Positions 1 through 36,413 of a stretch of 36,413 bases of DNA are shown in pieces (position 1 is the stretch's first letter; each line of letters starts with the position of its first letter). Under the pieces are notes generated by a model. That model saw nothing but the letters and a program-made list of their open reading frames with translations, had not been told where the DNA came from and did not search any database. This stretch comes from Lachnospiraceae bacterium (GTDB lineage: Bacteria; Bacillota; Clostridia; Lachnospirales; Lachnospiraceae). A program made the position numbers and the translations under genes. The stretch spans positions 1 to 36,413 of the forward strand of contig JAFZSQ010000009.1 of NCBI GenBank assembly GCA_017619295.1. Direction: 5' to 3'.

Positions 1-1604
1 GACCTTGAATAGTTTTGAGGCTTCGTTTGTTCTCATACATAAGATTGTCGGCGCGCTCAAAAATATCAGAAACAGAAACATCTGATTCGGGCTTATAAGC
101 AGACATTCCTATGGCAACAACGGGGCCTGTGTTTGTTTTGGCATTATATGTAATTTCTTTCTTAAACTTTTCTACCAATTCTTCTTTAATTAAAAAATCG
201 TTTCCTCTCAGAAAGACAACAAATTCATCTCCGCCGATTCTGAATACAGGGCTGTGGGCAAAGATACTGCATATGAAGGTGCAGCATTCTTTTATATACT
301 CATCTCCCGCCCGGTGACCTTCCTTATCATTTATTTCCTTAAGATTGTTTATATCGCAAACCACAAGGGCAAAAGTAAGATAATCCAATCCGTTGTCTAT
401 GTTGCCCTGTACGGAGCTGACCAATTCCATGTAGGCAGTTTTGTTCTTAACTCCCGTAAGTTCGTCACGTCTAGCCAGTTCTTTTTCGGTCTTAAGGGCC
501 TTAAGACTGTCTTTTTGCTTCTTAAGGCGGGCAGATTCTGCAGTAATTTCATCATGTACATCTTTGTCGCAAACAACAATATGCTGATTGTCACCGGCAC
601 GGAAGACGGTGAAACTGAAATATCTAGGCTTTCCATTAATCAGCAATCGATATTTAAAGGAATAGGAACTTTTATCTTCAAGGTTTTTGAGCATGTTTTC
701 TTTGATAAATAGGGACTGAGCGAATTCCTGATCATCGGGATGTACGAATTTCTTGATGTTTTCCCTGGTTTCAGAAAAGAAATCGTTGAGAGTTGTAGGC
801 ACGTTCAGGGAGGCATACTGCTCACTGGTGGAAAACTCCTGATACTTTCCTGTTTCCATATTTATGTAGTAGATTGCCTCAAATTCTTCAGCCAGGGAAG
901 CGGCAATGTGGTTGTAGGTTTCTTTTTTCCTTGTTGAATATCTTTCGCTCATCTTCCTCAATAAAAACATGAATCAAAGTAGTGGCAATCAGGCATCCGA
1001 CGGTATAAAAAGGGAAATCTGTATATATAATCTGGAAAAACATAAAAAGGGAAAGGGCAAAACCGGAGAAAGCTACAGTTCTGTTGTGTATTATTTCTTT
1101 TCCGGTGGTTCTGGATGAAATGATGTATGCGTGAATTGAAGTGGAAAGAAACATCAAAAACAAAACCCCGAAGGTGAAATACCTGGCTACACCCGGGACA
1201 TAATCAAATTCATTATCATAGTAGAAAAGAACAGGGGTAAAGAAATTGACTATAAGAATCAGTATTTCGAGGGCAAAGAGTACATTTGCAGCGTAGACAA
1301 GAATTCGCCCGAATCGATTTCTGGGATCCAGATATGAGACCACGTAATGAACCCATAAAAGGACAGAAAATGTCATGATTATAAAATAAAAAATAGTATC
1401 GATATAAAGAAGAGCAGATGCGTTAAGGCTGCTTAAAATTCCCCACAGAATATCCACTGTGGCGAACCCCATTACACTGAAAAAATAATTCTTGTAACGT
1501 AGATAAGCCGTGGAGGCAGGACTGCTATCAGCTTTAACGAAAAACTTATGGTTTAGTATTAAAAGAAGTGATAAAGAAATCACCCCGATGCTTGAATAAT
1601 ACAT
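1..1604 (-). pseudogene. 7TM / PAS-like / GGDEF diguanylate cyclase, frameshifted and cut by the window edge
   Basis: The N-terminal part (1604 to about 930) encodes about seven membrane segments of the type seen in Lachnospiraceae GGDEF proteins. The reading then needs a one-base shift at an A6 run (minus strand, 928-923). Beyond it the second frame continues as a PAS-like region (FVHPDD, FSFTVFRAGD), the DxLTG-like start DELTGVKNK, a CDINNL metal site and the GGDEF motif at 235-221. Without the shift the protein stops at 888. No RxxD inhibitory site precedes GGDEF. The start at 1604 is chosen because GGAGG (1614-1610) lies five bases upstream, better than the GTG at 1616. The C-terminus lies outside the window; the last visible residues (LMYENKRSLK) are typical of a GGDEF end. 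The product would make cyclic di-GMP at the membrane. The shift may be a real mutation or a homopolymer sequencing error. Confidence 0.8.
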
Positions 1605-1617
1605 ATGGACCTCCACA

Positions 1618-1651
1618 TAAAAATAGGGCAGGAGTTATTCACTCCCGCCCT
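1618..1651 (-). terminator. Intrinsic terminator of the LytTR/LiaF-like operon
   Basis: On the minus strand a ten-base stem AGGGCGGGAG / CTCCTGCCCT (one G-U pair) with a seven-base loop is followed by ATTTTTAT. It sits between the LiaF-like stop and the ribosome binding site of the GGDEF gene. Confidence 0.85.
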
Positions 1652-1682
1652 GTTTCTATAATAACCTATTATTTTTGTTTTA

Positions 1683-2459
1683 TCAAATCATTGTAATCTT
1701 CAAATCACCGAAGGTAACTGAGCCATCAATTACGCACTGTACGGCATTGGGATCGTCGTTTGACACATAGCTTCTGTCCTCGCAATCGCCAAGGGTTACT
1801 GATAATTTATTGATTACATGCCATTCCTTGGGAATGAAAAGCTGCATCTCACCGAAGGAAGAGTGGCAGATGATGTTGACCTTTCCGCTGGGAACTTCAG
1901 CGCCGTCAAAGAATACACTCATTTCTCCAAACTGGCAGCTAAGTTCTGCAACCGCAAGATTCTTGGTACGAACATACTTGGTGGTTCCACCGAATCTCAT
2001 TGAGTGATAGATATAACCGTTTTCGTCATCTTCGTTGGATTCGGACTCGGTAAAGGAAGAGTTGTGCTCTCCTCCTACGATATCATCGTTACGTCCTCTT
2101 CTGTGTCCATTATCAAAATGAACATAGTGACTTCTATGATTGGGGAAAAGCTTATCAAAAGCAATTGTCAAAAGTACGGCTGCAATAATTACGATCCAAG
2201 GGGTAATAGCTGTAATTCCCAAAGGTTTATCAAAGATTATTGCAAGTACTGCCAAGGGGATGAAGATTCCACCAAAGCTTAAATCAATGATGCTGTGGAA
2301 AATAACAACCAGCATAATGATTGAAACGATGATTCCCCAGGTTCCCACACCTGCAAATGTTACGGGTAAGTTAAATACATTTAGTTTCCAAAGAATAAGG
2401 CAAACAGCCAATGCAATTAATAATATTGCTGAAATTACGTTTTTTGTTCTTTTGTTCAT
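1683..2459 (-). CDS. LiaF-like membrane protein (TM region plus cell-wall-active antibiotic response domain)
   Basis: A 258-residue protein with about four membrane segments in residues 1-105, a charged linker rich in D, E and S (about 120-147), and a C-terminal domain (about 155-258) with repeating beta-strand turns such as CQFGEMSVFF, SSFGEMQLF and VTFGDLKI. These are typical of the LiaF/YvqF C-terminal fold. LiaF proteins sense or damp cell-envelope stress signalling in Bacillota; here the partner is probably the LytTR regulator just upstream rather than a LiaRS pair. AAGGAG precedes the ATG. The gene is 83 bases downstream of the LytTR gene and ends at a strong terminator, so the two form one operon. 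The ligand is unknown. Confidence 0.85.
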   Translation of the reverse strand: MNKRTKNVISAILLIALAVCLILWKLNVFNLPVTFAGVGTWGIIVSIIMLVVIFHSIIDLSFGGIFIPLAVLAIIFDKPLGITAITPWIVIIAAVLLTIAFDKLFPNHRSHYVHFDNGHRRGRNDDIVGGEHNSSFTESESNEDDENGYIYHSMRFGGTTKYVRTKNLAVAELSCQFGEMSVFFDGAEVPSGKVNIICHSSFGEMQLFIPKEWHVINKLSVTLGDCEDRSYVSNDDPNAVQCVIDGSVTFGDLKITMI

Positions 2460-2542
2460 GATTCGTTCTCCTTTTAAAAGCGCTATCTTATTAAAATCAT
2501 TAAATGTCTAAATACCGTAATGTACATATCAAGCCCTCCATC

Positions 2543-2998
2543 TTAAGGAGCCAGGCTTTCCTTTAAAGACTTGTAGTAGTTTCTGGAACAGTATACAGTC
2601 TTGTAGGTGCCTTGGAACTCCACTTTGCTGGCGCCTGTAAGGTTCTTTGTAATGGAATAAACCTTGTGAGTATTCAGTATGGTGGACTTGGATATTCTGG
2701 TAAAATATGCAGGCAGCCTCTCCTCTAACTCGTAGAGTTTGTATTTTGCTTCGAATTCATCGTTAGCGGTGTGGGCCCTTATTACACCGCCGTCGGTTTC
2801 GAAGAACAAAATCTTGTTAAGAGGAAGGAAATACTCTGAATCCTCTTTGAAGAAACTGATTTGTCCGATTTGGGAATTGGTATCCGAAAGGAGCTTCTGG
2901 ATTCCCACTACCGTACTGTCAACTTCGGCGCATTTAATTGTCACTTCGCATCCCGTAACCTCGGGATCGATTTCGATTTTGACCTTCAAGTTGTTCAT
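2543..2998 (-). CDS. LytTR-domain transcriptional regulator
   Basis: A 151-residue protein. The last roughly 100 residues are a LytTR DNA-binding domain: FFKEDSEYFLPLNKILFFETDGG, then the KYKLYELEERLP helix, FTRISKSTILN, and the YCSRNYYKSLKESL end. There is no receiver domain, so it is not a classical response regulator; such stand-alone LytTR proteins usually sit with a small membrane partner, here the LiaF-like gene. The ATG at 2998 is preferred over an in-frame TTG at 3013. No Shine-Dalgarno sequence precedes it, but a TATAAT box lies only six bases upstream, so the mRNA may be leaderless. Direct repeats upstream (3040-3074) are candidate self-binding sites. Confidence 0.88.
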   Translation of the reverse strand: MNNLKVKIEIDPEVTGCEVTIKCAEVDSTVVGIQKLLSDTNSQIGQISFFKEDSEYFLPLNKILFFETDGGVIRAHTANDEFEAKYKLYELEERLPAYFTRISKSTILNTHKVYSITKNLTGASKVEFQGTYKTVYCSRNYYKSLKESLAP

Positions 2999-3004
2999 GA
3001 TTGT

Positions 3005-3092
3005 ATTATACAAAAGAAACGGCGTAAAAAAAGGGTTTTAGGGTAACAGGTAATAAATTAAGGGTAACAGGTAAGAAAATACCCGTTACCCT
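3005..3092 (-). promoter_or_regulatory. Candidate LytTR autoregulatory promoter: TATAAT plus direct repeats
   Basis: TATAAT occurs at 3010-3005 on the minus strand with only a T-rich stretch at the -35 position. Upstream, AGGGTAACAGGTAA occurs twice (plus strand 3040-3053 and 3061-3074), exactly 21 bases apart. A near-inverted third copy lies at 3080-3092 (TACCCGTTACCCT). Two direct repeats with a GTT core spaced two helical turns apart fit LytTR-family operators, and the weak -35 fits activation. The 3061-3092 hairpin could also help end aroA transcription, though no U-run follows directly. Confidence 0.6.
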
Positions 3093-3097
3093 GTATG

Positions 3098-4423
3098 TTA
3101 AATGTTCTCTATAAAGTCACAGAGTGAATCAAGAGCCTCGAAATATGAGGGGAAAGTCTTGTTTACACACTCGGGATTATCAATAACGATGCCCTCACTT
3201 CTAAGTCCCATTAAGGAAAATGCCATAGCCATTCGATGATCTTCATAAGTGTCCACAACACCGGCGGTTGGAATACCGGGGTAGATGCTTATAGAGTCAT
3301 CCGTATGCTCCGTCTTTATTCCACGCTTGGTAAGTTCGGTGACAATGGCATTCAGTCTGTCTGATTCCTTATATTTAAGAGAAGAAAGACCGGTAATCAT
3401 TGTGGGCCTGTTGCCAAAGCATGCAATAACTGCCATGGTCATAGCCTGGTCGGGACAATCATCCATATCGATTACAACGCCCTTTATCTCTCCGTCCACA
3501 GGCGGGTAAAGCGTTAATTTGCCATCGGAGGTGTCAACCTCGCATCCTGTCTGGTATAAAGCATTGATGAACTCATAGTCACTTTGGATGGATGAATCCC
3601 CTACTCCCTTTACGGAAGCGGGAACACCGAGAAGCGGACACATGGAATAGATATATGCCGCTGAGGACATATCCGGTTCTATATGATAATCAATTCCTTT
3701 GTAGTTTCCTGCATTAATGGTTACACAGTCAGATTCGTACTTTGGCTCAAGGCCGAAGCTCTTCATCAGTTCAACGGACATATCAACATAGCTTAAGCTG
3801 TGTTTGCCCGCCATCTTTACCTTGAATCCCTCCGGTAAAAGCGGAGCCGCCAGAATAAGTCCTGAAAGGAATTGGCTGCTCTTTGTTATGTCAACCAAAG
3901 CCTCCTTTGCCGTGACCTTACCTGCCCCCTTAACGGTATAGGGGAGAGAATTCTCTTTTTCCTCAAAGGTAAAAGTGGCACCAAGGGGTTTAAGTGCATT
4001 AATCAAATCCCCCATGGGGCGCTTCTTCATTTGTTCGGAAGCGTCGATGTGGTATTCTCCGTCGGACAGAGCAAGGATCGTGGTTAAAAATCTTGCTGCG
4101 GTTCCGGCGCTGTTTACATTAATGGAAGCTTTCTTAAGGGGAATGCTTCCGCCACAGCCCTTAACCTTAACGTTATTCTTCTTGTCATCAAGCTCAAGGG
4201 AAAATCCAAGATCCTTAAGACATGAGATAAAAGCGTCAACATCATCGCCCTTGGCAAGACCGTAGAGATTACTCTCACCCTCCGCCAAAGCAGCTGTAAG
4301 AAGAGCTCTGTTTGTAATGCTCTTGGAACCGGGCACCGCGATATCAATGCTCAAAGGAAACTCGGGATCGTCCTTGTACTTCTTCAATATGTTATAAACG
4401 GGTCTTACTTTGTACTGACTCAT
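3098..4423 (-). CDS. aroA: 3-phosphoshikimate 1-carboxyvinyltransferase (EPSP synthase)
   Basis: Joins shikimate 3-phosphate and phosphoenolpyruvate to give EPSP, the penultimate step to chorismate. The 441-residue length is normal. Visible signatures are PGSKSITNRALL (from residue 31; phosphate and PEP-binding lysine), NSAGTAARFLTT, SSQFLSGLILAAPL, the catalytic aspartate motif DCPDQAMT, YKESDRL and EDHRMAM. GGAG lies upstream of the ATG, which is 17 bases after the stop of the TPR-like membrane protein gene, suggesting cotranscription. No other shikimate gene is in the window. Confidence 0.97.
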   Translation of the reverse strand: MSQYKVRPVYNILKKYKDDPEFPLSIDIAVPGSKSITNRALLTAALAEGESNLYGLAKGDDVDAFISCLKDLGFSLELDDKKNNVKVKGCGGSIPLKKASINVNSAGTAARFLTTILALSDGEYHIDASEQMKKRPMGDLINALKPLGATFTFEEKENSLPYTVKGAGKVTAKEALVDITKSSQFLSGLILAAPLLPEGFKVKMAGKHSLSYVDMSVELMKSFGLEPKYESDCVTINAGNYKGIDYHIEPDMSSAAYIYSMCPLLGVPASVKGVGDSSIQSDYEFINALYQTGCEVDTSDGKLTLYPPVDGEIKGVVIDMDDCPDQAMTMAVIACFGNRPTMITGLSSLKYKESDRLNAIVTELTKRGIKTEHTDDSISIYPGIPTAGVVDTYEDHRMAMAFSLMGLRSEGIVIDNPECVNKTFPSYFEALDSLCDFIENI

Positions 4424-4440
4424 ATTCTTCTCCGAAAGAC

Positions 4441-5073
4441 TTAATAGGGATTTCTCAGGAAATCACTGTGGGGGCCGGCCTCCGAAAGGTTCTCGAGCAT
4501 GGCTTCCTTCATTATTGAGCCAAGGTTTCCTGCCAGAAGTTCCAGTTCGGTGATTCTGTCGGGCTCACCTTTTTTCTCATATATATCTGCAAGCAGGTAA
4601 TAGGACTGGCTTACGTCCGTTCCTGACTCTATGGCAAAATCCAAATATTTCTCAGCAAGAGCAAGGTTTCCTGATTTGAAAAGTGACACTGCAATTTTCT
4701 GAAGTGTCTGGACCATTGTGGCATAATTGGAATCCCATTCTGTAAGAAGAGGAAGGTTTGGAGCTCCGTATTTTAACTTAAGTTCTGTGTTGGTATACTC
4801 GGAAAGCTTAACTATCTTGCCCTTTGAGATGTTTTCAAGAACAGAGAAGTCTTCCTTTAATTCATCATCTGAATCATCGGGGAGAGTAAGCTCATCAAGG
4901 GGAATGGTGATATAGTTTAAATCCGCCAGACTTTTTCTTCTGGTGGAGTCAGCTTCCCTTTCTCTTTCCCAAAAATCCGCCATGAATTTATCATCTTTTT
5001 TATGGGCTTTATGAATTTCGTAGGCAATCCATACTACAAATACCAGTAAACTTGCCAAAAGGGGGAATTTCAT
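4441..5073 (-). CDS. Membrane-anchored TPR-like protein of unknown function
   Basis: A 210-residue protein with a single N-terminal membrane segment (about residues 3-18) followed by a basic, cytosolic-looking linker. A TPR-like helical region spans about residues 110-200 (AVSLFKSGNLALAEKYLDFAIE followed by SYYLLADIYEKKGE). I do not recognise a specific function; TPR folds bind partner proteins. AAAGGAATT precedes the ATG. It probably leads an operon with aroA and is divergent, by only 53 bases, from the small membrane peptide at 5127. Confidence 0.75.
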   Translation of the reverse strand: MKFPLLASLLVFVVWIAYEIHKAHKKDDKFMADFWEREREADSTRRKSLADLNYITIPLDELTLPDDSDDELKEDFSVLENISKGKIVKLSEYTNTELKLKYGAPNLPLLTEWDSNYATMVQTLQKIAVSLFKSGNLALAEKYLDFAIESGTDVSQSYYLLADIYEKKGEPDRITELELLAGNLGSIMKEAMLENLSEAGPHSDFLRNPY

Positions 5074-5126
5074 ATATAATTCCTTTCAGTTACTTAGTTA
5101 AATGTAACAGTTTATGGGAGCGAAAA

Positions 5127-5231
5127 ATGTTCAATTTTCACAATCAGAAAACTAAAAGAATTATTTCCGGAATCATCATCGCAGTAGTTGTTCTTGCAAT
5201 GGTTGTTCCAATGCTTCTCTATTACGTATAG
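5127..5231 (+). CDS. 34-residue single-pass membrane peptide
   Basis: A short reading frame with a basic N-terminus (FNFHNQKTKR) followed by one hydrophobic segment (IISGIIIAVVVLAMVVPMLL) and a YYV end. GGGAG lies seven bases before the ATG. Its charge pattern suits an inner-membrane N-in peptide. It lies upstream of and on the same strand as the PurM-like/Lrp/aminotransferase operon, with 61 bases between. Function unknown; similar small peptides are common in Lachnospiraceae as far as I recall. Too short for most gene callers. Confidence 0.65.
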   Translation: MFNFHNQKTKRIISGIIIAVVVLAMVVPMLLYYV

Positions 5232-5292
5232 TTCGGTAATAATTCCATACCATACTATCATAAAAAATTAGACACGGAAAGTAGAAGGAACC

Positions 5293-6270
5293 ATGAGAAT
5301 CGGGAAAATCTCAGAGAATACGCTGAAGCGATCCGTTTTGAAAAATACATATACAACAGGTAACAGATTGGTGCACGGTGCAAGCCCTAGGGATAATTGC
5401 GCCGTTTTTTCATATGGTGAGGAATTTGCCCTTGCAAGCACTCACCAGGTTCTCCTTACAGGTGCGGAGGATTCCTTAAAATTCTCCATGTTAAGGGGTG
5501 TCAACAATATTTATGCCCAGGGTGGAAAACCCGAGGCTGCACAGTTGGCGCTTCTTTTACCTGAAAACTTGGAGGAGCCCGAACTTGCAAACCTTATGAA
5601 GGCTGCGGCAAAGACAGCAAAAGAGCTGGATATTTCCGTATCCGGCGGAAGCACCAAAACAGACAAAAGAATCAAGGAACCCGTAATCTCCGTTACTATT
5701 ATCGGAAGCAGAAAGGAAAAGGACCTTCCTGAGGTTGAGGCAGGCTGGGATATTCTTCTTACAAGACCCATCGCCCTTTCCGGAACAGCGATTCTTGCCA
5801 AAGAGAAGGAAGAGGAGCTAAAGAAAAGATACCCTTCGCGTTATATTGAGGAAGCGAAAGTTTTTGACAGGGATCTGATACTTCTTCCTGAGGCCGCCAC
5901 CGCCATGAAGTCCTTCCCTTGCAGAATGTTTAGCGTTACTGAGGGCGGAATCTTCGGATGCCTTTGGGAGGCAGCAAGAATTGCCGGGGTAGGACTTGAA
6001 ATTGAATTAAAGAAGATACCCATTCGCCAGGAAAGTGTGGAAATCTGCGACTTTTTGGGGATTAATCCCTATGAACTTATGTCCGACGGCACCATGCTTG
6101 TAATGACTCCTGATGGAGAAGGATACAAGGATGCCTTATCGGAAGAAGGAGTTGAAGCGGTTTTGATTGGCACAACAAAGGCGAATAATGATAAGATAAT
6201 ACTGAATGACGATGAGGTTCGCTACGTGGATAAGCCTGCGGCGGACTCCATATACATATTATTTGAATAA
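5293..6270 (+). CDS. AIR synthase-related (PurM/HypE-fold) protein
   Basis: A 325-residue protein with the two-domain PurM-like fold: an N-terminal half with the GASPRDNCAVF nucleotide-region motif and an STHQVLLTGAED segment, and a C-terminal half with SVTEGGIFGCLWE and an SDGTMLVM glycine-turn segment. The fold is shared by PurM, HypE, ThiL and SelD. It is not a standard HypE: the C-terminal PRIC cysteine that HypE carbamoylates is absent (the protein ends SIYILFE), and no hydrogenase genes are nearby. It is followed 14 bases later by an Lrp regulator and an aminotransferase, suggesting a role in amino-acid metabolism or an ATP-dependent modification. The substrate is unknown. Confidence 0.85.
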   Translation: MRIGKISENTLKRSVLKNTYTTGNRLVHGASPRDNCAVFSYGEEFALASTHQVLLTGAEDSLKFSMLRGVNNIYAQGGKPEAAQLALLLPENLEEPELANLMKAAAKTAKELDISVSGGSTKTDKRIKEPVISVTIIGSRKEKDLPEVEAGWDILLTRPIALSGTAILAKEKEEELKKRYPSRYIEEAKVFDRDLILLPEAATAMKSFPCRMFSVTEGGIFGCLWEAARIAGVGLEIELKKIPIRQESVEICDFLGINPYELMSDGTMLVMTPDGEGYKDALSEEGVEAVLIGTTKANNDKIILNDDEVRYVDKPAADSIYILFE

Positions 6271-6284
6271 AAAGGAGAAAAAGC

Positions 6285-6767
6285 ATGAGAGAAGAATTAT
6301 TGGCTGTAATCGAGAAGAACAGCAGAATAGATTTAAAAGAACTGGCAGTAATCCTTGGAGTTGAAGAAATAGATGTAGTAAATGAAATGGCAAAGCTTGA
6401 GAGCGAAGGAATCATCTGCGGTTATCACACAATGATCAACTGGGAGAAAACCAGCCTCGAGAAGGTGGGTGCTCTTATTGAAGTAAAGGTTACGCCTCAG
6501 AGAGGTCAGGGCTTCGATTCCATGGCTGAAAGAATTTACAAGTATCCCGAAGTGGATGCTGTATATCTTTTGTCCGGCGGTTATGACCTTCTTATCATCA
6601 TTGAGGGCAAGACCATCAAGGAGGTTGCTTCCTTTGTATCCGACAAGCTTTCAACCCTTGATAACGTTCTTAGTACAGCAACACACTTCATCCTTAAGAA
6701 ATATAAGGAACACGGAACAATCTTCAAAAAAGAACACGCTGATGAGAGAGAGAGGATAACATTATGA
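6285..6767 (+). CDS. Lrp/AsnC family transcriptional regulator
   Basis: A 160-residue protein with an N-terminal winged HTH (about 1-60: IEKNSRIDLKELAVILGVEEIDVVNEMAKLESEGIICGY, interrupted here only by normal family variation) and a C-terminal RAM/AsnC ligand-binding domain (about 65-145, YLLSGGYDLLIIIEG and LSTATHFILKKYK). Such proteins sense amino acids and often control the neighbouring operon. AAGGAG precedes the ATG. The stop overlaps the aminotransferase start by four bases (ATGA), so the two are translationally coupled. Confidence 0.93.
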   Translation: MREELLAVIEKNSRIDLKELAVILGVEEIDVVNEMAKLESEGIICGYHTMINWEKTSLEKVGALIEVKVTPQRGQGFDSMAERIYKYPEVDAVYLLSGGYDLLIIIEGKTIKEVASFVSDKLSTLDNVLSTATHFILKKYKEHGTIFKKEHADERERITL

Positions 6768-7936
6768 GAAATATGCTATCCGACCAGGTTGTCGGCCTAA
6801 AGCCTTCGGGCATCAGAAAGTTTTTTGATATTGTAAGCGAGATGAAAGATGCCATCTCTTTAGGTGTAGGTGAGCCTGATTTTGACACACCATGGCACAT
6901 AAGAGATGAGGGTATCTATTCCCTTGAGAAGGGTAAAACCTTCTATACCTCAAATGCAGGTCTTAAGGAACTTCGTGAAGAGATATGTAATTACATGAAA
7001 AGAAAGAACGGGTTGGAGTACGATCCTTTAAAGGAAGTGCTTATCACCGTCGGTGGTTCCGAAGCAATTGACGTGGGTCTTCGTGCGGTCATCAATCCCG
7101 GTGATGAGGTCCTTATTCCTCAGCCCAGCTACGTATCCTACGAGCCCTGTGCAATTCTTGCAGGAGCCAAGCCCGTTATCATTGATCTTAAGGCAGAGAA
7201 CGAGTTCAGACTTACAGCAAAAGAAATTGAGGACGCTTGTACCGAAAAGACTAAGGTACTGATTCTTCCTTTCCCCAATAACCCTACCGGGGCAATTATG
7301 GAGAGAAAGGATTTGGAGGCTATTGCAAAGGTTATCATCGAGAAGGATTTACTTGTTATGTCCGATGAGATTTATGCAGAGCTTACATATAAGGGAGAGC
7401 ACGTTTCCATAGCAAGCCTTCCCGGAATGCAGGAGAGAACAATTCTCATTAACGGTTTCTCCAAAGCATATGCAATGACAGGTTGGAGACTTGGTTATGC
7501 ATGCGGACCTGCAGAAATCATTGCTCAGATGACAAAGATTCACCAGTTCGCAATCATGTGCGCACCTACCACCAGCCAGTATGCAGCAATTGAAGCATTA
7601 AAGAACGGTGACAACGATGTGGCTGAAATGAAGACCGCATATAACCAGAGAAGACGTTTCCTTATGAACGCTTTTAAGGAGATGGGTCTTGAGTGCTTCG
7701 AACCCTTCGGTGCATTCTATGTATTCCCCTGCATTAAGGAATTCGGAATGACCAGTGAAGAGTTTGCCACAAGATTCCTTGAGGAAGAAAAGGTTGCTGC
7801 AGTTCCCGGTACAGCATTCGGAAACAGCGGAGAAGGCTTCCTTAGAATATCCTATGCATATTCAATTGATAACTTAAGGGAAGCAATCGGAAGACTTGAC
7901 AGGTTCGTTAAGAAGTTAAGAGCCGAAAAGAAATAA
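6764..7936 (+). CDS. PLP-dependent class I/II aminotransferase
   Basis: A 390-residue fold-type I aminotransferase. SLGVGEPDFDTP (residues 32-43) and YTSNAGLKELRE start the domain; PNNPTG (171-176), SDEIYAELTY (200-209) and NGFSKAYAMTGWRLGY (230-245, PLP lysine K234) form the cofactor site, and the substrate-carboxylate arginine is in FLRISYA. The family includes aspartate, aromatic and patA-like enzymes; the substrate cannot be told from sequence. Its start overlaps the Lrp stop, so the Lrp protein probably controls it. Confidence 0.93.
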   Translation: MRNMLSDQVVGLKPSGIRKFFDIVSEMKDAISLGVGEPDFDTPWHIRDEGIYSLEKGKTFYTSNAGLKELREEICNYMKRKNGLEYDPLKEVLITVGGSEAIDVGLRAVINPGDEVLIPQPSYVSYEPCAILAGAKPVIIDLKAENEFRLTAKEIEDACTEKTKVLILPFPNNPTGAIMERKDLEAIAKVIIEKDLLVMSDEIYAELTYKGEHVSIASLPGMQERTILINGFSKAYAMTGWRLGYACGPAEIIAQMTKIHQFAIMCAPTTSQYAAIEALKNGDNDVAEMKTAYNQRRRFLMNAFKEMGLECFEPFGAFYVFPCIKEFGMTSEEFATRFLEEEKVAAVPGTAFGNSGEGFLRISYAYSIDNLREAIGRLDRFVKKLRAEKK

Positions 7937-7950
7937 GAAGACAAATAATT

Positions 7951-7981
7951 AAGGCGGATACCTAAGGTACCCGCCTTTTTG
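7951..7981 (+). terminator. Bidirectional intrinsic terminator
   Basis: The stem AAGGCGGATACC / GGTACCCGCCTT has a three-base loop and one mismatch and is followed by TTTTT. It ends the aminotransferase operon. Its A-rich 5' flank lets it also serve the converging yhfC-like gene. Confidence 0.9.
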
Positions 7982-7983
7982 AT

Positions 7984-8784
7984 TTATGCAACTTCTTCAA
8001 CTGTTGCAGGTTCTTTCTTATAAGCCTTTGCTACAAAGACTGCAATAACGGCAACCATTGCCATAAGAACAATCTCAAGAACCAGAGCAGATGTTACGGA
8101 AGCCAAAAAAACTGTAACGGCATCGATGAATGCATGGATTGCAATTGCCAGGATAAACAGCTTAATGTTCTTATCCTTAACTGCTCTGTAAACTATGTAT
8201 GAGAGACAGATATGAAGGGTAATTGCGGAAATTCTCTCAACTCCTCCCAGGTAGAATGTAAGGGCGGGAGTGGCAATAAGGGTTTCAACCCCTGCCTTTG
8301 TTGCTGACAGAGTGGGTTCGGTAAGAGCCGAATAAAGGGTCTCGATGTTTCCGCTGTTAATCATAGCTGCTGTGGACAGATTTGAAATACATGCGGTTCC
8401 AAGAATAAGTATGGCCTCGATTCCACCATGTCCTATGCCGTACATAATGCTGTTTTCCTTGGTAAGGTGCTTCTTCATAACTGTTTTGAAAGCCACCAGT
8501 CGACCGGTTTCCTCAAAGATTCCGGCAGCAAGTCCGCCGTAAATTGCTCTGAACCATAAATTGTTTGTGAGTAAATCTCCGGTGAGCATCATTACAACAC
8601 TATGCAGAATACTTTCAAGAATAAAGGCAAATGCTATAAATGTGCCGGCTCCCACAATTACTGAAAGAAACCAGGGTTTTAATTTAATCTTTGCGATAAT
8701 CATAAGTGCAATAGGAAGCAAAAATGCTATACACAATGAGAAAACCATTCCGCCCATAGCTGCACTTGATACAGTCTGACTCAT
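7984..8784 (-). CDS. YhfC-family intramembrane glutamic-type protease
   Basis: A 266-residue protein with about seven to eight membrane segments. The family's polar motifs lie within the membrane region: GIFEETGRLVAF (EExxR-like glutamates), YGIGHGGIEAILI and AIHAFIDAV. These resemble the active-site layout of PrsW/CPBP-type glutamic membrane proteases, to which YhfC is related; proteolysis itself is not proven for this branch. It is the last gene of the merR-ybjQ-yhfC operon, 36 bases after ybjQ. A membrane-tethered regulator in the same operon is a natural candidate substrate (inference). Confidence 0.88.
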   Translation of the reverse strand: MSQTVSSAAMGGMVFSLCIAFLLPIALMIIAKIKLKPWFLSVIVGAGTFIAFAFILESILHSVVMMLTGDLLTNNLWFRAIYGGLAAGIFEETGRLVAFKTVMKKHLTKENSIMYGIGHGGIEAILILGTACISNLSTAAMINSGNIETLYSALTEPTLSATKAGVETLIATPALTFYLGGVERISAITLHICLSYIVYRAVKDKNIKLFILAIAIHAFIDAVTVFLASVTSALVLEIVLMAMVAVIAVFVAKAYKKEPATVEEVA

Positions 8785-8820
8785 TATTATTCTCTCTCCT
8801 CTTAATATTATTGGGTAGAA

Positions 8821-9132
8821 CTATTTGAATTTAACAGCTGTTCCGAAGGCAATAACCTCTGCAGCACCCTGCATAACAGCTGATGATCCGAAACGTACAC
8901 CTACGATGGCATCAGCTCCGAGAGATTCAGCCTCGTCAACCATACGCTTGGTGGCAATCTGACGTGCCTCGATTAACATTTCGGTGTAGCTTTTAATCTC
9001 TCCACCAACCAGGGTCTTCATGCCGGCCATAAAATCTTTACCAAAGTTCTTGGACTGTACAACAGTACCTTTAACAAGGCCTATTGCCTCAAACTCTGTT
9101 CCGGGAATTGTTTCAATACTTACTAGCTTCAT
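8821..9132 (-). CDS. ybjQ: YbjQ/UPF0145 family protein
   Basis: A 103-residue protein matching the whole YbjQ fold: VSIETIPGTEF at the N-terminus, KNFGKDFMAGMKTLVGGEIKSY in the middle and SLGADAIVGVRF near the end. The family forms a small ring-shaped oligomer annotated as a putative heavy-metal-binding domain, but its function is not established. AAGGAGGAG precedes the ATG, and the start overlaps the end of the MerR gene by 20 bases, indicating coupling. Confidence 0.93.
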   Translation of the reverse strand: MKLVSIETIPGTEFEAIGLVKGTVVQSKNFGKDFMAGMKTLVGGEIKSYTEMLIEARQIATKRMVDEAESLGADAIVGVRFGSSAVMQGAAEVIAFGTAVKFK

Positions 9133-9754
9133 CTTCTTCTCCTCCTTCGATTTCCTTGAATCTTTGAATCAGTGCAATTATGCACCCTATAATAACAATA
9201 GCTCCGATACTTCCGAGAAGTATCATCATTGAGATGGGCATTCCGTCAGGTATTCCGGCTATTCCAATCAATACCACATAACTGATTATAAGAAGTGAGA
9301 ATACTATGGCGGCTATAAGTGCACCATTCTTTTTCTTTTTAACGTCGGTATTTGACACATCCATAAATGTCTTACCTCCTTTTTCGAGATTTCTTATCTC
9401 TTCCAGGTACTCTTCTGCTTTGAAATCCGAATACTCGAGGTTCTTTTCCTTTATGGAATCACAGAGTTCATAAGCGGCTTCAAGGGAGTGTATTTCCTTC
9501 TTTAAATTATCACTTTGTTTCTCAAAGCATTGATTTAAGGAAAGCTCTTTCCTTTGTACCTGCTTGATATCCTCCAAGGGGATTGCAAGCTTTCTTAAAA
9601 ACTTGATTTTGTAAAGCTCATTCACATCTTCCAAAGAATATTCTCTGTATCCGTTCTCGGGATTTCTGGAAGGATTTAAAAGTCCCTGATCCTCATAGAA
9701 GCGAATATTCTTTTTTGTGATTCCAACCAATTCTTCAACCTGATTAATCTTCAT
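9113..9754 (-). CDS. MerR-family regulator with C-terminal transmembrane segments
   Basis: A 213-residue protein. Residues 1-70 are a MerR winged HTH (INQVEELVGITKKNIRFYEDQGLL, then NGYREYSLEDVNELYKIKFLR), followed by a coiled-coil helix (about 80-125). The place of a soluble effector domain is taken by two hydrophobic segments (about 145-166 and 173-196) and an acidic tail (GGEEDEASKY). The DNA-binding part would thus be held at the membrane. AGAGG lies before the ATG. A MerR-type promoter lies directly upstream, so the gene probably controls its own operon with ybjQ and the YhfC-like protease. The signal sensed is unknown. Confidence 0.92.
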   Translation of the reverse strand: MKINQVEELVGITKKNIRFYEDQGLLNPSRNPENGYREYSLEDVNELYKIKFLRKLAIPLEDIKQVQRKELSLNQCFEKQSDNLKKEIHSLEAAYELCDSIKEKNLEYSDFKAEEYLEEIRNLEKGGKTFMDVSNTDVKKKKNGALIAAIVFSLLIISYVVLIGIAGIPDGMPISMMILLGSIGAIVIIGCIIALIQRFKEIEGGEEDEASKY

Positions 9755-9795
9755 TCAAAACCTCTAAAGCTGTCGATTGGCCTTTCGATAATCCG

Positions 9796-9826
9796 AATTT
9801 ACACCTTCCACAAGATGGAAGGTCAA
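9796..9826 (-). promoter_or_regulatory. MerR-type promoter/operator of the merR-ybjQ-yhfC operon
   Basis: On the minus strand TTGACC (9826-9821) and TAAATT (9801-9796) are separated by 19 bases, the over-long spacer typical of MerR-activated promoters. The spacer carries the perfect dyad ACCTTCCA-N5-TGGAAGGT (9803-9823), very like CueR-type operators. Confidence 0.85.
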
Positions 9827-9887
9827 CAGCTTTTTTAATATTTTTTAAAAAATTTAATTTTTTGTCAAAACAGCCTCTTGTATCAAT

Positions 9888-9893
9888 TATAAT
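9888..9893 (+). promoter_or_regulatory. Probable -10 box of the trmL promoter
   Basis: TATAAT lies 45 bases before the trmL start. A TTGTCA at 9862-9867 is 20 bases away, longer than ideal, and an A/T-rich stretch (9830-9862) could act as an UP element. Confidence 0.4.
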
Positions 9894-9938
9894 AGAAACA
9901 GCACCAAAAACAATTAAAGATTTTTGAAAGAGGATATT

Positions 9939-10433
9939 ATGAATATAGTTTTACATCAACCTGAAATCCCCGCAAATACGGGAAATATCGGAAGGACCTG
10001 TGTGGCTACGGGATCAACCTTACACCTTATAGAACCTTTGGGATTCAGACTGGACGAGAAGAGTATCAAGAGATCCGGAATGGATTACTGGGAACATCTT
10101 GATGTAACAAGATATATAAACTATCAGGAATTTCTTGATAAAAATCCCGGAGCAAAGATATGGTATGCCACCACAAAAGCAAGACGTTCTTACACGGAAG
10201 TAAGCTTCGGAGAGAACGATTATATTATGTTTGGCAAAGAAAGCGCGGGAATTCCCGAAGAAATTCTGGTGGATAACGAGGAAAACTGTATAAGAATTCC
10301 CATGCTTCCGGAAATCCGATCCCTTAATCTTTCCAATTCCGTTGCCATAGTTCTTTATGAGGCATTGAGACAGAATGGTTTTAAGTCCATGGAACGCACC
10401 GGAAACTTACACAGACTGGAGTGGAAGGACTGA
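9939..10433 (+). CDS. trmL: tRNA (cytidine/uridine-34 2'-O)-methyltransferase
   Basis: A 164-residue SPOUT methyltransferase that methylates the 2'-OH of the wobble base of leucine tRNAs. Diagnostic motifs are PANTGNIGRTC near the N-terminus, FGKESAGIPEEIL, and IPMLPEIRSLNLSNSVAIVLYEAL forming the trefoil-knot SAM site. The ATG at 9939 is used because AGAGG lies five bases upstream; an in-frame TTG at 9924 would include this site in the coding region. It begins the plus-strand housekeeping block. Confidence 0.95.
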   Translation: MNIVLHQPEIPANTGNIGRTCVATGSTLHLIEPLGFRLDEKSIKRSGMDYWEHLDVTRYINYQEFLDKNPGAKIWYATTKARRSYTEVSFGENDYIMFGKESAGIPEEILVDNEENCIRIPMLPEIRSLNLSNSVAIVLYEALRQNGFKSMERTGNLHRLEWKD

Positions 10434-10467
10434 GGAAATATGGTAAAATGTAAAAAAGGAGTAAATC

Positions 10468-11793
10468 ATGGCAGAAAACGATCAGTTGATGCAGGACTCT
10501 GATTTTTTACGAGAGAAAATCAAAGAGCGTCCCATAAATAAAAAGAGACTTTTGAGAAGAACCTTAATCACAGCGGGATTAGGGGTTGTTTTTGCGCTTA
10601 TTGCAAGTGTAACCTTCCTTATTATGGAACCTTTAATCAGTAAGAGACTGGCTCCTGAAGAAACACCCAAGCAGGTCGATTTCCCGGAGGAGATAGATAT
10701 TAATGATGAGATTGCTCCTGAGGATATGCTGGTTGATGAGCAGCCCGAGGAGGTAACTCCCGAGGTTCAGGAGATTCCCGAAGAGAAGATTGAGGAGATT
10801 GTGGCAACAATCCCCAAGACACTTGATGACTACAATCAGCTGGGAGATGCCAGTGTTGAGTACGTAAGAGAGCAGCAGAAGGCAATGGTTACCGTAACCG
10901 GAGCCGTGTCCAATACAGACTGGTTTAATGAGACCTACGAGAGTAAAGGAGCAACAGCCGGTTTTATCTTCTTTAATAATGATGTGGATCTGCTTATTCT
11001 TGTGGACAGGACAAACATCGCGAAAGCTGAGAAGATTACGGTTACATTTTTTGACGGAACCAATGTTGAAGGTTACGAGAAGATGCACGATGGCGAAACC
11101 AATCTTGCGGTTGTGGGTGTGCCTCTTTCATCAATTCCGGAATATCTGACGGAAAACATTAAGATTGCATCCCTTGGTTCCTCCAATCCGGTTTCCGGAC
11201 TGGCAGGCCTTCAGGTGGTGGCCATCGGAAGTCCTGTGGGACACGACAAGAGCGTATGTTTCGGTCGTATTACTTCCGATTCTTCCGTTCTTAATAAGGC
11301 TGACTCCAACTATAAGCTTATTACCACAGATATCTACGGTTCGGCTAACGGATCCGGAGTTCTTATGGACATGAAAGGGCAGGTTATCGGAATTATTGCC
11401 ATGAAGGAGAACACCTCCGACATGGGAAATGCGCTTTGTGCCATCGGAATAAGCGAGCTTAAAAAGATAATCACCAAGATGGGCAACGGAATAGAGATTC
11501 CCTATGCGGGAATTGTCGGAACCGATGTAACCATGGAGATACACAACACACAGGACATTCCCTACGGAGCTTTCATCAAGGAGATTTACATGGATTCTCC
11601 TGCCATGCTTGCAGGAATCCAGAGAGGTGACGTTATAGTTTCCGTCAATGATAAGAATGTTGACAGATTTGCCACCTATACAAACGCCATAATGAGCGCT
11701 CATCCCGGAGAGGCTGTATCCATAACGGTTAAAAGGCCCGCCCAGGATGAATACAAAGAAATGACATTTAAAGTTGAGGTAACAACGAACTAA
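10468..11793 (+). CDS. HtrA/S1C-like PDZ protein, probably a pseudoprotease
   Basis: A 441-residue protein: cytosolic tail, signal anchor (about residues 31-53), an acidic proline-rich extracytoplasmic linker (60-115), a trypsin-like domain (about 135-320) and a PDZ domain (about 335-440, FIKEIYMDSPAMLAGIQRGDVI). Aligned with HtrA, the catalytic histidine of LTNNHV falls at T182 (ILVDRTNI) and the aspartate of TDLAV at N212 (TNLAV). Only the serine survives, in NGSG (S296). It is therefore unlikely to hydrolyse peptides by the usual triad. It is followed four bases later by a sensor kinase, so a peptide-binding sensory role is plausible (inference). Confidence 0.88.
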   Translation: MAENDQLMQDSDFLREKIKERPINKKRLLRRTLITAGLGVVFALIASVTFLIMEPLISKRLAPEETPKQVDFPEEIDINDEIAPEDMLVDEQPEEVTPEVQEIPEEKIEEIVATIPKTLDDYNQLGDASVEYVREQQKAMVTVTGAVSNTDWFNETYESKGATAGFIFFNNDVDLLILVDRTNIAKAEKITVTFFDGTNVEGYEKMHDGETNLAVVGVPLSSIPEYLTENIKIASLGSSNPVSGLAGLQVVAIGSPVGHDKSVCFGRITSDSSVLNKADSNYKLITTDIYGSANGSGVLMDMKGQVIGIIAMKENTSDMGNALCAIGISELKKIITKMGNGIEIPYAGIVGTDVTMEIHNTQDIPYGAFIKEIYMDSPAMLAGIQRGDVIVSVNDKNVDRFATYTNAIMSAHPGEAVSITVKRPAQDEYKEMTFKVEVTTN

Positions 11794-11797
11794 GTTA

Positions 11798-13231
11798 ATG
11801 AAAAAGACACTCTACCTTAAATTTATAATTGCATATATTATTTTCGGTGTCTTTGCATTCTTTCTTATAGGCCTTCTTGTACCCATGATTGCGCAGGATA
11901 CTTTGAAGAAGGAGAGAGCCGAGGATTTGTATACAGAGGCAGTACTGATTGCAGATACTTATGCGTCGGGCCTGTATACAAACGACACTTCCTTGGGAGC
12001 GGTTAAGAATCAGCTTGATGTACTCAGCGTTTTCATCAACGCCACAATTCGAGTAATCAACCCTTCAGGAAGAGTGGTTCTTAGTTCAGATACACCTCTT
12101 GATGTGGATAATGTGGAGATAATTGAGAATTTTGATCCCACCGCGGCAGGAACTTCCTATTATATGATAGATGACTTTTATGGCTACTATAATACGGATG
12201 TGCTTACGGTTTATGCACCCATTACCGCAACTTACAAGGTCAGAGGATACGTGGTAATCAATTCATCCATGGCCCAGATAGCTCAGGCCTCCGAGAAGTA
12301 TTTGAGTATTGCATATATCACCCTTTTGATAGCATTTTTGCTTTCGCTGATTGTTCTTATCTTCTTTACGGAGCTGGTATACTCGCCGCTTAAGAAGATT
12401 ACTTATGCAACCGAGCAGTACGCGTCAGGAAACATGCATTATGAGTTCCAGGTGGAATCCAACGATGAGATGGGATATCTGGCAGCAGCCCTGGGATATA
12501 TGGCCAGCGAGATTGCCAGAGCAGAGGACGATCAGAAGAAATTTGTGGCCAACGTTTCCCATGACTTCCGCTCGCCCCTTACTTCCATCAGAGGATATCT
12601 TGAGGCAATGATAGACGGAACCATTCCGCCCGAGATGCATGAGAAATATCTGACCATCGTTTTGAATGAAACAGAGAGACTTACCAAGTTAACCAACTCT
12701 CTGCTTACATTAAACAACCTTAACACTAAAGGTTTAATGCTTAACAGAACGAATTTTGACATAAACGCGGTAATCAGAAATGTTGCAGCAACATTTGAGG
12801 GAACCTGCAAGAATAAGAAGCTGGCAATTGAACTTATTCTTACGGGAGAAGAGCTTTATGTTAATGCGGACATGGAAAAAATACAGCAGGTTCTCTATAA
12901 CCTGACTGATAATGCAATTAAGTTCAGCCATCACGATTCACTGATTAAAATAGAAACAACAGAAAAGAAAAACAAAGTATTTGTATCTGTCAAAGATTAC
13001 GGAATTGGTATTCCCAAGGAAGATCAGAAATATGTATTTGACCGTTTCTACAAGTCCGATGCCTCAAGAGGTAAGGACAAGAAAGGAACGGGACTTGGAT
13101 TGTCCATTACAAAGGAGATTATCCACTCCCACGAAGAGCACATCGATGTAATCAGCACCGAGGGCGTCGGAACAGAGTTTGTCTTCTCTCTTGCTTTGGC
13201 AGATGAAAAGGAACAAAAGGTTATTGAATAA
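11798..13231 (+). CDS. Sensor histidine kinase
   Basis: A 477-residue kinase. TM1 spans about 9-31, followed by an extracytoplasmic sensor region (about 35-168), TM2 (about 170-192) and HAMP (about 193-245). The HisKA box has the phosphorylated histidine at H255 (VSHDFRSPLTS). The ATPase part has DNAIKFS (N box), DYGIGIPKE (G1) and GTGLGLSI (G2). No Shine-Dalgarno is close to the ATG, so it probably relies on coupling to the HtrA-like gene four bases upstream. The stop overlaps the mutS2 start (TAATG). The probable partner regulator is encoded after mutS2. Confidence 0.95.
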   Translation: MKKTLYLKFIIAYIIFGVFAFFLIGLLVPMIAQDTLKKERAEDLYTEAVLIADTYASGLYTNDTSLGAVKNQLDVLSVFINATIRVINPSGRVVLSSDTPLDVDNVEIIENFDPTAAGTSYYMIDDFYGYYNTDVLTVYAPITATYKVRGYVVINSSMAQIAQASEKYLSIAYITLLIAFLLSLIVLIFFTELVYSPLKKITYATEQYASGNMHYEFQVESNDEMGYLAAALGYMASEIARAEDDQKKFVANVSHDFRSPLTSIRGYLEAMIDGTIPPEMHEKYLTIVLNETERLTKLTNSLLTLNNLNTKGLMLNRTNFDINAVIRNVAATFEGTCKNKKLAIELILTGEELYVNADMEKIQQVLYNLTDNAIKFSHHDSLIKIETTEKKNKVFVSVKDYGIGIPKEDQKYVFDRFYKSDASRGKDKKGTGLGLSITKEIIHSHEEHIDVISTEGVGTEFVFSLALADEKEQKVIE

Positions 13232-15606
13232 TGAATGATAAAGTTTTACATACTCTTGAGTATGACAAGATAATAAAACTCCTTACGGACAAGGCTACAT
13301 CTGAACCCGGAAGGAAGTTATGCAGAGAACTTCTCCCCATGAGTGATCTGGAGGAGATTGAGAAGGCCCAGACGGAGACAGCGGATGCCTTTGGTTATAT
13401 CTTGAAAAAAGGCAGTATCTCCTTTGGAAATAACAAGGATATCGGATACTCGGTAAAGTCTCTTGAGATAGGCAGCACCCTTTCCATAGCTGAGCTTTTA
13501 TCCATAGCCGGACTTCTTGAGAATGTGGAGAGAGTTAAGAAGTATGGGGAAAAGGACAGGGAAGAAACACCTGATGATTCGCTTACAGAGTATTTTGAAG
13601 GATTATCACCCCTCTCCAATCTGTCCAAAGAGATTAGAAGATGCATTATCTCTGAAGAAGAGATAGCAGATGATGCAAGCCCCAATCTCAAAACTATAAG
13701 AAGAAATAAAATACATGCCGGAGAGAAGATTCACTCCCAGTTAAATTCACTGGTTAACGGAAGCGCAAGGACATATCTTCAGGATGCAGTTATTACCATG
13801 CGTAATAACAGATACTGTCTTCCCGTTAAGGCTGAGTACAAGGCAAATGTCCCCGGAATGGTTCATGATCAGTCCTCAACAGGTTCAACAGTTTTCATTG
13901 AGCCTGCTTCTGTGGTTGAGTTAAATAACAAAATCAGGGAACTGGAGCTTCAGGAGAAAGAAGAAATCGGAATTATCTTAAGGGATTTAAGTGCAATTGC
14001 AGGCTCTCACACGGAGGAACTGGTTGCAAACTATAAGATAATGTCGAAGTTGGACTTTATTTTTGCCAAAGCAGGACTGGCAGCAGATGAGAATGCGTCC
14101 CGTCCTGTGTTTAATGACGATAAGATAATCAGAATCAGAAGGGGAAGACATCCTCTTTTGGATAAGAAGACAGTGGTACCCATAGATATCCATTTGGGAG
14201 ACGACTTTGACTTACTGGTAATTACCGGACCCAATACAGGTGGTAAGACGGTATCACTTAAAACAGTGGGGCTCTTTATTCTCATGGGTCAGGCAGGCCT
14301 TCATATACCTGCGGCTGACAGATCATCCCTTTCCGTATTCACAGAGGTTTATGCGGATATCGGAGATGAGCAGAGCATCGAGCAGAGCCTGTCCACTTTT
14401 TCGTCCCACATGACGAGTATAGTTAAGATATTGGAGCGGGCAGACGAAAATTCTTTGTGCCTGTTTGATGAGCTTGGTGCAGGAACAGACCCTACGGAGG
14501 GTGCGGCTCTTGCCATAGCCATTCTTAATTATCTCCATGACAGGGGAATAAGAACCATGGCAACCACACACTACAGCGAGCTTAAGGTATATGCGCTCTC
14601 AACCAAATTTGTTGAGAATGCTTGCTGTGAGTTTGATGTGGAATCCTTACGTCCCACCTACAGACTTTTAATCGGAATTCCCGGAAAGAGCAATGCCTTT
14701 GCCATATCAAAGAAACTGGGTCTTTCCGATGAGATAATCGAAGCAGCCAAGGAACAGATTACCGAGGAGAAGGAAAGCTTCGAGGATTTGATAGCGACTC
14801 TTGAGAACAACCGAATCACCTTGGAGAAGGACAGAGAAGAGGTTGACGCGGCCAAGGCAAGAATAGAGGGCCTTGAGAGAGACTTAAGGAACCGACTTGA
14901 TAAGGTAACGGAATCCAAGGAGAAAATAATACGAGAGGCCAATGAGGAGGCAAGGCTGATTTTACAAGAGGCCAAGGATTATGCTGACGAGACCATTCGT
15001 ATAATGAATAAGACCGGTGGCGGAATCTCCATGAAGGAGCTGGAAGCCAAGAGAAGCGAAGTAAGGGGAAAGATCAGCCAGAAGAACGAGAAGCTTTCCG
15101 TAAAACAGAAGGAAACCTCCGGTGGGCTTGACCCCGAGAAGCTTAAGAAGGGCGATTCCGTAAGAGTTCTTTCCATGGGTGTAAAGGGAATAGTGAATAC
15201 TTTACCCGATGCAAAGGGAAATCTTTACGTGCAGTGTGGTATACTTAGGTCTCAGGTAAATATTAAAGATCTGGAACTTGTGGATGAAGCTGAGGTGTTC
15301 ACCGAGGGCAGCAAGCTTAAGGGCGGAAACACTTCAAAGATTCGAATGTCCAAGTCTTTTGCGGTTCCCACGGAAATAAATCTTCTTGGTAAGAGAGTGG
15401 ATGAAGCAATAGCGGAGCTTGATAAATACCTGGATGACGCATACCTGGCACACCTTCCTTCCGTAAGAATAGTTCACGGAAAGGGAACCGGAGCGTTAAG
15501 AAGTGCAGTTCAGAACTTACTTAAGAAGAATAAATGTGTTAAGTCTTACCGACTTGGCGAACACGGTGAAGGTGACGCGGGAGTTACCATTGCTGAATTC
15601 AAATAA
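13231..15606 (+). CDS. mutS2: MutS2 ATPase/endonuclease
   Basis: 791 residues, the usual MutS2 length. Order: N-terminal core and clamp (1-300), ATPase with Walker A GPNTGGKT (333-340) and Walker B LCLFDEL (409-415), a long charged coiled coil (about 520-640), a KOW-like segment (GDSVRVLSMGVKG), and a C-terminal Smr domain (from about 710) with HGKGTGALR. The start of Smr reads INLLGKR where many relatives have LDLRG, so nuclease activity may be altered. MutS2 suppresses recombination, and in Bacillus it also acts on collided ribosomes. It lies inside a two-component locus, overlapping the kinase by one base. Confidence 0.97.
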   Translation: MNDKVLHTLEYDKIIKLLTDKATSEPGRKLCRELLPMSDLEEIEKAQTETADAFGYILKKGSISFGNNKDIGYSVKSLEIGSTLSIAELLSIAGLLENVERVKKYGEKDREETPDDSLTEYFEGLSPLSNLSKEIRRCIISEEEIADDASPNLKTIRRNKIHAGEKIHSQLNSLVNGSARTYLQDAVITMRNNRYCLPVKAEYKANVPGMVHDQSSTGSTVFIEPASVVELNNKIRELELQEKEEIGIILRDLSAIAGSHTEELVANYKIMSKLDFIFAKAGLAADENASRPVFNDDKIIRIRRGRHPLLDKKTVVPIDIHLGDDFDLLVITGPNTGGKTVSLKTVGLFILMGQAGLHIPAADRSSLSVFTEVYADIGDEQSIEQSLSTFSSHMTSIVKILERADENSLCLFDELGAGTDPTEGAALAIAILNYLHDRGIRTMATTHYSELKVYALSTKFVENACCEFDVESLRPTYRLLIGIPGKSNAFAISKKLGLSDEIIEAAKEQITEEKESFEDLIATLENNRITLEKDREEVDAAKARIEGLERDLRNRLDKVTESKEKIIREANEEARLILQEAKDYADETIRIMNKTGGGISMKELEAKRSEVRGKISQKNEKLSVKQKETSGGLDPEKLKKGDSVRVLSMGVKGIVNTLPDAKGNLYVQCGILRSQVNIKDLELVDEAEVFTEGSKLKGGNTSKIRMSKSFAVPTEINLLGKRVDEAIAELDKYLDDAYLAHLPSVRIVHGKGTGALRSAVQNLLKKNKCVKSYRLGEHGEGDAGVTIAEFK

Positions 15607-15620
15607 GATAAGGGGTTAGT

Positions 15621-16325
15621 ATGGCGGTAAACAAACAGAAAATACTTATAGTGGATGATGATAACAACATAGCAGAGCTTATTTCACTATACCTTACAAA
15701 GGAATGCTATGAGACCATGATTGTTAACGACGGAGAATCTGCTGTTACGGCGGTGGATACTTTTGCTCCCAATCTGATTCTTTTGGATCTTATGCTTCCC
15801 GGCATTGACGGATACCAGGTTTGCAGAGAAGTGAGAACCAAATCTCAGATTCCCATTATCATGCTTTCTGCCAAGGGTGAAATCTTTGATAAGGTTTTGG
15901 GCCTTGAGATGGGCGCTGACGATTATATGGAGAAGCCCTTCGATACCAAGGAACTTGTAGCCAGGGTTAAGGCTGTCTTAAGAAGGTATAAACCTGCGGT
16001 TACAGCACCTGTTCCCGAGGGCGAGCAGAAGGTTGAATACCCCGACCTGGCAATTAACAGAACCAACTACTCTGTTATCTATATGGGAGAGCCTGTGGAT
16101 ATGCCTCCCAAGGAATTGGAGCTTTTGTATTTCCTTGCTTCTTCACCCAATCACGTTTTTACAAGAGAGCAGCTTTTGGATCAGATTTGGGGATATGAGT
16201 ACATTGGTGATACAAGAACAGTAGATGTTCATATCAAGAGACTCAGAGAGAAGCTTGGGGACCATGAAGCATGGCAGATAGCAACCATCTGGGGTATCGG
16301 TTATAAGTTTGAAACAAAGAATTAA
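15621..16325 (+). CDS. OmpR/PhoB-family response regulator
   Basis: A 234-residue regulator. The receiver domain (about 7-120) has the acidic pocket VDDD, the phosphorylation site D56 (ILLDLMLPG), and a KPF switch lysine (MEKPFDTKE). The winged-helix DNA-binding domain (about 138-233) has LELLYFLASSPNHVFTREQLLDQIWG and RTVDVHIKRLREKLG. It starts 14 bases after mutS2 and is the likely partner of the kinase at 11798. Target genes are unknown. Confidence 0.95.
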   Translation: MAVNKQKILIVDDDNNIAELISLYLTKECYETMIVNDGESAVTAVDTFAPNLILLDLMLPGIDGYQVCREVRTKSQIPIIMLSAKGEIFDKVLGLEMGADDYMEKPFDTKELVARVKAVLRRYKPAVTAPVPEGEQKVEYPDLAINRTNYSVIYMGEPVDMPPKELELLYFLASSPNHVFTREQLLDQIWGYEYIGDTRTVDVHIKRLREKLGDHEAWQIATIWGIGYKFETKN

Positions 16326-16346
16326 GCATTAGGAACGAGGATTTAA

Positions 16347-17288
16347 ATGAAGTACATTAAAGATTTCCATGACGGAGACAGAATAGGAGACATCTATCTT
16401 TGCAAGCATAAGCAGTCCGCAGTAACCAAAACCGGAAAGCCTTATGACAACGTAATCTTGCAGGATAAGACCGGTGCAATCGACGCCAAGATCTGGGAGC
16501 CCAACAGTGCAGGAATTGAAGATTTCGATGCCCTTGATTATGTAGATATTACCGGAGATGTATCTGTTTTTAACGGAGCGTTGCAGGTTAGCATTAAAAG
16601 AGTCAGAAAGTGCCGTGAAGGCGAGTATGACCCCAGGGAGTATCTTCCTGTGAGCCAGTATCCCATAGATGAAATGTACACTCAGCTTTTGGCTCTTGTG
16701 GATTCCATAGAGAATGAGTACCTTAAGAAACTCCTTAATATGTTCTTCAGAGAGGACGAAGATTTTATCAAGAAATTCAAGAATTCATCAGCAGCCAAGT
16801 CTGTTCATCACGGATTCGTTGGTGGACTTCTGGAACATACATTAAGCGTAACCAAGCTTTGCAACTACTACTGTAAGCACTATCCAATCCTTGAAAGAGA
16901 CTTGCTTCTCTCGGCTGCAATGCTTCATGACATTGCAAAAACAAAAGAGCTCTCTGCTTTTCCCGTAAATGATTATACCGAGGAGGGCAACTTCCTTGGA
17001 CACATAGTTATGGGCGTAGAAATGGTAGGAGAGAAGATCAGACAGATTGATGGTTTCCCCACTCTTCTTGAGTCTGAGATTAAACACTGTATAGTGGCAC
17101 ATCACGGTGAGTATGAGTACGGTTCACCCAAGAAACCTGCAATCATTGAAGCTGTAGCCCTTAACTACGCGGATGATATCGATGCCAAGATGGAAACCTT
17201 TAAGGAGATGCTTGAGGGAACAACCGAAACAGGCTGGCTCGGCTTCAACAGATTATTTGATTCCAATGTAAGAGGAACAGTCATTTAG
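16347..17288 (+). CDS. yhaM: YhaM-like 3'-5' exoribonuclease (OB fold plus HD domain)
   Basis: A 313-residue protein with an N-terminal OB-fold nucleic-acid-binding domain (about 15-95, GKPYDNVILQDKTGAIDAKIW) and an HD phosphohydrolase domain (about 150-290): LLEHTLSV, AAMLHDIAKTKE, HIVMG and AHHGEYEYGSP supply the metal ligands. This is the architecture and length of YhaM, which degrades RNA and single-stranded DNA from the 3' end. GAGG lies before the ATG. It lies 21 bases after the response regulator and ten before rlmD. Confidence 0.93.
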   Translation: MKYIKDFHDGDRIGDIYLCKHKQSAVTKTGKPYDNVILQDKTGAIDAKIWEPNSAGIEDFDALDYVDITGDVSVFNGALQVSIKRVRKCREGEYDPREYLPVSQYPIDEMYTQLLALVDSIENEYLKKLLNMFFREDEDFIKKFKNSSAAKSVHHGFVGGLLEHTLSVTKLCNYYCKHYPILERDLLLSAAMLHDIAKTKELSAFPVNDYTEEGNFLGHIVMGVEMVGEKIRQIDGFPTLLESEIKHCIVAHHGEYEYGSPKKPAIIEAVALNYADDIDAKMETFKEMLEGTTETGWLGFNRLFDSNVRGTVI

Positions 17289-17297
17289 GTAGAATAA

Positions 17298-18728
17298 ATG
17301 GAATATAAAAAGAACGACCTGGCGGAAGTCACCATTACCGATATAGGCAATGACGGAGAGGGAATCGGCAAGATTGACGGATACACTCTCTTTATTAAAG
17401 ATGCGGTAATAGGCGATACGGTATCTGCCAAGATAATGAAAGCAAAAAAGAATTATGCCTATGCACACTTGGAGAAGGTTTTGAAACCTTCTCCTTTTCG
17501 TGTTGATGCACCCTGCCCTGTGGCAAGACAGTGCGGTGGATGCCAGATACAGAACCTTTCATATGAAAAGCAGCTTGAGTATAAGTATGACAAGGTTAAG
17601 AACGATTTACTGAGAATCGGTGGCTTTTCACAGGAAGAAGTGGCAGCAGTCATGGAACCCATTGTTGGTATGGATGAGCCCTTCAGATACAGAAACAAGG
17701 CTCAGTTTCCTGTGGGATGTGACAGAGAAGGAAAACTGATTTCAGGCTTTTACGCAGGAAGGACCCACAGCATCATTCCTGTGGAGGACTGTCTTCTTGG
17801 TGTTAAGGAGAATAAGGAAATCCTTGAAGCCGTGCTTTCCTATATGAGGGAGTGCAAGGTCTCGTCCTATGATGAGGTTACCGGTAAGGGCATCGTAAGA
17901 CATGTGCTAATCAGAAAAGGCTTCACATCTGAAGAGCTGATGGTTTGCCTTGTCATTAACGCTGATAAGCTGCCTCGTCAGGAAGTACTTACAGAAAAGC
18001 TTCAAAACATAAAGAACATGGTAAGTGTTTCTGTGAATATCAATAAAGAGAAAACCAACGTGATTCTTGGCAAAAAAACAGAGACAATTTGTGGATCCGA
18101 CACTATTGAGGATACTCTTTGGGAAGTGGATCCTTCGACGTTTAATAAGACAGATAAGGGAGTAACATACAGCATTTCTCCCAAGTCTTTTTATCAGGTT
18201 AACCCGGTTCAGACACAGAAATTGTATTCCCTTGCCTTATCCTACGCGGGGCTTACCGGTAAGGAATCGGTTTGGGATTTATACTGCGGAATCGGTACCA
18301 TTTCACTTTTCATGGCACCCCATGCCAAGAAGGTTTACGGAGTTGAGATAGTGCCTGAAGCAATAGCAGACGCCAAGAAGAATGCCAAGAAAAACGGTTT
18401 TGACAACGCCGAATTCTTTGTGGGCAAAGCGGAAGAGGTGCTGCCCAAATTCTACGAGAATTCCGCAGATGAGGATATGACTCACCCCGACGTTATCGTA
18501 GTGGATCCTCCCAGAAAAGGCTGCGATGAAGTATGTCTTAACACCATGCTTCAGATGAAGCCTGAGCGAATCGTCTACGTAAGCTGCGACCCTGCAACCC
18601 TTGCCAGAGACCTTCGCATCCTCGTGGACGGAGGCTACACACTTTCCAAAGTCCGTCCCGTGGACCAGTTCCCCCATACGGTCCATGTTGAAACTGTGGT
18701 ACTTGCAGAAAAGATTGGACAAAACTAA
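17298..18728 (+). CDS. rlmD: 23S rRNA (uracil-C5)-methyltransferase, RlmD/RumA family
   Basis: A 476-residue protein. An N-terminal TRAM domain (about 1-60) is followed by the [4Fe-4S] cysteines C73, C79 and C82 (PCPVARQCGGCQ) and C165 (VEDCLLG). The SAM-dependent methyltransferase domain has VWDLYCGIGTISLFM, the conserved VVDPPRKGCD, and the catalytic cysteine motif YVSCDPATLARDL. It methylates U1939-type positions of 23S rRNA; RlmD and RlmCD-type specificity cannot be separated from sequence alone. No obvious terminator follows. Confidence 0.95.
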   Translation: MEYKKNDLAEVTITDIGNDGEGIGKIDGYTLFIKDAVIGDTVSAKIMKAKKNYAYAHLEKVLKPSPFRVDAPCPVARQCGGCQIQNLSYEKQLEYKYDKVKNDLLRIGGFSQEEVAAVMEPIVGMDEPFRYRNKAQFPVGCDREGKLISGFYAGRTHSIIPVEDCLLGVKENKEILEAVLSYMRECKVSSYDEVTGKGIVRHVLIRKGFTSEELMVCLVINADKLPRQEVLTEKLQNIKNMVSVSVNINKEKTNVILGKKTETICGSDTIEDTLWEVDPSTFNKTDKGVTYSISPKSFYQVNPVQTQKLYSLALSYAGLTGKESVWDLYCGIGTISLFMAPHAKKVYGVEIVPEAIADAKKNAKKNGFDNAEFFVGKAEEVLPKFYENSADEDMTHPDVIVVDPPRKGCDEVCLNTMLQMKPERIVYVSCDPATLARDLRILVDGGYTLSKVRPVDQFPHTVHVETVVLAEKIGQN

Positions 18729-18792
18729 GCAATCTAAGACAGGATTGTATTCAGATACAGCCTTAAAATCTAAGTGAAAGGAGGGATACCAA

Positions 18793-19641
18793 ATGGATTG
18801 GGTAAGGACAATTAACGGTGCAATAGAATACATTGAAGGGAACCTTACAGAAGATATAACTCTTGCGGATATATCTAAAGCTGTGAACCTTTCGGCATTC
18901 CATTTTCAGCGTGCGTTCACATTGCTGACCGGATTGTCTCCTGCGGAATATCTGCGAAAAAGGAGATTGTCCCAGGCAGGATCGGAGTTAGCCAAGGGAG
19001 ATGGAAAGGTTATCGATATTGCATTCAAATATTGTTACGATTCACCTGAAAGCTTCACCAAAGCCTTCACAAGATTTCATGGTGTTTCGCCTGCACAGGC
19101 CAAAAAAGGAGAGCCTATCCGATTCATGAGCAGGTATACCGTCCAAATCACAATAGATGGAGGTAGTATCATGGAATACAATATTGAGAAATGGGAAGAG
19201 ATGGATCTTCTCGTACATGCGAAGGATTTTAATGCCGAAACATGTGTGGCGGAAATCCCCAAGTTCTGGGAAGAATACTTTTCGAATGAGGAGTATAGAA
19301 AGATTCCCGGATATCTGGGCGTATGCGCTCAGGGGAAGACCGGAGGCAGTGAGTTCAAATACGGCATAGGCTGCAAAGCTGCCGATATCGATGGCATACC
19401 GAAGGGATTTGAGATTATTCACATTCCGGAATATGACTGGGCGGTATTCAAATGTGTAGGACCAACCCCCAAAGCAGTACAGGATATGTGGGAGCGTATA
19501 TACAAAGAATGGCTTCCTGTGTCCGACTATGAGTTGATTCCCGACGTAGATATAGAGAATTATCTTCCGGGCGATCCTTCATCACGTGACTATGTGAGCG
19601 AGATCTGTTTTCCTGTTAAGAAAAAAGCGTCAGCAGAGTAA
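18793..19641 (+). CDS. AraC-family regulator with GyrI-like effector domain
   Basis: A 282-residue protein. Residues 1-105 hold the two AraC HTH motifs (TLADISKAVNLSAFHFQRAF and YCYDSPESFTKAFTRFHGVSPAQ). Residues about 120-277 match the GyrI-like/SoxR-type small-molecule binding fold (FEIIHIPEYDWAVFKCVGPTP). Members are often drug-responsive activators (Rob/BmrR-like). GGAGG lies upstream of the ATG. The likely target is the adjacent gene 18 bases downstream. Confidence 0.93.
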   Translation: MDWVRTINGAIEYIEGNLTEDITLADISKAVNLSAFHFQRAFTLLTGLSPAEYLRKRRLSQAGSELAKGDGKVIDIAFKYCYDSPESFTKAFTRFHGVSPAQAKKGEPIRFMSRYTVQITIDGGSIMEYNIEKWEEMDLLVHAKDFNAETCVAEIPKFWEEYFSNEEYRKIPGYLGVCAQGKTGGSEFKYGIGCKAADIDGIPKGFEIIHIPEYDWAVFKCVGPTPKAVQDMWERIYKEWLPVSDYELIPDVDIENYLPGDPSSRDYVSEICFPVKKKASAE

Positions 19642-19659
19642 ACGGGGAGGGTGAGAAGT

Positions 19660-20532
19660 ATGAATCAAACCGTTTTGGATTGGCTTTTGGAAGAAAAAAA
19701 TCCTGAGGTAAGACTCAGAACCCTTAAGGAGTTTGAACAATATCCGGACAATGATGAAAGAGTTATCGCATGCAAAAAGGAACTGCTTGCCGGCAAAGTA
19801 TACGAACGAGGTCTTAAAAAGTTAAAGAAAGACAAGCCCTGGGACAAGTATGATGCGATTATGGCTTTTGCAGAATGGGGACTGACAAGAGAAGACATCG
19901 GAGCCGATATCGACAGCGAGGTCTTCGCATTGATTGAAAGCACAGGTTTCAAAATGCTGTGCGGCGAGCCGCTTCTTCTTAGAAATCTGGTTAAGCTTGG
20001 ATATTATTCAGAGATTGTCGTAAAGAATGAGATTGATTCTGTCCTTAAACTCATCAAGGAAGATGGTGGCTTTGGGTGCATCAGCACCAACAAAAAGATT
20101 AATGATCCCAGAAAGCCCCATAAGAGCTGTGCACGACTGACAGTGGAATATTTATTGCTGGTTGCTGAGTTGCATTTACGGGGATACAATACGGAGTGCA
20201 AAGATGCACTGGTGCATTATTTCACCAAACGTAACATTTTCTACAGAACAGACGATATGAAAACGCCAATGGTGGACGTGATGCTTGGAACATTCTATCC
20301 GCCTGATCCGATCAAGATCGGGGCGCACCAGATTGTTTACGCTCTTCGCGTTTTGGGGTGTGAGCCTAAATCGGAGGCCATGCAAGCCGGCATAAAAGTA
20401 CTTAATCAGCACATGCTGGAGAACGGAAGATATGTGCTGACAGCGTCCAAAAGCGTACCGGCGTTCAAAGCAGGGAACGTCGGCGAAGAGAATAAATGGG
20501 TAACGCTTTACGCCGTTATGGCGCAGAAATAA
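19660..20532 (+). CDS. Prenyltransferase/terpenoid-cyclase-like alpha-toroid protein, function unknown
   Basis: About 290 residues, almost entirely helical, with repeating pairs of helices reminiscent of the squalene-cyclase/prenyltransferase alpha-alpha toroid (KEDGGFGCIST, and HQIVYALRVLG later in the protein). No complete catalytic DxDD-type motif is seen, so enzyme activity is uncertain. The ATG at 19660 is chosen because GGGGAGG lies nine bases upstream; a GTG at 19651 would abut that site. It is cotranscribed with the AraC/GyrI regulator and ends before a strong terminator. Confidence 0.78.
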   Translation: MNQTVLDWLLEEKNPEVRLRTLKEFEQYPDNDERVIACKKELLAGKVYERGLKKLKKDKPWDKYDAIMAFAEWGLTREDIGADIDSEVFALIESTGFKMLCGEPLLLRNLVKLGYYSEIVVKNEIDSVLKLIKEDGGFGCISTNKKINDPRKPHKSCARLTVEYLLLVAELHLRGYNTECKDALVHYFTKRNIFYRTDDMKTPMVDVMLGTFYPPDPIKIGAHQIVYALRVLGCEPKSEAMQAGIKVLNQHMLENGRYVLTASKSVPAFKAGNVGEENKWVTLYAVMAQK

Positions 20533-20570
20533 ATAACAACCGGCAGCTATTCATGAAGGACATACAATTA

Positions 20571-20602
20571 GGACAGGCTGATAAAAATGCCTGTCCTTTT
20601 TA
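20571..20602 (+). terminator. Intrinsic terminator after the AraC unit
   Basis: The perfect eight-base stem GGACAGGC / GCCTGTCC has a ten-base loop and is followed by TTTTT. It separates the AraC pair from the downstream APH-like gene. Confidence 0.92.
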
Positions 20603-20676
20603 ATAGTAAAAAATAGGTGCAGAAAATAAGAGAGAAAAGGTGTAAAATACGTAATAATATAGTAGGAGGGTATAAG

Positions 20677-21651
20677 ATGGCTAACAGTAAAACAAAATAT
20701 GAAGCTACGCAAGAAGAGATTAAGGAGTTATTTGCTTTCCATAAGGTTGGAAATGTTATGGGAATAGCACCCCTTGGAGAGGGTGAGTTTAATGCAGCAT
20801 ATAAGGTTACCTGTGATAACGGAAACAACTATGTGCTAAAAATTGCACCGCCTGAGGGTTCATGTGTCCTGACTTATGAGAAGAACATGATGGAGTCAGA
20901 AGTTTTTTGGTATGAGAAAATGCATGAGAATACGGATATTCTTTGCCCTGAAGTATATGTATCGGATTTCTCGAAGAGCATTGTAAAAAGCAACTGTTTT
21001 ATTATGCAGATGATGGAAGGAGAGCCTCTGTGGGCTGTGGGCTTCTCGGATAAGGAATATGAGAATGCTCAGAAGCAAAAAATCGGTATGCTTACCAAGA
21101 TTCACAGAATTAAAAATGACAAGTTTGGCTATAGGCAATCCGGGCTTCATGATACATGGTATGAGGCGTTAAAAGCAATGGCGGGGAATTTGGTTTCTGA
21201 CTGCAAAGCCTTAGGATATGAAACTAAAGATGGGGAGAAATTTATATCATATATTGATAAACATGCGGAAATACTTAAGAAGGTTCCCTGCCGCATGGTT
21301 AACTTTGACCTGTGGGACAGCAATGTTCTTTATAAGGATGGCAAAATCTGCTGGATCGACCCTGAACGCGGTTTCTGGGGAGACCCGGTGGCAGACTTTA
21401 TAACCCTAGGTGCAGGGCAGAAGACACCGCTTTCGTCCAAGCAAAAAGAACTGGAAATCTATAATGAAACAGCTGATGAGAAGATAGTTCTTACAAAAGA
21501 GACCGAAATACGATATGAACTTGCGGTATGCCTGCTTGCGTTAATTGAAGAGGTCGAAAAATATGTCAGATATGAGCCTGATGAGCCTAACTACATCAGA
21601 AACACCGCTGACGCGAGAGAAATGTACGACATGGCCTTTGGTATGCTATAA
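20677..21651 (+). CDS. Aminoglycoside-phosphotransferase-fold (APH) kinase
   Basis: A 324-residue protein with a kinase-like fold: glycine-rich turn LGEGEFNAAYKV (33-44), ATP lysine in VLKIAP, catalytic loop NFDLWDSN (209-216; D211 and N216, with the usual first His replaced by Asn) and metal-binding D228 in WIDPERGFWGDP. The substrate is unknown; many such genes in Clostridia are not resistance genes. The ATG at 20677 is chosen because AGGAGGG lies six bases upstream. Confidence 0.88.
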   Translation: MANSKTKYEATQEEIKELFAFHKVGNVMGIAPLGEGEFNAAYKVTCDNGNNYVLKIAPPEGSCVLTYEKNMMESEVFWYEKMHENTDILCPEVYVSDFSKSIVKSNCFIMQMMEGEPLWAVGFSDKEYENAQKQKIGMLTKIHRIKNDKFGYRQSGLHDTWYEALKAMAGNLVSDCKALGYETKDGEKFISYIDKHAEILKKVPCRMVNFDLWDSNVLYKDGKICWIDPERGFWGDPVADFITLGAGQKTPLSSKQKELEIYNETADEKIVLTKETEIRYELAVCLLALIEEVEKYVRYEPDEPNYIRNTADAREMYDMAFGML

Positions 21652-21685
21652 TTACAACATGTGTCGTAGAAAGGAATGAAGGTAA

Positions 21686-22588
21686 ATGTATTATACAAAT
21701 GTACTTGACTTAATCGGAAACACCCCATTAATCAGTCTGGAAGCAACAACAGGGCTTCAGCTTTTTGCCAAGGCAGAGTTTTTGAATCCCGGCGGAAGCA
21801 TTAAAGATCGAATTGCTTTAAATATGATAGAAGAGGCAGAGAAGGATGGAAGACTGAAACCCGGTATGACCATCATTGAGCCTACCTCCGGAAATACTGG
21901 TATCGGACTTGCTCTTTGTGGTGTCAGAAAAGGCTATCACGTTATAATCGTTATGCCTGAGAACATGAGCGAAGAGAGAAAGAAGATTATTAAGGCCCTG
22001 GGAGCTGAGCTGGTTTTGACAGACCCCAAGCTTAGTATCGGAGGCTCCGTAGATAAGGCTATGGAAATTGCTGCCGGCTCTGATAAGTATTTTGTTCCTC
22101 AGCAGTTCCAGAATCCTGCCAACCCGCAGATGCACTATAAGACAACAGCAGTTGAACTTGTGGAGCAGCTAGGAAAAGTACCGGATGTTTATGTATCCGG
22201 AATCGGAAGTGGCGGAACCCTTCAGGGAGTAGCCCAGTATTTGCTTGAGAAGAATCCCAACTGTAAAATCGTTGCTGTTGAGCCTAAGAATGTATCAGCC
22301 CTTCTTGGCGACGAGCCGGGACTTCACCAGATTCAGGGAATCGGTGATGGCTTCATTCCGGATATTCTTGATACATCCATAATCACAGACATTGTGGAAG
22401 TTACAGATGATGATGCCATAAATACCGCAAGGGAGTTAGCTAAGGTTCAGGGACTTCTGGTAGGTACTTCTTCCGGAGCCAACGTGTGGGCAGCCAAGCA
22501 GATGGCTGAGAAGTACGGCAAAGATAAAGTGATTGCCACCGTTCTCGCCGATCGTGCCGAGAGATATTTCAGTACAGCATTAATTTAA
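21686..22588 (+). CDS. cysK: Cysteine synthase (O-acetylserine sulfhydrylase)
   Basis: A 300-residue fold-type II PLP enzyme that makes cysteine from O-acetylserine and sulfide. Motifs: LIGNTPL, the PLP lysine K40 in NPGGSIKDR, the PTSGNTGIGLA substrate loop, GIGSGGTLQG phosphate loop, the HQIQGIGDGFIP segment and VGTSSGAN near the end. Length is normal. It sits between two APH-like genes with short gaps, with no other sulfur gene in the window. Confidence 0.95.
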   Translation: MYYTNVLDLIGNTPLISLEATTGLQLFAKAEFLNPGGSIKDRIALNMIEEAEKDGRLKPGMTIIEPTSGNTGIGLALCGVRKGYHVIIVMPENMSEERKKIIKALGAELVLTDPKLSIGGSVDKAMEIAAGSDKYFVPQQFQNPANPQMHYKTTAVELVEQLGKVPDVYVSGIGSGGTLQGVAQYLLEKNPNCKIVAVEPKNVSALLGDEPGLHQIQGIGDGFIPDILDTSIITDIVEVTDDDAINTARELAKVQGLLVGTSSGANVWAAKQMAEKYGKDKVIATVLADRAERYFSTALI

Positions 22589-22597
22589 CCTTGAGTT

Positions 22598-23305
22598 ATG
22601 AATACAAATATATTTGACGGAACGCAAAAACTAATCGGTAAGGGAGCTCAGGCGGATGTGGTTTTGTATCAGGGATATGCATACAAAATCTATAGACCTG
22701 CTTACCCGACCGAATGGATTGCCTTTGAGAAAAGCCAGCAAAACGAAGTTAATAAAGCGGGTCTAAGCCCTGTCAGATATTATGACACCGAGGATGACCA
22801 CATTGTGAAAATGGATTACGTTGAAGGTGAGACTCTTGAAAACAGAGCAAACAGAGGTGATCCGACCTGCCTGGAAATACTGTCAAAGGCTTTTTGCTTT
22901 GTTCATTCAAAGGATGCATCGCATATTAATATGCCGCGTTTATCCGACACTGCAGGCATGGCTCTTACTGACTCGGAAAAAGCCATAGCCCTCCCAATTG
23001 TCGAAAGACTTCAAAACAAACTTAAGCCTTGCGTTTGCCACTTGGACATGCACTTCCTTAACATAATGACGCAGGAAGGCAATGACGAGTATACAATAAT
23101 CGATTGGATTAATGCGAGGATTGCCCCGGCAGTTTTTGACTATGCAAGAACTTATACTGTTTTTGATGAATTCTCCAAAGAAGCATTGGAAGCGTATAAA
23201 GCCATAGTTCTCCCTAAGATGTGGGAATCGGGAATCTCTGAGGAGGATTTCCATGACGCCGTAAAGGTAAGCAAGATAATAAGAGATGGAGAGAAAAGAC
23301 AATGA
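22598..23305 (+). CDS. Small APH-fold kinase-like protein
   Basis: A 235-residue kinase-like protein, shorter than usual: glycine-rich IGKGAQADVVLY, ATP lysine in AYKIYR (K30), catalytic loop CHLDMHFLN (D150, N155) and metal-binding D169 (IIDWINARIAPAVFDYART). All catalytic residues are present. The substrate is unknown. It begins nine bases after cysK without a clear ribosome binding site, suggesting coupling. Its stop lies within the stem of the following terminator. Confidence 0.85.
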   Translation: MNTNIFDGTQKLIGKGAQADVVLYQGYAYKIYRPAYPTEWIAFEKSQQNEVNKAGLSPVRYYDTEDDHIVKMDYVEGETLENRANRGDPTCLEILSKAFCFVHSKDASHINMPRLSDTAGMALTDSEKAIALPIVERLQNKLKPCVCHLDMHFLNIMTQEGNDEYTIIDWINARIAPAVFDYARTYTVFDEFSKEALEAYKAIVLPKMWESGISEEDFHDAVKVSKIIRDGEKRQ

Positions 23306-23330
23306 CTCAGCCTACTTGGCTGAGTCTTTT
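23304..23330 (+). terminator. Intrinsic terminator between converging genes
   Basis: The perfect nine-base stem GACTCAGCC / GGCTGAGTC has loop TACTT and is followed by TTTT. It overlaps the stop codons of the APH-like gene and the converging DinB-like gene and probably serves both. Confidence 0.85.
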
Positions 23331-23842
23331 GCTTTTCTGTATCTTCCGAAGAATATTCCGTCATCAACATAGCTGGATGTCTCTGATACCCACATAGGAA
23401 ACTGTCCTGTGGAAAGAGCTGTCTGTCCATTCAGCATACCCGTGTGAAACGACAGATGCCTGAACTGCCTTAAAACCAACTCCATTCTTGTGTAAGGACA
23501 TTTCTCGGGTTTTTCGTAAAGCATATCATCCGTAAGGCTATCCAGATATTTCAAAGTCTTATCTTCTATTTTATCCAGATAACTCAAAAGCTGCTCATCT
23601 GTAAGAACCACCGAGGTGGGATTGTCCGGATTATCCATCCCCTCTTCATGAAATTCAGGTTCCTCGTAAACAAACGGGTTGAAAAACCATTTATCTGCAG
23701 AGTGAAGAGCATGATAAGCCCATCTCCAGCAGGGAGCTCCGCAGCAAAGAGCGTCTCTGTCATATGTTTGGAGAGAAGTTTTGATGTTTAGAAAATTAGG
23801 AACAACTACTTCTTTTATTATCATACATAGCTGGTTATTCAT
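23312..23842 (-). CDS. DinB-superfamily protein
   Basis: A 176-residue four-helix-bundle protein. Family signs are the N-terminal helix histidine in WAYHALHSADKWF and the C-terminal RHLSFHTGMLNGQ motif, which supply metal ligands in DinB/YfiT proteins; some relatives are thiol-dependent transferases. The ATG at 23842 is chosen because CAGGAGG precedes it by five bases. It is the only minus-strand gene after 9754 and is divergent from a LysR regulator, which probably controls it. Confidence 0.85.
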   Translation of the reverse strand: MNNQLCMIIKEVVVPNFLNIKTSLQTYDRDALCCGAPCWRWAYHALHSADKWFFNPFVYEEPEFHEEGMDNPDNPTSVVLTDEQLLSYLDKIEDKTLKYLDSLTDDMLYEKPEKCPYTRMELVLRQFRHLSFHTGMLNGQTALSTGQFPMWVSETSSYVDDGIFFGRYRKAKDSAK

Positions 23843-23911
23843 TTTTCCTCCTGTTGCTAATAAGTGATTGTAAGTATACAATAACCTTATCAGTGATATT
23901 AGTAAAATTGA

Positions 23912-23938
23912 AATAATTGAGAATTACATTCAATAATT
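23912..23938. promoter_or_regulatory. Candidate LysR operator between the divergent genes
   Basis: AATAATTGA-N9-TCAATAATT has nine-base arms with one mismatch, lying 21 bases before the lysR-type start and 70 bases from the DinB-like start. Position and symmetry fit a LysR autoregulatory site. No strict T-N11-A core was found. Confidence 0.55.
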
Positions 23939-23958
23939 CCGAATGAGGAGAAGACAAT

Positions 23959-24840
23959 ATGACCATAACACAGATATCAACTTTTATAAAAATAGCGGAA
24001 ATGGGAAACTTCTCATTGGCAGCCAATGCTTTGGGATACGCACAATCTACTGTCACGATGCAGATAAAACAATTGGAAGATGAGCTCGGGGTGGAGTTGT
24101 TCGACAGGCTTGGCAAGTCTGTCAGTTTGACTTCTGCCGGAGAAAGATTATTGATACATGCGGAGAAAATGCTTCAGATTGAACGGGAAATACTGTCTGA
24201 GGTTCCCTCATTGGACGAGGCCTCAGGAGTCATAAAACTGGGTATCTCCGAGTCTTTATGTTATAACCGTCTTCCTGGTATTCTTCTTGAATACAGGAGA
24301 AAATTTCCCAAGGTTGATTTGAGACTGTCCTTGATAACGCATGATGTATTCCCGGACATGTTGAAGAAGGGAACTTTGGATATTGTATATACTCTCAACC
24401 CTTTGATTGAGAGAGATGATTTATTGTTAATCCGCAAGAAACCGGAAACATTGGGTTTTTATGCAGCTTCCAACCATCCTTTGTCGAGAAAGAAAACAGT
24501 TAGCGAAACGGATCTTTCCGGAGTTCCGCTCCTTCTTACTTCACATAACTGCAGTTTTAGGAAGATGTTGCTTGCGGATTTGGAGGCGAATAGTATAACT
24601 CCCAATATTGCATTGGAAACCGGAAGTAAGGAAATACTAAAGCAATTTGCCATGAACGAGTTAGGAGTTGCATTTATGCCCGACATGGTGACAGAGGAAG
24701 AGATTAAATCCGGAGCATTGGTAAGGCTGAACTGGAAGGGTGCTGCCTTTCCAATTTATTCTCAGATTTTCATACATAAAGACAAGCACATGAACAAGGC
24801 GATGCAAGGGTTGATAGATATAATAGCCCAAACTTTTTGA
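23959..24840 (+). CDS. LysR-family transcriptional regulator
   Basis: A 293-residue protein. The N-terminal winged HTH (about 1-60) reads ISTFIKIAEMGNFSLAANAL then QSTVTMQIKQLEDELGVELFDRLGK; the type-2 periplasmic-binding-protein-like effector domain spans about 90-290. GAGGAG precedes the ATG. Divergent from the DinB-like gene across 116 bases holding an inverted repeat, the usual arrangement for a regulator and its target. The effector is unknown. Confidence 0.94.
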   Translation: MTITQISTFIKIAEMGNFSLAANALGYAQSTVTMQIKQLEDELGVELFDRLGKSVSLTSAGERLLIHAEKMLQIEREILSEVPSLDEASGVIKLGISESLCYNRLPGILLEYRRKFPKVDLRLSLITHDVFPDMLKKGTLDIVYTLNPLIERDDLLLIRKKPETLGFYAASNHPLSRKKTVSETDLSGVPLLLTSHNCSFRKMLLADLEANSITPNIALETGSKEILKQFAMNELGVAFMPDMVTEEEIKSGALVRLNWKGAAFPIYSQIFIHKDKHMNKAMQGLIDIIAQTF

Positions 24841-24856
24841 GAAAATAGATAAATGC

Positions 24857-24890
24857 TATAATAAACATGACATACTGATGTCATGTTTAT
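24857..24890 (+). promoter_or_regulatory. Promoter -10 and palindromic operator of the WYL regulator
   Basis: TATAAT (24857-24862) runs into a perfect palindrome with 13-base arms ATAAACATGACAT / ATGTCATGTTTAT and a four-base centre (24861-24890). The operator overlaps the -10 box and start point, fitting autorepression. No U-run follows, so it is not a terminator. Confidence 0.8.
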
Positions 24891-24919
24891 GTTGGTAAGA
24901 TATACGTGGAGTGTGAGGA

Positions 24920-25828
24920 ATGAAGATAGACAGGCTCATAGGAATACTTTCAATTCTTCTACAAAAAGAGATGACAACCGCGCCTGAATTGGCTGAACAC
25001 TTTGAAGTCTCCAGACGAACCATCAATAGGGATATAGAAGCACTTAGCAATGCAGGAATTCCGATTCAGACAATCCAAGGATCGGGTGGTGGAATCAGCA
25101 TAATGAGTGGTTATCGTATGGATAGAACAATCCTTTCTTCTAAGGATATGCAAATGATACTTGCCGGACTAAGGAGCCTTGATAGTGTCAGCGGAAGCAA
25201 GTATTATGGGCAGCTGATGGAGAAAATACAGATGGGATCTTCGGGCTTTGTAAGCGGGAGGGATTCCATCTTGATTGATCTGTCATCATGGTACCGCGAG
25301 ACATTGGCTCCAAAGATTGAACTCATTCAAGATGCAATAGAACTGAATAAGAGGCTGAAGTTTTATTATTATTCACCGAAAGGAGAAACAGAAAGAGAAA
25401 TAGAGCCTTACTATCTTATATTCAAATGGTCAAGCTGGTATGTGTATGGTTTCTGCTTGCTTCGAAGGGAATTTAGAACATTTAAATTAAATCGAATGGA
25501 CAAGCTGATTCATGGAGAGCCTTTTGTGAGGAGACAGGATGTTCCAATGCCAAACCTTGAAAGCGATGAAATTTATCCTGTAACCGGTACGGTAAAAGCA
25601 GTATTTGATTCATCGACTAAATGGAGACTAATTGAGGATTATGGAGCCAATTCCTTTACAGAACTTCCGGATGGAAGGTTACTATTTGAGCACGAATACG
25701 CAGATGATGAGAACCTTATATCTTGGATTCTTACTTTCGCAAATCAGGTAACGGTTATTGAGCCAAAACAGATTAGGGAAACGCTCTATCAAATCACCTC
25801 CGAAATAACAAAAAAATATGAAAAATAA
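24920..25828 (+). CDS. YafY-like HTH/WYL-domain regulator
   Basis: A 302-residue protein: an N-terminal HTH_11 winged helix (about 1-55, APELAEHFEVSRRTINRDIEAL), a middle linker, and a WYL domain (about 140-225, with the EPYYLIFKWSSWYVYGFCL signature) followed by a WYL C-terminal extension. WYL proteins sense ligands, sometimes nucleotides or DNA. It heads a run of closely spaced genes (VOC, GyrI-like, DinB-like, GNAT-YoaP) that it probably controls through the palindrome upstream. Confidence 0.93.
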   Translation: MKIDRLIGILSILLQKEMTTAPELAEHFEVSRRTINRDIEALSNAGIPIQTIQGSGGGISIMSGYRMDRTILSSKDMQMILAGLRSLDSVSGSKYYGQLMEKIQMGSSGFVSGRDSILIDLSSWYRETLAPKIELIQDAIELNKRLKFYYYSPKGETEREIEPYYLIFKWSSWYVYGFCLLRREFRTFKLNRMDKLIHGEPFVRRQDVPMPNLESDEIYPVTGTVKAVFDSSTKWRLIEDYGANSFTELPDGRLLFEHEYADDENLISWILTFANQVTVIEPKQIRETLYQITSEITKKYEK

Positions 25829-25843
25829 GGAGAACAAGCCACC

Positions 25844-26260
25844 ATGAGATTAGACGGTTTTGGGTTACTGGTTGAAGATATGGCGAAGATGATTCGCTTC
25901 TATAGGGATGTACTTGGTTTTGAGATTAAAGAAGCTGAAGACTCGACCAACGTATATCTTGTGAAAGATGGAACGCTGTTTCTTTTGTACGGGCGGAGAG
26001 ATTTCGAGAAGATGACAAATCGAAAGTATGAGTATATCAAAGGGCTAAATGGTCATTCGGAGATTGCACTTTATGTTGATACCTTTGATGAGGTTGATGA
26101 AGCCTTCAAAAACGCGGTAGAAAACGGGGCAACACCCGTATTAGAGCCGGAACTTGAACCGTGGGGACAGAGAACCTGCTACATTGCTGATCCTGAAGGG
26201 AATCTGATTGAGATTGGTTCCTGGAATAAGTCTTTTGAAGAGAAGGATGCCGGGAGGTAG
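25844..26260 (+). CDS. VOC-family (glyoxalase/bleomycin-resistance fold) protein
   Basis: A 138-residue protein with two beta-alpha-beta-beta-beta units: FGLLVEDMAKMIRFYRDVLGF at the start, HSEIALYVDTFDEVDEAF in the middle and CYIADPEGNLIEIGSW at the end, the last carrying the usual glutamate metal ligand. The substrate is unknown. AAGGAG precedes the ATG; 15 bases after the WYL gene and six before the GyrI-like gene. Confidence 0.9.
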   Translation: MRLDGFGLLVEDMAKMIRFYRDVLGFEIKEAEDSTNVYLVKDGTLFLLYGRRDFEKMTNRKYEYIKGLNGHSEIALYVDTFDEVDEAFKNAVENGATPVLEPELEPWGQRTCYIADPEGNLIEIGSWNKSFEEKDAGR

Positions 26261-26266
26261 AATTCG

Positions 26267-26896
26267 ATGGCTTTTGACTACAAGAAAGAATACAAAGAGT
26301 TTTACATGCCTAAAGAAAAGCCTTCGATAGTTGTCGTTCCTAAGATGAATTATATTGCGGTTCGAGGAAAGGGAGACCCGAATCAGGAGGATGGAGACTA
26401 TAAGCAGGCGATAGGTTTATTGTATGCCATAGCATTTACAATAAAGATGAGTAAAAAGGGGAACCATGAAATAGAAGGATACTTCGACTATGTTGTTCCA
26501 CCACTTGAAGGCTTCTGGTGGCAAGACGGGATACCCGGAGTGGACTATTCTCATAAGGAGAACTTCAATTGGATTTCAGTCATTAGATTGCCGGACTTTG
26601 TTTCCAAGACGGACGTTGACTGGGCAATAGAGGAAGCCACAAGGAAAAAGAAGATGGACTTCTCCAAAGTGGAATTTCTGACGGTAGATGAAGGAAAATG
26701 TGTACAGTGTATGCATATAGGTCCTTATGATGATGAACCTGAAACAGTTGCCAGGATGCATGAGTTTATGGAACAGAAAGGGTATGTTCTTGACATATCG
26801 GACAAGCGTTTACATCATGAGATTTATTTGAGCGATGCCAGAAAAGTTGCCGGTGACAAACTCAAAACGGTAATAAGACATCCAATAAAAAAGTAA
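26267..26896 (+). CDS. GyrI-like small-molecule-binding protein
   Basis: A 209-residue stand-alone GyrI-like domain (SHS2 repeats): PKMNYIAVRGKGDPN, FDYVVPPLEGFWWQ, and CVQCMHIGPYDDEPETVARMHEFMEQ followed by HHEIYLSDARK. Stand-alone members bind or hydrolyse small cyclic compounds in some cases, which cannot be told here. GGGAGG lies upstream. Part of the WYL-led operon. Confidence 0.9.
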   Translation: MAFDYKKEYKEFYMPKEKPSIVVVPKMNYIAVRGKGDPNQEDGDYKQAIGLLYAIAFTIKMSKKGNHEIEGYFDYVVPPLEGFWWQDGIPGVDYSHKENFNWISVIRLPDFVSKTDVDWAIEEATRKKKMDFSKVEFLTVDEGKCVQCMHIGPYDDEPETVARMHEFMEQKGYVLDISDKRLHHEIYLSDARKVAGDKLKTVIRHPIKK

Positions 26897-26913
26897 GTGA
26901 GGGAAAGATTAGT

Positions 26914-27621
26914 ATGAACAAAGAAAAAATGTATAAGGAAATTAATGACAAATTTGAAGAGCTCAAGGCAGCGCTTGAGGGTGACGATTTGGCAAAAATA
27001 AAAGCTCTCACCTTGGAACTGCATGCCATGGTACATCCTGCGGAAGTCTCAGGAAGAGCAGATAAGACAATCGCAGATATAGTTTTGGATTATATGCTTG
27101 AAGGAAACCAGAATGAGTTGGTTCCCAGAGAAACCTGGGACACAGATTTACACTATGCGGGAACAAAGACCGTGCCAATCTGCTGGCAGCTCTGGCATAC
27201 TTACAGAATTGAAGATTTGGTCAGCAACATCCTTATGGTAAATGGTCAGCAGATATTTAATGATGATTGGCAAAAGAGAATCAATTCCTCCATAACTGAT
27301 ACAGGCAACGCATTAGAGCTTGATGAAGTGGTTGAGTGGGGAAAACAAATAAATGCTAAAGAGCTAAAGAATTATATGATCACAGTCGGGAAGAACACAA
27401 GGCAGATCCTTTCAAATCTTTCTCTTGAGCAGATTAAGTCCATGGTTCCCGAGGAATGCGTCATGAGAATACTGGAGGAAGGCGGCGTAACAACAGATTT
27501 CCGTTCAGTCTGGCTTCTGGTATTCTGGGGCAGACTTACCATAGGCGGCATGATACTTACCCCTATGACTTCTCATCACATGATGCACTTGCCCACAAGC
27601 GCAGATAAGATTTTAGGATAA
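26914..27621 (+). CDS. DinB-superfamily protein
   Basis: A 235-residue helical protein. The N-terminal part (1-60) is amphipathic helical, followed by a DinB-like bundle with WQLWHTYRIEDLVSN carrying the first histidine and a late HHMMHLPTSADKI segment. GAGGG precedes the ATG. The second DinB-type gene of the window, in the WYL-led operon. Function unknown; a thiol or detoxification role is a guess from the family and neighbours. Confidence 0.78.
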   Translation: MNKEKMYKEINDKFEELKAALEGDDLAKIKALTLELHAMVHPAEVSGRADKTIADIVLDYMLEGNQNELVPRETWDTDLHYAGTKTVPICWQLWHTYRIEDLVSNILMVNGQQIFNDDWQKRINSSITDTGNALELDEVVEWGKQINAKELKNYMITVGKNTRQILSNLSLEQIKSMVPEECVMRILEEGGVTTDFRSVWLLVFWGRLTIGGMILTPMTSHHMMHLPTSADKILG

Positions 27622-27641
27622 CAAAGAATAGGAGGCAGTAT

Positions 27642-28394
27642 ATGAACTTCATTCAAGTAACCAAAGATAATCTTGAAAAGGAACACATATGTTGCGCAAT
27701 TTCAAACAACAAAGATGTTCAGGTTTCATCAAAGAAAGAATGGCTTTCCGACAGGTTTGAAGACGGTCTGGTCTTCCTGAAAAGCGAGGAAAGAGGAAAA
27801 TGCTTTATAGAATATATTCCTGCGGAGAATGCCTGGATTCCGATTAACGCACCGCAGTATATGTATATTGATTGCCTTTGGGTATCGGGTTCACTGAAGG
27901 GGCACGGATATTCTACGGAACTTTTGAATGCATGTATCGAAGACAGTAAGGCAAAAGGAAAGAAGGGCCTTTGTATTCTTTCAGCTCAAAAGAAACTTCC
28001 GTTCCTTTCAGACCCTAAGTTCTTGAAGTATAAGGGATTTAGTGTTTGTGATGAAGCGGATAATGGGATTCAGCTATACTATCTCGCCTTTGATAAGACC
28101 GCGGAGACACCGTATTTTAAGGATTGTGCGAAGCATCCGCATGTTGAGGAGAAGGGCTGGGTTTTGTACTACACACATCAGTGTCCATTCAACGCGAAGT
28201 ATGTTCCTATAGTGGAGAAGACTGCCAAGGACAATAACATATCATTCAAAGCGATAAGATTGACGACCAGAGAAGAGGCTCAGAACGCCCCCACTCCAAT
28301 AACAAATTATGCATTGTTTTGTGACGGAGAGTATGTTACGAACGAGCAGAATAATGATAAGAAGTTCTTAGCTCTGGCCGTCAAAAGAAAATAA
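27642..28394 (+). CDS. GNAT acetyltransferase with C-terminal YoaP domain
   Basis: A 250-residue protein. The N-terminal GNAT domain (about 1-150) has YIDCLWVSGSLKGHGYSTELLNACIEDSKAKG, the acetyl-CoA-binding loop region. The C-terminal YoaP-like domain (about 165-248) contains a thioredoxin-like CPFN segment and ITNYALFCDGEYVTNEQ. AGGAGG lies before the ATG. Likely last gene of the WYL-led operon; its stop abuts the strong promoter of the next unit. Confidence 0.9.
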   Translation: MNFIQVTKDNLEKEHICCAISNNKDVQVSSKKEWLSDRFEDGLVFLKSEERGKCFIEYIPAENAWIPINAPQYMYIDCLWVSGSLKGHGYSTELLNACIEDSKAKGKKGLCILSAQKKLPFLSDPKFLKYKGFSVCDEADNGIQLYYLAFDKTAETPYFKDCAKHPHVEEKGWVLYYTHQCPFNAKYVPIVEKTAKDNNISFKAIRLTTREEAQNAPTPITNYALFCDGEYVTNEQNNDKKFLALAVKRK

Positions 28395-28397
28395 TTG

Positions 28398-28426
28398 TTG
28401 ACAAAGTTTTTTTAATTTGTTAAAGT
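28398..28426 (+). promoter_or_regulatory. Near-consensus sigma-A promoter of the RNHCP/rsgA unit
   Basis: TTGACA (28398-28403), a 17-base spacer and TAAAGT (28421-28426). It gives a start near 28433 and so a leader of about 350 bases before the RNHCP gene. It begins only four bases after the previous stop codon. Confidence 0.88.
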
Positions 28427-28471
28427 GCACCTAGTAACACAAATCTAAAAGAAAGCGAGGTAGTCATAATA

Positions 28472-28537
28472 ATGAGTGTTAAGAGAACAGAGATTGTAAC
28501 TGAATATGACGTGAAGACCTCGGTATGTATTTTTTAG
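28472..28537 (+). CDS. Putative 21-residue leader peptide
   Basis: A short frame beginning MSVKRTEIVTEY and ending TSVCIF before TAG, about 40 bases after the predicted transcription start. GCGAGG lies 11 bases upstream of the ATG, a rather long spacing. Its codons 14-17 overlap both alternative RNA pairings, which is why a regulatory leader is proposed. No homology is claimed. Confidence 0.45.
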   Translation: MSVKRTEIVTEYDVKTSVCIF

Positions 28538-28571
28538 ATTGGATTAGCTGATATTAAATAATCTGACATTC

Positions 28572-28599
28572 AAAACCGTGGCGTATTTGTCACGGTTTT
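28572..28599 (+). terminator. Putative intrinsic terminator inside the leader
   Basis: The perfect nine-base stem AAAACCGTG / CACGGTTTT has a ten-base loop; its 3' end and flank (TTTTCTT) are T-rich. It sits between the first tiny frame and the second, the place expected for an attenuator. A smaller five-base hairpin follows at 28604-28618. Confidence 0.7.
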
Positions 28600-28671
28600 C
28601 TTATGCCTATTTCAGGCAATTTTCACATCGAAGGTCTTCACAAAAATCTTAAAATATCAAGGAGGTTTTTC

Positions 28672-28710
28672 ATGAAGACAAACAATAATAAAAAGGAGAG
28701 TGCAGCATAA
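28672..28710 (+). CDS. Putative 12-residue leader peptide
   Basis: The frame MKTNNNKKESAA is preceded by an ideal AAGGAGG (28659-28665) six bases before the ATG, a stronger site than that of most real genes here. It ends two bases before a hairpin and 73 bases before the RNHCP start. Such a site on so short a frame is hard to explain except as a regulatory peptide or a remnant of a gene start. Confidence 0.5.
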   Translation: MKTNNNKKESAA

Positions 28711-28783
28711 CCGGGAGGTTTGTTGCGCTCATACAAGTCTCCCAAAAGGATTATTAACCATAAACTTTTAGGAGGACTATCCC

Positions 28784-29212
28784 ATGAACAGGGAGAACAA
28801 AAGAAAGAAATACGAAAAGAATTATTATAAGAATCACCCATGCAACGAAACTTTTGTATGTAAGAATTGCGGAAAGACGGTAGTACCTACAGGAGCAGGA
28901 AGTGATCATAGAAACCACTGCCCTTATTGCCTTCACTCTCAACATCTGGACATAGAGCCGGGAGATAGGGAGGCTGATTGCGGTGGCCTGATGGAACCTA
29001 TTTCGGTATGGGTGAGAAAGAACGGAGAATGGGCAATCATTCATAGATGCAAAATCTGCGGATCTCTCAGCTCAAACAGAATTGCTGCGGATGATAATCC
29101 CATGAAACTTATGTCTTTGGCTATGAGACCAATATCCGCGCCCCCATTTCCCTTGGAGAGAATAGAGGAAATGACCAGACTGATGGGCGGAGACGGTGAG
29201 CTAAAGTGGTAA
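28784..29212 (+). CDS. RNHCP-domain zinc-binding protein
   Basis: A 142-residue protein with three paired-cysteine motifs: FVCKNCGK (C26, C29), the name-giving RNHCP at 43-47 with C46 and C49 (RNHCPYC), and HRCKICG (C89, C92). Spacing fits one or two treble-clef-like zinc sites. The family's function is not established to my knowledge. GGAGG precedes the ATG by eight bases. It shares its transcript with an RsgA paralogue 21 bases downstream, pointing to a ribosome-related role (inference). Confidence 0.9.
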   Translation: MNRENKRKKYEKNYYKNHPCNETFVCKNCGKTVVPTGAGSDHRNHCPYCLHSQHLDIEPGDREADCGGLMEPISVWVRKNGEWAIIHRCKICGSLSSNRIAADDNPMKLMSLAMRPISAPPFPLERIEEMTRLMGGDGELKW

Positions 29213-29233
29213 CGAAGAAATGGAGAAATAACA

Positions 29234-30220
29234 ATGAATAGTACAAATAGTGAATCTATCGGACGAATAAGCGAGATAAGAAAGAACAGCTTTACAATCC
29301 GATATGAAGGAAAGGATTTTCCGGGTAAGTTAAAAGGCAGCTTTTATGAGGAAAGTGCAGACAAACTTCCGGTGGTTGGAGACTATGTAAAGTTTGTTTA
29401 TAACCCACTTGGAGAGTCCATGATTAAAGAGGTTTGTGAAAGAAGGAGTTTTCTTCAAAGACCTGACCAGGCCAAAACTGCAGTTATGCAGTACATGGTG
29501 GCCAATGTGGATTATTGCTTTATAGTAACATCCCTTAATGAAGACTACAGCTACAACAGAATCGCAAGATATATAAGCATAGTCCTTCAGGGAGGTGCCA
29601 CCCCTGTAGTTGTTCTTACGAAGTCGGATTTGTGCAGTAATCCGGGCAGATATATCAGGGAAGTGGAAACCATTTCTGATAAGGCCAATGTCCATGCAAT
29701 ATCAGCATTGTATGGAATCGGGCTGGATGAACTGGAAGAATACATAATCCCGGGAGTCACCATCTGCTTTATGGGTTCTTCGGGAGCAGGTAAATCCACA
29801 CTCCTTAACGCAATTTACGGTAAGGAAGTAATGAAGACATCTGAAATAAGAGAGTCTGATTCCACCGGAAGACATACCACCACCCACAGGCAGTTAATTG
29901 AACTTGAAAATGGGGTGTCAATTATTGACACCCCGGGTATGAGGGAGGTTGGCCTGGCAAGTAGTGAGGAAGGTATAGACAGCGCCTTTTCAGACATTAT
30001 CGAGTTGGAGTGTCAATGTAAGTTCAGCAATTGCAGGCACGATACAGAGCCCGGATGTGCAATCAAAGCAGCCATTGCAAGCGGAGAATTATCTGCAAAG
30101 AGGTATGAATTATATAAAAATCTGGGTAGGGAGAATACAAACAACCATGCTATGAAAAAAGAAATATCCAAATGGGCAAAGGCCTATAAGAAGAGCAACA
30201 AGAAAAATATTTGGGATTGA
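29234..30220 (+). CDS. rsgA: RsgA-like circularly permuted GTPase (ribosome small subunit-dependent)
   Basis: A 328-residue protein. An N-terminal OB fold (about 8-75) is followed by the permuted GTPase: TKSD (129-132, G4), SALYG (G5), GSSGAGKST (181-189, G1), DSTGRHTTTHRQ (G2) and DTPG (232-235, G3). The zinc site follows: C262, C267, H269 and C275 in CKFSNCRHDTEPGC. RsgA matures the 30S subunit. The housekeeping copy in Clostridia usually lies with prpC/prkC and rpe, so this copy, paired with RNHCP and behind a structured leader, may be a specialised paralogue. Confidence 0.92.
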   Translation: MNSTNSESIGRISEIRKNSFTIRYEGKDFPGKLKGSFYEESADKLPVVGDYVKFVYNPLGESMIKEVCERRSFLQRPDQAKTAVMQYMVANVDYCFIVTSLNEDYSYNRIARYISIVLQGGATPVVVLTKSDLCSNPGRYIREVETISDKANVHAISALYGIGLDELEEYIIPGVTICFMGSSGAGKSTLLNAIYGKEVMKTSEIRESDSTGRHTTTHRQLIELENGVSIIDTPGMREVGLASSEEGIDSAFSDIIELECQCKFSNCRHDTEPGCAIKAAIASGELSAKRYELYKNLGRENTNNHAMKKEISKWAKAYKKSNKKNIWD

Positions 30221-30285
30221 TTTTTCTGTTTCCTTATAAATTCCTTATATTTGCAGAGTAATGTTACTGTATGCCTTTCCATAGA

Positions 30286-30328
30286 TTGACAGGGAGTATT
30301 ACTAATAGTAATATACCTATTAGTAATA
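30286..30328 (+). promoter_or_regulatory. padR promoter with overlapping palindromic operator
   Basis: TTGACA (30286-30291), a 17-base spacer and TAATAT (30309-30314) form a strong promoter. A perfect palindrome TATTACTAATAG-N8-CTATTAGTAATA (30297-30328) is centred on the -10 box, so a bound repressor would block polymerase. Autoregulation by the PadR protein is the likely reading. Confidence 0.85.
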
Positions 30329-30348
30329 TTTGAAAGGAGCACATGATT

Positions 30349-30975
30349 ATGGAATACATTATCCTCAGCCTTGTTTTATTAAAGGCAATGACAATCTATG
30401 AAATGCGAACATATATACAGCATAACCTTTCTACAGTCTGCAGCGACAGTCTTGGAAGCATACAGATTGCAATAAAGAAACTTCTGGAGAAAGGATATGT
30501 TTCTGTAACTGAATATGTGGACAACAACACCCTTAAGAAGCAGTACAGAATAACACCGGAAGGTGTGAAATATTATAAAAGCAGGGTTGGAACCCCCATC
30601 AATATTCAGAAGATGAAAAGCATGGAGGGGGGAAAGCTTTTCTTCCTTGGAATAGCTCCCGGCGAGAAGAGGGTTGAATTCCTCAAGTCGTATATTTCTG
30701 ATTTGGAGGGCGAGTTTGAGAAACTTCTTGTCGTAAAAGACTACGTTGATAAAATTCAGAAAACCGCTATAGAAAAAAGCGCCAAAAGAATAAAAGAAGA
30801 CCCCGTTCTTGTTAATAATCTGTTAGAAGTTTCAGGTGAAAAGACCGTTGAACAGGCATTAACAAACATCTACAATTATCAACTCTATATGCTGGAGTAT
30901 GGCCTGGAGAGAATCAAGGCGGATTTGGATTTTTACAAGAAAATACTGAAACGTGAATTGAAGGAAAATGAGTAA
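30349..30975 (+). CDS. PadR-family transcriptional regulator
   Basis: About 208 residues: an N-terminal winged HTH (about 1-80, LLKAMTIYEMRTYIQ, IQIAIKKLLEKGYVSVTEYVDNNTLKKQYRITPEG) and a C-terminal helical dimerisation domain (about 100-205). AAAGGAG lies nine bases before this ATG; an in-frame ATG at 30343 is only three bases from it. The stop overlaps the hydrolase start by one base (TAATG), so the hydrolase is the likely target together with padR itself. Confidence 0.93.
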   Translation: MEYIILSLVLLKAMTIYEMRTYIQHNLSTVCSDSLGSIQIAIKKLLEKGYVSVTEYVDNNTLKKQYRITPEGVKYYKSRVGTPINIQKMKSMEGGKLFFLGIAPGEKRVEFLKSYISDLEGEFEKLLVVKDYVDKIQKTAIEKSAKRIKEDPVLVNNLLEVSGEKTVEQALTNIYNYQLYMLEYGLERIKADLDFYKKILKRELKENE

Positions 30976-31979
30976 TGAAGAAGATATCAGGAAACAGGAA
31001 GGGAAAAAGCGTGATTATAGCGATTGTAATAGTGGCGGTTTTAATAGTTGCCCTCAAGTTTGTTTTGTTCCCGCCGACAAAAGAGATTCCGACCACAGGA
31101 GAATATCAAATTGCCTCAGAGGATTACTGGGTAAATGAAGATAAGGTCGACCCTTATTCAAAGAACGGAAGCACCAGACAACTTCAGGTTAGAAAATGGT
31201 ACCCCTTAGATTGTGCCGAAGAAAAGCCGATTGTTGTGGCATCTCACGGATCCTGCGGAACTATAGACAACAACGGCACACTTTATAGAGATTTGGCAAG
31301 TCATGGATATACGGTTCTGGCGGTGGCTCATCTCGGTCAAGCTTCAAGAGTCAAATATGAGAACGGCAAGAAGAGCGGTCCCAGCATGGCTTTTCTGAGG
31401 GAAATGTCTGCTTTGAAACCTGATGAAGACCCGGAGAAGGCATATGAGGTTTTCCATAAATGGATGGACATCAGGACCGACGATTTGAATGCTGTCATGG
31501 ATGATTGGATAGCAAAATCAGGTGCATCTCAGTTTATAGCAGAGGGGCACTCTCTTGGAGGGTCAGCTGCATATGCCATGGCAAGAATCAGAGATGATGT
31601 AGTCGGAGTTATTGCTTTGGAATCCCCATTTATGTACGACATTTCTGGTGTTGAAAACGGTAAGTTTGTTTTCGACGAGAGAGATTATGACGTTCCGATA
31701 TTAAGCATTTATTCCGATGCCAGTTACTCCCATTTGAAGGAATGGGGTCAGTACGGAAACAATGCAAGGTTTTTGGATAGTTCCAATCCTCTTTACACAA
31801 ACATCCATTATGAAAACATAGGCCATATGGGTTTGTGCGACCTGTCTTTGGTCTCACCTGTTTTGACGGCAATCATGGATGGTGGCTTCCAGAAAGTGAA
31901 TGCAACTGACTGTCTGAAAAAACTAAACGAGGATTGCCTTGAATGGATTACGAATCTGACGAAAGAGACATTGGAGTAA
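30975..31979 (+). CDS. Membrane-anchored alpha/beta hydrolase
   Basis: A 334-residue protein with an N-terminal membrane anchor (about 12-32) and an outward alpha/beta hydrolase domain resembling platelet-activating-factor acetylhydrolase or dienelactone-hydrolase types. Oxyanion region VASHGSCGT (88-96), nucleophile elbow GHSLGGS (S193), a probable acid aspartate in LSIYSDAS and the histidine in NIGHMGL. The substrate is unknown. Translationally coupled to padR. Confidence 0.88.
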   Translation: MKKISGNRKGKSVIIAIVIVAVLIVALKFVLFPPTKEIPTTGEYQIASEDYWVNEDKVDPYSKNGSTRQLQVRKWYPLDCAEEKPIVVASHGSCGTIDNNGTLYRDLASHGYTVLAVAHLGQASRVKYENGKKSGPSMAFLREMSALKPDEDPEKAYEVFHKWMDIRTDDLNAVMDDWIAKSGASQFIAEGHSLGGSAAYAMARIRDDVVGVIALESPFMYDISGVENGKFVFDERDYDVPILSIYSDASYSHLKEWGQYGNNARFLDSSNPLYTNIHYENIGHMGLCDLSLVSPVLTAIMDGGFQKVNATDCLKKLNEDCLEWITNLTKETLE

Positions 31980-32000
31980 ACGAAAGAAGGAGTGAAGGAA

Positions 32001-32387
32001 ATGATAGAAGCATTAAGTATTTTAGGAGCTGTACTGTTATTTATCGCAGCTGTTTTTGAAGTGTTATTGATAGCGGGGTTGCCTCTCGGTGAATTTACCA
32101 TGGGTGGACGGCACAAAGTGCTCCCTCCCGCCATGAGAGCGGCAGGAGCAGGATCATTGCTCACACAGGTTTTTGCGGGTCTAATTCTCCTGCAGGCAGG
32201 TGGATTCATGAGCATGTGGTTTTCACCCGGGGTAACAAAGGTTATCTGTTATGTTTTTGCAGGATTCTTTGTGATAAACACTGCTATGAACTTTTTCTCA
32301 ACGAGCAAGAAAGAGAAATACACTATGACTCCACTTGCACTGATCGAGGCGGTATGTTTCCTGCTGACAGCAGTTTATAAATTATAA
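32001..32387 (+). CDS. Small four-segment membrane protein
   Basis: About 128 residues with four hydrophobic segments (about 5-28, 50-70, 78-97 and 108-126) and a conserved-looking GGRHKVLPPAMRAAGAGSL loop. I do not recognise a specific family function. The ATG at 32001 is used because AAGGAG lies about nine bases upstream; a GTG at 31992 abuts that site. It follows the hydrolase by 21 bases and is probably the third gene of the PadR operon. Confidence 0.8.
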   Translation: MIEALSILGAVLLFIAAVFEVLLIAGLPLGEFTMGGRHKVLPPAMRAAGAGSLLTQVFAGLILLQAGGFMSMWFSPGVTKVICYVFAGFFVINTAMNFFSTSKKEKYTMTPLALIEAVCFLLTAVYKL

Positions 32388-32392
32388 AACAA

Positions 32393-32443
32393 TTGACAAG
32401 TAACCGAACGGTAACTATAATAGGGGTTACCGCTCGGTTACTT
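32393..32443 (+). promoter_or_regulatory. Consensus promoter with twin TetR-type operator
   Basis: TTGACA (32393-32398), exactly 17 bases, then TATAAT (32416-32421): a perfect consensus promoter. Flanking the -10 box are AAGTAACCGAACGGTAAC (32398-32415) and its inverted near-copy (32426-32443, one mismatch). Each holds an ACCG-N2-CGGT core typical of TetR-family sites. No TetR gene is in the window, so the repressor would act from elsewhere. Confidence 0.88.
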
Positions 32444-32497
32444 ATCTCAAGATAAATTAGAATAGCTGTAACAAAAGATAGAGGAGAGTATGAATAT

Positions 32498-32797
32498 ATG
32501 GGAAAAGAAATAGATATGGAAACAGAGAACAGAGTGAAGGTGGCTTACAGACGAAGAAAGATTTGGCAAATCGTCTCAGGGGTTGTTTTGGTATTTTTGA
32601 TACTGGTTTTGAGAGATACTGAATTTTGGGGACTAGATGAATGGGATTCTGAATTGACAATATTTGCGTTTGTATTTCTTACCATTGAAGCATTGTTGTT
32701 TTTTTGCACCGATATCAACAAATGTCCGCATTGCAACAGAATTCTTTATAGGAATGGGGGCGAATATTGTAAACGGTGCGGAGGGAGGATTAAATAG
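32498..32797 (+). CDS. Small membrane protein with C-terminal zinc ribbon
   Basis: 99 residues: a basic cytosolic N-terminus (YRRRK), two membrane segments (about 23-39 and 52-70) and a cytosolic zinc ribbon CPHCNRILYRNGGEYCKRCG with four cysteines. First gene downstream of the twin TetR-type operator. Function unknown; zinc-ribbon membrane proteins often bind partner proteins. Its stop directly touches the ATG of the MBL gene. Confidence 0.78.
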   Translation: MGKEIDMETENRVKVAYRRRKIWQIVSGVVLVFLILVLRDTEFWGLDEWDSELTIFAFVFLTIEALLFFCTDINKCPHCNRILYRNGGEYCKRCGGRIK

Positions 32798-33481
32798 ATG
32801 GAATTGAAAAAATTAACCGAACATATATGGTATATGCCTTTCGAGGAAGAGAGGGATCGTCCGAACCTTGGTTACGTGAAAGGCAACAACTGGAGCCTGG
32901 CAATTGATGCCGGACATTCTGAGGCTCATACAAGAGAATTTTATGCACTCCTTGAGGAGGAAAATTTGCCACTGCCTACCGTGACCGTTCTTACACACTG
33001 GCATTGGGATCATACTTTTGGAATGCATGCTGTAAATGGGCTTTGCATAGCAAATGATAAAACAAATAAGTATCTGACCGAGTGGAAGGAAAAGATAGAA
33101 AAGAATGGGCCGGATGTCTTTCTGGCTATTAATGACAGCGTCAGAAAAGAGTACGAAGGAAATCGTGAAGTAATCGTTAAGTTAGCTGATATTGTTTATT
33201 CGGGCGAGATGGTTTTGGACCTTGGAGGAGTAGAAGTGAAAATCCTCCAATCCGAGGCGCCTCACACCAATGACTCCACACTTGTTTATATAAAGGAAGA
33301 TGGTGTTCTCTTTCTGGGAGATTCAACCTGCAGCGAATATCCCATGGGAAGCAAGGACAAGAACCTTTCCGAAAAACTTCGCGATACGATTAAAAGCATT
33401 AATCCCGAAATCTGTGTAGAGGGTCATTGGACGCCTGTAGATACGCAAGATACATTAGATGATCTGATGAGTGGGATTTGA
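32798..33481 (+). CDS. Metallo-beta-lactamase-fold hydrolase
   Basis: A 227-residue MBL-fold protein with THWHWDH (66-72; H67, H69, D71, H72), AIDAGHS before it, a third-ligand histidine in SEAPHTNDSTLVY, FLGDST and a late VEGHWTP histidine. Two-metal hydrolase sites are complete. Substrate unknown: lactonase, glyoxalase-II-like or beta-lactamase-like activities are all possible. Cotranscribed with the zinc-ribbon gene (TAG immediately followed by ATG). Confidence 0.9.
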   Translation: MELKKLTEHIWYMPFEEERDRPNLGYVKGNNWSLAIDAGHSEAHTREFYALLEEENLPLPTVTVLTHWHWDHTFGMHAVNGLCIANDKTNKYLTEWKEKIEKNGPDVFLAINDSVRKEYEGNREVIVKLADIVYSGEMVLDLGGVEVKILQSEAPHTNDSTLVYIKEDGVLFLGDSTCSEYPMGSKDKNLSEKLRDTIKSINPEICVEGHWTPVDTQDTLDDLMSGI

Positions 33482-33508
33482 TGTTGTTGATTTTCGAAGG
33501 AGACCGCT

Positions 33509-34213
33509 ATGAAAGGCAAAAAGAAGATAACAGATGAACAAAAGAAGCTTGATGTTGATCTTTGGATTATCGCACTGGCAACATTAGTTGCATATGCTGT
33601 CTATGCAATAATAGGAAGCATACTTCTCACATTCTGTAAAGATAGCGGTATTTCTGTATGGTCTCGTTTGCTTGCAGCATCCTTAATGCAGTTTGGAATA
33701 GCCGGATGGGGAATAACGATGGTGCTCTTTTGGCGAAGAAAATCATTTTCCGGCTTTGGACTTCGAAGAGAAAACTCACTCAAGGCTATAGGCGGGACAC
33801 TTTTGTGCTTCGCCCCGTACATTATATACATCGTAGTTTCAGGACAATTTGAAGGATATGAACCATTAAGCATTATGATTACCCCGGACCTTCATAAGGC
33901 AGGTATTTTTACTACCATCATCGGAACACTAATCATAGCAGTATTCTGGGGATTCTTTGAAGGCTTCAATTATGCTGTGATAAGCAAGATAATTGACAGA
34001 CGATATCCTGTAAACAGTAAGCTGTTCTCGTGGGGGACTCTTGTGTGTACCTTGATGGGAATTCTCTTCCATCCCATGAGTTTCGATTTGTTGGGGATAA
34101 TTGAATTAATCACAACGTTTATCGCATTGTATGGAATGCTTATTATCTGTAAAGAGACCAAGAATGCTTGGGGTTGTGTATTTGCATTTCTCTTCATTTG
34201 GAACGCGATATGA
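33509..34213 (+). CDS. CPBP-like membrane protein with degenerate active site
   Basis: A 234-residue protein with about six membrane segments, resembling CPBP/CAAX-protease-like proteins. Where active members have EExxxR it reads FWGFFEGFNYAVISK, with one glutamate and no arginine; a later LFHPMSF offers a histidine. Probably not an active protease. GAAGGAG lies before the ATG. It follows the MBL gene by 28 bases and may belong to the same TetR-type operon. Confidence 0.7.
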   Translation: MKGKKKITDEQKKLDVDLWIIALATLVAYAVYAIIGSILLTFCKDSGISVWSRLLAASLMQFGIAGWGITMVLFWRRKSFSGFGLRRENSLKAIGGTLLCFAPYIIYIVVSGQFEGYEPLSIMITPDLHKAGIFTTIIGTLIIAVFWGFFEGFNYAVISKIIDRRYPVNSKLFSWGTLVCTLMGILFHPMSFDLLGIIELITTFIALYGMLIICKETKNAWGCVFAFLFIWNAI

Positions 34214-34301
34214 TTGAAAGGTAATGTAGCGAGTGTATCTGAAATTTAACGTTTTTATCGAGGATATAAGGTTAAATAAAGAATTGAACGGAATTAAGAA
34301 T

Positions 34302-35174
34302 ATGGAATTAATAAGTGACTATATGAGGGACGAAGAATCCCGGCACATGTTGAATGCTTTGACCCAAAAGACTTTTGGATTTGATTTCGAAGGATGGGTT
34401 ACAAACGGATATTTTGAGGGGGATTACATTCCCTATTCACTGGTGGAAAATGAAGTCTGTATCTCAAATGTGTCCGCCAATAAGATGAAGTTCATGCAGA
34501 ACGGAGTCATAAAAAACTATATTCAGTTAGGCACGGTCATGACTGATGAAAACTACAGGAAACAGGGCCTTGCCGCAAAACTGATGCAGCATGTCATCAA
34601 AGAATATGATGACAAGTGCGACGGCATCTATCTTTTCGGAGACCTTGGCGCAGTGGGCTTTTACAGAAAGATGGGCTTTGACATCGTGAACCAGTACAGG
34701 TATTTCGTCAAAGAGGAATTCTGCAACAGCGGAAAAAACGGCGAGCCTTTCATGCCCGTCAGCGAAATGGGCGAAGATATAAAGCAGAAGTACAAAGAAC
34801 TTGTGCGTCTGAGCTGCCCGCATTCGGCATTTGAACAGATGAACAAGTTCGGCCTTCAGATGTTCTATACATCCGAAATGGACAGCGTTTACTACTCCTC
34901 TGATCTGGACTGTTATATCGTGAAGGAGCAGGATGGCGACACTGTTTTAGATTCCGTTCTTTGCAAGAAAAAGGTAGGTCTTGCGGAAGTCTTAAAGCGC
35001 ATCGAGGTTGAGAAAAGATTAAGGCTCGGCTTTGTTCCTTTAGACGAAGACAAGGAACTCTGCGACTGCTCCATCTACGACGGTGCAGACGATTACCGGC
35101 TGTTCTACAGAGGGGCCGAGCTTGAAGCAATCGAGCGTGACAAGCTGTATTTCCCTGATCTGTCACACGCATAA
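34302..35174 (+). CDS. GNAT-family N-acetyltransferase, two-domain
   Basis: About 290 residues. The start MELISDYMRDEESRHMLN matches the usual N-terminus of this GNAT group, so the ATG at 34302 is preferred over a GTG at 34233, although no good ribosome site precedes it. The acetyl-CoA motif is QLGTVMTDENYRKQGLAAKLMQ, followed by YLFGDLGAVGFYRKMGF. A C-terminal extension of about 130 residues lacks recognisable motifs. Codon use turns visibly richer in G and C from about 34590 on. Substrate unknown. Confidence 0.85.
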   Translation: MELISDYMRDEESRHMLNALTQKTFGFDFEGWVTNGYFEGDYIPYSLVENEVCISNVSANKMKFMQNGVIKNYIQLGTVMTDENYRKQGLAAKLMQHVIKEYDDKCDGIYLFGDLGAVGFYRKMGFDIVNQYRYFVKEEFCNSGKNGEPFMPVSEMGEDIKQKYKELVRLSCPHSAFEQMNKFGLQMFYTSEMDSVYYSSDLDCYIVKEQDGDTVLDSVLCKKKVGLAEVLKRIEVEKRLRLGFVPLDEDKELCDCSIYDGADDYRLFYRGAELEAIERDKLYFPDLSHA

Positions 35175-35234
35175 ATATAACGGCTGTCCCGTTTCACTGA
35201 AAAAACATGGGGTTAATGAAAAAGGAGAATAAGC

Positions 35235-36122
35235 GTGGAGAAGAATGCTGATAAGAATAGAAAAATAACCATTCTCTATATAGTTGTAACAATTGCATTA
35301 ACATGGCTGTTACAGTTTATGCCGATGATTTTGGGACTGGATATTGAAAGCACATCAATATCCTCGTTTGATTTTGCTTCTGTATTTTTTGGAGTGGGAG
35401 GCGTAATACCAACCCTTATCGGTGCTATATTTGTGTTCGTTTTTTATACGAAAGATGGGATAAAGGATTTCTTGAAAAGATGCTTTGTTCCCAATAGGGA
35501 ATGTATTTTTGCAATTCTGATTTCGCTAGGGTTAATTTGCGCAGAAGTATTTGTGACACAGATGATATCGAAAGGCCTTGGCGCAGATAAGCTTGGCTTT
35601 GAGGGAATAAAGCTGATAGCCAAGAATCCGTTATATATCTTTTACTTTCTATTTTGGGGAATAATCTCCGGCCCCTTTTCTGAGGAAATTGGATGGAGAG
35701 GTTTCTTGACAGACCGCTTGTATAGAAAAGATAAGTTGCTTCAGATGTCATTGTTAATCGGGGGTGTCTGGGGAATTTGGCATCTGCCGTTATATTTTTA
35801 TCCGGCACAGATTCAGCATGACTGGTTTATGATTAATCCGATATTGGGATTGCTCTTTATTGTAAGCTGCATGTCAGCAGCACTCGTTTATACAACTATA
35901 TATGTTGTCGCGAATAGAAAGATATTCCCGATTTTCTTTTTGCACATGTTTAAGAATATCATTTTGACAGGTGCGATGATATATCCGTTTTCAGATACTT
36001 ACAGCGTAGTAGTTGTTTTTGTTGAAATTGTAATGGATGTATTGTTCTATGTATTTTTTACGAAAACACCCATTTATAAAAATGCTTTAGAAAAGACTAC
36101 TGAATTCGAATATTTGAAGTAG
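35235..36122 (+). CDS. CPBP-family intramembrane glutamic endopeptidase
   Basis: A 295-residue protein with about eight membrane segments. The CPBP motifs are intact: SEEIGWRGFL (EExxxR) and GGVWGIWHLPLYF (conserved histidine), plus a late histidine in FFLHMFKN. Bacterial members are linked to bacteriocin self-immunity or processing; no bacteriocin gene is seen nearby. The GTG at 35235 is used because AAAGGAG lies seven bases upstream. Confidence 0.92.
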   Translation: MEKNADKNRKITILYIVVTIALTWLLQFMPMILGLDIESTSISSFDFASVFFGVGGVIPTLIGAIFVFVFYTKDGIKDFLKRCFVPNRECIFAILISLGLICAEVFVTQMISKGLGADKLGFEGIKLIAKNPLYIFYFLFWGIISGPFSEEIGWRGFLTDRLYRKDKLLQMSLLIGGVWGIWHLPLYFYPAQIQHDWFMINPILGLLFIVSCMSAALVYTTIYVVANRKIFPIFFLHMFKNIILTGAMIYPFSDTYSVVVVFVEIVMDVLFYVFFTKTPIYKNALEKTTEFEYLK

Positions 36123-36183
36123 ACAAAATTAATTCAAGTTTATCGGGTTGATGCGATAGCACGTCCGAAAGGATATATAGAGT

Positions 36184-36252
36184 ATGAATATTGGGGAAGT
36201 GTGCCTGCTGACAAATGATGTGATCTATTTTAGGCAGTTACAAGAGGAATAA
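36184..36252 (+). pseudogene. Possible remnant of a VOC/glyoxalase gene
   Basis: A 22-residue frame beginning MNIGEVCLLTNDVIYF resembles the first beta-alpha segment of VOC-family proteins and then stops. AAAGGA lies about ten bases upstream. The 135-base gap around it holds nothing else I can identify, so it looks like a decayed gene start, though a chance match is possible. Confidence 0.4.
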
Positions 36253-36257
36253 CAATC

Positions 36258-36413
36258 ATGGATGAAAATACTTTGCAAGATATATTGGCATTGAATTACG
36301 GAATAGAATCCCCGTCTTTGGAATTCTTAAGAGAAGGCGGCACCACTACATATATTGTCAATGGAAGGTCTAAGTATCTGCTTAAGGTTATTGGATCTGC
36401 TTTTTCGGATACA
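36258..36413 (+). CDS. APH-fold kinase-like protein (partial, runs off the window)
   Basis: The first 52 codons of a gene cut by the window end. The visible N-lobe has LEFLREGGTTTYIVNG (glycine-rich turn region) and KYLLKVIGSAF with the probable ATP-binding lysine, as in APH-type kinases. GAGGAA precedes the ATG, within the end of the VOC-like remnant. The catalytic loop is not visible, so the call rests on the N-lobe alone. Confidence 0.65.
   Translation, partial: MDENTLQDILALNYGIESPSLEFLREGGTTTYIVNGRSKYLLKVIGSAFSDT

Follow-up and report, generated by a model that had tools for sequence, protein, structure and literature searches.

Two conserved leader elements in series, probably attenuators, precede an RNHCP/RsgA-paralogue operon in a Lachnospiraceae bacterium

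What governs the expression of an RNHCP protein and an RsgA paralogue that follow a leader of 359 bases in a Lachnospiraceae bacterium? The window analyzed here, a stretch of 36,413 nucleotides, carries this leader on its forward strand, and its predicted fold reaches -95.2 kcal/mol, compared with -69.2 ± 5.1 in 100 shuffles. The original prediction had proposed an undescribed attenuator that would respond to translation stress. The attenuator part of the proposal is supported, as the leader is conserved, covaries and lacks an Rfam match; the notion of a single leader has to be given up, as two families of elements lie in series. We consider it likely that these are two stall-dependent attenuators of the erm/cat kind, acting on an inducible translation-protection operon. 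The promoter and the two genes are placed as follows.

28398..28426, + strand: promoter TTGACA-17-TAAAGT (TTGACA at 28398-28403, 17 bp, TAAAGT at 28421-28426), from the sequence scan and relatives
28784..29212, + strand: RNHCP-domain zinc-ribbon protein, 142 aa (PF12647, E 4.6e-40)
29234..30220, + strand: RsgA paralogue, 328 aa (PF03193, E 1.9e-47)

The promoter lies where it had been predicted, though the scan alone is at chance level (3 promoter-like sites versus 2.3 expected). At the equivalent position in 7 of 11 relatives carrying the distal element (family 2, below), a TTGA-17-TA..-type site is the best match, and a weaker promoter-like site was spotted by eye in 2 more. Pfam agrees with the earlier naming of both controlled genes; the gene set behind such leaders proved wider, adding a GNAT and a methyltransferase. 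Pfam names PF12647/RNHCP without a function, and a search of open-licence papers for RNHCP or PF12647 found no relevant publication. Since the AlphaFold2 model of the protein has a mean pLDDT of 67, Foldseek against the PDB gave 0 matches at E ≤ 0.001 and the best E of its sequence against the PDB is 0.41, the fold gives no RNHCP function. The RsgA paralogue retains its GTPase motifs and zinc ligands as judged by eye, and is 35% identical to a second RsgA of the same genome, which looks like the housekeeping copy. Directly upstream of the leader (27642-28394) lies a GNAT gene with a YoaP-like C-terminal domain; its product showed no BLAST similarity at E ≤ 1e-3 to those attenuator-controlled GNATs (below) with which it was compared.

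The part of the leader next to the RNHCP gene (28672-28783) is the proximal element, family 1, and it contains the 12-residue frame with AAGGAGG and the switchable hairpin over the RNHCP ribosome site that had been described, the latter resolving into three alternative helices.

28659..28665, + strand: SD of leader frame 2, AAGGAGG, from the sequence
28672..28710, + strand: leader frame 2, 12 codons, MKTNNNKKESAA and stop, from the ORF list and among 111 family-1 leaders
28698..28730, + strand: helix A:C with a GGGA loop (28698-28712 with 28717-28730), from fold and covariation
28713..28743, + strand: helix B:D, the predicted ON helix (28713-28722 with 28734-28743), from covariation
28736..28778, + strand: helix D:E, the predicted OFF helix (28736-28749 with 28765-28778 in the fold), from covariation and RNAalifold

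In the predicted fold D:E blocks the RNHCP SD GGAGG (28771-28775), with a probability of 0.45 for the aligned register 28738/28775, and B:D is mutually exclusive with both A:C and D:E. The general layout of the family is a frame of 11-12 codons in most members, with [E/D][I/S/L][V/A]x near its end, these codons forming arm A; arm B (CCGGGAGGTTTG) follows directly after the stop in most, and then come C, D (CAAGCCTCCC) and E (CTTTTAGGAGG), the last being the SD of the controlled gene. Window frame 2 has Glu-Ser-Ala where other leaders have Glu-Ile-Val. In 111 of 113 family-1 sequences a short frame with an SD was called between promoter and gene, a tally that leans towards the motif because the frame caller was scored for it. 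In two leaders (L019, L045) the B-D spacer is enlarged and B and D themselves are kept. In five others (L012, L018, L025, L027, L030) the leader frame is closely preceded by what may be a small hairpin (GGCCGTCAGGC, AGCCGAATGGCT or similar) and then TGATTATAAATA.

Family 1 is widespread. Among RNHCP loci from a GTDB contig scan, the best 80 of 525, the element was seen by pattern in 44 and matched by a covariance model of 43 sequences (R1) in 45 at E ≤ 6e-4, 39 of which had been used in building the model; the remaining 35 had no match at that threshold, one of them matching at E 0.006. At order level R1 matched at E ≤ 0.001 in 43 of 392 genomes, the window's own included, and a model of 72 sequences (R2) matched at E ≤ 1e-4 in 24 of 391 class genomes and 12 of 398 phylum genomes, with a few genomes recurring between the sets.

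In the comparison upstream of RNHCP genes that had been proposed as a check, stems and frames are kept and the stems covary. In 44 sequences aligned without structure (alignment A5, from 48 without L008, L019, L045 and L059; A6 also omits L089; the identical L003, L060 and L083 were removed), A:C plus D:E showed 40 double-change cells versus 19.4 ± 3.5, a value reached by none of 500 shuffles; pairs with changes on both sides numbered 11, which 45 of 500 shuffles equalled. With partners slid by +1 there were 35 double-change cells and 13 such pairs, and 57.7% of cells were paired versus 85.4% in the true register. B:D gave 7 double-change cells versus 2.2 ± 1.1 (1 of 500 shuffles), and RNAalifold, unaided, recovered D:E and the base of A:C. 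In the alignment of 72 sequences, which is fitted to the model and so leans towards the structure, A:C plus D:E reached 90 double-change cells versus 34.6 ± 5.0, the +1-slid partners 55 with far lower pairing than the true register, and B:D 16 versus 7.1 ± 2.0; all family-1 shuffles ignore kinship.

By comparison with relatives, the 5' part of the window leader falls outside family 1 and is a separate putative family, family 2, here the distal element (28450-28680).

28455..28461, + strand: SD1 of leader frame 1, GCGAGGT, and 5' arm of stem H1, from sequence, fold and relatives
28472..28537, + strand: leader frame 1, 21 codons, MSVKRTEIVTEYDVKTSVCIF and stop, from the ORF list, with homologous leaders in relatives
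28511..28522, + strand: switch segment GTGAAGACCTCG, with SD1 (28456-28461) or 28632-28641 (helix X) as partner
28572..28599, + strand: terminator-like hairpin AAAACCGTGGC..GTCACGGTTTT with T-rich tail, from the sequence, conserved and covarying in 30 sequences
28632..28641, + strand: arm AGGTCTTCAC, pairing with 28511-28520 (helix X) or, via 28634-28640, with 28673-28679 (helix Y)

All the parts that had been predicted here were recovered: the 21-residue frame, in which Glu-Ile-Val occupies codons 7-9 (28490-28498); stem H1, which pairs 28456-28461 with 28517-28522 (ACCTCG inside frame 1) at a mean pair probability of 0.98; helix X, with 10 perfect pairs; and the terminator hairpin, conserved with its T-rich tail in relatives and absent from the output of a terminator scan of the window sequence, which listed no site. 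Helix Y lies over the start of frame 2.

BLAST found the 5' leader part in 14 of 250 same-family genomes, the window's own included, in some over short stretches only, and a covariance model built from 13 sequences (R3) gave 37 matches in 35 of 397 same-family genomes, the window's own and G001 included. The shared layout comprises SD1 GCGAGGT:ACCTCG, a leader peptide in which an EIV-like triplet is mostly followed by TS[V/A], then the CCGTGG...CACGG hairpin and its T-rich tail, and finally an anti-SD or anti-start arm, which can pair either with the later part of the frame or with the following gene at its SD or start, as in TAGTCTCCA:TGGAGACTA (L188), TAGTCCT:AGGACTA (L192) and GTCTTCA:TGAAGAC (window). 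In 30 sequences the hairpin is paired in 98.8% of cells and 4 of its 8 pairs have changed on both sides; hairpin plus H1 give 16 double-change cells versus 5.0 ± 1.5 in shuffles that ignore kinship. Single-locus folds covered 22 of the 37 matches; stems H2 and H3, judged singly, each beat their shuffles (≤5 of 100) in 8 of the 22 loci, where about 1.3 are expected, and these predicted stems thus appear real for the loci taken together but not for each of them. Downstream of the 37 matches lie an RsgA paralogue of the window type in 10, a GNAT-RsgA fusion in 8 and another gene or none in 17; in the remaining 2 (window, G001) family 1 and then RNHCP follow. Four leaders of this type (L216, L220, L227, L228) carry ..EYL[LM]KTS.. 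without EIV and precede a gene in the 150-aa range, cut short in L220, which we take to be GNAT-like. The model matches at L224, L225, L230, L231, L233 and L234 are weak (E 1.6e-7 to 3.2e-5), the genes behind them presumably encode ABC exporters, and the leader family may be wider than the current family 2.

How a translating ribosome might move these helices was examined by removing the ribosome-covered RNA, up to +16 from the first base of the P-site, the toeprint distance, and folding the remainder. The leader set left out seven leaderless model matches (L132, L137, L140, L141, L159, L161, L162); L029 and L136 yielded no leader, and 109 of 111 leaders were used. Predicted accessibility of the gene SD averaged 0.26 in the free RNA, 0.59 with the P-site on Glu and 0.10 two codons later, with a gain above 0.2 in 68 of 109 leaders; three shuffled sets reached it in 0, 1 and 0 of 60. 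The window RNHCP SD followed suit, with 0.19 in the free RNA, 0.75 with the frame-2 P-site at Glu and 0.19 after it. A ribosome on frame 1 acts elsewhere: helix Y has a probability of 0.99 in the free RNA, 0.00-0.02 with the P-site on codons 1-9 and 0.95-0.99 from codon 10, helix X behaves inversely, and the frame-2 start codon is open at 0.82-0.85 for codons 7-9, 0.46-0.73 for codons 1-6 and 0.35-0.36 in the free RNA or later. Across these positions the frame-2 SD is nearly constant (0.44-0.49), and the RNHCP SD does not respond (0.18-0.19), which is expected if frame 2 must be translated first. In the 22 other family-2 loci SD accessibility is 0.45-0.47 up to the EIV-like codon, 0.25 in the free RNA and 0.21-0.25 from the third codon after it, 10 of the 22 gaining 0.06 or less.

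These folds suggest the following model. By default the operon would be OFF, with SD1 paired to frame-1 codons 16-17, helix Y over the frame-2 start and D:E over the RNHCP SD. Stalling, presumably provoked by an antibiotic-type inducer, would be the trigger: a ribosome halted on frame 1 at or before Glu-Ile-Val would free 28511-28520 for helix X with 28632-28641, and the frame-2 start would thereby be uncovered. A second stall on frame 2, with the P-site near the Glu codon (28696), would open A:C, let B pair with D and release the RNHCP SD. RNHCP, the RsgA paralogue, the GNAT and the methyltransferase could then either act on ribosomes, by protection or rescue, or inactivate the inhibitor. As modeled, the downstream attenuator is translational (SD-blocking) and the upstream one combines a start-blocking arm with a terminator hairpin. 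The predicted folds do not account for how this hairpin is regulated, since it forms in every simulated ribosome state.

That hairpin gives some ground for reading the distal leader mainly as a transcription attenuator, with the start-blocking arm secondary, and its conservation together with the T-rich tail and the covariation described above point the same way, as does Listeria hflXr, which is controlled in this manner according to the part of PMC6310831 consulted. Our search, however, established no antiterminator; the one candidate, a 6-of-7 partial match ACCTCGGT/ACCGTGG, was noticed by eye, the hairpin stands in all simulated states, and relatives, too, have both the anti-start arm and its partner, so we hold this reading to be somewhat unlikely. 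A quite unlikely alternative is that the leaders respond to any general drop in translation, whether through initiation, tRNA charging or a shortage of ribosomes, their frames being counters of ribosome traffic. It would accommodate the fixation of GAG ATT at the codon level and the prediction for family 2 and window frame 1 that the next site is open all the way from codon 1 to Glu-Ile-Val. In family 1, however, early ribosome positions leave the SD mostly closed (mean accessibility 0.28 with the P-site at -7 versus 0.59 at 0, the Glu codon), and a defined stall place is therefore needed there; the gene set, too, has acetyl- and methyltransferases, as in drug inactivation. That these are ordinary upstream frames in an AT-rich leader, arisen by chance, is hardly credible: the promoter scan alone is at chance, but covariation and shuffles speak against it, and so does the recurrence of the four gene families behind matches in distant genomes. 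The idea of a riboswitch or T-box was dropped in view of the missing Rfam match and the conserved leader frames; Rfam 15 at gathering score matched neither the window nor any of 12 related loci, and a permissive threshold gave 7 matches on the leader, each below its own family's gathering score.

For the two-stage stalling model the nature of the stall signal matters. Among the 111 family-1 leaders, found with a caller that favoured such residues, motif position 1 is E in 75, position 2 is I in 80 and position 3 is V or A in 108. Glu is encoded by GAG in 75 of 75 cases and Ile by ATT in 78 of 80; because these codons are nearly fixed, much of the motif may be due to RNA pairing, and we dropped a purely peptide-level reading of EIV. 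The frame across GAG-ATT-GTN is kept, and in most leaders the phase to B differs by one base between those with the stop before B (84) and those that read through it (27). Exact EIV also occurs at the matching place in 9 of the 28 family-2 leaders used for peptide comparison (out of 37, without L224-L226 and L229-L234), where the pairing is different. EIV as an arrest peptide is plausible, and GAGATTGT may be common to both families through common descent.

Comparison also bears on the genes behind the switches. We classed the downstream frames of 75 family-1 matches, all but the window, its same-genus relative and repeats, by BLAST to four reference proteins: RNHCP in 28, a 208-aa GNAT in 26, an RsgA paralogue of about 360 aa in 6, a 246-aa class I SAM methyltransferase in 4 and unclassified in 11. 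Seven of the 11 have no leader and look like chance matches; in the other four (L118, L125, L151, L155) the leader conforms to the family, yet the gene is missing, masked or overlapping. The 33 matches first met in the class and phylum searches, none of them in R2 training, divide into RNHCP 11, GNAT 11, RsgA 6 and unclassified 5. Controlled genes that are related to the ribosome and to modification fit the attenuator idea originally put forward.

RNHCP, RsgA and GNAT appear to form one module because several arrangements join them. In L007 and L009 family 2 precedes a GNAT-RsgA fusion and family 1 then precedes RNHCP; the stand-alone family-1 GNAT shares 33% identity with the GNAT portion of the fusions across 205 aa; RNHCP and rsgA are adjacent and overlapping on a Vibrio coralliilyticus plasmid, and a sequence-diverged pair keeps the same order in L090; and on a Roseburia sp. 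831b plasmid family 2 (E 1.8e-7) lies ahead of a GNAT-RsgA fusion. The methyltransferase, which in Pfam best matches general methyltransferase domains, is counted in because of the RNA alone. An RNHCP-RsgA operon is not the rule, since RsgA lies inside the RNHCP locus, which reaches 3 kb or less on either side, in 5 of 97 (L001, L007, L009, L082, L090; tblastn E ≤ 1e-4), and no constant RNHCP neighbour emerged from a Pfam scan that covered 46 of the 92 proteins downstream and 32 of the 93 upstream. RNHCP occurs in 4 plasmid and 6 phage records. Family 1 itself lies ahead of the GNAT of Selenomonas ruminantium pSRC1 and of an unannotated GNAT-like stretch of Pusillibacter faecalis pMM59_01 whose match falls into two pieces; on a fecal contig labelled as phage it precedes RNHCP.

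A bolder proposal, for which we see nearly balanced prospects with doubt slightly the heavier, is that two unrelated attenuator families with a common Glu-Ile-Val arrest signal mark an RNHCP/RsgA/GNAT/SAM-methyltransferase resistance module against an inhibitor sensed by no known leader peptide. RNHCP would then be a new ribosome-protection protein and the RsgA paralogues a new class of resistance GTPase; the inhibitor might be a natural product that is encountered in gut and rumen and acts on the 30S subunit. A stall-type leader offers a direct handle here, as its inducer is probably what the proteins of the module act on. Through such leaders four gene families, among them the paralogue of a GTPase of 30S assembly, are tied into one module; it was met in contigs from the order, class and phylum searches as well as on a few plasmids, and the two-stage attenuator is a testable design.

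The principle is known; the sequence, gene set and nesting are new. As in ermC and ermB, or cat, a short frame with its own SD, alternative helices and a last helix over the gene SD are found, the stall is predicted near codons 8-9, and mutually exclusive helices, one masking the gene SD, each exceed shuffles in covariation (A:C plus D:E, and B:D). The present elements differ from erm/cat in having no Rfam match, in a leader motif [E/D]-I-[V/A], that of ermC being IFVI, in controlling RNHCP, RsgA, GNAT and SAM methyltransferase genes, and in placing two unrelated elements in series. A dependence of ermB on two leader peptides is reported in the consulted part of PMC8274638. RLR occurs in leaders of hflXr and related macrolide systems (PMC6310831, same part); Arg-Leu-Arg was sought in both window leaders and is absent. 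Within that source, Listeria hflXr (lmo0762) comes closest as a precedent for control of this kind over a GTPase paralogue: a ribosomal GTPase paralogue follows a small-frame attenuator with a terminator, and an intrinsic terminator-like hairpin is likewise present in family 2, conserved and covarying at the sequence level. It differs in concerning HflX, lincomycin/erythromycin, an RLR leader and transcription attenuation, whereas here RsgA and RNHCP are controlled without RLR and the predicted last step is SD release. The Streptomyces WblC/WhiB7 regulon, in the portion of PMC7157823 consulted, also unites antibiotic-induced GNATs, methyltransferases and ribosome GTPases, and names the RsgA paralogues SCO6149 and SCO5211 among pairs with WblC-dependent profiles; control is by a transcription factor there and by leader RNA here. 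The examined parts of a review of context-specific inhibitors (PMC13410324) contain no EIV-type motif, and among the matches listed in searches of open-licence papers (titles and abstract starts) for RsgA, leader peptides, attenuation, GNAT, WhiB7 and Lachnospiraceae none describes the element. Judged by its sequences, the putative attenuator pair is real and conserved, and undescribed within the literature searched.

RNHCP genes were also seen in other settings. In L036, L037, L038, L039, L042, L046, L047, L048, L068, L073 and L087 RNHCP overlaps the end of a gene of about 101 aa, which we take to belong to the CD3324 family, and its SD lies inside a possible hairpin such as GAATCCTC..GGAGGATTC; this suggests a third mode of control, by translational coupling. 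On a Streptomyces plasmid (L177:4947-6417) two RNHCP genes stand in tandem, followed by an FBP-domain gene, presumably FusB-like.
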